The position numbers and the translations under genes are program-made. The notes below the pieces were generated by a model. That model had not been told where the DNA came from and ran no database searches. It worked only from the letters and a program-made list of their open reading frames with translations. Positions 1 through 64,000 of a DNA stretch of 64,000 nucleotides are shown here, one piece after another. Source of the stretch: Acinetobacter equi (GTDB taxonomy: Bacteria; Pseudomonadota; Gammaproteobacteria; Pseudomonadales; Moraxellaceae); the NCBI RefSeq assembly GCF_001307195.1, contig NZ_CP012808.1, forward strand, positions 2,418,001-2,482,000. The letters run 5' to 3'. Positions within the stretch are counted from its first letter, which is position 1. Each line of letters starts with the position of its first letter.

Positions 1-1092
1 CGCATCAAAAGCTAACCCAAAAATAAACCTTGTTTTTTCAATAGCTTCTTGATTTATCCAACGTAGATCTAGACCAAAGTAGTGACGTTCAAAATCAATA
101 ACACCACCTGAATGATTACTTGCCAATTGACTCATTTTAGGAATAGATTGATATTGAGTAACTGAGCGCTGTCCCAAATACAACATACTATAGAGTTCAT
201 TTTGATCATCTAATGGTTTATTCCAGGTAACTCCAGTTTGGGTTTGTTCTATTTTTTTACGTGCATTATAGAGCTGAACATTATTCGCGACTTGTTTAGA
301 GTTTTCTTTCCAAGCTGCACGTGTTAATCCACCTGGATCATCAGCTTGAATATCTACATGATTGATTATCCAATTAACTTCACTACCATTCTCTAAATTC
401 CATGTAAGTTTACTATTGTTGAGTTTTTTTTGTGCTGTACTATGATCTCTAAAGCCATGAGTATCAAAATAAGAACTGCTAATAATATAACTTGGCTCAC
501 TTGAATTTGTGGTTCCCCCTTGTAAAATTAAATTAGCTTGTCCTTTTTGATGGCTACCACCTGCATAATCTAATCGAATAGAGTCCTGACCTTCACCTTT
601 TCTTGTTGTTGTTAAAATAGTACCACCTGATGAATTACCATATAAGGAAGAGAATGCTCCTCCTAAAATTTCAATATGGCTTAAACTATTTAAATCAATA
701 TTTGATGTTTGACCTTGACCATCTGGCATAGTTGCTGGAATTCCATCTACATATAAACGAATTCCGCGTATGCCAAATGTTGATCGAGCACCAAAACCAC
801 GCATGGACATTTGTAAATCTTGTGCATAATTTTCTCTGTTATTTACCTGAAGACCTGGTACACCTTTTAAAGTTTCAGATAAATTTACATTCATATTATT
901 TTGTACGAAAGGTTGCTCTACATAAAAAATAGAAGCTGGTGTACTTAAAATATCTTTGTCAAGATGAAAAGCTTGTAGAACAATCGTATCTAATTGATGG
1001 ACTTCTTGTGAAGAAGATTCAGCATGACTACTTTGAAATATAAATAGACCTAAACAAATCACGGATAGTCTTACTGGAATGTTTTTATGCAT
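1..1092 (-). CDS. pqqU: PqqU/YncD-type TonB-dependent receptor (partial, C-terminus beyond left edge)
   Basis: This is an outer-membrane, TonB-driven receptor, open to the left edge, so only the first ~364 residues are present. The start at 1092 has an AGGAG ribosome site 8 nt upstream. A signal peptide ends near SSHA (residue ~24), followed by a TonB-box-like DTIVL. The plug domain then contains GVPGLQV, NRENYAQDLQ, RGFGARSTFGIRG, LYVDGIPATMPDGQGQTSN and SSLYGNSSGG. From memory, these closely match E. coli YncD (PqqU), which imports pyrroloquinoline quinone (PQQ). The gene lies 147 nt downstream of gcd on the same strand. Gcd needs PQQ, which supports the assignment. A hairpin between the two genes may lower read-through. 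The substrate is inferred from homology and context. Confidence 0.85.
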   Translation of the reverse strand, partial: MHKNIPVRLSVICLGLFIFQSSHAESSSQEVHQLDTIVLQAFHLDKDILSTPASIFYVEQPFVQNNMNVNLSETLKGVPGLQVNNRENYAQDLQMSMRGFGARSTFGIRGIRLYVDGIPATMPDGQGQTSNIDLNSLSHIEILGGAFSSLYGNSSGGTILTTTRKGEGQDSIRLDYAGGSHQKGQANLILQGGTTNSSEPSYIISSSYFDTHGFRDHSTAQKKLNNSKLTWNLENGSEVNWIINHVDIQADDPGGLTRAAWKENSKQVANNVQLYNARKKIEQTQTGVTWNKPLDDQNELYSMLYLGQRSVTQYQSIPKMSQLASNHSGGVIDFERHYFGLDLRWINQEAIEKTRFIFGLAFDA

Positions 1093-1205
1093 TATTTATA
1101 CTCCTATTTAATATTTTTGATATAAAAAATGATGTATTAATGATGAGAGTTCCTCTAAATTTATTTTCAAATATAAATTGAACTCGAAATTAATATTCAA
1201 ATTGA

Positions 1206-1232
1206 AGAGCGAATAAGCATACTTACTCGCTC
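1206..1232 (-). terminator. Hairpin between gcd and pqqU
   Basis: On the minus strand, just after the gcd stop, GAGCGAGTAAG pairs with CTTATTCGCTC around a three-base loop. The following bases are only weakly U-rich (TTCAATTTG). This could be a partial terminator or a 3'-end stability hairpin that lets some transcripts continue into the receptor gene. Confidence 0.5.
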
Positions 1233-1239
1233 TGCACGT

Positions 1240-3660
1240 TTAATGTTCTAATGTGTAGGCAATAATATAATCACCCGGTTTTGTTTGAAGCATTGTGTGT
1301 CCACCTGCTGCAATCACCACAAATTGTTTATTTGACTTTGGTGATACATATGTCATTGGTGTTGCATTTGGTGCAGCGAGTAAACGATCTTTCCAAATCA
1401 CTTTGCCTGTTTTAGCATCAAAAGCACGGAATGCTTCTTCAGAGGCTGCACCCATAAAGACTAATCCGCTGCGTGTTACTAAACTACCACCTGCAATTTG
1501 AGTTCCTAAAGGAATATCTAAATGACTCTTAATGCCTAATGGTCCAGTATCATGTGATGTGCCTATGCGTGCATTCCAAATGATTTTATTGGTTTGTAAA
1601 TCAACCGCTGCTAATTGACCATAAGGTGGTGCTGTACATGGTGCATTTAATGGAGATAAGAATGGCGCAATAGATGCAGCATAATCTAAACCTGCTTGAG
1701 CTACAGCTCCACCAACATCTTCACCACGACCTGTATCAGGATGAATACCCATTTTATTTGCTTGTTGACGTGGAATTAAATAGTTATACATCGCTAAACG
1801 AGCATAAGGAATGTAAGCAATTTGACGTTCAGGATCGACCGTTAATCCTCCCCAGTTTTGCCCACCTAATGAACCAGGTAATTGAATATAAGGCGTCACA
1901 TCTGGTGGTGTCATTGAGCCATCAAAACGTGCTTGCTTAAATTTAATACGGCAATACATTTCATCAAGTGGTGTAACACCCCACATATTGCTTTCACCAA
2001 ATACTCCCCAACGATTATTTTCAGGATTTACAGCACTACGTAAACCATCAAATTGAGGCATTTCTGTTGAATATGGCTGTGTTTTGGCAAGTTTTGGATC
2101 AAGCCCACCTTGAGGTACAGCAACTTCTTCTACTTTTTTAACTGGTTTTCCTGTTATGCGATCAAGTACATAAATTTGACCACGTTTAGAACCTAGCACC
2201 ATACTTGGTACATTTTGACCATTTAAAGTGAGGTCAACTAGAGTCGGCTGAGAACCATTATCATAATCCCAAAGATCATGATGCGTTGTTTGGAAATGCC
2301 AATCTAACTTACCAGTTTCGGCATTAATAGCAAAAACACCACTTGAATATTTTTCATCAGCTTCTGTACGATGCGTACCGAAGTAATCAGGTGTTGCATT
2401 ACCAATTGGCAAATAAACAAGTCCAAGCTTTTCATCTGCAGAAATCGGTCCCCATGAGTTTGCTGTACCACGTGTGTAGTGATTATCACCAGTTGGCTCG
2501 CTTTGATCATCAGGATTTGCATAATCAAATGCCCACGCAAACTTACCAGTTACAGCATTAAAACCACGAATTACACCCGCAGGTTCTTGAACAGATTGTC
2601 CATCACTCACCCATCCACCAAGAACAACATTACCCCTCACTACCTGTGGTGCTGAACTTACGTAATAATAACCAGGAATAACTTTCCCCATACCACGTTT
2701 AAGATCAACTACACCATTTTGACCAAAATCAGAACAAGCTTTTCCTGTTTTTGCATCAATAGCAATTAAACGAGCATCAACAGTTGCCGTAAAGATACGC
2801 TCTGAACACTCTGCATTGGCTGCAAGTTCAGGTGCTTTATAGTAAGCAACACCACGACAAGCTGCAGAACCTGTCACCCCTTTTAAGTTCGGTTTTGAGT
2901 AGTAACGCCATTTTTCCTGACCTGTTTCAGCATCTAAAGCAATAATGTCATTACGTGCAGAACATAAATAGAGAGAATCATCTACTTTTAAAGGTGTAAC
3001 TTCTAAACGTCTCGTTTTTTGACCTTTTGGAACTGGGTAATCTCCAGTTCTATACATCCACGCAACTTTTAATTTATTAACATTTTCGGGTGTAATTTGA
3101 GTTAGTTTAGAATATTTAGTTCCTGCTTTATCATTACCATAATCAACCCAATCTTGATCTTCTTTTTCATCAGGTAATTTATTTTTTACATCTGGAAACT
3201 GATCCTTACTTACATATTTTGCTGGATCGCCGTTAATAAAACCAATAATGGCAATAACAATTAGGGATAAGCTAAAACCAGCAGTGGCAACACGACCAAT
3301 TTTTTTTGCATTTGGTCCATTATTGTAATGTTGACGCACCATGGGCAATAAAAGCAATACACCAAGACCAAATGGTAGAGCTAGACGACCTAAATAAATC
3401 CAAAAATCGATTTCAGTTTGTAAAAGTGTCCAAACCAAAGTGAGTAATAAATAGATTGAATAAGTCCAAATAACTAATGTACTTCTCCGCCATAAGAAGA
3501 AACCACTTAAGGTAATTAAAAAACCTGCTATTACAAAATATGGTGAACCAGATAGCATAACCAACTGTATGCCACCAATTAACATGGCTAAGCCAAATAC
3601 CACGTAAATGACTGCAACTAAATAGGCTATTTTTGAGGGAGATCGTAGATTATCATTCAT
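1240..3660 (-). CDS. gcd: Membrane-bound PQQ-dependent glucose dehydrogenase
   Basis: This quinoprotein oxidises D-glucose and other aldoses to lactones in the periplasm and passes electrons to ubiquinone. At 806 residues it matches the usual ~800. Residues ~10-145 hold five hydrophobic helices typical of the mGDH membrane anchor. The rest is an eight-bladed PQQ propeller with repeated W-motif blades (for example ALDAETGQEKW, AIDAKTGKACSDFG, FDAKTGKVIW). HHDLWDYD carries the conserved active-site Asp region. The start at 3660 has AAAGG 6 nt upstream. The downstream pqqU-like receptor may supply PQQ. The product acids could feed the sugar-acid genes at 9.7-13.1 kb, but that link is inference. 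Confidence 0.95.
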   Translation of the reverse strand: MNDNLRSPSKIAYLVAVIYVVFGLAMLIGGIQLVMLSGSPYFVIAGFLITLSGFFLWRRSTLVIWTYSIYLLLTLVWTLLQTEIDFWIYLGRLALPFGLGVLLLLPMVRQHYNNGPNAKKIGRVATAGFSLSLIVIAIIGFINGDPAKYVSKDQFPDVKNKLPDEKEDQDWVDYGNDKAGTKYSKLTQITPENVNKLKVAWMYRTGDYPVPKGQKTRRLEVTPLKVDDSLYLCSARNDIIALDAETGQEKWRYYSKPNLKGVTGSAACRGVAYYKAPELAANAECSERIFTATVDARLIAIDAKTGKACSDFGQNGVVDLKRGMGKVIPGYYYVSSAPQVVRGNVVLGGWVSDGQSVQEPAGVIRGFNAVTGKFAWAFDYANPDDQSEPTGDNHYTRGTANSWGPISADEKLGLVYLPIGNATPDYFGTHRTEADEKYSSGVFAINAETGKLDWHFQTTHHDLWDYDNGSQPTLVDLTLNGQNVPSMVLGSKRGQIYVLDRITGKPVKKVEEVAVPQGGLDPKLAKTQPYSTEMPQFDGLRSAVNPENNRWGVFGESNMWGVTPLDEMYCRIKFKQARFDGSMTPPDVTPYIQLPGSLGGQNWGGLTVDPERQIAYIPYARLAMYNYLIPRQQANKMGIHPDTGRGEDVGGAVAQAGLDYAASIAPFLSPLNAPCTAPPYGQLAAVDLQTNKIIWNARIGTSHDTGPLGIKSHLDIPLGTQIAGGSLVTRSGLVFMGAASEEAFRAFDAKTGKVIWKDRLLAAPNATPMTYVSPKSNKQFVVIAAGGHTMLQTKPGDYIIAYTLEH

Positions 3661-4080
3661 ATTGTACCTTTTATTTAATAAATATTTTTAATTTAAAAAT
3701 AAGATTAGATGTATTTAAAAATAAACAAATAATACATTTTTTATTATATTAGTATAATAGTTCACAAAATTATATTGTTTGAGAGAAATCTATTTTTATT
3801 ACTTTATTTATTGAAAGATCAGGAACTTTTTTTATATTATTAGTTTACATTTCAACTAATAATATGATTCTCTTATCAGCGATAAAAAACAGTAAGCTTA
3901 TTAAAAATAATATTATTACAAACACTTGTTTTACAAAGGTTTTATTTGGAATAAATAAACTAAAAAAATCAGATAAATACATATTAAACTATTAATATTT
4001 TTTAAAAGACAATATTTTTTATGCCTTTAAAACACATATTTTATTGAAATATCAAGAAACAAATATTTTTTATTTTGATG
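3661..4080. other. AT-rich intergenic region upstream of gcd
   Basis: About 420 nt of very AT-rich sequence separates the gcd start from the pqiC terminator. No ORF with a ribosome site was seen on either strand. Several TATAAT-like hexamers lie on the minus strand around 3750-3760 and could serve gcd. No clear matching -35 box was found. Confidence 0.4.
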
Positions 4081-4081
4081 A

Positions 4082-4124
4082 AAAAATATCGCTAATAAGT
4101 AAAAACCGTATTAGCGATATTTTT
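4082..4124 (-). terminator. Terminator of the pqi operon
   Basis: The arms 4082-4097 and 4109-4124 form a perfect inverted repeat (ATATCGCTAATA / TATTAGCGATAT, extended by A and T runs). Reading the minus strand from the pqiC stop, the stem is followed by a T run, so it is a good rho-independent terminator just downstream of pqiC. Confidence 0.85.
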
Positions 4125-4137
4125 AAGTTAATTTAAA

Positions 4138-4872
4138 TTATGAGCACAATATACCTTGAATTGTAGGCTTTTTATTTGCATCCATAGCAATAGTTGTGCC
4201 AGCAATCGCATCAATCACCTTGTTCAGTGATTCTTGATAAGTACTCACAATATTTAGATAGCGATCAGCTTGACCTTTGACTTGATTTTTAAAAGCCATA
4301 CGACAATTCAATTGATGATAATAATTTTTTTCAGTCTCTGTTGTCGTCTGTACTCCATGGCGTTTAACCACCCATGATGCCATCACTTCAATGTCTGTTA
4401 CCGATTGATCTGCTTTTTCTACAATATCAAATCGTGAAAATTCAGTTGCTATCGTATAAGTTGTTTCCCCACCAGTTAGACCCGTATTATAAACATCGAT
4501 TGCACCTAATTTTTGTTGTAAACCTGCCGACAACCCACTTTGTAATTCATTACTTAAACTTGAACTCCAGCGTTGATTATCTAACATATAAGTTTGACCA
4601 TTTGAGTTTTGTATAACCAATAATGGTGTATCTAATCTTGCTGGTATTCCTACAGGAACTACTTCAATAAGTTTAATATTCGAACTCACTAAAGGTGTAA
4701 TCTGTGGCGTTAATGTATAGAAATTTGGAGAAACAGATCGATAACAACCTGTTAATCCAATACTCACACCGACAACAGCAATAAAGCACTGAAGCTTACA
4801 TTGCTTTAATGATCGAAGACTTTTAGCAAAAGTATGCATATGAAGACTTTTTAATTTAGTTTTGTTTTGCAT
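4138..4872 (-). CDS. pqiC: PqiC-type ABC transport auxiliary lipoprotein
   Basis: This is a periplasm-facing outer-membrane lipoprotein that partners PqiB in envelope lipid transport. The sequence has a hydrophobic signal followed by lipobox LTGC, then FYTLTP, a hallmark of the ABC-auxiliary/DUF330 family. The open frame begins further upstream. The ATG at 4872 has an ideal GGAGG 6 nt before it, giving 244 residues. An internal ATG at 4839 would give a more ordinary signal length. It overlaps the end of pqiB by 17 nt, so translation is probably coupled. It is the last gene of pqiA1-pqiA2-pqiB-pqiC and is followed by a strong terminator. Confidence 0.85.
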   Translation of the reverse strand: MQNKTKLKSLHMHTFAKSLRSLKQCKLQCFIAVVGVSIGLTGCYRSVSPNFYTLTPQITPLVSSNIKLIEVVPVGIPARLDTPLLVIQNSNGQTYMLDNQRWSSSLSNELQSGLSAGLQQKLGAIDVYNTGLTGGETTYTIATEFSRFDIVEKADQSVTDIEVMASWVVKRHGVQTTTETEKNYYHQLNCRMAFKNQVKGQADRYLNIVSTYQESLNKVIDAIAGTTIAMDANKKPTIQGILCS

Positions 4873-6541
4873 TTTTTGCCTCCGGTTTTTTCCCACGAAT
4901 TAATGATTCAGGATGTTGTTCAATATAATCTGCCATTAATTGTACCGAAGAGGCAGCACGTGTCATTTGTTGTACAGCACGACGTATATCTTGCTGCATT
5001 GGTGAATCACTCAATAAAATTGACTCTGCTGAACGTAGGGTTTTACGAGCTTCATCTAAAGTTAACTGCATTTCTGGTGCGACTTTCCCATCAAACTGTT
5101 TAATTAACTGATCAGTTGAATTTACAGCTTTATTAATACTATTTAATGTCTTACGAACATCACCACCAATTTCTTCTAATGGAAACTTACTTAATTTATC
5201 TGCAATGGCTGAAACTTGAGATTGTAAGTTGCTTAACTCTGGAGGCATAGTTGGTATTTCAACAGCACCTGTTGATAACACTTTTAATGAACCATTTGTT
5301 GCTTTTTGGAATTTATCAAAAGCAATATAATTTTGACCTGTTAATAGACTTCCTGTACGCATTTGTGCACGTAAACCATGCTCAATAAATGATTTAAAAA
5401 TACGTCCAGTTGGTTTTAATTCGGAACCATCTGCAATACGAGATGGATAAATGATCGCCTCTACTCTCATACGCATTTGTGTATGATTATGACTAAACTC
5501 TGCATTAATTGAAGTTACTTCACCAATATCAATACCCATAAAGTCAATTGGTGCACCAATAGATAATCCTCTTAAAGATTGATCAAAATACATCACAATT
5601 GGATAAGCCTGACCATCTGGATTTTTAAGTGCTTCAGCTTGTGAGTCCCAAAGTGTAAAGTTACTTCTATTTCTTGCCGCAGGAGCTTGCTTAGAATGTT
5701 CTGGATAACCAAATGCAATCCCACCAGCTACAATACTTGCCAATGATTCTGTTTGTAAATTAAATCCTGATGCATTTAAGCTGACATCTATACCACTTGC
5801 TTGCCAGAACCGTGCATTTGTTGTAACAAACTTATCATATGGTGATTGAATAAATACTTGTAATTCTACATTTTGACCATCATTAGATAGCTTATAAGAA
5901 GTCACTTGACCAACATTAATTCGACGATAATAAATAGGTGAACCAATATCAAGTGAACCTAAATCATGTGCTTTTAAGAAAAATTCTTTTCCTGGTATAT
6001 CTGATGCAACAACTGGTGGAAACTCCAACCCAGTAAACGTTGTTTGTTTTTCAGCAGATTTCCCACCTTCAACTTCAATATATGAGCCTGAAAGCAACGT
6101 ATCAATTCCAGAAACTCCACTCGTTCCAATACGAGGGCGAACTACCCAAAACTTAGAATCATTTGATGCAAAATTACTAGCATCTCTAGTTAATTCAATT
6201 TCAACAATAACATGAGATAAGTCATCAGAAAGTTTAATTTTTCTGACTAAACCAATATTAACTTGCCTAAATTGAACTGTTGTTTTTCCTGCTACTAAGC
6301 CTTCGGCAGATCTGAATGAGACATTAATCGTTGGTCCAACATTTAAAAAAGCCTTAATGGCAAGTGATACAGCAATTAGCAATGCAACAATAGGAATTAA
6401 CCAAATAAGAGATGGTTTCCATTTTTCCTTTTTGATTTTTACATCATGTAAATTTTGATTGCTAACCTGCTTCATGTCATGATCAGGCTTATTCAAATCT
6501 GAATTTTCATTCGATGTTGTATTTTCAGACATATCCATCAT
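4856..6541 (-). CDS. pqiB: PqiB, MCE-domain intermembrane transport protein
   Basis: This inner-membrane-anchored protein has one N-terminal transmembrane helix (residues ~43-67, PSLIWLIPIVALLIAVSLAI) and three MCE/MlaD domains. Each MCE domain shows the family signature of a G-L-x-x-G-x-x-V/P-x-x-x-x-x-x-x-I/V-G stretch (near FRSAEGLVAGKTTVQFRQVNIG, HDLGSLDIGSPIYYRRINVG and LRGLSIGAPIDFMGIDIG). The C-terminal ~120 residues are helical and coiled-coil-like, the part that forms the PqiB needle in E. coli. Its 561 residues compare with 546 in E. coli. The start lies 2 nt after the stop of pqiA2. It is thought to carry lipid between the inner and outer membranes. Confidence 0.93.
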   Translation of the reverse strand: MMDMSENTTSNENSDLNKPDHDMKQVSNQNLHDVKIKKEKWKPSLIWLIPIVALLIAVSLAIKAFLNVGPTINVSFRSAEGLVAGKTTVQFRQVNIGLVRKIKLSDDLSHVIVEIELTRDASNFASNDSKFWVVRPRIGTSGVSGIDTLLSGSYIEVEGGKSAEKQTTFTGLEFPPVVASDIPGKEFFLKAHDLGSLDIGSPIYYRRINVGQVTSYKLSNDGQNVELQVFIQSPYDKFVTTNARFWQASGIDVSLNASGFNLQTESLASIVAGGIAFGYPEHSKQAPAARNRSNFTLWDSQAEALKNPDGQAYPIVMYFDQSLRGLSIGAPIDFMGIDIGEVTSINAEFSHNHTQMRMRVEAIIYPSRIADGSELKPTGRIFKSFIEHGLRAQMRTGSLLTGQNYIAFDKFQKATNGSLKVLSTGAVEIPTMPPELSNLQSQVSAIADKLSKFPLEEIGGDVRKTLNSINKAVNSTDQLIKQFDGKVAPEMQLTLDEARKTLRSAESILLSDSPMQQDIRRAVQQMTRAASSVQLMADYIEQHPESLIRGKKPEAKNAKQN

Positions 6542-6543
6542 TC

Positions 6544-7299
6544 TTATTGGTGAGTATTTAATGAGTGTGGAACTAAAGGATGATCCAATGATCCGCTCTG
6601 TTTTTTACTATTTTCTAATGCTACGAAATAGTTGTCCCAAATAATTTTTGGGTCAAAACTTAGCGAAGCAAAAAGAGTAAGTACAACAACAGCAGCAAAA
6701 GCGACTGCTCCTGGTCCTGCAAATATGGTTGCTAAAGATTGAATTTGGATTAATGCTGTCAATAATGACACAACAAACACATCAATCATTGACCATCTTC
6801 CAACCATTTCAACAATACGATATAGCTTTGTACAAATTGCTGGAGAAAATTGTATACGCTGTGTGGTTTGGAAATGAACAACCATTAGTAAGAAAAATAA
6901 AATAATGAGCTTTAACAATGGAATAAAAATACTAGCACAAAAGATTACTGTTGCAACAAGATAGTCTCCGCTTTGCCAGAAATAAATCACACCTGTCAAG
7001 ATCGTATCTTCCTGATCCCCAAATAAAGATTCAGTTATCGTCATAGGTAATATATTTGCAGGGATATACAAAATACTTGCTGCAAGCACTAAAGCTAAAG
7101 TCTTTGACAGACTATTTGGTTTTCTTCGATGTAATAATGTATGACATCTTTCACAGCGAATAGTTATATCTATATTTGATTGGGCAGTTTTAGGAAGATG
7201 ATTTAACACTCCACAACATGAGCAAATTCTGAGTGATAAATCCTGTGCTCTTACAAATATTTGGTTTTGACCGATTGGTATGCCTTTTTGCTTTTTCAT
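6544..7299 (-). CDS. pqiA: PqiA family membrane protein, second half
   Basis: This integral inner-membrane protein corresponds to the C-terminal PqiA domain of the single E. coli protein. It begins with a zinc-ribbon-like pair CSCCG ... CERCH (residues ~29-56), followed by four hydrophobic helices. The open frame extends to a GTG at 7308. The ATG at 7299 overlaps the TGA of the preceding gene as ATGA, the usual coupled start, so 251 residues are annotated. Together with the upstream half it should form the membrane partner of PqiB. Confidence 0.85.
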   Translation of the reverse strand: MKKQKGIPIGQNQIFVRAQDLSLRICSCCGVLNHLPKTAQSNIDITIRCERCHTLLHRRKPNSLSKTLALVLAASILYIPANILPMTITESLFGDQEDTILTGVIYFWQSGDYLVATVIFCASIFIPLLKLIILFFLLMVVHFQTTQRIQFSPAICTKLYRIVEMVGRWSMIDVFVVSLLTALIQIQSLATIFAGPGAVAFAAVVVLTLFASLSFDPKIIWDNYFVALENSKKQSGSLDHPLVPHSLNTHQ

Positions 7300-7955
7300 A
7301 TTAAACACCGATCAATTTCATCCCAAATACTTTGTAATTTTACAGAAGTAATCATGATCATTAAAATACTTAAAACTGCAAAAGCCCATAAAGCAATTCC
7401 AGGAATGACAACAACCATTCCCACAAGTTTTACGAGCGTCACTAAAACACCTATTAAAAAAACTTCAATCATTGCCCAAATTCGGAATGATGACAATAAA
7501 CGCATTGCCTGAACTAAAAATTTTGGACGTTTTTTTCGAAGGGAGACTGGATACAAAATGTAAAACAACAATAATATATTAATTAAAGGCATAATAAATG
7601 TTGTAATAAAAATTAGAGTTCCTACAAAAAATCGATCAATTTGAAACATGGCGATAACAGCGCCAATTAATGAAGTTTCTGAATGATTACCTTGCAATTC
7701 AACACTTACAATCGGGTAGCAATTTGCAATAATAAATACAATAAAGGCAGTACAAACTAAAGCTAATAGTTTTTTTAATGATTTAGTTTGTTGATAAAGT
7801 TCTCCACCACAGCATGGGCATAAAGCTTTTTCGCCTTTTTGAAGTGGTGTTTTTTTAGAAATGGTATCACACTCATCACATCCAATTAAATTTGAAGTGG
7901 AAATCAAATCTCTTTTTTTTATGAGTGACATACTTACATCTGACCTATCATGCAT
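7296..7955 (-). CDS. pqiA: PqiA family membrane protein, first half
   Basis: This protein corresponds to the N-terminal PqiA domain. It has two zinc-ribbon knuckles (CDECD at ~25-29, CPCCG at ~46-50) followed by four membrane helices (~65-85, ~105-135, ~165-185, ~190-210). E. coli PqiA is one chain of about 417 residues with two such domains. Here two ORFs of 219 and 251 residues overlap by ATGA. The start at 7955 has AAAGG 9 nt upstream; an ATG at 7931 is an alternative. It is first in the pqiA1-pqiA2-pqiB-pqiC operon. Confidence 0.85.
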   Translation of the reverse strand: MHDRSDVSMSLIKKRDLISTSNLIGCDECDTISKKTPLQKGEKALCPCCGGELYQQTKSLKKLLALVCTAFIVFIIANCYPIVSVELQGNHSETSLIGAVIAMFQIDRFFVGTLIFITTFIMPLINILLLFYILYPVSLRKKRPKFLVQAMRLLSSFRIWAMIEVFLIGVLVTLVKLVGMVVVIPGIALWAFAVLSILMIMITSVKLQSIWDEIDRCLI

Positions 7956-8248
7956 TTAGCTAAACCTTTATTTTGTAATTAATAATATACCAAAACATAT
8001 GATGGTTTATTAGAGAATATAATAAGCTAATATTGAGGATATAAGTTAGAAAAATAAGAATAAGTCATGCATGAATAGGGCTGTTCCTCATTGAATCTAT
8101 ATATTCAATATACATAATATTACATCAATAATAGCAGTTTAATATTTGAATGAATATTAACAAAAAACAATCAATTTCAAGTAAAAATAATCAATAATTT
8201 CAAAAATATTTTGATAAAATTCACTTTGTTTAGATTAAAAATAATTCA

Positions 8249-8932
8249 ATGAAAAGAATAGTTATCTCCTTATCTTTATTGATGAGTGTTCCAGCTCAAG
8301 CAATGTATTTTTCTTCTTATATTTATGAAATGAGTTCAAAAGAAGATTTTATTTCAAAATATATTACAAATGATACAGAGACTAGAAATCTCTATAATAT
8401 CCATGCATATGCAATTGAAAAGCCAAGTAATACAAATGAGGTTAAATTAAACATCTCCGATAAAGAAATTCTTTATGCTCCTTTGCGTAAAATCATTGAT
8501 GCACAAGCAACTGATATTTTTAAAATTTTTTATAGGGGTCCAAAAGATAGTAAAGAAAGATACTACAGAGTCGTTTTTACAGAAACACCATTAACTACAT
8601 TTGGAAAAAATGAACAACAGCGTTCATCAACTTATTTACCTTCTATTTCTCTAAGTACTATTTTAATTGTTCGCCCTAAAAACCAGAAATTTGAATATAA
8701 AATTGATGAAAAATTAGGCATTATCAAAAATACTGGGAATACTTTTTTTAGAGCAATCATACATAATGACTGCCATACTCGTGACGAAGATGCAGATCAT
8801 GTTTATATTTTACCAAATGAAGAATATCAAAATGATTTGATTAAACAACCAAATAAAAATAATATTTTTTTGATTATAGATAAAAAATATATTCCTATTG
8901 TAAATCGATGTGAAATAGAAAAGAGTAATTAA
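8249..8932 (+). CDS. Orphan periplasmic pilus-chaperone-like protein
   Basis: This 227-residue protein has a clear signal peptide (MKRIVISLSLLMSVPAQA). The mature part resembles the N-terminal domain of pilus chaperones of the alternate class: a strand ending EILYAPLRKII, then FKIFYRGPKDSKERYYRV and FTETP. The Tyr-Tyr-Arg-Val plus FTE pattern is typical where PapD-like chaperones have RxxFxxxP. A second half with NTGNTFFRAII could be domain 2. No usher or pilin gene adjoins it; the neighbours are pqiA (divergent) and a gene relic. The family assignment is by pattern only, and it may be a remnant of a lost fimbrial locus. Confidence 0.5.
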   Translation: MKRIVISLSLLMSVPAQAMYFSSYIYEMSSKEDFISKYITNDTETRNLYNIHAYAIEKPSNTNEVKLNISDKEILYAPLRKIIDAQATDIFKIFYRGPKDSKERYYRVVFTETPLTTFGKNEQQRSSTYLPSISLSTILIVRPKNQKFEYKIDEKLGIIKNTGNTFFRAIIHNDCHTRDEDADHVYILPNEEYQNDLIKQPNKNNIFLIIDKKYIPIVNRCEIEKSN

Positions 8933-9023
8933 GAGTAAAAAATGATTTTTAATTAATTTTTATATTATAAAAAATAAAGCAATATATTCTTTAGATAGAA
9001 TATATTGCTCTTTTAAGTTTTAA

Positions 9024-9215
9024 TTATCGGTCAACACCAATCCATAGAGCTTCAACACGTACATCACCTTCTGCACGAACACTACCTAGCCAATCCATTC
9101 CTTCAACTGAAAATAATGAAGCTGGATCATCCATTGGGAAACTTAAACTCAGATTGGTTGAATAAAAATAACCCGATTGTTGTTGATCCCATGGTACGAG
9201 ACTTGTTTTATTTCT
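9024..9215 (-). pseudogene. C-terminal fragment of an unrecognised protein
   Basis: A minus-strand frame runs from just after a TGA near 9229 to a TAA at 9024-9026 with no usable start codon. It would encode about 60 residues including SLVPWDQQQSGYFYSTNLSL and ending EALWIGVDR. Codon use looks protein-like (many G/C third positions compared with the flanks), so it reads as the tail of a decayed gene. I do not recognise the family. The bases upstream (9230-9400) are AT-rich with no continuation in any frame. Confidence 0.4.
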
Positions 9216-9679
9216 TCCATAACTTTTCTCTCATTAATATTTAAGGTTTTCCATTACCAATATTTTTTATTTAAAATACTTAACCACCTCATTGACTTTT
9301 AATATATTTTTTAAAATATTAGATTTTCTATTGCTATACATTATTTCAATTTATATTTACATTTGTTTTAGCTATAGATCTTTTTATTACAAAATATAAA
9401 TAACAACTTATATTTTTATAAAAATAAATATTAAAAATAAATATTTTAAAAAAAATAAAATATTGATTAAAAAAAAGAAGGAAACAAAATAAGATGGAAT
9501 TTATTTCATTTTTTAATATAAAAATAGATAGTTAAAATTTACAAAAAAACATTTAATTAAACAAAGAAACTATAAATATAATTATATTAAATATTATTTT
9601 TTCTTATTCTTATAATCATAAAAGTAATTTTTTAAATATTTAAAGACAAATACATTATTCTCAATATATGGAAATTAAA
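9216..9679. other. AT-rich spacer before the dehydratase gene
   Basis: About 460 nt are almost entirely A and T, with long A or T runs. No ORF, hairpin terminator or repeat stood out. It presumably contains the promoter of the plus-strand dehydratase gene, but the base bias makes any -10 call unreliable. Confidence 0.3.
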
Positions 9680-11463
9680 ATGGATAAAAAAAATCATGTA
9701 TTTTTACGTAGTCAAGAATGGTTTGATGACCCAAATCATGCAGATATGACGGCAATTTATGTAGAACGGTTCATGAATTATGGATTAACCCGTAAAGAGT
9801 TACAGTCTGGACGTCCAATTATTGGTATAGCTCAGACTGGAAGTGATTTAACGCCGTGTAATAGGCATCATAAAGAACTTGCAGAACGTGTAAAAGCAGG
9901 TATTCGTGATGCTGGTGGTATACCAATGGAGTTTCCAGTTCATCCTATTGCAGAACAATCACGTAGACCAACAGCAGCATTAGATCGCAACTTAGCTTAT
10001 TTAGGACTAGTGGAAATTTTACATGGATATCCGCTTGATGGTGTTGTTCTTACTACTGGCTGTGATAAGACAACTCCAGCCTGCCTAATGGCTGCTGCAA
10101 CAACAAATCTTCCTGCTATAGTTTTATCTGGTGGTCCAATGTTAGATGGTCATTTCAAAGGAGAACTGATAGGTTCTGGTACAGTCATATGGCATGCACG
10201 TAATTTATTAGCCAAAGATGAAATAGATTATGACGATTTTATGGAAATGGCAGCATCCGCATCTCCTTCAATTGGACATTGTAATACAATGGGAACAGCT
10301 CTTTCCATGAATGCTTTAGCTGAAGCACTTGGTATGTCGTTACCGACATGTGCAAGCATTCCTGCTGCATACCGTGAACGTGGTCAAATGGCTTATTTAA
10401 CGGGGAAACGAATTTGTGAAATGGTACTTGAAGATTTACGTCCTTCAAAAATTATGAATAAAAAATCTTTTGAAAATGCAATTGCCGTTGCATCTGCATT
10501 AGGAGCTTCAAGTAATTGCCCGCCTCATTTAATTGCAATTGCAAGACATATGGGAATTGATTTAACCTTAGAAGATTGGCAACGTGTTGGAGAAAACATT
10601 CCTTTAATCGTCAATTGTATGCCTGCTGGTAAATATTTAGGTGAAGGTTTCCATCGTGCAGGTGGCGTTCCTGCTGTCATGCATGAATTACAAAAAGCTG
10701 GTGTTTTACATAATGACTGTGCATCGGTGAGTGGAAAAACAATTGGTGAAATTGTAAAACATGCCAAAACTTCAAATACTGATGTCATTTATTCTTATGA
10801 TAAACCTCTTATGCACAAAGCTGGGTTTATTGTATTAAGTGGTAATTTTTTGAAAGTGCTATCATGAAAATGTCTGTCGTAGGTGAAGCATTTAGAAAAA
10901 CCTATTTATCAAACCCAAATAATGAAAATAGTTTCGAAGCTCGTGCAATTGTATTTGATGGTCCTGAAGATTATCACGAACGAATTAATGATCCGATATT
11001 ACAAATTGATGAACACTGTATTTTGGTGATTCGAGGAGCAGGAACAGTTGGCTATCCAGGAAGTGCAGAAGTTGTAAATATGGCACCACCAACAGAATTA
11101 ATTAAAAAAGGAATTGAATCCTTGCCTTGTTTAGGAGATGGTCGTCAAAGTGGTACCTCTGCAAGTCCATCTATTTTAAATATGTCGCCTGAAGCTGCTA
11201 TTGGTGGTGGAATTGCCTTATTACAAACAAATGATCGGTTACTTATTGATTTGAATCAACGAACAGTAAATGTTTTGATTTCAGATGAGGAATTAGAAAA
11301 ACGTAGTTTAAATTATAAACCTCACTATCCTGTGTCACAAACGCCGTGGCAAGAAATTTATAGAAGTATGGTTGGACAACTCTCTACAGGTGGATGTTTA
11401 GAACCCGCGACACTTTATATGAATGTGGTTCATCCGAAAAACTTACCGAGACACTCTCATTAA
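9680..11463 (+). pseudogene. IlvD/EDD-family sugar-acid dehydratase, frameshifted
   Basis: Two overlapping frames (to 10867, then from 10864) together encode one dehydratase of the L-arabinonate/D-xylonate/L-fuconate type, usual length ~590. The first part holds the [2Fe-2S] ligand motifs TPCNRH, TGCDKTTPAC and GHCNTMG. It ends GFIVLSGNF then four wrong residues and a stop. The second part starts MKMSVVGEAFRKTYL and contains GDGRQSGTSASPSILNMSPEA. Adding one T to the T6 run at 10846-10851 restores GNFFESAIMKMSVV, the family consensus, so this is a one-base deletion or a sequencing error. The start at 9680 has GGAA 7 nt upstream. The rest is well conserved, so the break is recent or not real. 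Its role would be aldonate to 2-keto-3-deoxyaldonate. Confidence 0.85.
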
Positions 11464-11488
11464 AATAGAATATTCATATTAAAAATTA

Positions 11489-12328
11489 CTAGGCAGTAAT
11501 CACTTTTTGTTGTTGTTCACCTAGACCCTCAATTCCAAGTTTCATTACCTGTCCTTCTCGCAAAAAAACTGGTGGTTTTTGTCCCAATCCAACACCAGGC
11601 GGTGTTCCAGTAGAAATAATATCACCTGCTTTTAAACTCATATATTGGCTGACATAACTCACTAAAGTTGATATGTCAAAAATCATTGTGTTGGTATTAC
11701 CATCTTGATAACGATGTCCATCTACTTCTAACCAAAGGTGTAAATTATGAGGATTTTCAATTTCATCTTTTGTAACTAACCATGGTCCAATTGGTCCAAA
11801 AGTGTCACATCCTTTGCCTTTATCCCAAGTTCCTGTTCCTTCTAGTTGAAATGTTCTTTCTGAAATATCATTAATAACACAATAACCAGCAACATAATCT
11901 AAAGCATTTTCTTTTGATAAATAACGCCCACTTTTACCAATAACAATTCCAAGTTCCACTTCCCAATCTGTTTTTTTTGAATTTTTGGGGATTTCAACAT
12001 CATCATTTGGACCAATAATTGCACTAGTCCATTTGTTGAAAATAATAGGTTCAGATGGTATTGGAGATCCAGTTTCTGCAGCATGATCGGAATAGTTAAG
12101 ACCAATACAAATAAACTTACCAATATTTCCAACGCAGGCGCCAATCCGCACATCATCGCTAACTATAGGTAATGTACTAATATCTAAACCTTGTAAGTCT
12201 TCTAACTTTGTTTCTAATGTTTTTCCATCAATATCATCAATAATTGAAGATAAATCATGAATATGACCTTCAACATCTAAAATACCTGGTTTTTCATATC
12301 CTTTTAAACCGAATCTTAATAATTTCAT
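11489..12328 (-). CDS. FAH-family 2,4-diketo-3-deoxyaldonate hydrolase
   Basis: This 279-residue cytoplasmic enzyme belongs to the fumarylacetoacetate hydrolase family. The metal-binding core is visible: GLNYSDHAAE, DWEVELGIVIGK (metal acidic residues), the GPIGPWLVTKDEI segment and STGTPPGVGLGQ near the C-terminus. It most resembles the hydrolases that split 2,4-diketo-3-deoxy-L-fuconate or -rhamnonate into pyruvate and lactate; the older label is ureidoglycolate lyase. It lies 24 nt downstream of the SDR gene with AAAGGG before the start, so the two form an operon. It converges on the dehydratase gene. The exact sugar is not determined by sequence. Confidence 0.8.
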   Translation of the reverse strand: MKLLRFGLKGYEKPGILDVEGHIHDLSSIIDDIDGKTLETKLEDLQGLDISTLPIVSDDVRIGACVGNIGKFICIGLNYSDHAAETGSPIPSEPIIFNKWTSAIIGPNDDVEIPKNSKKTDWEVELGIVIGKSGRYLSKENALDYVAGYCVINDISERTFQLEGTGTWDKGKGCDTFGPIGPWLVTKDEIENPHNLHLWLEVDGHRYQDGNTNTMIFDISTLVSYVSQYMSLKAGDIISTGTPPGVGLGQKPPVFLREGQVMKLGIEGLGEQQQKVITA

Positions 12329-12352
12329 AATATTGTCCCTTTTATTTTTTAG

Positions 12353-13105
12353 TTAAATTGCAAAACCGCCATCAATAATATATGAAGCTCCTGTCGTAAA
12401 TGCAGATTCATCACTTGCTAAATATAATGCTAAAGCGGCTATTTCTTCTGCTGTTCCTAAGCGTCCCATAGGTTGCCTATTCACAAAATGTTGATATACC
12501 TCATCCACATTTTTATTTTGCTGCTCTGCTTGTTCTTTTATTCTTTGCTGTAATGATGGAGATTCTACTGTACCTGGGCAAATAGCATTGCAACGTATTC
12601 CCTGTGTAATAAAATCTGCAGCAACTGCTTTCGTTATACCTAATACTGCTGCTTTACTCGCACAATATGAAAAGCGATTTGGCACACCTTTTATACTTGA
12701 TGCAACTGATGACATATTAATAATTGAACCAGATTTATTTGAGAGCATTGAAGGTAAAAAAGCTCGAATTAGCCTATACATTGAATCAACATTAAGTTGA
12801 AATACATTTTTCCATTGTTCCTCATCACATTCTAAAATATTTCCCGATGGCACCCATCCTGCACAATTAAATAACACATCAATGTTTGAATATTTATTAG
12901 ATAAATATTGAATTTGATCAGTAGAGGTGACATCTAATTGTTCAATGATAATATTGGGATACTCATTTTGTAATTTTTTCAAAAGTTCTAAATTTATATC
13001 TGTAGCTATAACTGTTGCACCTTCTTGAGAGAATTTAATAGTAGATGCTTTTCCAATTCCTTGACCTGCAGCAGTGATAATACAATTTTTTTTGGTTAAT
13101 CTCAT
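12353..13105 (-). CDS. SDR dehydrogenase, probable 2-keto-3-deoxyaldonate dehydrogenase
   Basis: This 250-residue short-chain dehydrogenase has cofactor motif TAAGQGIG (residues ~11-18), NCAGW (the NNAG equivalent), catalytic Ser in NMSSVASS, and YCASK (Tyr and Lys). The sequence pattern ([53 protein letters not shown]) is like 2-keto-3-deoxy-L-fuconate dehydrogenase and its animal relative BDH2. In that pathway it oxidises C4 of the 2-keto-3-deoxy acid, giving the substrate of the FAH hydrolase that follows in the same operon. The promoter is shared divergently with the MocR regulator at 13440. Confidence 0.8.
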
Positions 13106-13439
13106 TTTAAATCCTTTTTATTTGTTTCTTAAAATATAAAAACCTATTTATAACAAGATAAAACTATAACAATAAAAACTTATGTTTAATTTTGTTTTAT
13201 TGTTTAACTCTTATAAAATAAAAAATCATCCACAAAAAATAAAAAACAACTATAATGTTAAAAACATATTTATTTTTTTAATAAATAAAAAATTATATTA
13301 GTTAAATATTTAAAAATTTAATTTTTACAAAAATACCAATTAAAATTAATATAAATAATGAATAGAATTTGAAAATAGAATCTAAAAATTTAGTTTATAC
13401 TCTAAGCAATTATTTTATTTTTAAAGAAATCATTTGTGT
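13106..13439. promoter_or_regulatory. Divergent SDR / MocR control region
   Basis: This 334-nt AT-rich spacer separates the divergent SDR and regulator genes. A direct repeat TATAACAA occurs at 13149-13156 and 13165-13172, 16 nt apart start to start and about 45 nt upstream of the SDR start. MocR-type regulators often bind direct repeats near their own divergent target promoter, so this is a candidate operator. No strong terminator is present. Confidence 0.4.
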
Positions 13440-14861
13440 ATGTACAAGTCTGAAAAATTAGCAAATAGCTTAAAACTACTTATTCAGAGCGGTACTTGGA
13501 AACCACATGAAAAACTTCCTTCACTAAGATCTCAGTGTAAAAATTCTGGTTTTAGTTTAATTACCGTAATGAATGCATACCATGAGTTAGAAGCTCAAGG
13601 ATTAATTTACTCAAAAGAAAAATCGGGATACTTTGTTGCAGATAGGAAAACCTTCTCTACCACACATTCATTTGATACTAATCAAAAAATAGAAATAAAC
13701 TCAATAGTTTTCCATTATTTAAAATCCATTCAAGGTGATCATATCATTCCGTTAGGATCAGCTTTTCCAAATAGCCAATTACTCTACTCTCCAAAATTAA
13801 TTCAAATATTAGCCCAATTAGCTAAACGCCATTTTAGTTATGAACAAACTCCAAGCTTACCACCCGGTAATATAGAACTCAGAAAGTTAATCGCTCAGCG
13901 TTACTGTATGCAAGGAATTCAAGCAGATCATGATGATATTGTTATAACCTCTGGGGGACTAGATGCGCTTAATTTAGCATTACAAGCAGTCACTCAAATT
14001 GGAGATTATATTATTCTTCAACAAACTGTATTTTATGGTGCCTGGCAAGCAGCAGAAAGATTAGGGCTAAAAGTAATTACAATTCCAGATCACCCTGAAG
14101 ATGGTATTGATTTACAAGCTCTTGAACATGCAATAGAAAAGTATCCAATTAAAGCATGCTGGTTTATGTTAAATTGTCATAATCCAATTGGTTATACTGT
14201 TAAAGATAAAATAAAAGAAAAATTAGCAAAAATATTATATCAACATAATATTTATTTAATTGAGGATGATGTTTATGGAGAACTATATTTTGAGAATAAA
14301 AAACCATTATCTATGAAATATTTTGACGAAAATAATTTAGTTTTACATTGTTCATCATTTTCTAAGATTTTAGGTGCTGATTTTCGGATAGGTTGGGTTT
14401 ATGCAGGACCATATTCTGAGAAAATTCAACATATTCAGCTCATGAGTACACTTTCTGTTAATTCATTTATTCAAAATGCTTTGGTCGAATACTTATCTCA
14501 TAGAGACTATGACAAACATTTAAAAAAAATAAGAGCATCTTTAGAAAAAAATAAAATCGATTTTTATCATTTTTTACAAAGAATATTAGATCAAAATTGT
14601 AAAGTTCATTATTTTCCATCAGGCTATTTTTTATGGATTGAATTACCCAAAGAACTTGATAGTATAGATATTTATCAATCTTTATTATCAAAAAACATTA
14701 GCATTGCACCTAGTCATTTATTTAATGCTCATGATACCAAAGCAAAAAACTACTTACGAATTAACTGTTCATTCGACTTAACAGCTTCTTATCAAGAGGC
14801 TTTACTTGAACTAAGTAAATGCATTAATCATGCTATTCAACTCTATCGAGCAAGTAAATGA
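13440..14861 (+). CDS. MocR-type transcriptional regulator (GntR HTH + aminotransferase-like domain)
   Basis: This 473-residue protein has an N-terminal GntR winged helix (residues ~1-68, with KLPSLRSQCKNSGFSLITVMNAYHELEAQGLI) fused to a fold-type-I PLP aminotransferase domain. That domain shows TSGGLDALNLALQAV, FMLNCHNPIGY (Asn-Pro binding), DDVYGELYF and SSFSKILGADFRIGW with the PLP lysine in SFSK. Such proteins sense an amino compound or PLP. The reading frame opens at a TTG at 13434; the ATG at 13440 gives the natural GntR start. It is divergent from the sugar-acid SDR-FAH operon and probably controls it, although MocR regulators usually govern amine or vitamin B6 genes. Confidence 0.85.
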   Translation: MYKSEKLANSLKLLIQSGTWKPHEKLPSLRSQCKNSGFSLITVMNAYHELEAQGLIYSKEKSGYFVADRKTFSTTHSFDTNQKIEINSIVFHYLKSIQGDHIIPLGSAFPNSQLLYSPKLIQILAQLAKRHFSYEQTPSLPPGNIELRKLIAQRYCMQGIQADHDDIVITSGGLDALNLALQAVTQIGDYIILQQTVFYGAWQAAERLGLKVITIPDHPEDGIDLQALEHAIEKYPIKACWFMLNCHNPIGYTVKDKIKEKLAKILYQHNIYLIEDDVYGELYFENKKPLSMKYFDENNLVLHCSSFSKILGADFRIGWVYAGPYSEKIQHIQLMSTLSVNSFIQNALVEYLSHRDYDKHLKKIRASLEKNKIDFYHFLQRILDQNCKVHYFPSGYFLWIELPKELDSIDIYQSLLSKNISIAPSHLFNAHDTKAKNYLRINCSFDLTASYQEALLELSKCINHAIQLYRASK

Positions 14862-14870
14862 ATTAATTTA

Positions 14871-14916
14871 AAACTATAACAGATCATAAAATTCACTTTA
14901 TCTGTTATAGTTTTTT
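14871..14916 (+). terminator. Terminator after the MocR gene
   Basis: The arms 14871-14884 and 14900-14913 (AAACTATAACAGAT / ATCTGTTATAGTTT) are perfectly complementary and are followed by a T6 tract, directly downstream of the regulator stop. Confidence 0.85.
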
Positions 14917-14997
14917 CATATGTTTTTGTATCTATATCTTTAATTTGTCATTGCCATAATGACAAAGAGTTAGATCTTTACATTTTAAGGAAGCATG

Positions 14998-15108
14998 ATG
15001 GATTTTTTTAAAAAGCATAATAAAGCAAGTTTCACTTTCTTCATTATTACCTTATATTCATTTATTGGCTTTGGTTTGGGTTATGTTATTTGGGAACATA
15101 TGTTGTAA
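14998..15108 (+). CDS. Small single-helix membrane protein (36 aa)
   Basis: An ATG at 14998 is preceded by AAGGA at the right distance and opens a 36-residue frame. It begins with a charged MDFFKKHNK and continues into one hydrophobic helix (FTFFIITLYSFIGFGLGYVI) ending WEHML. It sits alone between the MocR terminator and a second terminator at 15114, so it appears to have its own transcript. The family was not recognised. Start signal, topology (positive N-terminus inside) and flanking terminators favour a real small protein. Confidence 0.6.
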   Translation: MDFFKKHNKASFTFFIITLYSFIGFGLGYVIWEHML

Positions 15109-15113
15109 AGATT

Positions 15114-15148
15114 GTTGGCTTTTTTCATATAAATTTAAAAAAGCCAAC
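15114..15148. terminator. Bidirectional terminator
   Basis: GTTGGCTTTTTT at 15114-15125 pairs with AAAAAAGCCAAC at 15137-15148. It serves the 36-aa gene on the plus strand and the esterase gene that ends at 15158 on the minus strand. Confidence 0.8.
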
Positions 15149-15157
15149 TTATAATTT

Positions 15158-15910
15158 TCATTTAATAAAGTTTTTAATACTTTCAATAACTTCTATTGTT
15201 TTTTCAGCATGTAACCAGTGACCTGTATTTTCAACAGTTAGAATATTGGCGTTTTTAAACTGGTGATGAATTGCACTTATATGCTCCTCTTTCGCAATAT
15301 AAGGTGAATTTCCACCACGAAGAAATAGTGTTGGTACATCAACCGAAATATTATCCCATGCAAGAATTTTCATATAATTTTCATAAATAGCATCAACATT
15401 AAATAGCCATTCACCTTTACTAAACGATTTTAATAAAAATTGAATGACCATATCTTCATCAATATCATTTTTCATAATTGAAATTGCTTCGTGACGAGAA
15501 TTAATATTTGCATTTTTTACAGCAAAAAGAGCTTTAAAAATATGAGTATGATGACTTTCCAAATATGTAAATGGTGATATATCTAAGACTATTAATTTTT
15601 GAATACGCTGATTTTCTAGATCAGCAAGCTTCATTGCAATTTTACCTCCCATTGAATGGCCAACTAAAATGAACTGATCAATATTTAAATGCTTTAAGGT
15701 ATCTAAAACATCTTGAGCCATTTCGGTATAATTCATTTCAGATAAATGCCCTGATTTACCATGATTTCTTACATCGACTTGTAATGTATTATGCGTTTTA
15801 GAAAATTCTCGAGCTAGCATTCCTAGATTACTTAAACTACCAAATAATCCATGAATAAAAATTAAAGTCGGTTTTTCGTTTATTTGATGATATTCATAAT
15901 TTAGTAGCAT
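15158..15910 (-). CDS. Alpha/beta-fold hydrolase (YbfF-like esterase)
   Basis: This 250-residue cytoplasmic hydrolase has oxyanion region IFIHGLFGS (~18-26), VDVRNHGKS, nucleophile Ser86 in GHSMGG, and catalytic His231 in NTGHWLHAE. The acid is probably the Asp in the VPTLFLRGG region or just after it. Length and the DVRNHG-GHSMGG spacing match YbfF, an acyl-CoA/palmitoyl esterase of E. coli. It is monocistronic and bounded by terminators. The natural substrate cannot be read from the sequence. Confidence 0.8.
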   Translation of the reverse strand: MLLNYEYHQINEKPTLIFIHGLFGSLSNLGMLAREFSKTHNTLQVDVRNHGKSGHLSEMNYTEMAQDVLDTLKHLNIDQFILVGHSMGGKIAMKLADLENQRIQKLIVLDISPFTYLESHHTHIFKALFAVKNANINSRHEAISIMKNDIDEDMVIQFLLKSFSKGEWLFNVDAIYENYMKILAWDNISVDVPTLFLRGGNSPYIAKEEHISAIHHQFKNANILTVENTGHWLHAEKTIEVIESIKNFIK

Positions 15911-16211
15911 TTGATTTTTCCCAAGAATTTGATAAATCTATAATAAAAAATTTACTTAGGCTATTTTAACATATGATTATTTATTGCGCTTGATGAATTT
16001 TACTTAGGCTATTTATTGAGATACTCCATGTATAAAAATTATTATGTAATTAAATTAATCAATTTAAGGTAATCTTAATGTGTTTTCTCGGGAAAATTTC
16101 ATACTGATTGATATTATTGTTAAGATTAAATTAATTTGTCTATTATTTCACCATTGTAGAGCTTCTATTGTTTTCCTATATTTTGTGCTTAATATTTGAA
16201 TAAGATTCAAC
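15911..16211. other. Intergenic region with a short direct repeat
   Basis: No ORF is supported here. A direct repeat of about 16 nt (TTTACTTAGGCTATTT) occurs at 15950-15965 and again at 15999-16014, about 49 nt apart, in the likely promoter zone of the esterase gene. Its role is unknown. Confidence 0.4.
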
Positions 16212-16240
16212 AAAAGATGCACATTATAAATGCATCTTTT
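16212..16240. terminator. Terminator downstream of ybaK
   Basis: AAAAGATGCA (16212-16221) pairs with TGCATCTTTT (16231-16240) around a nine-base loop. Read on the minus strand after the ybaK stop at 16271, it ends in T residues. Confidence 0.75.
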
Positions 16241-16270
16241 TATTTAAAGTTTTATACAGATAATATGAAT

Positions 16271-16738
16271 TTAATTATCAACAATATCAGCGAAATTAGC
16301 ACTTAAAACTGAAGCTAGATCATTTGGATTTAAACCTATATCCAGCCCTCTTTTCCCACCGCTTACATACATTTTATTTAGTATTTTTGCACTACAGCAA
16401 ATTACTGTTTTTAATCTTTTTTTCTGCCCTACTGGACTAATACCACCCACTAAATATCCAGTTAAACGCTCTGCATCTTTAGGGTCTGCCATATGGAGTT
16501 TTTTACAACCAAATGCTTGTGCAACTTTCTTTAAATTTAACTGATGATTCACAGGTAATACCGCAACATAATAGTTTTTATCGTCAGTCACCATTAAGGT
16601 TTTAAACACTTCATCTACAGATAAACCTAATTTTTCAGCTGCTTCAAGCCCAAAACTTTTGGCATTTACATCATGTTTATATTCATGCATTGAAAAATCA
16701 ATTTTATTTGATTTTAAAACTTTACAAGCAGGTGTCAT
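16271..16738 (-). CDS. ybaK: Cys-tRNA(Pro)/Cys-tRNA(Cys) deacylase YbaK
   Basis: This 155-residue member of the YbaK/EbsC editing-domain family hydrolyses Cys wrongly attached to tRNA-Pro in trans. It has the expected start (MTPACKVL, then HEYKHD), the substrate-binding lysine region VFKTLM, and the family signature [20 protein letters not shown] followed by [11 protein letters not shown]. Length is as usual (~155-160). It is monocistronic with its own terminator. Confidence 0.92.
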
Positions 16739-16847
16739 AATTCCATCTAAATTTATTTATATGATGCTCGTTATTATAGAATAATTTATAAATTGCTTCT
16801 TATTTTATTTTAAATTTTAGCCCTAAAATCTTAGGGCTAAATTAAAC

Positions 16848-17906
16848 TCAATACCAATCAACTAATGAAACCCCTAAACCAACATATGTTGCTTTGTGGT
16901 TATAATCAATTAAATTTTCACCATAGCCATGGAATATCTGTAAATAACCATCTAAATTATTTCTAATAGGAAAATCCCAAGCAAATTGTGCAGCCCCGTG
17001 ACCTGTGCTTACATTTTGTCGTGCCATTAATGAAAAGCTTTGACGCCCCCATTTGTAATATGCAGTAACATCACCATGTCCCATATAATCAACAATATCA
17101 GGATTATCATCACTATCTTTCTTAAAGACTCTAACCCAAGGACGTATTGTTAAAACAAAATTATCACGCTCAAATCCAAAATTCATCATGACACGATCCC
17201 AGCCACGTGAATATGGAATTGCAGCGCCATTTGATTGATGATTTAATCCGATTCCAAATAGTCGCCAATTTAATCCTAAAACATTATAATTTGTTCTAAA
17301 AATCAAATTAACTTCTGGCTCATAGTTTGTCGCACGAAATGGTCTCGAATCTTGATCATTATACACCTGCCAATATGAACGTTGAGTATACCCAATCCAC
17401 AAATCTCCATTGTTTCCAAATAAATCATCTCTCACTTTAGTTTTCATTGAAAGCTGAAATTTAGCTTCAGTAGAATCTAATTGATGCTGATTATTAACAA
17501 TATTTCGAGCATTTGCGCTAATTGGGTTTTGATTAACCTCACTTGTCCAAAATGCGGGTAAAATATATACTGGTTGATATGGACGTAATTTCCATAGTCC
17601 AACATGATGTTCATCAGTTAATTCCCAACGCTTATCGAGTAAAGGAGTTTTTGATGGCTGATGTTCTATAACTTTAATTGGTTCCTTTGTTTTTGCTAAC
17701 ACTGATGTATTTATTTGCTCTGTATTAGATGCATAATTAAATGCATTATCAAAGCATTCTAAACGCTGTTCATTTGAGGTAAAACTTAAACATATTTCAG
17801 GATTAGAATTTGCTAGATCTGTACTTTTTTGTGCAAATGCTTCGGAAACAAATAAATAAGATGCTCCTAAACATAGAACATTTCTTGCTTGCTGAAATTT
17901 AATCAT
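16848..17906 (-). CDS. pldA: Outer membrane phospholipase A (OMPLA)
   Basis: This outer-membrane beta-barrel enzyme hydrolyses phospholipids that reach the outer leaflet. The OMPLA active-site block is present: HQSNG (catalytic His and Ser, residue ~222) and then SRGWDR, with the Asn of the triad about 12 residues downstream. The N-terminal part of the mature protein has a Cys-containing segment (CLSFTSNEQRLECFDN) ahead of the barrel. The frame opens further upstream, but the ATG at 17906 has GGAAG 7 nt before it and gives a proper signal peptide ending AFAQ (352 residues). The C-terminal residue pattern GVSLVDWY fits a barrel end. Confidence 0.9.
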   Translation of the reverse strand: MIKFQQARNVLCLGASYLFVSEAFAQKSTDLANSNPEICLSFTSNEQRLECFDNAFNYASNTEQINTSVLAKTKEPIKVIEHQPSKTPLLDKRWELTDEHHVGLWKLRPYQPVYILPAFWTSEVNQNPISANARNIVNNQHQLDSTEAKFQLSMKTKVRDDLFGNNGDLWIGYTQRSYWQVYNDQDSRPFRATNYEPEVNLIFRTNYNVLGLNWRLFGIGLNHQSNGAAIPYSRGWDRVMMNFGFERDNFVLTIRPWVRVFKKDSDDNPDIVDYMGHGDVTAYYKWGRQSFSLMARQNVSTGHGAAQFAWDFPIRNNLDGYLQIFHGYGENLIDYNHKATYVGLGVSLVDWY

Positions 17907-18288
17907 TTTATTCTTCCAAGAATAATTTGGACAACTCGCCCATCCCCCCATTACAATTGATATCTAATATTCAATTTTCACACTTAAAAACAACTTAAAC
18001 TATTAATTTTGAATATAAAAAATAACAATTGCGTTTCAACATGATTAAATTATCAGCCTTAATAGAATCTTCTTGTTTACTCGTGTGGAATCTACGTAAC
18101 CTGTTGTAATCATTTTATCTATTAAGTGAATTTTCAACAATAATAAGTAAACAAAATTTAACCTATTTTAACGATTTGAAATTATTTTAAATTAAAATTT
18201 ATAAATAAATTTATTAATAATAAAAAATTGACTCTATGAGCTCATCTACTTAATATCCTTAAATATAAAGTAGGAAAATGGTGTTATT
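17907..18288. other. Divergent intergenic region pldA / lytic transglycosylase
   Basis: About 380 nt of AT-rich DNA between divergent genes. Promoters for both must lie here. No ORF, strong hairpin or repeat was recognised. Confidence 0.3.
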
Positions 18289-18861
18289 TTGTTGGGTTTA
18301 AAGAAAATTTCAAAGTTTAAATTATTTCAACGATGTTCTTCTATAAAGCTTATGGCTGTAGCAACCACAGTCCTTATATTTACTGGATGTTCCTCTTTAG
18401 GTGGTGGTTCACCGTCTAAAAGGTCAGCAAAACTCTCTGCAGGCATTCAAAAAGCATATTCTGTAAATGCAACAACCGCCAATCGAGTCGCACCTATCAT
18501 TGTACAAAGTTCAGATAAATACAATCTTGATCCTTTGTTACTTGCAGCTCTAATTCGACAAGAATCCTCGTATAGACCAACTGTTGTTTCTCCTGCTGGT
18601 GCTGTAGGTTTAACACAAGTTATGCCTAGATTTTGGCAGAAAGAATGCCCTGGTGATTTATATAATGAGTATATTAATATTAATTGTGGTGCATATATTT
18701 TAAAAAAATATGAGAATAACGCAGGTAGTATTCCAAAAGCATTAGCTCATTATAATGTTGGACCAACTGCTTACAATACAAACAGAAAAATGAAAAAACA
18801 AGGCAAAAAATATGCTAAACAAGTTAAAGGACATAAATCTGAGCTAAAAAAAGCCTTATAA
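18289..18861 (+). CDS. Lytic transglycosylase (SLT domain) lipoprotein
   Basis: This 190-residue peptidoglycan-cleaving enzyme has a basic N-terminus, a hydrophobic stretch and lipobox FTGC34. The SLT domain follows, with catalytic Glu92 in LIRQESSYRP, then SPAGAVGLTQVMP and ALAHYNVGP. A basic lysine-rich tail closes the protein. The best in-frame start is a TTG at 18289, with AGGA 13 nt upstream. An ATG at 18352 would leave too short a signal without positive charge, so the TTG is preferred, though uncertain. It is monocistronic and convergent with ynfA. Confidence 0.85.
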   Translation: MLGLKKISKFKLFQRCSSIKLMAVATTVLIFTGCSSLGGGSPSKRSAKLSAGIQKAYSVNATTANRVAPIIVQSSDKYNLDPLLLAALIRQESSYRPTVVSPAGAVGLTQVMPRFWQKECPGDLYNEYININCGAYILKKYENNAGSIPKALAHYNVGPTAYNTNRKMKKQGKKYAKQVKGHKSELKKAL

Positions 18862-18874
18862 ATACTGCTTATTA

Positions 18875-18905
18875 ACGCTCATTGATATCAATAACTCAAT
18901 GAGCG
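18875..18905. terminator. Hairpin between convergent genes
   Basis: CGCTCATTGA and TCAATGAGCG flank an 11-base loop between the transglycosylase stop and the ynfA stop. There is no strong T tract, so termination efficiency is uncertain. Confidence 0.55.
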
Positions 18906-18909
18906 CTAT

Positions 18910-19263
18910 TTAACGAATTAAACCTTGGGGCTGTAAAATAATAAGTAAAGCACCTAGAATAACAATAGCACCACCCATTAAATCCCATTTAGACAAAGCA
19001 ATTTGATCTACATATTTCAGCCATAAAAGTGCCGTAAATATATAAATACCACCATAAGCTGCATAAATTCGTCCAGAAGCGGCTGGATGCAATGTTAAAA
19101 GCCATACAAATGCCATTAAACTTAATGCTGTTGGCACCCAAAACCAATGACTTTTTCCCTGATTTAAAATCAGATATGGAAAATAACAACCTAATATTTC
19201 TGTAATTGCTGTAATAAAAAACAGAAAAAAAGTTCCAATAACTTTGGTAATTTGTAGATCCAT
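18910..19263 (-). CDS. ynfA: YnfA family (UPF0060) small membrane protein
   Basis: This 117-residue inner-membrane protein has four predicted helices and the UPF0060 pattern: FFLFFITAITEILGCYFPYL, AALS-like segment, FVWLLTLHPAASGRIYAAYGGIYIF and DLMGGAIVILGALLII. It is related in fold to small multidrug-resistance transporters, and roles in drug export have been reported for some homologues. The start lies near AGATATAAATG with a modest ribosome site. It stands alone between terminators. Confidence 0.9.
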   Translation of the reverse strand: MDLQITKVIGTFFLFFITAITEILGCYFPYLILNQGKSHWFWVPTALSLMAFVWLLTLHPAASGRIYAAYGGIYIFTALLWLKYVDQIALSKWDLMGGAIVILGALLIILQPQGLIR

Positions 19264-19288
19264 TTATATCTCAAAATTATCTAACTAA

Positions 19289-19325
19289 AATAAAATGACC
19301 CATGCTTAACATGGGTCATTTTATT
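19289..19325. terminator. Terminator of the clpS-clpA operon
   Basis: AATAAAATGACCCATG pairs with CATGGGTCATTTTATT around a five-base loop, 12 nt after the clpA stop on the minus strand. A T-rich end is present in both directions. Confidence 0.85.
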
Positions 19326-19336
19326 ACATTCATAAA

Positions 19337-21619
19337 TTATGCAGGTTCAATGGTTTCATCTTCATATACCTCAAGATGCAAACCAATTACTTTTCCATGC
19401 TCTTTTTTAACAGATACAGTAACATTACCACCATGATCTGCTAATTCACCAAACAAAATCATTTCAGCCAATGGCTTTTTCAATTGTTCCTGAATAAGTC
19501 GTTGCATAGGACGAGCACCCATTAAGCGATCATATCCTTTTTCAGCAAGCCAAGTACGTGCACTTTGATCTACATCAAGTAGTACTTTTTTCTCATCTAA
19601 CTGTGCTTGTAGTTCTGTTAAGAATTTATCTACAACATTTTCAATCACAGTCGTTGGTAATGCTTGGAACTGAATCACACCATCTAGACGATTACGGAAT
19701 TCAGGAGAAAATGCTTTTTTCATCGCCTCTTGATTGTCTCGACTATTATCTTGCTCGGTAAATCCAATACTTACACGTGAAATACTTTCGGCACCCACAT
19801 TAGTAGTTAATACCAAAATTACATTTCTAAAATCAGATTTACGTCCATTATTATCAGTTAAAGAGCCATGATCCATAATTTGTAATAACAAATTAAAAAC
19901 ATCTGGATGTGCTTTTTCAATTTCATCTAACAATAACACTGCATGAGGATTTTTATGAATTGCATCTGTGAGCAACCCACCTTGATCAAACCCAACATAA
20001 CCAGGAGGTGCACCAATTAAGCGAGAAACTGCATGACGTTCCATATATTCAGACATATCGAAACGAATAAGTTCCACACCCAAAACTTTTGCTAATTGTT
20101 TTGTTACTTCAGTTTTACCCACACCTGTTGGACCAGCAAAAACAAAACTACCTACTGGTTTATCTGGTGTTTTTAAACCTGCACGAGACAATTTAATTGA
20201 AGATGATAAAGCTTCAATCGCCTCATCTTGTCCAAAAACAACACGTTTTAAATCACGTTCTAAATTTGCTAAAACAGTTTTATCATCTTTAGAAACAGTT
20301 TTTGGTGGAATACGTGCAATTTTTGCCACAATATCTTCAATATTTTCAATTGTGATTTGCGTATCATCTTGCTCTGCTTTTAGGCGGCGCTGTGCACCGG
20401 CTTCATCAATAACATCAATCGCTTTATCTGGAAGAAAGCGATCATTAATATATTTAGCAGATAATTCAACCGCAGATACTAAAGCTTTATCATCATATTT
20501 AACATGATGAAATTCTTCAAATTTAGATTTTAAACCACGTAAAATATCAATAGTTTCTGAAATTGATGGTTCATTGACATCAATTTTTTGGAAACGGCGT
20601 GATAATGCATGATCTTTTTCAAAAACTTGGCGATATTCTTGGAATGTCGTTGAACCAATACAACGCAAACTTCCATTTGCCAAAGCAGGTTTGATTAAGT
20701 TTGATGCATCCATCGTACTGCCCATACTAGAGCCAGCACCAATAATCATGTGAATTTCATCGATAAATAAAACAGCTTCTGGCTTTTTCTTTAAAACATT
20801 TAATAATTGTTTTAAACGTTTTTCAAAATCACCACGATATTTAGTACCTGCAACTAATGCACCAATATCTAGACTATAAACTACAGCATCTGCAAGTGGT
20901 TTTGGTGCTTTTCCATTTACGATTAACCATGCTAAACCTTCAGCAATTGAAGTTTTACCAACACCAGGATCACCTACAAGCAATGGATTATTTTTACGGC
21001 GACGACATAAAATTTGCGCTGCTCGTTCAATTTCTTTTTCACGACCAATTAAAGGATCTGTTTTACCTTTTGATGCTTCAACATTTAAATTCGTTGTATA
21101 GAGCTCTAAAGGTCCAGCATTAGCAGATGATGCTTGCTCACCATCCAACTCTTCCACTTCTTCCTCAACATGTTCTTCTTCCTTACGTGTTCCATGAGAA
21201 AGATATTGAGTTAAAGTTAAACGATTAATTTGGTGACGTTTTAATAAATAAACGGCAAATGAATCTCTTTCTGAATACATTGCAACCAAAATATCAGCAC
21301 CTTCTACCGTACGGTCACTGCCGCTTGATTGAACATGGAAAATTGCGCGTTGCAAAATTCGATCAAAACTCTCCGTTGGATGAGGTGATTGATCACTATT
21401 TTCAGGAAGTTTTGGCGTATGTTGTTCTACATATTCCTCAAGTTCTTTACGTAACGTAATAATATCTGCTCCACATGCTTTTAAAGCATTAACCGCAGAA
21501 TCATTATCTAATAAAGCCAATAACAAATGTTCAACCGTCAAAAACTCATGTCTCTTTTGACGAGCCATGCTCACTGCTAAGCGTAATGATACTTCTAATT
21601 GTCTACTCAGCATATGCAA
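19337..21619 (-). CDS. clpA: ATP-dependent Clp protease ATP-binding subunit ClpA
   Basis: This AAA+ unfoldase feeds ClpP. In its 760 residues the N domain (residues ~1-140) is followed by two AAA modules: Walker A GDPGVGKTS with Walker B VLFIDEIH, then GPTGVGKTE with VLLLDEIEKAHPDVFN. The sensor-2 motif GARPMQRLIQ is near the C-terminus. An acidic linker (EEEHVEEEVEELDGEQ) joins the N domain and D1. The start lies 6 nt after the clpS stop, so the pair is co-transcribed with the adaptor first. Confidence 0.97.
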   Translation of the reverse strand: MHMLSRQLEVSLRLAVSMARQKRHEFLTVEHLLLALLDNDSAVNALKACGADIITLRKELEEYVEQHTPKLPENSDQSPHPTESFDRILQRAIFHVQSSGSDRTVEGADILVAMYSERDSFAVYLLKRHQINRLTLTQYLSHGTRKEEEHVEEEVEELDGEQASSANAGPLELYTTNLNVEASKGKTDPLIGREKEIERAAQILCRRRKNNPLLVGDPGVGKTSIAEGLAWLIVNGKAPKPLADAVVYSLDIGALVAGTKYRGDFEKRLKQLLNVLKKKPEAVLFIDEIHMIIGAGSSMGSTMDASNLIKPALANGSLRCIGSTTFQEYRQVFEKDHALSRRFQKIDVNEPSISETIDILRGLKSKFEEFHHVKYDDKALVSAVELSAKYINDRFLPDKAIDVIDEAGAQRRLKAEQDDTQITIENIEDIVAKIARIPPKTVSKDDKTVLANLERDLKRVVFGQDEAIEALSSSIKLSRAGLKTPDKPVGSFVFAGPTGVGKTEVTKQLAKVLGVELIRFDMSEYMERHAVSRLIGAPPGYVGFDQGGLLTDAIHKNPHAVLLLDEIEKAHPDVFNLLLQIMDHGSLTDNNGRKSDFRNVILVLTTNVGAESISRVSIGFTEQDNSRDNQEAMKKAFSPEFRNRLDGVIQFQALPTTVIENVVDKFLTELQAQLDEKKVLLDVDQSARTWLAEKGYDRLMGARPMQRLIQEQLKKPLAEMILFGELADHGGNVTVSVKKEHGKVIGLHLEVYEDETIEPA

Positions 21620-21625
21620 TTCCCC

Positions 21626-22042
21626 TTAACTTTTAGGCTCGATCTGACATAATAAAGGATGTCCTTGAGAACGAGCGTAATTATTGACTTGATTGGCTTT
21701 CGTCTCAGCAATATCTCGAGGATACTCGCCAGCAATACCTTTCCCTTCATAATGTACAGTTAGCATTACTTGAGTCGCTTGGTCAAGATTCATTGAGAAA
21801 TATTGTTGTAAAATTTCAATAACAAAGTCCATTGGTGTATAGTCATCATTCATTAAAACAACAACATATAACGGTGGACGTTTTAATTGTGGTGGTGCCG
21901 TTTGAACTGCAATATCACCATCTTCATGTAATGAGTCATCATTTTGACTTAAACGAACATCGAGGTGCCAATCAACTAATCCTGATTGAGCAAATGTTTG
22001 TTTTGCTTCATTTAAGCAAATTGGATGTTTATATGTACGCAT
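21626..22042 (-). CDS. clpS: ClpS adaptor of ClpAP
   Basis: ClpS brings N-end-rule substrates to ClpA. The core (residues ~50-138) has [19 protein letters not shown], which includes the N-degron pocket residues, then [10 protein letters not shown] and the C-terminal PLLCQIE. The N-terminal ~45 residues extend beyond the usual ~25 and are acidic. An in-frame TTG at 22060 would add six residues; the ATG at 22042 is preferred because it is preceded by AAAGAA. The gene is 21 nt after the stop of the coiled-coil protein gene upstream and 6 nt before clpA. Confidence 0.93.
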
Positions 22043-22063
22043 AAATTCTTTATTACTCAAAGT

Positions 22064-22810
22064 TTATTGAGCATTGGGTTGAACTTGAGGAATTTCCGAG
22101 ATAAAAGCAGATGGAGCTTCCACAGCTTCACCACGTGCCCAATTAAATCGCTTCGCAACTGGAACAGAACCAGAAATACGAACTTCAATATATTGTGGTG
22201 TAAATCCTTTAGGCATTGTCCAACGCCCAGTCAAACGTTCAAAATTTTCAAAATTAAACTGGCTTTTTTCCATAGGTACAGCTAAGACCTCAGAGCCTCG
22301 AATTAATCTTATTTCCACATTACCAGTAGCATAACGATTATTTGGTGAAACTTGTATTAAATCAACTTGATATTCATATGCATTATCTGGTAAAGGTTTA
22401 ATTCCCAAATTTTGAACAGTTAAACTTAAACCACCACGTTGTTTAAGCACAGAACGATAAATACTAGCCATTCCATCTGCTTGTATCTGATCAACCTTTG
22501 CTTGTTGTACGGCAGCAAATAAATCATCTGCATTTGCTACAGCAACATCCCGCTCTTGAACAGCTGCATTTAAAATTTTACTTTGAACATCTAACCGTTC
22601 TTTCTGAACTTTTACAACTTCGGCTAATTGAGCTGCATCTGCACCATAACCTGTTACAGATAAACCTTGTCGATGACCAACGGTATAACCAATTAAACCA
22701 CCACCCACAATAAGCACCAATGCACCTAATGCAATCGATGTATTTTCTTTCCAAAATACTTTTTTAACTCTTTCAGGTGCAGGTGTATTGTCTAATTCAG
22801 TGTTATCCAT
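22064..22810 (-). CDS. Membrane-anchored coiled-coil protein of unknown function
   Basis: This 248-residue protein has a short cytoplasmic N-terminus, one transmembrane helix (~27-46, ALGALVLIVGGGLIGYTVG), a coiled coil (~60-115, LAEVVKVQKERLDVQSKILN onward) and a C-terminal beta-rich domain with YEYQVDLIQVSPNNRYATGN and GRWTMPKGFTPQYIEVRI. The layout resembles a conserved gammaproteobacterial family of membrane-tethered proteins (I believe DUF6776), not functionally defined. It ends just before clpS, so it may be the first gene of a clpS-clpA transcript. Confidence 0.65.
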   Translation of the reverse strand: MDNTELDNTPAPERVKKVFWKENTSIALGALVLIVGGGLIGYTVGHRQGLSVTGYGADAAQLAEVVKVQKERLDVQSKILNAAVQERDVAVANADDLFAAVQQAKVDQIQADGMASIYRSVLKQRGGLSLTVQNLGIKPLPDNAYEYQVDLIQVSPNNRYATGNVEIRLIRGSEVLAVPMEKSQFNFENFERLTGRWTMPKGFTPQYIEVRISGSVPVAKRFNWARGEAVEAPSAFISEIPQVQPNAQ

Positions 22811-22878
22811 CTTTGTTCCATATGTATTGAAATTTTAGACAAGCATCCAAATTTCACTAGATGCTTGCATAATATGAA

Positions 22879-23928
22879 CTATGGTAATAAACCTATGCCA
22901 TCTAATCCTTGGTTTTCTACAAATCCAAACATAATATTCATATTCTGAACGGCTTGACCTGCAGCACCTTTAACTAAATTATCTTGTGCAACTAAAATAA
23001 CAAGTTTTTTGGGTTGAGGTTTATATAAAGCAATTCTCAGTTGATTCGCACCACGAACAGAACGTGTTTCAGGTGTACTGCCTGCTGGCATAACATCTAC
23101 AAACTGCTCATTTTTATAAAACTCTTCATATAATCCTTGTAAATCAGCTTGTACACCTTCTTCTGTTAAATCTACATAAATGGTGCTTAACATACCGCGA
23201 ATCATTGGAACTAAATGTGGCACAAATAAAATATGATTAAACACATTTTTTTGACCTGAAATATTTTCTAAAGCTTCTACAATTTCTGGATGATGGCGAT
23301 GTCCTGCAACACCATATGCTTTAAAATTATCTGCATTTTCAGTGTAAATCATACCTAGACTTGCTTTACGTCCAGCACCAGATACACCCGATTTAGCATC
23401 AATAATAATACTACTTGGATCAACTAATGCTGTTGAAGCTTTTAATACAGGAGCTAATCCCAACTGTACTGTTGTTGGATAACATCCTGGATTACCAATA
23501 ACTGAAGCAGTTTTAATTTGATCACGATTTAATTCAGATAAACCATAAGCCGATTGTTTTAATATTTCAGGACAAGCATGCTCTAAGCCATACCATTTTT
23601 CAAATTGCTTAAGGTCTTGTAATCTAAAATCTGCTGCTAAATCAATAATTTTTGTATTTGCAGCAACTAAAGCTTCAGCATGTTTCATTGCAACACCATG
23701 AGGCGTCGCAAAAAATACAACATCACATTGTTTTAATAGTTCAATATCCAAATCTGAATATTGTAAATCGGTATGCCCACGTAAACTTGGAAACATATCA
23801 TCTACACGGCGACCAGCTTCTGTTCGTGAAGTTAACACTGTAACTTTTACACTTGAGTGACGTAATAAAAGACGTAAAAGTTCAACGCCTGTATAACCTG
23901 TACCACCCACAATTCCAACAGAAATCAC
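22879..23928 (-). CDS. argC: N-acetyl-gamma-glutamyl-phosphate reductase
   Basis: This enzyme catalyses the third step of arginine biosynthesis: NADPH reduction of N-acetylglutamyl phosphate to the semialdehyde. It shows the NADP motif [14 protein letters not shown] at the N-terminus, the catalytic cysteine in [11 protein letters not shown], and [11 protein letters not shown]. The frame is open further upstream, but a GTG at 23928 follows GAGGTGG at correct spacing and gives the usual 349-residue protein beginning MISVGIVGG. It is monocistronic here, away from other arg genes. Confidence 0.96.
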
Positions 23929-24130
23929 GCTAGCCACCTCAACAAAATCTAAAATTAAATAATATGATCTATAGTATGACAAGATATAAAAGCTTTATAA
24001 ACATTTTTACAGATTTTTATGATTTTTTAACATTCAGTTAATTTTTGTCACTTTTTTATTAATTGTTTAAATATATTACACATTCAACTTGTCAAACCAA
24101 TTCACACAAATTAAAATAAATGCAAACAAA

Positions 24131-24177
24131 TTAACTTTTATTAATCAAGTTAATTCAAATAAGTTAACTAGTATAAT
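24131..24177 (+). promoter_or_regulatory. Promoter with three TTAACTT-type half sites upstream of the GGDEF-EAL gene
   Basis: A consensus -10 TATAAT lies at 24172-24177. Just upstream, TTAACTT (24131-24137) and AAGTTAA (24147-24153) form an inverted pair, and a further AAGTTAAC is at 24161-24168, next to the -10. This looks like an operator for an unidentified regulator, but the AT bias weakens the case. Confidence 0.45.
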
Positions 24178-24227
24178 TAGAATGAAATTAATTTTTCACG
24201 CTTAAGGTGGATTTATAAGGTTTTATA

Positions 24228-26342
24228 ATGGTAAAAAACCACATGGTCTCTGAAAACCCTAATAGAGATACACAAACTCTTTACTTGAGTCATATAGACT
24301 CATCTACAGATCAAATTACATCTGAGACACAATATTTACTGGATCTTTTACCTCATCATGCTTTTTTCATTCAAAAAAATGTAATTTATGCAAACTCACA
24401 TTTAAGATCTTTAATTGGGCTAAACCACCGATATACTTTTACCGATATTATCAATTCATTTCATCCTGAAGATGCAAAAACACTAAAAAATCTATGGTTA
24501 AAAAATATAAGTCAAAACCAAGAAAACATAAAAAAAGAATTCAGAATTAAAAACATTCAATCACAACAGTATGAATGGTTCTTACTTTTAAGTACATCAC
24601 AACAAGATCATCACTTAAATGGTTGCCTCACAACACTTACAAATATTCAGAGGCAAATGACCATTACACAAAAAACGAAAATACAACTTAATACACAAAC
24701 TGAAATGTTAGATGCTAGCGTTGATTTTATTTATGTCGTTCATCCGAATGGCTACATACAACACATGAATAAATCTAGCCGTCTAGCAATGCATAAAGAT
24801 CATCAAATTAATATTCATAGAATTAAATGGATAGATTTACTTCCCGAAAATATACATAAAAAAGCAATTTCAGCATTTAATAAAGCACTACAAGGACAAG
24901 TTGCCCATTTTACGGGTGTAACTAATATTCATGGAGCTACTGAATATTGGGATAATACACTTACCCCAATTCACCAAAAAAATAATATTGAATCTAGCAT
25001 CCTATGTGTATCGAGAAATGTTACCGCCCAAAAAAATGCTGAAACCTTACTTCGAACAAGTAGTGAGCATGATGAACTTACAGGACTACTCAATAGACGT
25101 GGTTTAAAAAAATCCATCAAACCAGTTTTTAAAAAGGCCTTAAAAAATAAAGAAAAAGTTGGATTAATTTTACTTGATTTAGATCATTTTAAACATGTCA
25201 ATGATACTCTAGGTCATTCAGCTGGTGACTATTTTCTCAAAGCTTTAGCAAAAAGAATGACGAATATTCTAGAGGATGACACCATCATTGCCCGCTTGGG
25301 GGGTGATGAATTTGCGATTATTTTAAATAAAATAGAGAATCAAGAACATTTAATTCGTGTTGGCAAAAATATCATCAAACAACTTGATACATCTATCTCC
25401 TATAAAGGTAAAATTTTAACAGGAGGTATGAGTTTAGGCTGTGCAATTTATCCAAATGATGCAACAGGATTCTCAACATTATTACAATGTGCAGATACAG
25501 CGCTAAGCGATATCAAATCTCGTGGTCGTGGAGGAATCCGCTATTTTGGTAAAGATCTCCTCTATATTGCTAAAAATAAAGCAAAACAAATTGAAACCGC
25601 ACGTTTTATACTCAGAAATCATCTCATTAGCCCTTTCTATCAACCTAAGATTAATTTAGATTCTAATGAACTAGTTGGTGTCGAAGCATTACTTCGTTGG
25701 CATGACAGAGATGGAAATATTCATACACCAGATACAGTTCAAGAAGCTTTTCATGATTTTGAACTTTCTAGCCAAATCAGTGCAGCAATGCAATTTAAAA
25801 TTTTTAATGACATTAAACGTTGGGAAAATGAAGGGAAAAAAGTCGTCCCTGTTGCAATCAATGTTTCACCTGTTGAATTCTTAAGAGATAACTATGCAGA
25901 AACACTATTAAAACGTTTACATAGCGCCAAAATTTCTCCTGAACATATTGAAGTTGAAATTACAGAACATTTATTTGCAGATAGAGGTGTGGAGTTTGTA
26001 GTTCGAGCTCTCAAAAAACTCAGAGAAGCAGGTATAAAAATTGCCTTAGATGATTTCGGAACTGGGCATTCTTCCCTTTCTCATCTCAGAGATTTACCAG
26101 TCGATATTATTAAAATCGATTATAGCTTTGTAAAAAGAATGACAACAGAAAATTCAATACAAGCCATAGTTGGAGGACTAATTAAACTCGCACCACTTCT
26201 CTCTATGAAAGTCATTGCAGAAGGTATTGAAAATCAAGAACAGCTTACGCTTCTTAAAGAAATGGGATGCCATGAAGGTCAAGGTTATTTCTTTAATGAA
26301 GCAATGAGCCAATTAGACGTGAACAAAATGCTTAAAAAATAA
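24228..26342 (+). CDS. PAS-PAS-GGDEF-EAL cyclic-di-GMP protein
   Basis: This 704-residue signalling protein has two PAS-type sensor domains (~30-150 and ~165-275), a diguanylate cyclase domain with intact GGDEF at ~358-362 (RLGGDEFAII), and a phosphodiesterase domain with EAL at 486-488 (GVEALLRWH). In the EAL domain, the metal and catalytic motifs NVSPVEF, EITEH, LDDFGTGHSS, KIDYSFV and AEGIEN are all present. No transmembrane helix is visible, so it is probably cytoplasmic. Both catalytic domains look competent, so the net activity is not predictable. Target processes could include fimbriae or biofilm. Monocistronic. Confidence 0.92.
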   Translation: MVKNHMVSENPNRDTQTLYLSHIDSSTDQITSETQYLLDLLPHHAFFIQKNVIYANSHLRSLIGLNHRYTFTDIINSFHPEDAKTLKNLWLKNISQNQENIKKEFRIKNIQSQQYEWFLLLSTSQQDHHLNGCLTTLTNIQRQMTITQKTKIQLNTQTEMLDASVDFIYVVHPNGYIQHMNKSSRLAMHKDHQINIHRIKWIDLLPENIHKKAISAFNKALQGQVAHFTGVTNIHGATEYWDNTLTPIHQKNNIESSILCVSRNVTAQKNAETLLRTSSEHDELTGLLNRRGLKKSIKPVFKKALKNKEKVGLILLDLDHFKHVNDTLGHSAGDYFLKALAKRMTNILEDDTIIARLGGDEFAIILNKIENQEHLIRVGKNIIKQLDTSISYKGKILTGGMSLGCAIYPNDATGFSTLLQCADTALSDIKSRGRGGIRYFGKDLLYIAKNKAKQIETARFILRNHLISPFYQPKINLDSNELVGVEALLRWHDRDGNIHTPDTVQEAFHDFELSSQISAAMQFKIFNDIKRWENEGKKVVPVAINVSPVEFLRDNYAETLLKRLHSAKISPEHIEVEITEHLFADRGVEFVVRALKKLREAGIKIALDDFGTGHSSLSHLRDLPVDIIKIDYSFVKRMTTENSIQAIVGGLIKLAPLLSMKVIAEGIENQEQLTLLKEMGCHEGQGYFFNEAMSQLDVNKMLKK

Positions 26343-26358
26343 AACTTACAATGCTATC

Positions 26359-27036
26359 TCATCTCCACCAAAATGGCATTTGTATCGCTTTTAATTCTTT
26401 TCTATTATTTTTAAAATTTGAATCATGCTTTTCAACCTCAGTCCAAAATTGAATACTATGATCAAAGTATTTCGTATGTGCTAACTCATGTATACATACA
26501 TATTCTACAAGTTTTTTTTCACATAATACCAATGCGCTATTCAGCATAATATCTTTACGTACTGAGCAACTTCCCCACCGCGTTTTGGGTTGACGAATCG
26601 TACACTTTTCAAAAGATAAACCAATTTTTCTGCTTATTTCAGTTAAACAGATAGGCAAATAGGTTTTCGCATATGCAATAATAAATATTCTTAAATACTG
26701 TTCAGGATCACGATCGCTAACAGACAAAGTAAGGCTTTTTTCATCCCATATAAATGATGATTTTTGTTTTTGATAAACAATCTTTATTTCGTTATTTAAA
26801 TTAAATAATTTCAGAGAATCAGGTAATGTTTTCTCTTGATTATTCACTTGATTTTGTTGTTTTTGCCAAGTTTCAATCAACCAATCTGTAGATTGATCAA
26901 GAAAATTTTGTATTTGCTTCTGCGTACAGAATACTGGAACAGTTAGTCGAATTTGATTTGGCTCTACTCGTAGCTTTAAACTTGTAGCGCGCATATGACG
27001 CTTGATTTGAATTTCAGGAAGATCTGCTAGAGTCAT
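26359..27036 (-). CDS. YgjP/SprT-like zinc metallopeptidase (DUF45 family)
   Basis: This 225-residue protein has the zinc motif HELAH at 183-187 with a third ligand His193 (YFDHS). It also has the family block KTRWGSCS ... LNSALVLCEKKLVEYV. The N-terminal ~90 residues form the beta-rich region seen in YgjP-like proteins (IKRHMRATSLKLRVEPN). It is related to SprT-like and WLM peptidases. The physiological substrate is unknown. It converges closely on the GGDEF-EAL gene, with 16 nt between stops. Confidence 0.85.
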   Translation of the reverse strand: MTLADLPEIQIKRHMRATSLKLRVEPNQIRLTVPVFCTQKQIQNFLDQSTDWLIETWQKQQNQVNNQEKTLPDSLKLFNLNNEIKIVYQKQKSSFIWDEKSLTLSVSDRDPEQYLRIFIIAYAKTYLPICLTEISRKIGLSFEKCTIRQPKTRWGSCSVRKDIMLNSALVLCEKKLVEYVCIHELAHTKYFDHSIQFWTEVEKHDSNFKNNRKELKAIQMPFWWR

Positions 27037-27110
27037 ATATCATTCATCTTTTTTAAAAGTATCTGTGATTTTTATATTATAAATAAAAGCGTATACGCAA
27101 AATATTAATA

Positions 27111-27144
27111 AATAAAAAGCTTACAAATTCGTAAGCTTTTTATT
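27111..27144. terminator. Terminator of rpiA
   Basis: AATAAAAAGCTTAC pairs with GTAAGCTTTTTATT around a short loop, 17 nt after the rpiA stop on the minus strand. A separate 10-bp palindrome GCGTATACGC lies at about 27090-27099. Confidence 0.85.
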
Positions 27145-27160
27145 TGCAAAACAAAGTTGC

Positions 27161-27844
27161 TTAAACAGCTGTACGTTCTTCAATACCATTGTCTGTTGCA
27201 ACTACGGCGATATCTGCTTTATTTAAAGCAAAAATACCATTACAAACCACACCTGGAATATCATTAATTGTCTTTTCAAGCTCAAGTGCATTTAAGATAT
27301 TTAAGTTATAAACATCTAAAATAACATTACCATTGTCTGTCACTACACCTTCACGATAAACAGGATCGCCACCTAAAGATACCAGTTTACGAGCAACCGC
27401 TGAACGAGCCATTGGAATTACTTCAACAGGAAGTGGAAATTCACGTCCTAATTGCTCAACCCATTTAGAATCATCAACAATACAAACAAACTTTTTAGCA
27501 ATTGATGCAACAATTTTTTCACGAGTAAGTGCAGCACCACCACCTTTAATCATATGCATATGACGATCAATTTCATCAGCACCATCCACGTAGGCATCTA
27601 AACCACCTACCTGGTTCATATCTAAAACTTCTATCCCTAGCTTTTTAAGGCGTTGTGCTGTTGCCTCTGAACTTGCAACCGCAGCTTCCAATTGAAGCTC
27701 TGGTAAAAGCTCAATCAAAAAGTTTACTGTACTTCCTGTACCCACGCCTAAAATGCCACCTTTTGGTAAGTGCTTTAACGCAGCTTTGGCCGCAGCTTGC
27801 TTTTTCTCATCTTGGGTTGCATATAGACTCATGACATCACTCAA
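27161..27844 (-). CDS. rpiA: Ribose-5-phosphate isomerase A
   Basis: This 227-residue enzyme interconverts ribose-5-phosphate and ribulose-5-phosphate. Its motifs are [12 protein letters not shown] (phosphate loop), [21 protein letters not shown] (catalytic Asp), [12 protein letters not shown] (catalytic Glu and Lys) and [12 protein letters not shown]. Length fits the family (~220). It is divergent from ilvA across 93 nt that must hold both promoters. Confidence 0.97.
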
Positions 27845-27937
27845 CTATTTTTTACATTTGCATGAATTTTAAAGTGCAAATGTAATGGGGTTTGTTACAA
27901 TAAAAACCTATTTTAAACTGTTAGATGGAAAATTAAC

Positions 27938-29476
27938 ATGCTGTCTCGTTTGGTTCGACAAATTTTACAAGCAACCGTATATGATGTTGCAATCGAAACC
28001 CCACTTGAAGCAGCGCCACGAATTAGTGAAAAACTAAATAATAACATTCGCTTTAAGCGAGAAGATTTACAACCTGTCTTTTCTTTCAAGCTACGCGGTG
28101 CCTACAACCGTATTAGTCAATTACCGAAATCTCAGTTGGAACGTGGCGTTATTACTGCTTCAGCAGGCAACCATGCGCAAGGTGTAGCGTTGTCAGGTCA
28201 AAAGTTAGGTATTCGTGCCATTATTGTCATGCCAAAAACCACACCAGACATTAAAGTACAAGCAGTGAAGCGTTTAGGTGGTGAAGTTGTATTACATGGT
28301 GACTCATTTGATGTTGCAAATAAATATGCAATTCAACGTGCCTCTGAAGATGGAATGACTTTTATTCCTCCATACGATGATGAACTCGTGATGGCTGGAC
28401 AAGGAACAATCGGAAATGAAATTTTACGTCAATGGCGTGATGTAGATTATGTATTTGTTGCTGTTGGCGGTGGTGGTTTAATCGCTGGTGTTGCAGCTTA
28501 TCTTGGTGATGTTGCTCCACACGTTAAAATTATTCCAGTTGAATATGATGAATCTGCATGCTTAAAAGCTGCTTTAGAAGCCAATGAACGCGTTATTCTT
28601 CCAACTGTTGGATTATTTGCTGATGGTACAGCTGTTGCACAAATTGGTGAAAAACCATTTGATGTTATTCGCTTACAAAAATCAAATAATTCAGGTCCAA
28701 TCGTTGAACCAAATGTTGTTCTAGTCAACACTGATGAAATTTGTGCTGCAATTAAAGATACTTTCGATGAATGTCGTAGCATTGTTGAACCATCTGGTGC
28801 AATGGCGTTAGCAGGTATTAAGAAATATGTTGAAGAACATGATCTAGAAGGCAAAAATATTGTTTCAATTGTTTGCGGTGCAAACATGAACTTTGACCGT
28901 TTACGCTATATTGCAGAACGTACAGAATTAGGTGAACGTCGTGAAGCTATTTTTGCTGTAACAATTCCAGAAGAAAAAGGTTCTTTCTTAACTTTCTGTC
29001 GTGCTCTTCAAGGTCGTAATATTACAGAATTCAACTATCGTGCAAGTAATGCTTCTGCCGCTCAAGTCTTTGTTGGTATTAGCTTAAAAGGTGGTGAAAA
29101 AGAACGTCACGACATTTTTGAAGCACTTAAAACTCAATTTGATGTTGATGATTTATCTGATGATGAAGTTGCAAAACTTCATATCCGCTATCTTATTGGT
29201 GGGCATGCAGATATTGAAAACGAACGCTTATTCCGTGTTGAATTCCCTGAACGTCCAGGTGCATTATTAACATTCCTTGAACGTCTTGGCCCTACACATA
29301 ATATTACGCTTTTCCATTATCGTAACCACGGTGCAGCTGAAGGTCGTGTATTGGTTGGTTTAGAAGCCGAAGATGCTCAACAAAACCCAGATGGACTCAT
29401 TGAAACACTGGAAAGCATTAGCTATCCATATGAAGAAATTACGAATAACTTAGGCTATCAACGTTTCTTAAAATAA
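27938..29476 (+). CDS. ilvA: Threonine ammonia-lyase, biosynthetic
   Basis: This PLP enzyme converts threonine to 2-oxobutanoate, the first step of isoleucine synthesis. The PLP lysine lies in FSFKLRGAYN (~residue 51), ASAGNHAQG follows, and the phosphate-binding loop is VGGGGLIAG. The C-terminal ~180 residues form two ACT-like regulatory domains (EEKGSFLTFCRAL and ERPGALLTFLERL) for isoleucine and valine control. At 512 residues it matches the long biosynthetic form. No leader peptide is visible in the short upstream space. Confidence 0.97.
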   Translation: MLSRLVRQILQATVYDVAIETPLEAAPRISEKLNNNIRFKREDLQPVFSFKLRGAYNRISQLPKSQLERGVITASAGNHAQGVALSGQKLGIRAIIVMPKTTPDIKVQAVKRLGGEVVLHGDSFDVANKYAIQRASEDGMTFIPPYDDELVMAGQGTIGNEILRQWRDVDYVFVAVGGGGLIAGVAAYLGDVAPHVKIIPVEYDESACLKAALEANERVILPTVGLFADGTAVAQIGEKPFDVIRLQKSNNSGPIVEPNVVLVNTDEICAAIKDTFDECRSIVEPSGAMALAGIKKYVEEHDLEGKNIVSIVCGANMNFDRLRYIAERTELGERREAIFAVTIPEEKGSFLTFCRALQGRNITEFNYRASNASAAQVFVGISLKGGEKERHDIFEALKTQFDVDDLSDDEVAKLHIRYLIGGHADIENERLFRVEFPERPGALLTFLERLGPTHNITLFHYRNHGAAEGRVLVGLEAEDAQQNPDGLIETLESISYPYEEITNNLGYQRFLK

Positions 29477-29490
29477 TATTCTTCATTCAA

Positions 29491-29520
29491 AAAAAGCCTA
29501 TCTTTTGATAGGCTTTTTTA
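29491..29520 (+). terminator. Terminator of ilvA
   Basis: AAAAAGCCTATC and GATAGGCTTTTT form a stem with a TTTT loop followed by T residues, 15 nt after the ilvA stop. Confidence 0.9.
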
Positions 29521-29594
29521 TTTGTAATCTTTCATCAATCTGCAACACCATGATAATATTGATAATCATTATTATTAATAAGAATGTCTATTTT

Positions 29595-29963
29595 ATGAAA
29601 GATTGGCTCAAATTTATTTTCCTGCCTTTATTTCTATTTATAATTTTGAGTAGCCTCATTTATCTTATTAGTTTAATTTCTATTGAAAATAAAGTTCTAC
29701 AAATATTAATTCAATTAATTTCAAGCCTAAGTATTATTCTTATTCCTTACTCTATGCTCAGATTAGCACTCACACATGCTTATACATTAACACTTATATA
29801 CATGCTAGGTATTGCTACAACCATTATGCTCCTACAAGCAGATTTTTCGTTTGCTCAGCTTGATTATAAATTTATATATATCTCATTATTTTGGATTGTA
29901 TGTGCAATAGCTATCCATTTTTTCTATACAGATAAAAAAATTAAACTTCGCAATAATGAATAA
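29595..29963 (+). CDS. Small integral membrane protein, unknown
   Basis: This 122-residue protein is almost wholly hydrophobic, with four predicted helices (~5-28, ~35-55, ~60-85, ~92-112) and a basic cytoplasmic C-terminus (YTDKKIKLRNN). The open frame begins earlier, inside the ilvA terminator. The ATG at 29595 (MKDWLKFIFLP) gives a sensible membrane-protein start, although the ribosome site (AAGAA) is weak. I do not recognise the family. Confidence 0.55.
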   Translation: MKDWLKFIFLPLFLFIILSSLIYLISLISIENKVLQILIQLISSLSIILIPYSMLRLALTHAYTLTLIYMLGIATTIMLLQADFSFAQLDYKFIYISLFWIVCAIAIHFFYTDKKIKLRNNE

Positions 29964-30002
29964 TACCAATAATAATTATTTAATAGATATCTAACTTATT
30001 AC

Positions 30003-30025
30003 GTGCTTATTTAAAAATAAGCACA
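30003..30025. repeat. Inverted repeat upstream of roxA
   Basis: GTGCTTATTT and AAATAAGCAC form a near-perfect hairpin between the small membrane protein gene and roxA. It lacks a T tract. It may act as a weak terminator. Confidence 0.45.
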
Positions 30026-30119
30026 ACAAAATATAATTTATTCAACATTTATAGCAGCAGACTTGCACCAATTCGTATCAACAGCGACAATAGTTCAAAT
30101 TTACCAATAGTCTCTCATT

Positions 30120-31280
30120 ATGTCTCAGAAACTCGATATTTTAGGCGGTATTAGCGCTGAACAATTCCTTGCTGAATATTGGCAAAAAAAACCATTACTT
30201 GTTCGTAATGCTCTTCCTGAAATTGCTAATATTTTAGAACCGAATGATGTCATGGAACTTGCACTTGAAGACAATGTAAGTGCACGTTTAATTCGCCAAA
30301 AAGACCGTGATCCAAACCAATGGCATGTAAAATCATCTCCGCTTATTAAAGGTGATTTTCAAAAACCACCTAAGTTATGGACTCTATTAGTTCAAGCTGT
30401 AGACCATTATTCTTTTGATGTAGCTGAATTATGGAAGAAATTTTCATTTATTCCACAATGGCGTCGAGATGACATTATGGTGTCTTATGCGCCTAAAGGT
30501 GGTTCTGTTGGTAAACACTTCGATTTTTATGATGTATTTTTGGTGCAAGGTTATGGACATCGCCGTTGGCAGTTAGGTCAAATGTGTGATGCTGAAACTG
30601 AATTTGTCGCAGGTCAGCCATTAAAACTGTTACCAGAAATGGATATTAATTTTGACGAAGTTCTAGCCCCTGGTGATCTACTTTATGTACCACCTGGATT
30701 AGCACATTATGGCGTTGCAGAAGATGATTGCTTAACCTTCTCTTTTGGTTTCCGCATGCCAAATGTTGCGGACATGATGGATCGTGTAAGTGATAAATTT
30801 GCAGACAACGAACTACTCAGAAATCCATTACAAGACATTATCCGTGATAAGGTTTCAAACATTGGTGAAATTACTGAGCAAGAATTAATTTTCTTAAAAT
30901 CTAAATTACTAGATCAATTACAAAACTCAATGGTTCTTGATGATGCCATTATGAGCTTAATGTCTGAACCCAAATATATTGACAATATTCCAGAAGTTGA
31001 AGAAATAGGTGTTGGCGATTTAGAAGAAGCAATTGAAGAAGGTTATAAGCTGATGCTTGAACCAGCCTCTCGCCTTCTTTATACAGATCAAGATGATGAG
31101 TTATTATTCTGGGCAAATGGCGAAGGTGTTTGTATTTCAGATGCATTCGTACCCTTCCTAAAACAACTTGCAGATGGTCAGATCATTAACTTTGATCAAG
31201 AACTTTATGATCAAGATATTCTCGAAGACTTAGCAATGTTATTAAATGACTCTATTGTAATGCTAGTTCCAGCTGAATAA
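30120..31280 (+). CDS. roxA: Ribosomal protein uL16 arginine hydroxylase (YcfD/RoxA, JmjC cupin)
   Basis: This Fe(II)/2-oxoglutarate oxygenase in E. coli hydroxylates an arginine of ribosomal protein L16. It starts with the typical FLAEYWQKKPLLVRNA. The iron-binding HxD is in GKHFDFYDVFLVQGYGHRRW, and the distal His is in LYVPPGLAHYGVAEDDCLTFSFGFR. The C-terminal half is the winged-helix part, ending near VMLVPAE. Its 386 residues fit the family (~373-390). It is monocistronic. Confidence 0.93.
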   Translation: MSQKLDILGGISAEQFLAEYWQKKPLLVRNALPEIANILEPNDVMELALEDNVSARLIRQKDRDPNQWHVKSSPLIKGDFQKPPKLWTLLVQAVDHYSFDVAELWKKFSFIPQWRRDDIMVSYAPKGGSVGKHFDFYDVFLVQGYGHRRWQLGQMCDAETEFVAGQPLKLLPEMDINFDEVLAPGDLLYVPPGLAHYGVAEDDCLTFSFGFRMPNVADMMDRVSDKFADNELLRNPLQDIIRDKVSNIGEITEQELIFLKSKLLDQLQNSMVLDDAIMSLMSEPKYIDNIPEVEEIGVGDLEEAIEEGYKLMLEPASRLLYTDQDDELLFWANGEGVCISDAFVPFLKQLADGQIINFDQELYDQDILEDLAMLLNDSIVMLVPAE

Positions 31281-31292
31281 TATTTACGATAT

Positions 31293-31322
31293 ATTTCAAT
31301 CTAAGTTCGCTTAGATTGAAAT
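31293..31322 (+). terminator. UUCG-capped hairpin after roxA
   Basis: ATTTCAATCTAAG and CTTAGATTGAAAT form a 13-bp perfect stem closed by TTCG, a very stable tetraloop. The following bases (TCGAATATT) do not form a T tract, so it may act as a 3'-end stabiliser as much as a terminator. Confidence 0.6.
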
Positions 31323-31439
31323 TCGAATATTTAAAATATATTTCAATCACATATCTTAATTATTGACATTTTTTTACTTGAATTTTCTAATTAAAAGCCT
31401 CAAAGTTTCCGCATAATATTTATTTTATGGAAATCATCC

Positions 31440-33116
31440 GTGCCAGGTTTAGCTCAGAGCATACGACATAAATTTCTAAACACATTTTTTTCAAGACATT
31501 CCGTTTGGTTCTTAAGTATTTTTATTGCTGTTGCCATTACATGGTTAAAATTCTCATATGAACCACACTACATTTATTATTTTATATCAGATAAAGTCCT
31601 AAATTCCCTTTGGGTCATTACATGGCTCTTAAGCTTATTAGGATTATATGATGTTTTGCAAAACAAACATTCAATCTTAAAAAACTATCCAATTATGGGA
31701 CATTTTAGGTTTTTATTTGAAGATTTCAGACCTGAAATTCGCCAATACTTCATCGAAGCAGATCAAGATGCTCTACCATTTTCACGTGTACAACGTAGCT
31801 TAGTCTACCAACGTGCTAAAAATGAAAGTGCTGATAAACCTTTCGGCTCTATTACGGATGTTTATCAAGATAATTACCGCTTTTTAATGCACTCATTAAC
31901 TCCAAGTAAATTAGCAAATCCAGAAACCTTCCGAATTCAAATTGGTAATGAGCAATGTAGTCAACCTTATAATGCTTCGATTATGAATATTTCTGCAATG
32001 AGCTTTGGTAGTTTAAGTGCAAATGCTATTCGAGCTTTAAATAAAGGTGCTCATTTAGGTAACTTTTATCATGATACGGGTGAAGGAAGTATTAGCCCTT
32101 ATCATTTAGAAAATGGTGGTGATATTGTTTGGGAAGTTGCAAGTGGTTATTTTGGATGTCGTACTTTAGATGGCAAGTTTGACCCAGAAAAATTTGCTAA
32201 ACAAGCTCAACTTCCACAAATTAAAATGATTGAAATTAAACTATCTCAAGGCGCAAAACCTGGTCATGGTGGCATTTTACCTAAAGATAAAATTTCAGAA
32301 GAAATTGCACAAATTCGTGGTGTCAGTCGTGATGAAGATTGTATTTCTCCTTCAAGTCACTCAGCTTTCAGCACACCAATTGAAATGATGCACTTTATTC
32401 AGCAATTACGTGATTTATCAAATGGAAAACCTGTTGGTTTTAAACTATGTATTGGACAACCTTGGCAATTTATGGGCATTGTCAAAGCCATGCTAGAAAC
32501 AAAAATCTATCCAGATTTTATTGTTGTGGATGGCTCTGAAGGTGGTACAGGTGCTGCGCCAATTGAATTAATTGATAATGTTGGAACACCATTACGTGAA
32601 GGTTTATTATTTGTTCATAATACGCTGGTAGGTGCAGGTATTCGAGACAAAATTAAAGTTGGTGCAAGTGGGAAAATTGTCAGCGCTTTTGATATTGCAA
32701 GTACAATGGCATTAGGTGCAGATTGGGTAAATTCAGCTCGTGGCTTTATGTTTGCTATTGGCTGTATTCAAGCTCAGAGCTGTCATACCAACCAATGTCC
32801 AGTTGGTGTTGCAACACAAGATAAAGAAAGACAAAAAGCATTACATGTTCCAACCAAAGCAGAACGTGTATTTAATTTCCATACAAACACAATGCAAGCT
32901 CTTGCTGAATTACTTGCCTCAGCTGGTCTAAATCATCCTCAAGACATTAAAGCTCATCACCTTGCACAACGTGTCAATGATCGTGAAATTAAAAATTATG
33001 GACAATTACATTTTTGGTTAAAAGATGGTGAACTATTAACAACACCTGAATTTGAAAATACTGAAAATAATTTTTATTTCCGTATGTGGAACATAGCTTC
33101 TGCAGATCATTTCTAA
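31440..33116 (+). CDS. FMN-binding glutamate synthase family protein
   Basis: This 558-residue protein has an N-terminal membrane region with two helices (~18-40 and ~50-70), followed by a glutamate synthase-like FMN/Fe-S domain. The visible motifs are MNISAMSFGSLSANAIRALN, LSQGAKPGHGG, VDGSEGGTGAAPIE, and the cysteine cluster CIQAQSCHTNQCPVGVATQ (3Fe-4S type). It lacks the glutaminase domain of GltB, so it is a stand-alone homologue whose reaction is not established. The start is a GTG at 31440. Confidence 0.88.
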   Translation: MPGLAQSIRHKFLNTFFSRHSVWFLSIFIAVAITWLKFSYEPHYIYYFISDKVLNSLWVITWLLSLLGLYDVLQNKHSILKNYPIMGHFRFLFEDFRPEIRQYFIEADQDALPFSRVQRSLVYQRAKNESADKPFGSITDVYQDNYRFLMHSLTPSKLANPETFRIQIGNEQCSQPYNASIMNISAMSFGSLSANAIRALNKGAHLGNFYHDTGEGSISPYHLENGGDIVWEVASGYFGCRTLDGKFDPEKFAKQAQLPQIKMIEIKLSQGAKPGHGGILPKDKISEEIAQIRGVSRDEDCISPSSHSAFSTPIEMMHFIQQLRDLSNGKPVGFKLCIGQPWQFMGIVKAMLETKIYPDFIVVDGSEGGTGAAPIELIDNVGTPLREGLLFVHNTLVGAGIRDKIKVGASGKIVSAFDIASTMALGADWVNSARGFMFAIGCIQAQSCHTNQCPVGVATQDKERQKALHVPTKAERVFNFHTNTMQALAELLASAGLNHPQDIKAHHLAQRVNDREIKNYGQLHFWLKDGELLTTPEFENTENNFYFRMWNIASADHF

Positions 33117-33130
33117 ATTTGAATTGACCA

Positions 33131-33160
33131 ATAAAAAGAGGCAAATTTGCCTCTTTTTAT
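33131..33160. terminator. Bidirectional terminator
   Basis: The 30-nt stretch is a perfect palindrome: ATAAAAAGAGGCAAA and its complement. It lies between the convergent FMN-protein and lipase genes and has A and T runs suited to both directions. Confidence 0.9.
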
Positions 33161-33169
33161 TTAAGTTAT

Positions 33170-34219
33170 TTATTCATAATAGCTACGACTAGATTGTGCA
33201 TGCAGAAATGCTGGTATCAATCCTGTCAATGCAGCACGAATATCTTTACGTTCATTAATGAGTTGATGAGAACCCTCTTCCAAAATGAGTAACGTTTGTA
33301 AGCGAAACTTTTCCCTCACAAACTCAACATTATATTGCCAATCAACAGTTTGATCTAAAGCACCCTGAGCAAGCCATACAGGAATTCGACAAGGTGGTCG
33401 TGCTTCCATTTCTTGCATCCATTTTGACATCGCTAAAATCCAATCCATTCCCATCATTTTTGGTTGTAAAGGATCTCTAAGTCGAATAAACCGTAAAAAT
33501 TCTGGATTATGATTATTCCTTCTAAAATGACGAGGAACTTCACGCTTAATTCGACGAATAATGCCTAAACCAATTGAATTATGCCACCATGCTGTTTTTG
33601 CAGGTCGAATTAATGGTGATAACAACAATATTCGATCAATGAATGGATTTTCACGGCGTTCCGCATATTCAAGAACATGGTGCATCCAAATTGCGCCACC
33701 AGTACTTTGTCCAATACCTATCCAAGGCTTTGGAAGCTGTTCAGCTGTACGGACATATTGATATACCGCTTGAAGTACATATTGATAATCATCAAAATTT
33801 TTAATATTGGCAGATGATCCATCACTTAAACCATGACCTGGCAAATCAAAAGTTAGTACGCTAAAACCCTGATCTAAAAGCTCTTTGACGATAGGTTGAT
33901 AAATTCCGCTATGTTCTAAGTATCCATGTAATAAAGCTACAGTTCCTTGAATTTTATTAAAATTCGTTTTTTCTAATTGTGGTGTAAATACTTGAACATG
34001 AATTTTAAATAGTGGCGTTTCAATATACCCTTGCCAATGTTGGCAATCAAGCAAATGAAAACCATATAATTTCCGATAAGCAACAATATCTAGGGTTGGT
34101 ACATAAGGCTTATTTAAATTCAGTTTTTCTAATTTTTCAGGCGTTAATTCACGACTTGGTATTGGTAAATCTTGTAGCTTCAAATCCTTCGGATTAAGAA
34201 ATGGAAGATCTGACATCAT
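33170..34219 (-). CDS. Alpha/beta hydrolase, monoacylglycerol lipase/lysophospholipase-like
   Basis: This 349-residue hydrolase has oxyanion region LLHGYLEHSG, the FDLPGHGLSDG motif, nucleophile Ser in GIGQSTGGAIW, and catalytic His in EEGSHQLINE. These are the marks of the serine aminopeptidase S33/Hydrolase_4 group (YtpA, PldB-like). No signal peptide is seen. The ATG at 34219 forms an ATGA overlap with the preceding YdcF-family gene and has GGGAGA upstream, so translation is coupled. Confidence 0.85.
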   Translation of the reverse strand: MMSDLPFLNPKDLKLQDLPIPSRELTPEKLEKLNLNKPYVPTLDIVAYRKLYGFHLLDCQHWQGYIETPLFKIHVQVFTPQLEKTNFNKIQGTVALLHGYLEHSGIYQPIVKELLDQGFSVLTFDLPGHGLSDGSSANIKNFDDYQYVLQAVYQYVRTAEQLPKPWIGIGQSTGGAIWMHHVLEYAERRENPFIDRILLLSPLIRPAKTAWWHNSIGLGIIRRIKREVPRHFRRNNHNPEFLRFIRLRDPLQPKMMGMDWILAMSKWMQEMEARPPCRIPVWLAQGALDQTVDWQYNVEFVREKFRLQTLLILEEGSHQLINERKDIRAALTGLIPAFLHAQSSRSYYE

Positions 34220-35355
34220 GGAATCTCCCTGCAATCACTTGAACCAAAAAAAACATCACGAATGCTTGCTAAAGCTTCATAATTTGCACGGCGACTGTGA
34301 TCATAATTTTGTGAACTTGGACGCCAAGTGGTTAATATCGTTGGCATTGGCGCTTCAACAGGAATTGTTTCTATTCCATTTAAAGCAAATAAACGACGCG
34401 TTCTTGGCATATGATATTGATCTGTAACTAAAATAACCGTTGGTGCACCACCTTTTTTCTGTAAAAGCAATGAACTAAATCTTGAGTTTTCACATGTATT
34501 CATGCTTCTATCTTCAAGAAGTTTTGCATCCACATTATGATTTTTTAACCATTTTTGCATATAAGGTGCTTCAACTCCACTGAGTACAATAGGTAATTTA
34601 TATTGCTTTTCAATTTCTAATGTTTTTTCTAAACGTAATTTTGTATAGCTATTAACAACTATATCTTTTCCATTTTTATCTAAAGTTAAACCACCACCAA
34701 GCACAACAATAGCATAAGGTTTTGATTTAGCAACAGCTTGCGAAGTATCATTTTTGGTGACTAATTCATTTAACTCTTGTAAGTCTTCTAAATTAATAAT
34801 TTCAGATGCACTATTTACAATTTCACTATCATCTTCAGTATTATTTTGAATAAGAAAATCTTTATATTGCTCCATTAAAGCATTATTTTCAGAGTGATTT
34901 AAAGTCAACAACTCTTTGAGAATCTTTGCTGAATCTACTTGAACTTCTGATGCAGTTTTTTCCGTATTCATAGGAATGATAACATCTTCTTGTCCTTTAG
35001 TTTTCTTCAAATTTTCATCTTTAATCATGTTAATTAAATCTTTATATCGCATTTGAATATATGCGATATTTTTAGAATTATTGTTCTGAATATCATCTTC
35101 TAATGTCTTTAAATAAGCCTGACGTGCAATCCATAAATTAGAACCTGGTTCCAATGTTTCGTTATCATTAAAGGAACCGAGTCTCTGACTTTTTGCGGCA
35201 ACTTCATTCACTTCGACAGGAATAAACTTATTCAGCAAATAAATAACCGTTTTAGAATAAAATGGAGAATAAATAAAAAGCGTGAGTAAGCCTATCAATA
35301 CAAAAATTGTTGTCGCTATTTGTACTGCTCGAACCATCTTATGCTTTTTCTCCAT
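34216..35355 (-). CDS. YdcF/ElyC-type DUF218 protein with N-terminal membrane anchor
   Basis: This 379-residue protein has one N-terminal helix (~10-30, IATTIFVLIGLLTLFIY), a long, polar, probably flexible segment (~40-210, rich in Asn, Lys and Glu), and then a DUF218 domain (~212-370). That domain shows AIVVLGGGLT, LPIVLSGVEAP, EDRSMNTCENSRFS, VILVTDQYHMPRTRRLF and IPVEAP. DUF218 proteins such as ElyC and SanA act in envelope and cell-wall integrity. The extended linker is unusual. It is in an operon between murB and the lipase gene, which supports an envelope role. Confidence 0.85.
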   Translation of the reverse strand: MEKKHKMVRAVQIATTIFVLIGLLTLFIYSPFYSKTVIYLLNKFIPVEVNEVAAKSQRLGSFNDNETLEPGSNLWIARQAYLKTLEDDIQNNNSKNIAYIQMRYKDLINMIKDENLKKTKGQEDVIIPMNTEKTASEVQVDSAKILKELLTLNHSENNALMEQYKDFLIQNNTEDDSEIVNSASEIINLEDLQELNELVTKNDTSQAVAKSKPYAIVVLGGGLTLDKNGKDIVVNSYTKLRLEKTLEIEKQYKLPIVLSGVEAPYMQKWLKNHNVDAKLLEDRSMNTCENSRFSSLLLQKKGGAPTVILVTDQYHMPRTRRLFALNGIETIPVEAPMPTILTTWRPSSQNYDHSRRANYEALASIRDVFFGSSDCREIP

Positions 35356-35362
35356 ATATCGG

Positions 35363-36409
35363 TTATTCCGAAATTAAAGGATGTTGAATAATAAAACCTT
35401 GCTGATTAAATAAAACAGGTTCAGGCTCTAATGAAATACCAAATTTCTCATAAATGTCCTGTTGCACAGTCTTATACGTTTGCTGTACTTCTGTTAAATT
35501 TGCATCAGCATAATTAACAAGAACCAAAGCCTGCTTATGGAACATACCCACATCCCCTAACTGCTTTCCTTTCCATCCTGCTTGTTCAATCAACCAGCCT
35601 GCTGCTACTTTTATTTGATCATTTGGTTGCGGATAATGAGGTACTTGAGGATATTTTGAGAATAATTTATCAAAATCAGACTGCAAAATAACAGGATTTT
35701 TAAAAAAACTCCCAACATTTGGATATTCTTTGGGATCTGGCAATTTGCTTTGACGAATCTTAATCACTTGATTTTGTAAGTTTAAACCCGTTAAATCATC
35801 GCCTACAGCATTTTTTAAGTCACCATAGTTTAATTTTAAATCTGCTTGCTTACGTAATTTAAAGTTAACATGTGTAATCACATAACGATCCGGATCATCT
35901 TTAAAAATACTGTGTCTATAAGAAAAATGACAATCTTCCCTAGTTATATGTTTTATTTTATTTTCTTTCCGATCATATACTTCAACAGACTCAATAAAAT
36001 CACCTGCTTCAACTCCATATGCTCCAATATTCTGAACAGGTGATGCACCAACAAGACCAGGTATCAATGCTAAATTCTGTAAACCATATAATTCTTGTGA
36101 TGTTGTCCAAAGTACAAAATCATGCCAAATCTCACCAGCACCGACCTGCAATGTTGCTGTTTGATCATCTTCAGACAATTTTGTAATTCCTTTAATGTTC
36201 ATGTGAATTACAAGTGCATGAATATGTTCTGGTAATAACATATTGCTACCACCAGATAGAATTAAAATATTTAACTGATGTTCATTAGCATAGGTCAAAG
36301 CAGAAACCAAATCATCAATCGACGAAATTTTGACATAATCAGAGGCAATGCTATTTAAACTTAAAGTATTAAAAGCTTTCAGTTGAACTTGTTTTTCAAT
36401 TTTCATCAT
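35363..36409 (-). CDS. murB: UDP-N-acetylenolpyruvoylglucosamine reductase
   Basis: This flavoenzyme makes UDP-MurNAc for peptidoglycan. The FAD-binding SGGSNMLL motif (~52-59), [24 protein letters not shown] and NVGSFFKNP (catalytic Ser) are present, as is the long C-terminal extension of type I MurB ending near EPEPVLF. 348 residues is typical. It is 11 nt from the upstream tyrosine phosphatase gene and 7 nt from the downstream DUF218 gene, so a four-gene operon 36927-33170 is likely. Confidence 0.96.
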
Positions 36410-36420
36410 AGAACTTCAAT

Positions 36421-36927
36421 CTAAATATTCATTACTTTAAAAACATTAACCCAAGCTCGACTACTTGACTCACACTGATCAAGAACTCGCTCAAATCCAG
36501 CATCACCGCCATAATATGGATCTGGTACTTCTTGCTTATAAAAGAACTCATCATGCTCACTCATAAGCATAACTTTAGCCTTTAATCTAGATTGACCAAA
36601 TACGTCACACGCTGTCTGCTGTAATTGTTTAATATTTTCTAAATTTTCTAAATCCATCGCAAGAATTAAATCAAATTCAACAAAGTCATCGACCTTTAAT
36701 TGTCTTGCGCGTAAAGTCGATAAATTATATCCACGTTTTTTAGCATGTGCTTGGCTACGTAAATCTGGTGCCTTACCGGGATGATAATTACTAGTTCCCG
36801 CAGAATCTACTTCAATATTCAATTGCTGTTGATCACAAAAATGTTTAAGTACCACTTCCGCTGTCGGTGAACGGCAAATATTACCTAAACATACACATAA
36901 CACCTTGTATGGCGTTTTGGATGACAT
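36421..36927 (-). CDS. Low molecular weight protein-tyrosine phosphatase
   Basis: This 168-residue cytoplasmic phosphatase has the signature loop C13-LGNIC-R19-S and the general-acid motif DPYYGG near residue 136. It is of the classical eukaryote-like LMW-PTP type. In Acinetobacter and enterics such enzymes may act with capsule kinases, but no capsule genes are here. It leads the operon with murB. Confidence 0.93.
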   Translation of the reverse strand: MSSKTPYKVLCVCLGNICRSPTAEVVLKHFCDQQQLNIEVDSAGTSNYHPGKAPDLRSQAHAKKRGYNLSTLRARQLKVDDFVEFDLILAMDLENLENIKQLQQTACDVFGQSRLKAKVMLMSEHDEFFYKQEVPDPYYGGDAGFERVLDQCESSSRAWVNVFKVMNI

Positions 36928-37091
36928 AACAGACCTCAGAATGATTTACATTTTCAAGTAATGAGTATGTTAATTTATTTACGAAATGAATCATACATTC
37001 ATCTTCATGAATAATAGATAATCTCGTATAAAATTAAGTCTTTCTCAATGATTTACTTAGCCTATAGTAGAATAAATAGAATGCTTACAGC

Positions 37092-39134
37092 CTATTTCAA
37101 CTGAACATTTTGCAACTCACCATCAAAAGTACTCATTAAATCTTTAATGATCGGCTCATCATTTAAAAGTTCATGTGTACGATGAAATGCTTTTTGCTTA
37201 CGCGCGTTAAGCAAATGATATGGTGTTTCAGAGCTTAAGTTTTCGTACTGGACTTTAAACAATGTTTTTGGCCATTGAGCTTTTAATGCTTGCTCTAAAT
37301 GCTCTTGAAGCTGTGCTAGCAATTGTTGATATTTTTCAGGAATATTAAAAGTAGATTCACCATTAATTTGTCCAGTCATCACTCCATGTTGAGCAAGCTC
37401 TTGCACAGCTGGAGATAACTCACTATTTCTAAACCAATATTCCCACTTATGAATATCCCAATCACCTTCTAGCTCTTGCTGAGTCAGTGCAAGAATATCT
37501 TGTGGCATTAATGATGATTTTTCATCAATATCATGTGATTCTTGAGACGTTATCGCATTACTTGTTGGTACATCTGCCCACAAATCAGAAATAGGTTCGT
37601 CAATAGACTGATCAGATATAACTTTTTCAACTGGCGGTTCAGTTGCCATACTTTCTACTGATGATTCTACAATAGGATTAAAATCATCATATAAAAAATC
37701 ATCACTACTTGGTTCTATTGGAGTAGTCGAATCTGTACGATGATCTACTGCATCTAAACCAAATAAATCATTTTCAGCAGTTACATCAAATATAATTTGA
37801 TTATGATTTTCATCTTTTGGCGCATTTTCTGTTTCAGATATTTCTTCCAAGAAATCATCTGATGATTTTACTATATGTTCTGGTAAAGAAATTCGCTCTA
37901 AAGGTTGAGATTCAACATCTGACAACCTTACTTCTTGGATTATATTATCTTCAGTAATCGTTATATTTTGCTCAACTAAACTCTCACCAACAGATTCTTC
38001 AATTTGTGATACTTGTGTTTGCTGTATCGATACAACCATTTCATTCGGTTGCATTGGGCGAAATGCCAATAACCGAAGCACACACATTTCAAAACCCTGC
38101 TCTTGAGTCACTGCCAATTGCAAATCAGCGCGACCTTTACACGCAATTTGATAATACAACTGTAAGTCTTGTGCCGTAATGAGTTTTGATAACTGCATAA
38201 TTTTATGGTTTATTTCGGCGCTATATTTCAAACTTAAATCTGGCAAATATTGTAATAATGCCAACTCATGTAAAGTTGAAATTAATTGATCTAAGACCAA
38301 TGACACATCTAAAGCTTGTTGTCTAAATTGTAATAACAATTCACTCACACGCACTTTTTGATTTTGATGGATTGCCAAGATCAAATCATAAATAATTGTA
38401 CGGTCAATTAAACCCAACATGTCTTTTACATCTTGATGATGTATTTCTCCCTGACCATATGCAATTGCCTGATCAGTTAAAGATAATGCATCACGTAAAG
38501 AACCTTGTGCAGATTCAGCAATTTGCCAAACAGCATCTTGATCAGCGTGAATAGATTCTTTATGTAATATATCTGTTAAGTGTGTCGTAATCTCATCAAC
38601 AGCTAAAGGTCTTAAAGTAAACTGTAAACATCTCGAAATAACCGTAATTGGTAATTTTTGCGGATCAGTTGTTGCAAAGAGAAACTTTACATGTTCTGGT
38701 GGTTCTTCTAATGTCTTTAATAACGCATTAAATGAATGCGTTGAAAGCATATGTACTTCATCAATCAAATAAACTTTGAAACGACCTTGCGTTGGCGCAT
38801 ATGGAACATTATCTAAAAGTTCACGTGTATCTTCTACTTTTGTCCGTGATGCTGCATCAATTTCAATTAAATCAATAAAGCGACCTTCATTTACCGCCTT
38901 ACAAGTTGTACAAACTTCACACGGCGTAGATGTAACACCAGTTTCACAGTTTAAGCACTTGGCCAAAATTCTGGCAATCGTTGTTTTACCAACGCCACGA
39001 GTTCCAGTAAACAAATAAGCATGGTGTAAACGCCCACGATCCAACGCACTTGTTAAAGCCCGTGAAACATGGTTTTGACCAACCAACTCATTAAAATTAC
39101 GAGGACGATACTTTCGTGCAAGTACTTGATACAT
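37092..39134 (-). CDS. dnaX: DNA polymerase III subunits gamma and tau
   Basis: This clamp-loader subunit shows Walker A GTRGVGKTT (44-52), the zinc module C63-x8-C72-x2-C75-x2-C78, Walker B VYLIDEVHML, and SRC sensor 1 in VISRCLQFTLRP. The tau-specific C-terminal half includes a long acidic linker (~385-560) and the polymerase-binding domain. At 680 residues it is slightly longer than E. coli tau (643). An in-phase slippery heptamer T TTT TTA occurs at codons 479-481 (37698-37692), with TGA two codons downstream in the -1 frame. A gamma-like product of about 482 residues is therefore possible. Monocistronic. Confidence 0.97.
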   Translation of the reverse strand: MYQVLARKYRPRNFNELVGQNHVSRALTSALDRGRLHHAYLFTGTRGVGKTTIARILAKCLNCETGVTSTPCEVCTTCKAVNEGRFIDLIEIDAASRTKVEDTRELLDNVPYAPTQGRFKVYLIDEVHMLSTHSFNALLKTLEEPPEHVKFLFATTDPQKLPITVISRCLQFTLRPLAVDEITTHLTDILHKESIHADQDAVWQIAESAQGSLRDALSLTDQAIAYGQGEIHHQDVKDMLGLIDRTIIYDLILAIHQNQKVRVSELLLQFRQQALDVSLVLDQLISTLHELALLQYLPDLSLKYSAEINHKIMQLSKLITAQDLQLYYQIACKGRADLQLAVTQEQGFEMCVLRLLAFRPMQPNEMVVSIQQTQVSQIEESVGESLVEQNITITEDNIIQEVRLSDVESQPLERISLPEHIVKSSDDFLEEISETENAPKDENHNQIIFDVTAENDLFGLDAVDHRTDSTTPIEPSSDDFLYDDFNPIVESSVESMATEPPVEKVISDQSIDEPISDLWADVPTSNAITSQESHDIDEKSSLMPQDILALTQQELEGDWDIHKWEYWFRNSELSPAVQELAQHGVMTGQINGESTFNIPEKYQQLLAQLQEHLEQALKAQWPKTLFKVQYENLSSETPYHLLNARKQKAFHRTHELLNDEPIIKDLMSTFDGELQNVQLK
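37687..37698 (-). promoter_or_regulatory. Possible -1 frameshift site in dnaX
   Basis: On the minus strand, GAT TTT TTA TAT GAT contains the heptamer T TTT TTA in the zero-frame phase required for simultaneous slippage. After a -1 shift the next codons are ATA and TGA, so synthesis would end at once. E. coli makes gamma by the same logic at A AAA AAG. No clear stimulatory hairpin or internal Shine-Dalgarno was seen by eye. Confidence 0.4.
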
Positions 39135-39310
39135 GTATGCTCCTTATGATCTGTGTAAGCATACTGTTTTTTTAATAAAGAGTGAATGCGAAAAACGAAA
39201 AGATCGTGGTCAATTACACTATTTACAAATATTTTCAGTATTAGATTTGTCCATTCATTTTAGATTAATGATGGTAAATAGACTTACAAAGCAAATAAAT
39301 TAAAAATGAA

Positions 39311-39787
39311 TTACGCAATCGAACGAGCTTTTATTAATAAAAAATCTTCTGAAAAAGCATATGGTGTTGCGCTTTCATCTTGATAAATTTCTAATTGTCG
39401 TTTTTTTAAATCTACAAACAATTGATGCCGTGTTTTCACATTAAGTAACTCAATTTTGTCTTGCTGTTTATTTTTAAAAATAAATGTTCCTTGCAAATGT
39501 TCAATACCATTGTGTTGGCTTAAACTTTCTCTTTTAAGCACATAAGTTAAATCTTCTTTTAATTCAAGACTAACAGCCATTCCAGGACATTCATCGCAAC
39601 GAGAAGAACATCCTAAGCAAGGTGTTGTTCCCTCATAATGACCAACCCATTGTACTAATTTTTTATTTTCGGAAATTGCATCTTTTTGTGTAAGCTCTTG
39701 CACTGACTTAGACGTATTACTCTCCTGACAGCCAAATAATACTGTGGATGCAAATAAAGGAATTAATATCTGTTTCTTCATTTTCAA
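39311..39787 (-). CDS. NlpE-like lipoprotein with four-cysteine motif
   Basis: This 158-residue outer-membrane lipoprotein has signal lipobox LFGC20. The NlpE N-terminal-domain pattern follows: GHYEGTTPCLGC, then PGMAVSLELKEDLTYVLKRE and a short beta-rich remainder. NlpE senses copper and adhesion and triggers the Cpx response in enterics. Here the usual CxxC is extended to C57-x2-C60-x3-C64-x2-C67 by an insertion. The protein lacks the C-terminal OB domain of E. coli NlpE. Monocistronic. Confidence 0.8.
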   Translation of the reverse strand: MKMKKQILIPLFASTVLFGCQESNTSKSVQELTQKDAISENKKLVQWVGHYEGTTPCLGCSSRCDECPGMAVSLELKEDLTYVLKRESLSQHNGIEHLQGTFIFKNKQQDKIELLNVKTRHQLFVDLKKRQLEIYQDESATPYAFSEDFLLIKARSIA

Positions 39788-40050
39788 TCAAATAGTGCAA
39801 AAATTTTGTAGCGGGAAAATATCATATTTTATAAAAAGACTAAATGATCTCGTTACACCGACTAAGTAGGATTTTAGTTAACTACATATATATTTATTAG
39901 TGAATTTATAAAGTTATATTTCCATAAAATTAAGAAATATTATAAAGTCCATATACTCATGTAAATATTCATCACTTTCTTTTTCTTTGACAATTAAGAA
40001 TACTCACTCTTCTTTAGCTTTATTTATTTTTTATATTTTGGAGGAAAGGT

Positions 40051-41253
40051 TTGAAACTATCAGATCGCGTAGATGAAATTAAACTATGGATAGATCAATA
40101 TCCTTGGTTAGATATGCTCACGTCATTATCAATTGTCATTCTTGCAGCTATAGTCGCAAACTTTATTGCAAAACATATTGTTGTGAAAGGACTTCACAAA
40201 ATAATTTCTAAATTATCATTTTCTGATAAACCAATGTTTCTTAGCAATAAACTCATTAGTCGTATTGCTAACATTGTCCCTGCACTCATTATTATGCATG
40301 GTATTGTAACTGTTCCATTTTTATCACCAAACGTAGAAAGTTTTGTGCAGATGTGTACGCAGGCTTTTATTTTCTTAAGCTTGGCTTTAGCAATTTTTGA
40401 GCTACTTAACCTATTTAATAGCGCGTATCAACATAATCCAGTTTCGAAAAACAAACCAATTAAAGGTTATCTACAGCTCATTAAGTTAATTATATCAATT
40501 GTATGTGTGCTCATGATTGTTGGCACATTCTTACAGCGAGATGTATTTACCTTATTAGCTAGTTTTGGTGCAATGACGGCTATTTTGATGCTTGTTTTCC
40601 AAAATACACTTTTATCTATTGTGGCATCTATTCAAATTTCTTCTTACGATATGGTTCGTATAGGAGATTGGGTAACACTACCATCTCTCAATGCAGATGG
40701 TGATGTAATTGACATGTCCCTACATACGATTACCATTCAAAATTTTGATAAAACTTACACCACCGTTCCAACAAATAAATTAGTTACTGATGCTTTTATT
40801 AATTGGCGAGGAATGTCACTTGCAGGTGTTCGCCGTATTAAACGCTCAATTCATATTGATCAATTTTCTATTGGATTCATGAGCCCAGAAATGAGTGAGC
40901 GTTTGCAAAATTTCTTGTTACTTAATAAATATTTAGAACAAAAAGGTGCTGAATTAGAAAAATTTAATGAAAGCTTATCTAATCATGATGAGTTAAATCA
41001 AAGACGTTTAACAAATTTAGGAACTTATCGTGCTTATGTTGAAATGTACTTAAAACAACATCCTAACATTTCTAAAGAAGCAACCTGTATGGTGCGACAA
41101 CTTCAACCAACTAGCGAAGGTTTACCTTTAGAAATTTACGCATTTACCAACACAACGGTATGGAAAGATTATGAAAATATTCAATCCGATATTTTTGATC
41201 ATTTAATCGCAATATTACCTGAATTTGGACTTAAAATTTATCAAGAACCTTAA
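40051..41253 (+). CDS. ybdG: MscS-family mechanosensitive channel, YbdG-like
   Basis: This 400-residue inner-membrane channel has membrane helices at ~20-40, ~70-90, ~100-120, ~145-165 and the pore-lining helix (~170-200). After the pore come the YbdG-type cytosolic motifs MVRIGDWVTLPSLNADGDVIDM, VPTNKLVTDAFINWRGMS and RRIKRSIHID. The 415-residue E. coli YbdG (MscM) is the closest match I know; it responds weakly to osmotic down-shock. The start codon is TTG, preceded by GGAGG. Confidence 0.88.
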   Translation: MKLSDRVDEIKLWIDQYPWLDMLTSLSIVILAAIVANFIAKHIVVKGLHKIISKLSFSDKPMFLSNKLISRIANIVPALIIMHGIVTVPFLSPNVESFVQMCTQAFIFLSLALAIFELLNLFNSAYQHNPVSKNKPIKGYLQLIKLIISIVCVLMIVGTFLQRDVFTLLASFGAMTAILMLVFQNTLLSIVASIQISSYDMVRIGDWVTLPSLNADGDVIDMSLHTITIQNFDKTYTTVPTNKLVTDAFINWRGMSLAGVRRIKRSIHIDQFSIGFMSPEMSERLQNFLLLNKYLEQKGAELEKFNESLSNHDELNQRRLTNLGTYRAYVEMYLKQHPNISKEATCMVRQLQPTSEGLPLEIYAFTNTTVWKDYENIQSDIFDHLIAILPEFGLKIYQEP

Positions 41254-41381
41254 TAGATTCTTATAAACTCTAAAGACCTGATCAATTCTGTATGAAGTGA
41301 AATACTCTATAAATTACACATGCCAAATTATTTGGTAATGTTACAATAGAAATCAAAATTACAGCTTTGATCAGGTTAATC

Positions 41382-43205
41382 ATGTTGAAGTGGCTAGAAA
41401 AACGTTTAGATCCTTATCCAAATGAAAACTTACACCAACCACTTCCCAAACGTTTTTTTCCTTTTGTTTGGCAAGCAACGCGTGGTGTTCGCCCTTATTT
41501 ACTGCTTTTGGTCATTTGTACTGCTGGTGCTGCAAGTTTCGAAGCACTTCTTTATACACAAATTGGTAATTTAGTCACTTGGATTAGTAAAAGCCAACCC
41601 GATACTTTTTTGCAAGAACATAAAAACAACCTGATTATCTTAACGTGTATTTTATTTGCGAATATTTTCTTTACTAATCTTCAATCTATTATTAAACACC
41701 AATTTTTATTTAGTACATTCCCAATGCGCTTACGTTGGCGCTTTCACAATCTACTTTTACAACAAAGCTTAGATTTTTTTCATAATGATTTTGCTGGTCG
41801 CTTATCTTCTAAAGTCATGCAAACAGCCCTTGCTGTCCGTGAATTTTGTATGATTTTGGGCGATATGATTGCTTATGTCGTTATTTATTTTATTACTATT
41901 AGTGTTGTATTTAGTGCAATTTCACCCCTGTTATTGGTTCCACTCTTTATCTGGCTTTTTCTTTATATTTGTTTTGGTCTTTATTTTGTACCGCGCTTTA
42001 GTAAAGTTTCAAATGAACAAGCAGATGCTCGTGCTGTCATGACAGGTCGCATTACCGATGCATATACCAATATTCAAACCGTAAAACTATTTGCTCACGC
42101 TGGTCGTGAAAGCCAATATGCCAAAGCATCTATGAAAGAGTTTATGGTTACGGTATATAAACAAATGCGTTTAGGCACGTATTACGAAGTGAGTGTGAAT
42201 CTCTTAAGCATTGTTTTATATATAGGTGTTCTCGGTACAGCAATCTGGCTTTGGACTCAAGGACGTGCTGAACTCGGTATTATTGCCGCAGCAACTGCCA
42301 TGATTCTAAAACTAAATAGCATTGCCGAATTTATGATGTGGCAAACCTCTGCTCTATTTGAAAATGTAGGTACCATTCAAGATGGTATGAAAACATTAGG
42401 TCATCCTATTAATATTCAAGATAAACCTTATGCAACAGAACTCAAAGTTGCACGTGGCGAAATTGAATTTGATCATGTTTCTTTCGCCTATAACAATAAA
42501 AATGTGATTAGTGAATTAAATTTAAAAATTGGATCTGGAGAAAAAATTGGGATTGTTGGTCGTTCTGGTGCAGGTAAATCAACACTTATTCAACTCCTAC
42601 TTAATTTTTATCAAATTAAACATGGCTCAATTAAAATTGATGGACAAAATATTTCTGATGTAAAGCAAGATAGTTTACGTAAAAATATTGCACTCGTCAC
42701 ACAAGACACCTCTTTATTACATCGATCTGTTTCTGAAAATATTAAATATGGTCGTCCAGAAGCGACAGATGAAGAAATGTTTGCAGCAGTTAAAAAGGCT
42801 CAAGCTGAAGATTTTATTCCTCATCTTTCAGATTTAAGAGGAAAAACTGGTTATGAAGCTTATGTTGGTGAGCGTGGTGTAAAACTTTCAGGTGGACAGC
42901 GCCAACGTATTGCTATTGCACGAGTTTTCTTAAAAGATGCGCCTATTCTTATTTTAGATGAAGCCACTAGTGCCCTAGACTCTGAAGTCGAAAGTGCAAT
43001 TCAATCTAGCTTAGATGAGTTAATGCAAGGTAAAACTGTTATTGCAATTGCACATCGCCTATCAACAATTGCGCAAATGGATCGCCTAATTGTTTTAGAT
43101 CAAGGTCAAATTGCAGAACAAGGTACACATGATGAATTAGTGGCTAAAAATGGAATTTATGCTCAACTATGGAAAAGACAAACGGGTGGCTTTATTATTG
43201 AATAA
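41382..43205 (+). CDS. ABC exporter, fused permease and ATPase (MsbA-like)
   Basis: This 607-residue half-transporter has six transmembrane helices in residues ~30-310 and an ATPase domain from ~350. Walker A is GRSGAGKST, the Q-loop is VTQDTSLL, the signature LSGGQRQRIAIAR, Walker B PILILDEATSAL and the switch His is in IAHRLST. The substrate is unknown; lipid and drug exporters share this layout. An in-frame TTG lies 15 nt upstream, but the ATG at 41382 has CAGG at proper spacing. It is followed closely by the MaoC gene. Confidence 0.9.
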   Translation: MLKWLEKRLDPYPNENLHQPLPKRFFPFVWQATRGVRPYLLLLVICTAGAASFEALLYTQIGNLVTWISKSQPDTFLQEHKNNLIILTCILFANIFFTNLQSIIKHQFLFSTFPMRLRWRFHNLLLQQSLDFFHNDFAGRLSSKVMQTALAVREFCMILGDMIAYVVIYFITISVVFSAISPLLLVPLFIWLFLYICFGLYFVPRFSKVSNEQADARAVMTGRITDAYTNIQTVKLFAHAGRESQYAKASMKEFMVTVYKQMRLGTYYEVSVNLLSIVLYIGVLGTAIWLWTQGRAELGIIAAATAMILKLNSIAEFMMWQTSALFENVGTIQDGMKTLGHPINIQDKPYATELKVARGEIEFDHVSFAYNNKNVISELNLKIGSGEKIGIVGRSGAGKSTLIQLLLNFYQIKHGSIKIDGQNISDVKQDSLRKNIALVTQDTSLLHRSVSENIKYGRPEATDEEMFAAVKKAQAEDFIPHLSDLRGKTGYEAYVGERGVKLSGGQRQRIAIARVFLKDAPILILDEATSALDSEVESAIQSSLDELMQGKTVIAIAHRLSTIAQMDRLIVLDQGQIAEQGTHDELVAKNGIYAQLWKRQTGGFIIE

Positions 43206-43234
43206 ATGAATGAAAAATCAAGGATGTAAAATAA

Positions 43235-43681
43235 ATGTTATATTTGGAAGATATTCAGGTTGGTGATCAATTTAAAAGTCGTGAATATGAAATCACTCTA
43301 GATGAAATTTTAAATTTTGCACAAAAATTTGACCCACAGCCATTTCATTTAAATGAAGAGCAAGCATTAGAACACCCTATATTTCAAGGTTTAGCTGCGA
43401 GTGGTTGGCATACCTCAGCCATTGTTATGCGCTTATGGACTGAATGTATGCCCATTGCATATGGCTTAGTCGGTTCAGGGTCAAATATTCAATGGCCACG
43501 TCCTACTCGACCAAATGATAAAATTCGTATTGAATCGGTCATTCAAGACATTAAGCCTTCTCGCTCTAAAAATGACCGTGCAATCGTGACATATCAAACA
43601 CATGCATTTAATCAAAATGATGAAATTATTCTAATTTCAGAAACTAAAATCGTGGTTTTCAAACGTGAAAGGCTTATCTAA
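43235..43681 (+). CDS. MaoC-like hotdog-fold dehydratase
   Basis: This 148-residue single-hotdog protein has the R-specific hydratase 2 motif FAQKFDPQPFHLNEEQA, with the catalytic Asp and His, followed by GLAASGWHTSAI. Such enzymes hydrate enoyl-CoA or related thioesters. The acyl substrate is not clear. It lies 29 nt after the ABC exporter gene and may share its transcript. Confidence 0.88.
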   Translation: MLYLEDIQVGDQFKSREYEITLDEILNFAQKFDPQPFHLNEEQALEHPIFQGLAASGWHTSAIVMRLWTECMPIAYGLVGSGSNIQWPRPTRPNDKIRIESVIQDIKPSRSKNDRAIVTYQTHAFNQNDEIILISETKIVVFKRERLI

Positions 43682-43720
43682 TACCTGATAAATCAATCAT
43701 TAACCCCACTTATATTAAAA

Positions 43721-43788
43721 ATGCTTTTTATTCATTCAATATTAGCTGTATTTAGCATGATATAACTTTTGTTTTGAATAAAAAGCAT
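43721..43788. repeat. Long-arm inverted repeat before gcvH
   Basis: ATGCTTTTTATTCA at 43721-43734 is perfectly complementary to TGAATAAAAAGCAT at 43775-43788, with 40 nt between. It lies between the maoC stop and gcvH and overlaps the likely gcvH promoter zone (TATAAA at ~43790). It could be a terminator of the upstream unit with a long loop, or a control element. Confidence 0.5.
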
Positions 43789-43835
43789 GTATAAATCATG
43801 ACAAAATTATTTGGCACTTTTTAGGAGTTAGTACC

Positions 43836-44210
43836 ATGAATCATCCTGCAGATTTAAAATATGCACGTACTCATGAATGGGTTCGTATTGAAGGTGATCT
43901 TGTTGTAACTGGAATATCTGACCATGCACAAGATGCATTAGGTGATTTAGTCTATGTCGAAGCTCCTGAAGTTGGTCAACAAATTACTGCTGGTGAACAA
44001 GCAGGTGTCGTTGAATCTGTTAAAACAGCATCAGATATTCATGCACCTATTTCAGGTGAAGTCGTTGAAGTTAATATGGCTTTAGAAGATGATCCAGATT
44101 TTGTAAATGATGCGCCGTATGGCAAAGGTTGGATTTATAAAATCAAACCAAATAATATTGCTGATGTTGAACAATTACTTTCAAGTGCAGATTATGAAGC
44201 AGGTTTATAA
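43836..44210 (+). CDS. gcvH: Glycine cleavage system H protein
   Basis: This 124-residue lipoyl carrier has Lys63 in ESVKTASD as the lipoylation site, in the consensus ExVKxAxD. The flanks [10 protein letters not shown] and [10 protein letters not shown] are as in other GcvH proteins. AGGAG lies 8 nt before the ATG. No gcvT or gcvP is nearby, so the partner enzymes are elsewhere. Lipoyl-GcvH can also serve as donor for other lipoylated enzymes. Confidence 0.97.
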
Positions 44211-44234
44211 AATCTAATTCTTAATGTGTTCATA

Positions 44235-44268
44235 AAACCGATCAAACTAAGTCTGGTCGGTTTTTTTA
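44235..44268 (+). terminator. Terminator of gcvH
   Basis: AAACCGATC and GGTCGGTTT (one G-T pair) form a stem followed by a seven-base T tract, downstream of the gcvH stop. Confidence 0.8.
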
Positions 44269-44325
44269 ATCTATAAATAAAACCCCATATGGAATGAGGC
44301 TTTTATTTAAAATTTATAACTTATT

Positions 44326-45381
44326 TTAAGCTGTAAGCTTTAATTCTTGATTCACTAGCGTTTGATACACATCTAAAAATAATTGCTCCGTTTTTTCCCA
44401 ACCTAAACAACCATCTGTTACAGATTGACCATACATCATTTCCGCTGCAATTTTTTGATTACCATCCACTAAAAAACTTTCCAACATTACGCCACGTACA
44501 TGAGTGAATGGTCTCTCATGGATAATCGTATGTAATACTTCAGGTTGTAATAGTGGATTTTTAAAACTATTTCCATGACTACAATCAATAATTAAAGCAG
44601 GAAGTTCAGTTTTAGCTTTTTCTCGAATCTTATTGATATCAGCCAAAGTATAATTAGGACCTGAATTTGAACCACGTAAAATTAAATGTGCATTCGGATT
44701 TCCTTCAGATTCAATTAAGGCAGGTAATCCTGATTGACTTAAACCCATAAATTGATGTGGTCTAGAAGCTGAAGAAATTGCATCTAATGCAATTTGGATT
44801 GAACCATCTGTCCCATTTTTAAAACCAATGCTATATGGCATATGACTTGAAATTTCACGATGAATCTGAGACTCGCTCGTACGAGCACCAATTGCCCCCC
44901 AAGCCAATAAATCATCGAAATATGCAGTTGCCATTGGACTTAAAATTTCAGATGCAATTGGCAAGCCCATTTCTATAATCTTAAAATATAAGTCACGTGA
45001 CTGTTCTAAACCTTTTTGCATATCTGATGATCCATCTAAATGAGGATCATATAAAAAACCTTTCCAACCCACTGTCGTACGTGGTTTTTCAATATATGCT
45101 CGCATTACAAAAAAGATTTTATCTGAAACTTTTTGCTGTAATTCTAATAATTTTTCAGCATATTCTAATGTTGCTATTGGATCATGTACTGAACATGGCC
45201 CGGTAATAATCATTAAACGCTTATCTTGACCATTTAAAATATGTTCAATCGTTTGTCGTTGATTTTTTATTTGTTCTGCTAAATATACTGGTAACTGAAT
45301 TTGCTGTTTCAATTGAAAAGGCAAACTCAAAATAAATTCTTTAACTGTCGATTTTTCTAATGTATTTACTGTAGCATTCAT
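44326..45381 (-). CDS. aroG: 3-deoxy-7-phosphoheptulonate synthase, AroF/G/H type
   Basis: This class I alpha DAHP synthase makes the first compound of the shikimate pathway from phosphoenolpyruvate and erythrose-4-phosphate. Its motifs are ITGPCSVHDP, RAYIEKPRTTVGWKG, LSPMATAYFDD, GARTSESQ, GFKNGTDGS and IIDCSHGNSFKNP. At 351 residues it has the usual E. coli-type length. The start follows AAGGAAATACCA. The preceding ~340 nt form a leader with a putative aromatic attenuator and a second aromatic-rich ORF (see separate entries), so expression probably responds to aromatic aminoacyl-tRNA. Confidence 0.96.
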   Translation of the reverse strand: MNATVNTLEKSTVKEFILSLPFQLKQQIQLPVYLAEQIKNQRQTIEHILNGQDKRLMIITGPCSVHDPIATLEYAEKLLELQQKVSDKIFFVMRAYIEKPRTTVGWKGFLYDPHLDGSSDMQKGLEQSRDLYFKIIEMGLPIASEILSPMATAYFDDLLAWGAIGARTSESQIHREISSHMPYSIGFKNGTDGSIQIALDAISSASRPHQFMGLSQSGLPALIESEGNPNAHLILRGSNSGPNYTLADINKIREKAKTELPALIIDCSHGNSFKNPLLQPEVLHTIIHERPFTHVRGVMLESFLVDGNQKIAAEMMYGQSVTDGCLGWEKTEQLFLDVYQTLVNQELKLTA

Positions 45382-45394
45382 TGGTATTTCCTTA

Positions 45395-45415
45395 GGATTG
45401 CAATCTTCGCAATCC
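45395..45415 (-). promoter_or_regulatory. Hairpin just before the aroG ribosome site
   Basis: On the minus strand GGATTGC and GCAATCC form a 7-bp stem between the second leader ORF and the AAGGAA ribosome site of aroG. There is no T tract, so it is not a simple terminator. It might act on translation or shield the leader. Confidence 0.45.
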
Positions 45416-45421
45416 GATCTT

Positions 45422-45520
45422 TTATTTGAGCAAATTGGGTCTATGGGCTTGTAACATCATGTGGTTATAAAAGTTGAACCAATAAAAGTTGCTAAAGTAT
45501 GTAAAGTTATAAGTTTTCAT
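45422..45520 (-). CDS. Aromatic-rich 32-residue leader ORF
   Basis: The start at 45520 has an excellent GAGGA 6 nt upstream. The 32-residue frame begins MKTYNFTYFSNFYWFNFYNH: eleven of residues 4-18 are Phe, Tyr or Trp except for a few Asn, Thr and Ser. The C-terminal part is HMMLQAHRPNLLK. It lies 41 nt before the aroG start and after the attenuator terminator, so it is translated only on read-through transcripts. Composition suggests a leader peptide whose translation depends on Phe and Tyr supply. No known family was recognised. Confidence 0.6.
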   Translation of the reverse strand: MKTYNFTYFSNFYWFNFYNHMMLQAHRPNLLK

Positions 45521-45559
45521 TTGTATTCCTCAAAATATTAATATCTAAACGCTAAATGT

Positions 45560-45639
45560 AAAAAAACCTGACCGGGTTGCCGATCAGGTTTTTTATCTCT
45601 GGTGGGCAACCTTTTTGCCCAAACGCACTCGGGCAATTA
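45560..45639 (-). promoter_or_regulatory. Aromatic amino-acid attenuator of aroG
   Basis: On the minus strand, after the leader stop codon, come four segments: 1 TTGCCC (45636-45631), 2 TGGGCAA (45621-45615), 3 GGTTGCCC (45611-45604) and 4 CGGCAACCCG (45582-45573). Segments 1:2, 2:3 and 3:4 can each pair. Segment 4 is also the core of a terminator, stem CCTGATCGG / CCGGTCAGG (45588-45567) followed by seven T. A ribosome at the stop codon would cover segment 1, allow 2:3 and so termination. Stalling at the upstream Tyr/Phe/Trp codons would allow 1:2 and then 3:4, which breaks the terminator. Confidence 0.75.
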
Positions 45640-45693
45640 CATAAACTGCCAAAAATAAAAATAAGCGCATAAGTGAACAGGTTGCTTTAACAT
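45637..45693 (-). CDS. Leader peptide of the aroG attenuator (18 aa)
   Basis: The minus-strand frame from the ATG at 45693 to the TAA at 45637 encodes MLKQPVHLCAYFYFWQFM. The run Tyr-Phe-Tyr-Phe-Trp just before the stop is the classic sensor of an attenuation leader. The first pairing segment of the attenuator begins right after the stop. The ribosome site is weak (AGAACACTAAA), which is the main reservation. Confidence 0.65.
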   Translation of the reverse strand: MLKQPVHLCAYFYFWQFM

Positions 45694-45726
45694 TTTAGTG
45701 TTCTAAAAAATTCAGTGTTAGGAATA

Positions 45727-45755
45727 AAATACGCACTATTTTCTTCTTTGACAAG
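45727..45755 (-). promoter_or_regulatory. Likely promoter of the aroG leader
   Basis: On the minus strand TTGTCA (45755-45750) is separated by 17 nt from TATTTT (45732-45727). Transcription would start near 45720, about 27 nt before the leader peptide ATG. Confidence 0.55.
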
Positions 45756-45853
45756 TAAATTTTTATATTTTTTTCAAAAAACAAGGTAATCATTTTAATT
45801 TTATTAATTTCAACAAATTATTTTAAATAACCTAATATTCTAAAATACTTTTA

Positions 45854-45890
45854 AATAAAAAAGAGTACACAATGTACTCTTTTTTATTTT
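45854..45890. terminator. Terminator downstream of the 45.9-46.6 kb gene
   Basis: AAATAAAAAAGAGTACA and TGTACTCTTTTTTATTT form a perfect long stem with a three-base loop, 21 nt after the stop of the minus-strand gene ending at 45911. Confidence 0.9.
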
Positions 45891-45910
45891 CTCAACACAT
45901 TTTAAAAATA

Positions 45911-46621
45911 TTATTCAAAACCATTCACTTTTAAACGTTCACGAGTCGATTCAATATTCTCTTTTAATTCATCGACCAATACTTGTGGTACTTTTGAGTT
46001 TGTTAAATAGTTAAAAATATCTATCCCCATTTCATAAGCTTGTACAGTGACTGCATACTCACCATTTGCTTTCGCTGCTGACAATTTTATATCTTGAGGA
46101 AAATCAGGGAAAAATTCAGTGAAATCTTCCGGTTTTTCTGTACCTAAATAAGTAAATACTCGCCACTCATTATTATCTAAATTACGAACAAAAATAAGGT
46201 CTGTTTGGCTTTCATATTTTTTACCGAAAATAGTATCTTTTGATATCCAAGGAACAATACACACTTCACCTAAAGGCAAAACAAAATTTGCTTTAGGATT
46301 TTGCAATTCTAAACCCTCATTTTTATATTGCTCACTTTTTGTTAAGCTTTGTTGGAATTGAATTGCCAGCTGATATTCCTGATCATTCATCCAGTCACCA
46401 GTGTAGTAAGTACTTTCAGGATGCTTATCTTTAAATAATCGGCTATATTCATTTTTTTCTAAAAATTGATGTAATTGTTCAGCATTACCTGTTTTAGAAA
46501 TAGAATTTAATTCTGTTACATACTGATTAAACTGAGAATAGCTTTTTTCACATTGCAAATCTTCTGCTTGTGACACACCATGAATTGAAAGACCAACTAA
46601 AAGAGCAATTAATTTTTTCAT
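45911..46621 (-). CDS. Periplasmic protein of unknown function
   Basis: The frame is open upstream, but the ATG at 46621 gives a good signal peptide (MKKLIALLVGLSIHGVSQA) and a 236-residue precursor. The mature protein has two cysteines far apart (LQCEKSY and GEVCIVPW), which could form a disulfide, and is otherwise an acidic soluble protein with aromatic-rich stretches (YYTGDWMNDQEYQLAIQF). I do not recognise the family. Monocistronic, with a strong terminator. Confidence 0.65.
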   Translation of the reverse strand: MKKLIALLVGLSIHGVSQAEDLQCEKSYSQFNQYVTELNSISKTGNAEQLHQFLEKNEYSRLFKDKHPESTYYTGDWMNDQEYQLAIQFQQSLTKSEQYKNEGLELQNPKANFVLPLGEVCIVPWISKDTIFGKKYESQTDLIFVRNLDNNEWRVFTYLGTEKPEDFTEFFPDFPQDIKLSAAKANGEYAVTVQAYEMGIDIFNYLTNSKVPQVLVDELKENIESTRERLKVNGFE

Positions 46622-46736
46622 TATATTAAACCACGTATTAAATCCCATAAGAAAGATACAGCATTCTTCTGTTTTAGCAAATATTTCAACTGATCCTAAA
46701 CAGCTTCATCTAAAACATCAAAGATATTTTAGAAAC

Positions 46737-46768
46737 AAAAAAGGCATCCTTGAAATAAATGATGCCTT
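46737..46768 (-). terminator. Terminator of frmA
   Basis: On the minus strand AAGGCATC pairs with GATGCCTT (46741-46748 / 46761-46768) and a T-rich run follows, about 35 nt after the frmA stop. Confidence 0.75.
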
Positions 46769-46803
46769 CTGATTCAAAGAAAAATTAATTTCCTAAAAAT
46801 CTA

Positions 46804-47961
<1,158 letters not shown>

Positions 47962-48178
47962 TTACAGCACAAAATTGTCTTTTAATGAATTACACAATTT
48001 GGTTTGTAAAACTCTGCCCTCACAGTATCGCAATTTTATTCTGAGTTTCAACCATTAATTGATTTACTCTTTTAAATAGAAGTTTAATGATTTATAAAAT
48101 TGATGTAATGTTAAATAAAATGTAGTTTTATATGACGTATTTAAATAATAACTTTTATAATAGGATATCCCTTCACAA

Positions 48179-49651
48179 ATGAATCCTCAGACCAATAATT
48201 CATCTTTTGAACATACACATTGGTTTCATGAAATAGATTTCCAAACCAAAGTTACACAAGGCTTAACAGCTTACTTAGCCTTAAATGAAGCCTTTTTAAG
48301 TATTGCATCTAGAAGACATATTATTACCACAGCTAAACACCGTATAGACTTACAATATTACATTTGGGAAAATGATGCCATTGGGCAATTATTACTTGCA
48401 GATTTATTACATGCAGCAGATCGTGGTGTCAAAGTTCGCTTATTAATTGATGATCAAAACGGAACTCAATTAGATCAATCTTTACGTCAACTTAGTTTGC
48501 ACCCTAATTTTCAAATAAAACTCTTTAATCCATATAGATTTAGAAAACTTCGGATTATTGACTATATTTTCCGCTTTAAGCATATTAACCATCGTATGCA
48601 CAATAAACTTATTATTGGTGATGGGCAACTTGCCGTCACAGGTGGGCGTAATATTAGTCGAGAATATTTTGATGCAAGTGAAAACTTTCAATTTACCGAT
48701 TTAGATATCCTGTTTTTTGGTGCAGCAGCTCAACAAGCAAATGCGCTATTTTATAATTTTTGGGAAGATGAGCTGAGTGTTTCAGTCTCTAAAATACTAT
48801 CTAAAGGTAGTTCGGAAGAATTACAAGAATTAAGAAATCAATATGAATTAAGTGAATTACGTAGAACGCAACATCAAAGACAAATTGATGAAGCTGAAAA
48901 CTATATACACATGCTGCTAAAAACAAAGCCTGTGCAATGGGTAAATGCAGAATTTATAGGTGATTCCCCAAACAAAATCCGAGGTCAAGCAAGCAAAGAT
49001 GAGTTAATCGCTGAACAATTTTTTAAAATCATGGGGCCTCCAGAAAGCCAATTAGAACTAGTTTCCGCTTATTTTGTTCCTAAAAAAAGAGGGCTAAACT
49101 TTTTTAAGGAATTGATTCAAAATAATATTAAAATTCGTGTTTTAACAAATTCATATTTAGCTAATGATGTCCCAGTAGTTCATGCATTTTATCAAAAATA
49201 TCGAAAAGAACTATTAGCTTCAGGCGTTAAACTTTATGAATTTAAGCCATATATTCAACGAAAAAAACGAACGTGGTATGAAATTATTACAGGTAATGTA
49301 ATTCCTGCAAAAGGAAAAAATGCCTCTCGTTTACATGCTAAGTTTTTTGATTTAGATGGTGTGGTATTTATAGGTTCCTTTAATTTTGATCCTAGATCTG
49401 CACATTTAAATACTGAGGTTGGTCTAATCATTAAGTCACAACAATTACAGCAAGAACTTTCTCAAACATTAGATCAACATCTACCAACTGTTGCATATGA
49501 ATTACAACTAAATACTGAAGGTAGAATTATTTGGCTTGAATATAAAGAAGATGGTTCAACCACTACACACAACCAAGAACCGCATACAACAAAATTTCAA
49601 CGATTTGTAATTAAATTAGTATCTTTTCTACCTATTGAATGGATGGTGTAA
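48179..49651 (+). CDS. ClsC-like phospholipase D family protein (cardiolipin synthase)
   Basis: This 490-residue protein has two PLD catalytic motifs: HRMHNKLIIGDGQLAVTGGRN and SRLHAKFFDLDGVVFIGSFNFDPRS. Early motifs such as IDLQYYIWENDAIGQLLL and the length match E. coli ClsC (YmdC), which makes cardiolipin from phosphatidylethanolamine and phosphatidylglycerol. There is no N-terminal membrane helix, as in ClsC. Monocistronic. The substrate in this organism is inferred. Confidence 0.88.
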   Translation: MNPQTNNSSFEHTHWFHEIDFQTKVTQGLTAYLALNEAFLSIASRRHIITTAKHRIDLQYYIWENDAIGQLLLADLLHAADRGVKVRLLIDDQNGTQLDQSLRQLSLHPNFQIKLFNPYRFRKLRIIDYIFRFKHINHRMHNKLIIGDGQLAVTGGRNISREYFDASENFQFTDLDILFFGAAAQQANALFYNFWEDELSVSVSKILSKGSSEELQELRNQYELSELRRTQHQRQIDEAENYIHMLLKTKPVQWVNAEFIGDSPNKIRGQASKDELIAEQFFKIMGPPESQLELVSAYFVPKKRGLNFFKELIQNNIKIRVLTNSYLANDVPVVHAFYQKYRKELLASGVKLYEFKPYIQRKKRTWYEIITGNVIPAKGKNASRLHAKFFDLDGVVFIGSFNFDPRSAHLNTEVGLIIKSQQLQQELSQTLDQHLPTVAYELQLNTEGRIIWLEYKEDGSTTTHNQEPHTTKFQRFVIKLVSFLPIEWMV

Positions 49652-49818
49652 TTACAATGAAATTTCAAAACCCATGCACTCCATATTTAAATTGAATTTT
49701 CTTTATATCATCACCATTTTTTAATTAGTTTATTTTTTATAAATATTTTACAGCTTTTTATAATTGCATTAAAATTCAACATATCACGCTATTTCTCCTA
49801 TTTTGTGTATCCTCCCCC

Positions 49819-50256
49819 ATGCAATTCTTTGATTTAAGTCGCCAATTTAAATTTAGTGATATTCTCACACCATATCAAACACTTTCCGATCTTGAAAAAC
49901 AAGATTGGATTTTAGCAAAAGTTCGTGTTGAATATGACTGCTTAAATGACTCTGACACAATTGAAGGTCAAGTTGTTTTAAGATCAAATCATAATATTCA
50001 AATAGAACTCGAATGGCTTATTCAAGATACTGGACACGAGCTACAAGTCTTATTTAAAGGGATTGAAATTCCAGCCAATGAAGAGACTTTGGTTACTATT
50101 AAGGGTGCTCAGTTAATCAATGAAAATCAAGAAATGTTATCATCTCAAGTTTTAGGCTTATGGATTGATGGAACGCTCTTGCCAATGTTACCCAATATTC
50201 GTAAAGAAATTAAAGCTCGCCTAAACCTTTGGGACTATGTCGAATATGATGGTTAA
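49819..50256 (+). CDS. Conserved hypothetical protein (145 aa)
   Basis: This soluble, acidic protein has no signal or membrane segment. It begins MQFFDLSRQFKFSDILTPY and ends LNLWDYVEYDG. Predicted structure by eye is mixed, with alternating beta-like stretches in the middle (VEYDCLNDSDTIEGQVVLRS, IQIELEWLIQDTG). I do not recognise the family. The CCTCCCCCATG context shows no clear ribosome site, but length, even codon use and a plausible N-terminus favour a real gene. Confidence 0.6.
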   Translation: MQFFDLSRQFKFSDILTPYQTLSDLEKQDWILAKVRVEYDCLNDSDTIEGQVVLRSNHNIQIELEWLIQDTGHELQVLFKGIEIPANEETLVTIKGAQLINENQEMLSSQVLGLWIDGTLLPMLPNIRKEIKARLNLWDYVEYDG

Positions 50257-50554
50257 ATATCTCCTCTAAATTAATATCATTACCCAAATTGCAGATAAGA
50301 AATTAACTTAAAAAAAGGACTAGAGCCATCAGTTGAGTTGCCACACCAAACTTAAAGCTCTAGACCTAATACTTGTTTAATAGTCCCTAACTATTCTGAG
50401 TAATTGATGGTTTATTGCTTAAATTTAAAGCAAATTATTGGAAATTCCTTAAACAAAGCCACCGTTTTTAAAGAATTCGAGCAACTTACTTTAGTATTTT
50501 GAAATCTTCTTTATTGCTCTTTGGTATAAATTCTCTCACTTCACTAATGTCAAA
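50257..50554. other. Non-coding spacer before the transposase relic
   Basis: About 300 nt without an ORF. An imperfect pair CTAGAGC / GCTCTAG lies about 40 nt apart near 50320-50372. It may include the decayed left end of the insertion sequence that follows, but no terminal inverted repeat was identified. Confidence 0.3.
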
Positions 50555-50960
50555 ACATTTTTCAAATGGCTAAAGCAAGATCAAAGTTCTATAGCTGTAA
50601 ATTACTTGTTGTGATGAATCAACTTGGCGAAAAATCGTTTGTTCAGCATTATCCAATCGACATGTAGCTGACATAAAAATAATGGCACATTTGAGGTCTA
50701 GAGACAAAACTTTATGCAGATCGTGGTTATATCAGCCAAAGTTTAAAAGTATATTAAAAAGATCAAGATATTGGTTCATTACTTATCATCAAAAAATCTG
50801 TAGTCTATTTAAAGGTCAATACAAATTTAGTGACGAGCAAAGTACTTAGTCTGTATGGTTTTAGATGTGATTTACGCATCGTTATGTGAATATCAACTCA
50901 CTCATCGAAATAAGCCAAAAATTCAAATTATGAAATCATTGACTTAAACAAAATTCGGGT
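50555..50960 (+). pseudogene. Decayed transposase, IS982-like
   Basis: Three frames on the plus strand carry scattered transposase pieces interrupted by stops. ARSKFYSCKLLVVMNQLGE matches the GWFYGFKLHLVIN..GE region. TKLYADRGYISQSL (~50710-50755) matches the conserved LYADRGYI DDE-domain block. DIGSLLIIKKS matches the following strand. Frameshifts and stops show a long-dead copy. No target-site duplication was found. Confidence 0.6.
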
Positions 50961-51015
50961 TACTTAATATCACTAAAGGCAAACTAAGTTTGCCTTTAAT
51001 CTTCAATCGGTGAAA

Positions 51016-52410
51016 TTACTTCACATTAGGTGAAACCATATTTTCAGGTCGTACAACTTCATCAAATTGTTCGGCAGTCACCAGACCATGTTCAACGGCA
51101 ACTTGCTTTAATGTCTTTCCTTCTTTATAGGCTGTCTTCGCTACTTTCGCAGCATTTTCATAGCCAATCACAGGATTTAGTGCTGTTACAAGCATTAATG
51201 AGTCATGTAAAAAGTGATCTATTTTTTCACGATTTGGCTCAATACCAACAGCACAATGCTCATTAAAGCTATTACAAGAATCACCCAATAATTGAATTGA
51301 TTGTAATAAATTATACGCAATTACAGGCATAAACACATTTAGCTCAAAGTTACCTGAAGCCCCTGCTACATTAATCGTTGTATCATTCCCTAAAACCTGT
51401 GCAACTACCATCGTCATTGCCTCACTTTGAGTTGGATTCACTTTACCAGGCATAATACTTGAACCAGGCTCATTTTCAGGAATTCTTAGCTCACCAAAAC
51501 CACAACGTGGTCCACTTGCTAACCACCGAATATCGTTTGCAATTTTATTTAAACTGACTGCTAAGGTTTTAAGTGCGCCCGATGCAAATACTGCCGCATC
51601 ACGTCCAGCCAATGCTTCAAACTTATTAGGTGCTGTAATAAATGGAAGCCCTGTTAATCTTGCTAATTCACTTGCAGCTTGAACTGCATAATCTGGATGT
51701 GCATTAAGTCCAGTACCCACAGCTGTACCACCGAGTGGTAGTTCATACAACCCCTCTAATGCCTGATTAAGACGTTTTAATCCATGATCTAATTGAGATA
51801 CATATCCACTAAATTCTTGTCCTAAAGTTAAAGGGGTAGCATCTTGTAAATGCGTACGACCAATTTTAACAATATCAGAAAATTCTTTTGATTTTTTATC
51901 TAATATATTACGTAAAGAGGTTACAGCAGGAATTAACAATTCATTGATTTGCAAACTTGCAGCAATATGAATTGCTGTTGGAAATGAATCATTAGTAGAT
52001 TGTGCACGATTCACATGATCATTCGGATGAACTGGTTTTTGCGAACCTAAAGCATTCCCTAATTTTTGATTTGCAATATTAGCAATCACTTCATTACAGT
52101 TCATATTACTTTGCGTACCAGAACCTGTTTGCCATACAACGAGTGGAAACTGTGCATCCCATTGACCTGAAATAACTTCATCAGCTGCACCCACAATATA
52201 ATCTGACAATTCTTTTGGAATTTGCTTTAGCTCTGCATTTGTAATTGCTGCAGCTTTTTTTACCAGTCCCATAGCACGAATCATTGGTCGAGGAAGTCTC
52301 TCTCCACCGATCTTAAAATTTTGTAAACTACGTTGTGTTTGTGCACCCCACAATGCATCACTTGGTACAGCGACTTCGCCCATTGTGTCATGTTCAATAC
52401 GTGTTTGCAT
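51016..52410 (-). CDS. fumC: Fumarate hydratase class II
   Basis: This 464-residue, iron-free fumarase of the TCA cycle has the superfamily signature [17 protein letters not shown]. It also has MNCNEVIAN, the substrate-binding NDSFPTAIH and [14 protein letters not shown] motifs, and the DLMVEMAxxG-like C-terminal region. The upstream region is shared with the divergent tus genes. A second family member, aspA, lies at 61.8 kb and is distinguished by KVNPVIPE. Confidence 0.97.
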
Positions 52411-52762
52411 GGTTAACCTCTAAGTCCTTATTCATTGTGTGGCTCTAGCTAAAACAACATGCTATGGCTATTTCTTCATGTTATGAAATTTAATTCATTT
52501 TGTAAATGATAATTATTTCCATTAATTATAGAAAGTTTTAATTATCTTTATTGATATTGTCACATCTTTTGGTAAAACACTCATTCATATAAAATAATTG
52601 AATAGATTATCATCTAAAATAAAATCTAAGTCTTCAAATACTCAGTTAAAACAACCTAAGACCTAAAATGCTTCATCCACCTATTATTAAAATCATTGTA
52701 TACTAGCGGCTATTCTGAAGTCCGTATGTTTCCTATATGAAACATCTTTTTAGTGAATATTC
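52411..52762. other. Divergent intergenic region fumC / tusD
   Basis: About 350 nt separate the two divergent units. A good -10-like TATACT lies at 52699-52704, about 60 nt before tusD; a matching -35 is not evident. No ORF or strong hairpin was seen. Confidence 0.35.
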
Positions 52763-53131
52763 ATGAACACCTTATTACTAATTACCTCTGCACCTACATC
52801 AATTCATGCTTGGCATGCTTTTAGGCTAGCTCAAGCATTGAAAGCAAAAAATGAAAGCTTTCGAGTATTCTTCTATCAAGATGGGGTCTATGTTGCGAAT
52901 GATTTACAATGGGTGCCTGATGATCAGAGAAATTTAAAAGAACAATGGCAACAACTAGATATTCGCTTGCCAGTTTGTGTGAGTGCCGCCTTATCTCGAG
53001 GAATCACTGATAGCGAAAATGCAAAGCGACATAAAATCAGCCAACACAATCTAGCAAATGGTTTTGAACTTGTTGGACTAGGTGAACTTGCTGATGCTGT
53101 ACAAACTGCTAATCGCTTAATTCAATTTTAA
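52763..53131 (+). CDS. tusD: Sulfurtransferase TusD (DsrE family)
   Basis: This 122-residue subunit of the TusBCD complex passes sulfur from TusA to TusE for 2-thiouridine at the tRNA wobble base. The active cysteine is in LPVCVSAALSRGI (~residue 77). The N-terminal LLLITSAPTSIHAWHAFRLAQAL is the DsrE fold pattern. It is first of four contiguous genes in the order tusD-tusC-tusB-tusE. Confidence 0.93.
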   Translation: MNTLLLITSAPTSIHAWHAFRLAQALKAKNESFRVFFYQDGVYVANDLQWVPDDQRNLKEQWQQLDIRLPVCVSAALSRGITDSENAKRHKISQHNLANGFELVGLGELADAVQTANRLIQF

Positions 53132-53168
53132 TTTTTTCTAAATCTGTTGTATTTCAAAGGTAATTTAA

Positions 53169-53519
53169 GTGAAATCTGTACTGGTTATATTAACAAAATC
53201 TAATTTAAATAGTTTACAGGTACATGAAAGCTTATCTGCAACTATGGTGTTGGCGACATTTGGTTGTGAAGTTAAAGTTCTACTACAAGATGCGGCATTA
53301 TCATTATTAAAATCAGATATTCAATTTAATACACTTAAACATGCCTTTAAACTGGCATCTAATATGGTTGATAGCTTTGAGTTCTATGATTTAAGCCCAA
53401 TTTATATAGAAGAGAAATACCAGAATTCCCCTTATATCGTAGATGCCCAACAAGAAATTGAATTTATAAATTTAAGTTCAAATTTCATTGAACAATTTGA
53501 TCATATTTTATATTGGTAA
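53169..53519 (+). CDS. tusC: Sulfurtransferase complex subunit TusC (DsrF)
   Basis: This 116-residue DsrE/F-fold protein starts at a GTG with AAAGG upstream. The pattern VLVILTKSNLNSLQVHESLSATMVLATFG and the central VKVLLQDAAL correspond to TusC. It has no catalytic role of its own in the complex as known, but contributes to the hexamer. Overall similarity is weaker than for TusD; context strongly supports the call. Confidence 0.85.
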   Translation: MKSVLVILTKSNLNSLQVHESLSATMVLATFGCEVKVLLQDAALSLLKSDIQFNTLKHAFKLASNMVDSFEFYDLSPIYIEEKYQNSPYIVDAQQEIEFINLSSNFIEQFDHILYW

Positions 53520-53536
53520 GCTTTGAGAATTATAGT

Positions 53537-53815
53537 ATGTCTACACTTTTTTTAATTCAATCAGATTTTACCGCAACACCTCAGGCGATTGAAAAATTAA
53601 AAATGATGTATTGTCCTGAAGACGTCATTATTCTTATGGGCGATGCAGTTCAATTTTATGCAAATACATTTTTACAGGCATTGCCTAAAATTTATCTGCT
53701 TGAAGCGGATGCTGAAAGTTTAAATTCCTTAAACATCCCCAATATTGAAATTATTCAATACCATGATTTTGCAGAAATTTGTTTACAGCATACGCGCTGT
53801 ATTAGTTTAAAGTAA
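53537..53815 (+). CDS. tusB: Sulfurtransferase complex subunit TusB (DsrH)
   Basis: The frame opens earlier within tusC, but the ATG at 53537 (MSTLFLIQSDF) is the natural start and gives 92 residues, usual for TusB. It has VIILMGDAVQFY and HTRCISL at the end, as in DsrH proteins. The gene lies between tusC and tusE. Confidence 0.85.
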   Translation: MSTLFLIQSDFTATPQAIEKLKMMYCPEDVIILMGDAVQFYANTFLQALPKIYLLEADAESLNSLNIPNIEIIQYHDFAEICLQHTRCISLK

Positions 53816-53828
53816 GTTTGAGATCAAT

Positions 53829-54140
53829 ATGAATTTAGAACTCGATCAAGATGGTCATTTGGTTGATTACACCATTTGGAATGAACAAGTTGCTCAAGCA
53901 TTAGCACAATCTCTATCTTTAGAATTAACACCTTGGCATTTCGAAATATTAAATGCTGTTCGCCAATTTTATCAACAATTTGGACATTCTCCTGCAACAC
54001 GACCACTGATTAAATTCCTAACAAAAACAATTGGTTCTGAAATTAATAATGCAGTATTACAAGAGAGATTTAATACTGGATTAGTTGCTCGTCATTTAAG
54101 TCGCTTAGCTGGTATTCCTAAACCACCCAATTGTTTATGA
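53829..54140 (+). CDS. tusE: Sulfur carrier TusE (DsrC)
   Basis: This 103-residue DsrC-family protein accepts sulfur from TusD and interacts with MnmA. The strong family markers are DQDGHLVDYTIWNEQVAQAL, LTPWHFEILNAVRQFY and the C-terminal RLAGIPKPPNCL with the penultimate catalytic cysteine. The second DsrC cysteine is absent, as in TusE. It converges on the next gene with a 6-nt overlap of the ends. Confidence 0.95.
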   Translation: MNLELDQDGHLVDYTIWNEQVAQALAQSLSLELTPWHFEILNAVRQFYQQFGHSPATRPLIKFLTKTIGSEINNAVLQERFNTGLVARHLSRLAGIPKPPNCL

Positions 54141-54509
54141 TTCACATTCAATAGAATTTTGATCTATATCTAAAATAGTCTTAATTTCCTCAGGTTGAAA
54201 TACTTTACTTAACTCAGAAGTCAGATTAAGTATTAGTGTTGCACCCTGAGTTATTTCAAAAAGTTTTCTTGTATTTATAGTGATATATTCTATATTTTCA
54301 CCAATATCTTGCAAAATTGTATCTAATTTCAAAAAAAATGGAATAGCTTGATCACCTTCAGGAGTTTCAAATATTCTAAATTGAATTTTATTTTCATCAT
54401 TTTTGATACCCAAACAATATATTTCAGTCTCCAAAAGCTGATCAATAAAATCTGGAATTACATTATAGTCATTTTGTGTTTGTTGGAATAAAGATTCTAG
54501 ATCTTGCAT
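54135..54509 (-). CDS. SseB-domain protein
   Basis: The ATG at 54509 gives a 124-residue protein starting MQDLESLFQQTQNDYN. It has the pattern of the SseB N-terminal domain: DFIDQLLETEIYCLG, FETPEGDQAIPFFLKLDTI, TINTRKLFEITQGATLILNL and VFQPEEIKTILD. The longer open frame to 54620 is less likely. Enhanced serine sensitivity B proteins are poorly understood, and the domain is found in many bacteria in varied contexts. It overlaps tusE by 6 nt in convergent orientation. Confidence 0.6.
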   Translation of the reverse strand: MQDLESLFQQTQNDYNVIPDFIDQLLETEIYCLGIKNDENKIQFRIFETPEGDQAIPFFLKLDTILQDIGENIEYITINTRKLFEITQGATLILNLTSELSKVFQPEEIKTILDIDQNSIECES

Positions 54510-54629
54510 TGTATAAGTCACTCTTTTTAGTATTTCAATTTCAGTGTGAATTATTTCACAAAATTTCTTTTTTTTCTTACTTATATTAGTGTTTGTAGTA
54601 AAACACCATATTATTACCATAATACCTGA

Positions 54630-54790
54630 CTCGGACTTTTAAAACCCAGTCTTTTCCTCGGTTACGATATTACCCAGCAAGGATTTTGAAGATTTTCAGG
54701 CGACTAATCAGAAAGCTTCTTTGAATCGATGTATTTCATTCAAAGATTATTCACGAATATTTAGGATTTTCCGATCTAAATAATCAAGAA
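54630..54790 (-). pseudogene. Relic of an IS5-like transposase (left of fimbrial locus)
   Basis: On the minus strand, MKYIDSKKLSD is followed after a stop by pieces of the C-terminal end, K-I-L-A-x-stop-YRNRGK. The same two ends are present in the plus-strand relic at 60.4-60.9 kb (MKCIDSKKLSE and KILAERYRNRGK). Upstream bases also align (TGATTATTT through AAATATTC). The interior of the element is deleted here. It marks one side of the fimbrial region. Confidence 0.6.
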
Positions 54791-54915
54791 AACAATAAAT
54801 TTAGGCAGCCCTCATCACCAAGTTATCACTTAAATTTAAGTCAATTAGAAAAAATAGTCTTTTCAATTATTTATGCTACAAAGCCATTTTATATAACATC
54901 AATTGACACAATAAT

Positions 54916-56058
54916 TTACTGATAATTTACTTCTATTGTCGCTGTTGCATTAGCTGTTCCAGGTGTAGATTGAGAACTTGGCAATATTCTATAGTAACGA
55001 GCATCAAAATTAATAAAATCACTTGATACCTCTCCCACAGCATTTGCCACACCATTCGTCATAACACCAAATTGTACAGGTTCATAATTCCCATTCGATT
55101 GTTGAAATGGTAAAGATCTAAGTTGTAATGCGTATCCTTTGGCAGCATCACTTCCTGTCAATTGAATAAGCCCCTGTGAAGAATTTGATGTTTCAGGGGT
55201 ATTCGTATCAATTTTATATGTTACAGCAGCACCAGTTTGACATCTTAAGCCAATTTTAAAATTAACAGAATTAGTTACGCCCCCTACAGCAGAACTTGTA
55301 AAATCAAAACCTGACTTTTCACCTAAATCAATAGTTTTATAACGGTCAGCTGACTCTACGGCACATGTTTTGACAGAAAATGCTATTTCATAAATAAATA
55401 AGCGAACATTAACATCGAGAGAATTTGATTGCGGCGAATCTCTATCAACAAAATTAAAATAAATATCATTTAATGTGCCGCCAGTTCCCCAAACAGTACT
55501 TGCTCTTGTTGCAGGACCAGTTTGATATCCTTGTAAAGATACAGAGTTTACATTTAGAGTACTTAAGTTAATTTCTACTGGATTAGTTGGTGAAGCATTT
55601 TCAGCCAAAATAAATGGTGTTCCAGATACAGATTGACCATGGCCAACTTGTCCAAAATGAAGCACCTCACCTGTTGGAGTTGTATATGCCATTTCTATAG
55701 AATAGAAAGATGTATTATTCGTATCTTGTAAATAAGGATATCCTGGAAATCTTTTATCAGGATTTCTAACCATTTGTAATCGTGGAGTTACCTTGATTGG
55801 CGCAGTGCAAATCAACCCCCATTGTGGAGCTGCTCCACCATATGGTGCTGTTGTAATATTAGCTAAAGAAAAGTTTACAGGTGCAGGGTATTGATCATTA
55901 TTCACCCCCACTAAATTTGTTGCCGTACCAATTTCAACAGAGGGATTATGTTCACTACCCGATTTCCACGTACATGAAAAAGCTTCAGCAGTATCTATAG
56001 ATAGTACAGTTGTTCCTACTAGACCCCAAAATATTAAACTCGTCTTATTTCTTTTCAT
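54916..56058 (-). CDS. Fimbrial tip adhesin
   Basis: This 380-residue secreted protein has a signal peptide ending AEAFS and a two-domain layout. The N-terminal receptor-binding-type domain (~25-230) contains FSCTWKSG and GLICTAPIKV cysteines. The C-terminal domain (~235-380) is a pilin domain with CAVESADRYKTIDLG, FKIGLRCQTG and a final beta-strand ending ATATIEVNYQ, suited to donor-strand exchange. It is the last gene of the pilin-chaperone-usher-adhesin operon. An in-frame ATG 18 nt upstream overlaps the usher gene; 56058 lies 5 nt after its stop. The ligand is unknown. Confidence 0.85.
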   Translation of the reverse strand: MKRNKTSLIFWGLVGTTVLSIDTAEAFSCTWKSGSEHNPSVEIGTATNLVGVNNDQYPAPVNFSLANITTAPYGGAAPQWGLICTAPIKVTPRLQMVRNPDKRFPGYPYLQDTNNTSFYSIEMAYTTPTGEVLHFGQVGHGQSVSGTPFILAENASPTNPVEINLSTLNVNSVSLQGYQTGPATRASTVWGTGGTLNDIYFNFVDRDSPQSNSLDVNVRLFIYEIAFSVKTCAVESADRYKTIDLGEKSGFDFTSSAVGGVTNSVNFKIGLRCQTGAAVTYKIDTNTPETSNSSQGLIQLTGSDAAKGYALQLRSLPFQQSNGNYEPVQFGVMTNGVANAVGEVSSDFINFDARYYRILPSSQSTPGTANATATIEVNYQ

Positions 56059-56063
56059 TAGCT

Positions 56064-58580
56064 TTATTTCACACAAGTTAGTGGTAATTTATAAATTCCA
56101 TTTTTTTTCTCATATAATGTCCCTTCACCAACATGATAGGGAATTAAACAAGAATCCTCTGACAAATTACTCCATTCAACTTTTAATTTTCCTTGATCAT
56201 TTAGTCCACTTACATATATAACGCCATTCTGACCAACAATTCCTATTTCTTTACCATCTTCATTTTTAACAATTGCCCCCACTGGAAGATGTTGACCATC
56301 AATCTTTTCACTATAAATAAATGCCTTATGCCCAACAACCGTATCAAATTTTACTTTTACAATTGCCCCACTATAAGGAATGACTTTTTTACTATGAACC
56401 TTAAGTTCAGTGCTATCAGACATTCCTTGTGGATTGATTGTGACATCATTAATACGATATGGATTTGCATAAGGAATCACGCCATAACCAAATCTATCAA
56501 TAGATACACCACTCACATTTGCAAGTTTTGCACCTTTGGCTTTATCTGCTTCCACCAAAATTAGAGAATCAGTTGAATATTGTCCTAAGGTAATCCCTTT
56601 AGAATGGGCGACAACAGAACCTGAAACTCCTAATGAATATTGATGATAGTCTTTAGCTTTACTTGCCAATAATACAGCTTGGCCTTGTGAATATTTATTC
56701 GTTAAACTTCCAGAAATTATATTTCCTTGATGCTCAATATATGAATCTGCAAGGCTATAAGTCAGTGATCCATCATTCACAGCACCAGTCATACCAGTAA
56801 TAATTTGTGAACGATTATGTGAATGGCTATAATTAGCACTCAAATTATTAATACTTCGGTTTCTTTTACCTTGAATCGCAATATTCATAACAAATGAATA
56901 AACATTCTCACTTTCAAATGAGTCTCTCTCTACACGTGATACATTGATACCAAAATTAATATCTTTATATCCAAAATTATATCCACCTTGATAATATGTT
57001 TCAGATTCTCGACCATTCCAATAGTTCACTTTAGAACCTGATAAATACAAACTACTTTTTGCCCAAATAGGCTGATTAAGTGAAACTTCGAATCTATCCT
57101 TTCTATTAGCAAAACCTAAATTTAAACCGCTATTAAGATAAGAAGCTTCACTAAAATTATAATAATCTTCACTCGAAAATCGATAAGCAGATAATGCAAA
57201 ATATGTATTTGTTGTTTGAATCAATTTACTATGTGCAATTTTTGCACTCCATCCTGTTTTTTTATCCTGATTTTCATTAATTTTAGCAATGGAATTTGTC
57301 ACATCTAAACTAATAGCACCTAAAGCCGTATTAAAAGCAACACCAGTTACAGATGATTGAAAGTGTTCTGCCAATTGAACACCAATATAACCAGTCAGAG
57401 AATTAGATAAGCCTTTTGAATACCATGCTTGTACAAATTTAGGTTTAGAATTAATCGTGTCATTTCTTAACTCCCCTACAGTAACCGAATAACGAGAAAG
57501 TCCCGGTCGTAATAATTGTGAAATCGATGAATATGGAACCTGATATGTTTGTGTTTGTCCATCTGCACCAATAACACTAACATCGAGTTCACCACCATAA
57601 CCTGTTGGATATAAATCATTAATCACAAAAGGTCCTTGAGGAACGTTTGTCTTATAAAGTAAATTTCCTTGTTGTCTAATCTCAACAATTGAATTCGACT
57701 GCGCAATTCCTCTTACTGTAGGAGCAAAGCCTTGAAGTGAATGAGGTAACATTCTGTCATCTGAAGACAGTTGTACCCCTAAAAAATTTACGGAATCAAA
57801 ATACTGCCCTAAAGTATTAGATTCACCTAAAATTAAATTACTTCTAATTGAAGAAATTGGTCGTTGTACATAACTATTTAATGTATTCCAAGTACCACCT
57901 TTACCATTAAGGTAGTTAAAATTGGAATTATTTCTAAATTGCCATAAACCAACATTAAAACCAAAATTAAACATAGAAAAAAAATTAGAATTTTTCCCAT
58001 ACCCATCATTTTTATTTTCATTATAATTTAAATTATAGTTTATAAATCCTGCATTAATACCATCTTCCCATAAGTTAGAGTCTGTCGCACCTTGAGCACT
58101 TAAATTCAAATATACTTGTGGAATATTTACATTTAAAGTCAGCTCTGGAAGATTAATATTATAATTAAGATAAGGAATCTCTTTTTTTAAATCGATACAT
58201 ATTTCTTTTTTATTATTTAAAGTATCAATTTCATTATTTTCTATTATATCAATTTCTGCATTTTTCTCATTTATTTCATTCGATGCTCGAATACCTAACA
58301 TTAAAATTAAAGTTGGATTTGCACATACAACAGATTGTCCATTTATATGATTATTTTCTTCAATTTTTAATAATGAATTACCTATATATTTTCCATTTAA
58401 ATTAATAGACATTTCATAATCACCTGGCTCTACCGCTCCAGGCTTTTGAAATCTATCTAGTGAAACATTACTTCCTACAAAAAAATTTGAATCAAACTCA
58501 TTTAAAGGACTTTCCGCAAAACTAGTTTGACATAGAAAGATAAATGGAATAGTACTAATATGATAAGTATATTTATTCAT
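56064..58580 (-). CDS. Fimbrial outer-membrane usher
   Basis: This 838-residue FimD/PapC-family usher translocates and assembles fimbrial subunits at the outer membrane. A signal peptide is followed by an N-terminal domain (FDSNFFVGS..VSLDRFQKPG, with the typical NLNGKYIGNSLLKIEEN part). The barrel carries RPISSIRSNLILGE and SDDRMLPHSLQGFAPTVRGIA, and the plug region VPQGPFVINDLYPTGYGGEL. The C-terminal domain has CLIPYHVGEG and a final Cys. It overlaps the chaperone gene by 8 nt, so translation is coupled. Confidence 0.95.
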   Translation of the reverse strand: MNKYTYHISTIPFIFLCQTSFAESPLNEFDSNFFVGSNVSLDRFQKPGAVEPGDYEMSINLNGKYIGNSLLKIEENNHINGQSVVCANPTLILMLGIRASNEINEKNAEIDIIENNEIDTLNNKKEICIDLKKEIPYLNYNINLPELTLNVNIPQVYLNLSAQGATDSNLWEDGINAGFINYNLNYNENKNDGYGKNSNFFSMFNFGFNVGLWQFRNNSNFNYLNGKGGTWNTLNSYVQRPISSIRSNLILGESNTLGQYFDSVNFLGVQLSSDDRMLPHSLQGFAPTVRGIAQSNSIVEIRQQGNLLYKTNVPQGPFVINDLYPTGYGGELDVSVIGADGQTQTYQVPYSSISQLLRPGLSRYSVTVGELRNDTINSKPKFVQAWYSKGLSNSLTGYIGVQLAEHFQSSVTGVAFNTALGAISLDVTNSIAKINENQDKKTGWSAKIAHSKLIQTTNTYFALSAYRFSSEDYYNFSEASYLNSGLNLGFANRKDRFEVSLNQPIWAKSSLYLSGSKVNYWNGRESETYYQGGYNFGYKDINFGINVSRVERDSFESENVYSFVMNIAIQGKRNRSINNLSANYSHSHNRSQIITGMTGAVNDGSLTYSLADSYIEHQGNIISGSLTNKYSQGQAVLLASKAKDYHQYSLGVSGSVVAHSKGITLGQYSTDSLILVEADKAKGAKLANVSGVSIDRFGYGVIPYANPYRINDVTINPQGMSDSTELKVHSKKVIPYSGAIVKVKFDTVVGHKAFIYSEKIDGQHLPVGAIVKNEDGKEIGIVGQNGVIYVSGLNDQGKLKVEWSNLSEDSCLIPYHVGEGTLYEKKNGIYKLPLTCVK

Positions 58581-59289
58581 AACGTACCTTTATTCTTCTT
58601 TCACCAACACCCCCTTGATCATTTATAATTGTGGCGACAAGCTCATTATCATTTTTATGTAAAATCACATTTGTCTGAACATACCCAAATGGTTCAATCA
58701 TACCAAAGCTATCAAGTGGTAATGGGGTATCAGACAAACTCACTTTAGAAAATGAAATATAATATGCAGAATTGTTTTTACATGACAAAATTTTTGATGT
58801 TTTAGAAGATTCTTTCTCAATATTACAGTCTATTTGATTTACTAAATCATCTATTGTTGGAGATTTAAAACCTTCAGGCCTAAAAAATAATTTTATTCTC
58901 GTTCTAAATGCAATTTGAAGTGTATTTTGATTTTTCAACATTGCGTCTTTAGGAGGGACTTCAAATACATTTACCCAATATACTGATTCTCTATCTTTCG
59001 GTAATGTATTCCCATCATAAACTATACGAAGTAAATGTCCTTGCTGATTTTCCATTCTAAATATAGGAGGTAATACAGTAAATGGTGTTTTTGGAGGATT
59101 AGCAATATGTTGTTGGTGACCATCATCAACCCATGTTTGAACGAGTACTGGATGAGCATTATCATTATGAACTTTTAATATTGTTTCTTTTTGATTCTCA
59201 TTAAAAATAACTCTTGTATTATTTAAAATTACATTCGCACAAACTGGATTAATCAATAAGGGAATTGTCAACCATAATAATTTTTTCAT
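58573..59289 (-). CDS. Fimbrial periplasmic chaperone (PapD-like)
   Basis: This 238-residue chaperone has a signal peptide ending NPVCA and the PapD-family motifs: TRVIFNE, VLVQTWVDDG, FTVLPPIFRMENQQGHLLRIVYDG, then SVYWVNVFEVPP and LQIAFRTRIKLFFRPEGF. It caps subunits by donor-strand complementation. It follows the major pilin gene after a hairpin and has GGGGTG before its start. Confidence 0.95.
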   Translation of the reverse strand: MKKLLWLTIPLLINPVCANVILNNTRVIFNENQKETILKVHNDNAHPVLVQTWVDDGHQQHIANPPKTPFTVLPPIFRMENQQGHLLRIVYDGNTLPKDRESVYWVNVFEVPPKDAMLKNQNTLQIAFRTRIKLFFRPEGFKSPTIDDLVNQIDCNIEKESSKTSKILSCKNNSAYYISFSKVSLSDTPLPLDSFGMIEPFGYVQTNVILHKNDNELVATIINDQGGVGERRIKVRYE

Positions 59290-59300
59290 AAATCACCCCA

Positions 59301-59332
59301 AATAAATCCCACTATTCGTGGGATTTATCTTA
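59301..59332 (-). promoter_or_regulatory. Hairpin between major pilin and chaperone genes
   Basis: On the minus strand ATAAATCCCAC pairs with GTGGGATTTAT around GAATA, between the pilin stop and the chaperone ribosome site. Only three T residues follow, so it is probably a partial terminator or RNA-stability element that keeps pilin mRNA in excess over assembly genes. Confidence 0.6.
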
Positions 59333-59350
59333 TTATTTATATTTTATTAA

Positions 59351-59884
59351 TTATTGATAACTTAAAGTATAAGAAACTTGAGAGTTTGCACTACCAGCAA
59401 CTGGTGTACCAGTTGAATTATACGCAGCTACATAATTTAAAGTCGCGTCCCCATTTTCCCCCAAAGTTACATAGCTTGATGTTGGCACAATACCATTAAC
59501 TGGTTGTATCGTACCTGATGTATCATAAATCCCAATTCTCACATTTTCTGCTGTACTAGTGCCATCTAATGCAAGATAACCATCTGTTGTACCTAAAGTA
59601 AGTGATTCAAAACGAGCAGCAACAGAAGCATTTGAACCAACTGAACAGTCCGTCAACACCAGAGAAAATGCTTGATTTCCTGCAACTTGTCCTTCAGTTG
59701 CTAACGCACTTGCAGGAACATCACCCAAATTTACAGATTTATTTGCGACACCCACACTCTCAGCACCATCAATTTTACAAGTATTAGTTGTAATAGTTCC
59801 TGTAAAAGTGATTGTTCCATCAGCAGCAAAAGCAGCTGGTGAAAGTACAAGTAAACTCAACATTGTTATATGTCTTAATTTCAT
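59351..59884 (-). CDS. Major fimbrial subunit
   Basis: This 177-residue type-1-like pilin has signal peptide MKLRHITMLSLLVLSPAAFA and then ADGTITFTGTITTNTCKID, with the first cysteine of the pilin disulfide; the second is in LTDCSVGS. The C-terminal strand ends NSQVSYTLSYQ, with the penultimate Tyr typical of chaperone-recognised pilins. Composition (Ala, Gly, Thr and Ser rich) matches FimA-type proteins. It is first in the four-gene operon. Confidence 0.93.
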   Translation of the reverse strand: MKLRHITMLSLLVLSPAAFAADGTITFTGTITTNTCKIDGAESVGVANKSVNLGDVPASALATEGQVAGNQAFSLVLTDCSVGSNASVAARFESLTLGTTDGYLALDGTSTAENVRIGIYDTSGTIQPVNGIVPTSSYVTLGENGDATLNYVAAYNSTGTPVAGSANSQVSYTLSYQ

Positions 59885-60424
59885 AACTTTCCCTCATAAT
59901 CTTTTTAATATATTTATAAATAACTTATAAATATTCCTAATTACATTTTTATACCAATTTTCGTTTTGGCATTTTTAAATTATCACATTATTTTTATTTT
60001 ACTTATCATGTAATTGTTATACTTTTATTGTAGTTTTAAATGTATTTATTTAATAAAATAATTTAAATTCATATTTTTTTTAGTTTTATAAACTAATATT
60101 ACTCATACTCTCCAAATAGAGATAAAATTGGCAAATCGATTAATTAACATTACTTTTAACTAATATTTAATAGCAATTGTAATTTTATATAAATGTTTGT
60201 ATTATTTTTAATATTTATTTTTTTGAAAATCATTTTTTCAAAACAAAAGAACACAAAAATAATATACCAGTTTAAATATATTTAATTATAGAAAATATTT
60301 ATATTATGATTTATATAAACACATAATGAATACTATTAGACTAATAAAAAAGTGAATTTTTTTTAAATATTAGACCTCTTTCATAAATCAAAAAACGATC
60401 TATATTTTGCTGATTATTTGTACC
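59885..60424. other. AT-rich region upstream of the fimbrial operon
   Basis: About 540 nt of extremely AT-rich DNA precede the pilin gene and should hold its promoter. Possible control by nucleoid proteins is suggested only by base composition. No recombinase gene and no invertible promoter repeats were seen. Confidence 0.4.
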
Positions 60425-60865
60425 GAAGAATTTTAAATATTCATGCATAATTTGCAGATGAAATGCATCGACTCAAAGAAGCTTTCTGAAACACAGTTTA
60501 AACGATATACAGGTATCTCATGTTTAATGTTTAACCTTTAATTTAATGGTTGAACAACTAAAAATGCATGTCCCTGCGAAAGGTAGACCATCTAAGTTAA
60601 GTACAGAAGATCAGGTTTTATTCTGTCTGAGCTATTGGCGTGAATACCGAACTTTATTTCATGTCGCAACAAGTTATGGCGTGTCAGAGCCTACTACTTC
60701 AAGAATTGTCCGCCATGTAGAGGATTGTCTGATCAAGTCCAATCTATTTAAAACCTTCAAAATTCTTGCCGAGCGATATCGTAATCGAGGCAAAAGGCTA
60801 GGCTTAAGATTTAATTTAATTTAATTTAATTGCTGGAATCTATAACATGGAACTGAGTAAAAAAT
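60425..60865 (+). pseudogene. Decayed IS5-like transposase (right of fimbrial locus)
   Basis: The relic begins MKCIDSKKLSETQFKRYTG at 60459, is broken by stops near 60540, and continues as MVEQLKMHVPAKGRPSKLS with the HTH block EDQVLFCLSYWREYRTL, HVATSYGVSEPTTSRIV. After IKSNLFKTF it jumps straight to the C-terminal KILAERYRNRGKRLGLRF, so the DDE core is deleted. A run of TTAAT/TTTAA repeats at 60815-60835 then breaks the final AGIYN segment. It resembles IS5-family (DDE_Tnp_4 type) transposases and is the inverted partner of the relic at 54.6-54.8 kb. Confidence 0.75.
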
Positions 60866-60940
60866 GACTTATGAAAGAACTCTATTATAAATTTACCTTG
60901 TTAATCCTAATTATTTATTAAAATACAACCCCACTTACAA

Positions 60941-61687
60941 CTACACTCCATAATGATGATTTAATTCAGGAGATTTATTTATTCCATTATGAATTTTATA
61001 AGCAATTTCTTGTGCCCATATTTTATAAACTTCTTTACTAGGATGAAATCCATCTTCTGCCATTGTTAAGTTTAAGCTTCTATATTTTTCTAAATCATAT
61101 TTAATCCATTCCATATTCTGCTGTTTTAACACAAAACCTTCTAATTGATGATTCATTTGTTGTGCATATAATCCAAATAACCATGCTAATGGGTTTGGTA
61201 ATGCTGGAAATTTTTGCATTGGTGGAACACCTGTTGCAATCATCAAATTTGGACTAAATTTTTCTTTAATTTTTTCATAAAGTTTAACTTGCTTATTCAT
61301 CCAAATATCAGCAGACATGAACTTAGTTACATCATTAACACCAATAGAAGTGACTACAACATCATAATGATTATCATTCAAATCATCTAAACTATACATA
61401 ACCTGAGATGTTGTATTTCCTGTTTTAGCATGTAGCTTCCATTCAATTTTGAATTCAGTTGAAAGTTCTTTTAATAAACAACCTAACAATGCATCATTTT
61501 GTTGAAGGACCCCAACACCTGCTGCTGCTGAATCTCCTACAATTAAAATAGAAAGTGGTTTACCTCGCCCTGTTATTCCTTCTCGTAGCCCTTCAGGCTC
61601 TGGAAGCCTTAATGTATTTTTTTTAACTTTACGCCCTTGAATAAGTAATATAGGAATCAATAAAATTGTGAGTGCTTTTAAGAACAT
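60941..61687 (-). CDS. SGNH/GDSL-family hydrolase
   Basis: This 248-residue protein has an N-terminal hydrophobic segment (ALTILLIPILLIQG), which may be a membrane anchor or uncleaved signal. Block I is VGDSAAAGVG with catalytic Ser53, block III is GVNDVTKF, and the Asp-His pair is in EDGFHPS near residue 213. These make it a lipase/acylesterase of the SGNH fold. The substrate is unknown. It follows aspA after a strong terminator and seems monocistronic. Confidence 0.85.
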   Translation of the reverse strand: MFLKALTILLIPILLIQGRKVKKNTLRLPEPEGLREGITGRGKPLSILIVGDSAAAGVGVLQQNDALLGCLLKELSTEFKIEWKLHAKTGNTTSQVMYSLDDLNDNHYDVVVTSIGVNDVTKFMSADIWMNKQVKLYEKIKEKFSPNLMIATGVPPMQKFPALPNPLAWLFGLYAQQMNHQLEGFVLKQQNMEWIKYDLEKYRSLNLTMAEDGFHPSKEVYKIWAQEIAYKIHNGINKSPELNHHYGV

Positions 61688-61792
61688 AAATACGGCGAAT
61701 ATTATTTTAACTAATGCATTATAAAGATAATTTCATGATTAAAGTACTTTAATTCTATATATGCACATTTCAATCAATGATAAAAAATATTT

Positions 61793-61822
61793 AAAAAAGC
61801 AGCCGATATCGGCTGCTTTTTT
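61793..61822. terminator. Terminator of aspA
   Basis: A perfect palindrome of AAAAAAGCAGCCGAT and its complement, 11 nt after the aspA stop on the minus strand, with T residues at the end. Confidence 0.92.
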
Positions 61823-61832
61823 AAAATACAGA

Positions 61833-63260
61833 TTATTCAACAATAGGAGTAACTTCAGATACTAAGTTCTCTAGAGCAAAAATTTCATTAAATTTCGCTT
61901 GAGAAAGTAAACCTTGTTCCAAAACGACTTCCTGAATTGTTTTATTTTCTGCAATACACAGCTTACCAATTTCATCACATTTAGCATGTCCTAAAATTGG
62001 ATCAAGTAATGTTACAATTCCTACACTTCGCATGACAGAATCATAACAAGCTTGTTCATTTGCAATAATGCCTTGAATACATTTTGTATCTAAACTTACT
62101 ATCGCATTTTTCAATAAATCTACTGATTCATTAATACATACTGCAATAACAGGCTCCATAACATTTAACTGCAATTGCCCAGCTTCTGCTGCCATAGTCA
62201 CAGATAAATCATTCCCAATAACTTTAAATGCAATTTGATTAACCACTTCAGGAATTACAGGATTTACTTTTGCTGGCATAATAGATGAGCCTGCTTGTAA
62301 TTCTGGTAAACGAATTTCCCCTAAACCTGTCCGTGGTCCAGAGCTCAATAAGCGTAAATCATTACAAATTTTAGAAAGTTTAACAGCAAGGCGTTTTAAC
62401 GTACTTGATAAGATAATAAATACGCCACAATCACTTGTCGCCTCAACATAATCTTCAGCACCGACCAACGGTAATCCAGTTACTCGGCTTAAATCTGCAA
62501 CGGCAGCGACTGCATAACCTTTGGGTGTATTTACCCCTGTACCAATTGCAGTTGCTCCCATATTGACTTCAAGAAGTAATTGACGTGTTCGGTCAATCAA
62601 TTTCAAATCTTCTTTAAGTAAAGTTGAATATGCACGGAATTCTTGTCCAAGAGTCATAGGAACTGCATCTTGTAATTGAGTACGTCCCATTTTTAAGACA
62701 TGACTAAACTCTGCAACCTTCACATTAATTGAAGCGATTAACTGTCGCATAGCGTCAAATAAACTATCTAAACTATAGTATGTCGCTAAACGCAATGCTG
62801 TCGGATAAACATCATTTGTAGACTGTGACTTATTTACATGATCATTCGGATGAATAACATTGTATTCACCTTTGCTATATCCCATACTTTCTAAAGCAAT
62901 ATTGGCAATCACTTCATTAGTATTCATATTAATTGAAGTACCAGCTCCACCTTGGTAAATATCAAGTGGGAATGAAGCTGTCCAATTTTCAGGATGCTCG
63001 ATTAAACGATCTGCAGCAGATTGAATTGCTTCGCTCACCTCTTGAGATATTTTTCCAAATTTTAAATTGGTTTGAGCTGAAGCCTTTTTAACTTGTGCTA
63101 AAGCACGAATAAAGTATAAATTGGCCCCCACTTTTTGATTTGAAATTTGAAAGTTTTCTAAAGCGCGTAATGTATGTATGCCGTAATAACAATCAGCTGG
63201 AACCTCTTTATTACCAAGTAAATCATGCTCTGTTCTTGTTTTTCCAGTTTGGATCATCAT
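61833..63260 (-). CDS. aspA: Aspartate ammonia-lyase
   Basis: This 475-residue aspartase interconverts aspartate and fumarate plus ammonia. The signature [19 protein letters not shown], with the aspartase-type PVIPE after KVNP, separates it from fumarase. Other motifs are [31 protein letters not shown] and [17 protein letters not shown]. It is monocistronic with its own terminator. The fumarate it makes can feed FumC in the TCA cycle. Confidence 0.96.
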
Positions 63261-64000
63261 ATAGAAATACTCTCAATAATTTCATTGCACCATAATTGTG
63301 CTTTTAGTTTTATAACTTTTAATTTTAATGGTTACAAGCATTTTAAGTAATAATTATATTTTTATTACAAAATATATACTTACATCACATTTTTTGATCA
63401 ATTTGGGAATTAAAATAGTTATTTTTTATCCAAAAACTGATAAAAAGTATGATTCTATTGGTCCGAAATTGAATATCTTTATTATAATATTTTCATTTTT
63501 TTAATGATTACATCACAAACTTTAGATATAATTGTGATGTTAAAAGCACTATACGTAAAAATTTACTTAAATTTAAATAATATATAAAGGCAACAACTCA
63601 CACAATAAGATATTTTTTAAGCTCTTCTAGGATGATAAGAACATTAAAAGGATGATTTAAATCTTTAAAGTATTATCTATATTGATCTTTTGAGATCTTT
63701 AATTTTATTTATTTTTATTGCTTTAATTTACAAGATATTTAAACAAAAATATGAATAATTCTCTAAATTTTACACTAATAATAGTTAGTTATTCATTAAA
63801 AGTTTTGCAATGATTAATTAAACAAGCTCGATTACTCATTACTCAACTTATTTATAGTCAAAGGATACTGACAAAAACATGATCAATACTAAAAATCAAA
63901 ACATATTTCGATTGATTCCAATACATATTCACTCAAATTGCACTTATTCAATATGAAACTAATCATTATGGATTGCCTCAAAAATTATTTTGGAAAACTT
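63261..64000. other. Non-coding AT-rich end of the window
   Basis: About 740 nt upstream of aspA. The aspA promoter must lie in the first part; TGTGATGTAA at ~63380-63390 (minus strand) is reminiscent of a CRP/Vfr half site but is not convincing. No supported ORF is found. A short frame open at the right edge (from 63952) is too short to judge. Confidence 0.35.

Follow-up and report, generated by a model that had tools for sequence, protein, structure and literature searches.

A probable two-leader control region ahead of a DAHP synthase gene in Acinetobacter and its relation to the Pseudomonas RNA P15

Organization of the DAHP synthase locus

The window analyzed here (the whole stretch of 64,000 nucleotides from Acinetobacter equi, positions 2,418,001 to 2,482,000 of contig NZ_CP012808.1) carries a DAHP synthase gene of the aroF/G/H type on the minus strand (44326-45381; 351 amino acids), which was assigned to the type I DAHP synthases by NF009395 (458.6 bits; cut-off 343), TIGR00034, and PF00793. 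The features ahead of it lie on the same strand in the order promoter, leader 1, segments 1-4, terminator, leader 2, hairpin, AAGGA, and gene. A consensus scan placed the putative promoter of leader 1 at 45726-45754 (TTGTCA at 45754-45749 and TATTTT at 45731-45726, separated by 17 nt), from which transcription would start at about 45719. A promoter-like pair was also found 29-38 nt ahead of the leader 1 ATG in 32 of the 33 Acinetobacter representatives scanned, the exception being L106. Between this promoter and the next upstream gene (45911-46648, minus strand), an inverted repeat (AAAAAGAGTACA..TGTACTCTTTT) occupies 45859-45888 and is probably the terminator of that gene.

Leader 1 (45637-45693; MLKQPVHLCAYFYFWQFM followed by a stop codon) comprises 18 codons, as had been claimed in an initial interpretation made from the letters alone (hereafter, the sequence-only reading). 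The Tyr-Phe-Tyr-Phe-Trp run (YFYFW), which that reading put at the end of the peptide, occupies codons 11-15 instead and is followed by Gln-Phe-Met (QFM). A 25-amino-acid ORF in another frame of the same stretch (MRLFLFLAVYVIARVRLGKKVAHQR) was rejected as the leader; conservation across species lies with the frame MLKQP..YFW...

Segment 1 (45629-45636; TTGCCCGA) adjoins the leader 1 stop codon and pairs with segment 2 (45615-45622; TTGGGCAA), which can pair with segment 1 or 3. Segment 3 (45604-45611; GGTTGCCC) can in turn pair with segment 2 or with segment 4 (45575-45581; GGCAACC), and 3:4 constitutes a 7-bp antiterminator. Segment 4 lies within the predicted intrinsic terminator (45560-45594; CCTGATCGG-CAAC-CCGGTCAGG), which has an A/T-extended stem and ends in seven T at 45566-45560. 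All the parts that the sequence-only reading had named ahead of the DAHP synthase gene were present when the coordinates were re-read on the minus strand, and the observation was confirmed as real.

A second leader, absent from that reading, lies between the terminator and the gene. Leader 2 (45422-45520; MKTYNFTYFSNFYWFNFYNHMMLQAHRPNLLK followed by a stop codon) is preceded by a Shine-Dalgarno site (GAGG, 45528-45531) and contains a Phe-Tyr-Trp codon stretch (45478-45486; TTTATTGGT), a candidate start-blocking segment. Its stop codon is followed by a hairpin (45395-45415; GGATTGC..GCAATCC; z -4.0) and then by the ribosome-binding and start region of aroF (45377-45393), which consists of AAGGA (45393-45389) and ACCAATGAA (45385-45377).

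Conservation in Acinetobacter and relation to P15

The synthase was searched for in 149 Acinetobacter genomes and was matched in all 149, five of which had a single match only. In those five and in G032, the best E values (1e-81 to 1e-95) were of second-copy grade. These six genomes (G029, G030, G031, G032, G076, and G128), some of which are incomplete, thus had only paralogue-grade matches, and the leader-bearing synthase gene may have been lost in them. The DNA ahead of the gene was collected from 70 of these genomes, the present one included (the best 30 matches and 40 picked mostly from weaker ones), together with 66 named records that partly repeat those 70 genomes. After the duplicate of the window was dropped, 136 loci remained, with 105 distinct sequences over 200 nt and 98 over the attenuator.

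Leader 1 was present in all 136 loci, each time with at least one F, one Y, and one W codon, and its dN/dS of 0.235, calculated from distinct sequences of the same length, indicates purifying selection. A pattern search recovered segments 2 and 3 as well as the terminator in all 98 distinct attenuator sequences, and the GCC core of segment 1 was invariant in the 33 representatives. Conservation of the leader codons and pairing segments, the lack of which in related genomes the sequence-only reading had taken as grounds for rejection, was therefore found throughout. It is mainly this conservation that excludes a chance origin of the attenuator, and chance ORFs were ruled out because both leaders are conserved. 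A Shine-Dalgarno-like site ahead of leader 1 was found in none of the 136 loci, which counts against strong translation.

In ten genomes including the present one, a crude ORF screen detected no similar leader upstream of the second DAHP synthase copy. The other Moraxellaceae (105 genomes of 14 genera) usually had one synthase match, with two in G257 and none in G192, and the synthases listed from these genera were 44-47% identical, like the second copy of Acinetobacter itself. Accordingly, the gene with its attenuator is, within the Moraxellaceae, a feature of Acinetobacter.

An Rfam search of the window at gathering scores gave no match. At a loose threshold, 45663-45565 matched RF00627, "Pseudomonas sRNA P15" (32 bits, E 7.5e-5); since this is below the gathering score of 70, the element was filed as a divergent relative of P15 and not as a member. 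Under strict filters, P15 was matched in 18 of 195 genomes of the order (the present one included), 89 of 119 Pseudomonadaceae genomes, and 6 of 281 genomes of the class, and loci were drawn only from the best matches. A total of 46 other matches were examined (17 from the order, 26 new ones from the Pseudomonadaceae, and 3 from the class), among which there was no named P. aeruginosa genome. As a result, 45 of the 46 were found to encode an aromatic leader with a DAHP synthase gene downstream on the same strand, the single exception being L193 (28.4 bits). The leader peptides read ..YYFGYWFSHRRA and similar, some with a non-ATG start. As a separate observation, the word TTTAGC occurs as TGGTTTAGC in leader 1 of 40 of 43 P15 loci.

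P15 shares homologous position and anatomy with the Acinetobacter element (aromatic leader, same segments, DAHP synthase downstream) and could be aligned with the 33 Acinetobacter representatives from the aromatic codons to the terminator, whereas the segment sequences and the leader peptide differ. A 40-protein tree placed the Acinetobacter gene with the P15-linked synthases and apart from the second copy of the Moraxellaceae; its deep forks are weak, and it contains long branches. P15 is catalogued as an sRNA gene and not as an attenuator (its Rfam type is "Gene"), and it is named among sRNAs in the available excerpt of PMC2375449. Given the aromatic leader and DAHP synthase in 45 of 46 cases, P15 most likely represents the terminated leader RNA of this attenuator.

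Folding and covariation of the probable attenuator

The 173-nt leader was predicted to fold at -53.9 (shuffle mean -34.8, sd 3.7; z -5.1; 0 of 200 shuffles), and the portion that stays exposed when a ribosome sits at the leader 1 stop codon folded as 2:3 plus the terminator (z -4.9). Covariation was scored in an alignment of the 33 Acinetobacter representatives and 17 P15 loci that runs from the aromatic codons through the terminator (A2). For 2:3, 90.7% of the cells were paired and 19 were double-changed (shuffled mean 7.0; 0 of 500 shuffles); for the terminator, the values were 98.5% and 39 (shuffled mean 11.9; 0 of 500 shuffles). For 3:4, 91.8% of the cells were paired and 10 were double-changed (shuffled mean 1.5), values attained on either measure in 0 of 500 shuffles, and its slid controls reached at most 58.7% paired cells and 4 double changes. 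The values of 2:3, 3:4, and the terminator each exceeded all slid controls. The number of 2:3 pairs with a double change (2), the pair types of 2:3, and those of the terminator were no higher than in the shuffles, and one of the seven 3:4 pairs was mismatched in 12 sequences, P15 loci often having C-A there. Pairing 1:2 is not column-homologous in P15 and is mostly invariant in Acinetobacter, so that covariation offers no test of it. The pairings 1:2, 2:3, and 3:4 and the terminator with seven T, as described in the sequence-only reading, were all found, and covariation between Acinetobacter and P15 was seen for 2:3 and 3:4 as well as for the terminator.

Folding with a ribosome mask was modeled for the 98 distinct sequences. 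Before segment 4 was made, a ribosome at the stop codon favored 2:3 against 1:2 in all 98 sequences; a ribosome stalled upstream reversed this preference in only 75 of them. With segment 4 made and the 3' arm of the terminator not yet made, 3:4 (at least 3 bp) formed in 96 of 98 sequences in the stalled state and also in 72 of 98 at the stop codon; it was weaker in the latter state, and the stalled value was the higher one in 92 sequences. In the complete leader at equilibrium, the terminator was predicted in every ribosome state without discrimination, and the switch must therefore be kinetic. A kinetic choice is accepted for the trp and his attenuators.

The sequence-only reading had proposed that a ribosome at the stop codon leads to 2:3 and termination, and an upstream stall to 1:2 and 3:4; the masked folds calculated without segment 4 agree with this. 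It was also right that the logic departs from the textbook trp layout. The E. coli trp and pheA attenuators likewise have an amino-acid-rich leader, competing hairpins, and an intrinsic terminator, but the segment covered at the stop codon plays the opposite part, and one amino acid is sensed as against three here. The layout matches that of the his-type attenuators of enterobacteria, in which the ribosome position selects either B:C and D:E (antitermination) or C:D and E:F (termination); the logic is the same, whereas the codons and the sequence are different. Conservation and covariation support the interpretation of the region as a ribosome-mediated transcription attenuator of the DAHP synthase gene.

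The second leader and the proposed two-stage control

Leader 2 was present in all 136 Acinetobacter loci (frameshifted in L123), with a Shine-Dalgarno-like site in 132. It contains 5-11 aromatic codons, F, Y, and W all being represented in 129 of 136 loci, and its dN/dS, computed as for leader 1, was 0.434. Of the 43 P15 loci, 39 likewise have a second aromatic leader between the terminator and the gene (39 of 46 overall); it was absent from L155, L159, L160, and L164, and no ATG-started one was found in L191-L193. The motif WRF occurs in 38 of the P15 leaders, always as TGG CGA TTT without synonymous change, and is followed by AGC in 34. The leader 2 stop codon precedes the gene by 8-44 nt in 130 of the Acinetobacter loci; for the 39 P15 loci, the distance ranges from -4 to 48 nt. 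In L161 and L109-L113, leader 2 extends onto or beyond the start of the gene.

Several variants of leader 2 were noted in addition. The TTTAGC word recurs as CGATTTAGC in 34 of the 39 P15 leaders (e.g., L149, L151, and L153), and in-frame TTTAG(C/T) is present in leader 2 of 117 of 136 Acinetobacter loci (45496-45491 in the window). In the divergent Acinetobacter group L109-L113, leader 2 lacks the spacer hairpin and passes the aroF start in another frame. L123 is a natural variant with a frameshift inside the aromatic codons, downstream of which the old tail and the hairpin are still recognizable. In a Pseudomonas clade (L147, L148, L165, L166, and L172), leader 2 extends to about 50 codons; its GC-rich second half is conserved (DRSP.GGK..NCRTPQ), and pairing of the Trp codon with the start does not account for its role.

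In the window, the Phe-Tyr-Trp stretch TTTATTGGT shares nine complementary bases with ACCAATGAA at the aroF start, and the predicted fold from leader 2 to the start uses this pairing; the whole leader 2 region in the window folds no better than shuffles (z -1.4). Of 17 further gene starts within the window, one pairs as well as that of aroF. Among the 99 distinct Acinetobacter sequences, pairing of the U of the AUG with leader 2 (p > 0.4) was predicted in 74, and the commonest partner of the AUG was the xYW stretch (32 in the tallied contexts). In 20 of 39 P15 loci, the leader 2 codon most paired with the start was the Trp codon, and the unlike P15 spacers CCGCCAGATC and TGCCAGTCAG are each complementary to the same codon stretch. 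Spacer shuffling gave p at or below 0.05 for 25 of the 90 Acinetobacter cases and for 14 of the 29 from P15 loci; the other 65 and 15, respectively, were not significant. These counts come from related sequences and are not independent. No signal of this kind was seen in a P15 clade (L147, L148, L165, L166, L172, L174, and others) or in many Acinetobacter loci.

The predicted unpaired fraction of the Acinetobacter AUG was 0.19 without a ribosome, 0.38-0.60 with a ribosome stalled on leader 2, and 0.66 with one at the leader 2 stop codon; Shine-Dalgarno accessibility showed no gain (0.53 to 0.45-0.51). In the P15 loci, the accessibility of the start region rose only from 0.48 to 0.56 with a ribosome on leader 2, and mean AUG accessibility was unchanged (0.51 and 0.49). 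The consensus hairpin ahead of the aroF Shine-Dalgarno site has five pairs, three of which were double-changed among 42 main-type sequences, and it is missing in some divergent Acinetobacter loci. RNAalifold predicted this hairpin alone, and no conserved alternative partner for it. Since the Tyr and Trp codons of leader 2 are often, though not always, complementary to the start region, translational control can only be inferred from them, and start blocking by leader 2 is put forward as the leading, yet unproven, mechanism, with translational coupling as its main rival.

Beyond the observed sequences, their conservation and covariation, and the association with DAHP synthase, we infer the stalling, the termination, and the sign of the second stage as follows. 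In the first stage, for which the indications are strong, the polymerase starting at about 45719 would make the 18-codon leader and the four segments. With the Tyr, Phe, and Trp tRNAs charged, the ribosome would reach the stop codon and cover segment 1, 2:3 would form, and the terminator would release an RNA of about 160 nt; the Pseudomonas sRNA P15 would be the terminated leader of the same element. With any of these tRNAs scarce, the ribosome would stall at YFYFW, 1:2 would form, and segment 3 would capture segment 4 as it emerges, so that the terminator would be pre-empted and transcription would read through. The second stage, which is less firmly indicated, would begin with the read-through RNA carrying the second aromatic leader just ahead of the gene. 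In many lineages its Tyr and Trp codons may pair with the gene start, and a ribosome held there would keep the start free, making this a translational step of the same sign as the first. We put the probability that the region is a two-leader control region of the DAHP synthase gene at about 0.8. A fuller version, in which an ancient two-stage attenuator is common to Acinetobacter, Pseudomonas, and further families within the order, both leaders read Phe, Tyr, and Trp, the leader 2 Tyr and Trp codons block the start until a stalled ribosome directly unblocks it, and P15 is a by-product of the first stage, is offered as tentative and on the doubtful side.

Translational coupling is a serious possibility, although we would not bet on it: ribosomes finishing leader 2 near the gene would start aroF, leader 2 would keep the read-through RNA translated, and start blocking would be unneeded. 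The position of the leader 2 stop codon close to, or in L161 and L109-L113 beyond, the gene start fits such coupling, as do the hairpin between this stop codon and the Shine-Dalgarno site, which is the sole conserved structure of the region in Acinetobacter, and the folding model, in which a ribosome at the stop codon frees the AUG best. Coupling alone, however, would let starvation stalls on leader 2 reduce aroF expression, opposite to the first stage, and it accounts neither for the 5-11 aromatic codons kept in leader 2 nor for the WRF codons of P15 without synonymous change.

The amino-acid signal might also be read mainly by leader 2, with the upstream terminator mostly constitutive or responding to another signal. 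The distribution of Shine-Dalgarno-like sites (132 of 136 loci for leader 2, none for leader 1) points in this direction, but leader 1 retains its aromatic codons and its frame (dN/dS 0.235) and the conserved arrangement of segments 1-4 is the one that an attenuator requires, which makes this arrangement improbable. Hardly any weight is given to a chiefly trans-acting sRNA (P15 in Pseudomonas) with an incidental leader peptide. The cataloguing of P15 as an sRNA (Rfam type "Gene"; excerpt of PMC2375449) and the precedent of leader products acting in trans, namely the trp leader peptide of S. meliloti as described in the excerpt of PMC7298713, speak for it; against it stand the 45 of 46 P15 matches that encode an aromatic leader ahead of a DAHP synthase gene, and the conserved alternative pairings 2:3 and 3:4, which a free sRNA would not need.

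Attenuation of a DAHP synthase gene is already known from C. glutamicum, where, according to the excerpts of PMC11802643 (citing Neshat 2014) and PMC4046766, a Phe-Tyr-Phe leader (aroR) precedes aroF and phenylalanine limitation causes read-through. That system likewise has an aromatic leader ahead of a DAHP synthase gene; by its description rather than its sequence, it differs in being actinobacterial, in its F-Y-F codons as opposed to Y-F-Y-F-W, and in the single leader mentioned in these excerpts. Attenuation is also suspected in Acholeplasma, where the excerpt of PMC8632094 presents the uORFC-13-1 motif ahead of the DAHP synthase gene aroF as a candidate uORF attenuator, which is confined to Acholeplasma and environmental sequences and has one uORF with a U run for at least one Phe codon. 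Dual control by a single leader is known from yxjB of B. subtilis, in which, as stated in the excerpt of PMC6851288, a stall on one leader prevents both termination and Shine-Dalgarno sequestration; there, the signal is an antibiotic and one leader peptide is involved, whereas two leaders in series with amino-acid codons are found here. A predicted motif before Shewanella aroF appears in the excerpt of PMC2659441. Aar of Acinetobacter was considered as the identity of the leader RNA, but its coordinates as given in PMC5320573 could not be mapped to aroF, and the available main texts of PMC12802169, PMC11472050, and PMC5320573 contain no mention of aroF, aroG, or any leader peptide.

In the open-licence literature, no description was found of P15 as an attenuator, of leaders preceding a DAHP synthase gene in either Acinetobacter or Pseudomonas, or of two leaders in series. 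Panina in 2001 and Vitreschak in 2004 reportedly surveyed attenuators in proteobacteria, and these surveys may contain part of the present findings. The suggestion of the sequence-only reading that the Acinetobacter arrangement may be undescribed is to be narrowed in view of the P15 relative in Rfam and of the attenuation known in C. glutamicum.

The input to the entire aromatic pathway is determined by DAHP synthase. Should the proposed control be true, one region would sense all three aromatic amino acids together, and two serial leader peptides on one gene would give a response at two thresholds or a multiplied one, which the natural variants make testable. A catalogued Pseudomonas sRNA would become a cis-acting attenuator, changing how P15 expression data are read, and the region would offer a clear point of intervention for engineering Pseudomonas and Acinetobacter hosts to produce aromatics.
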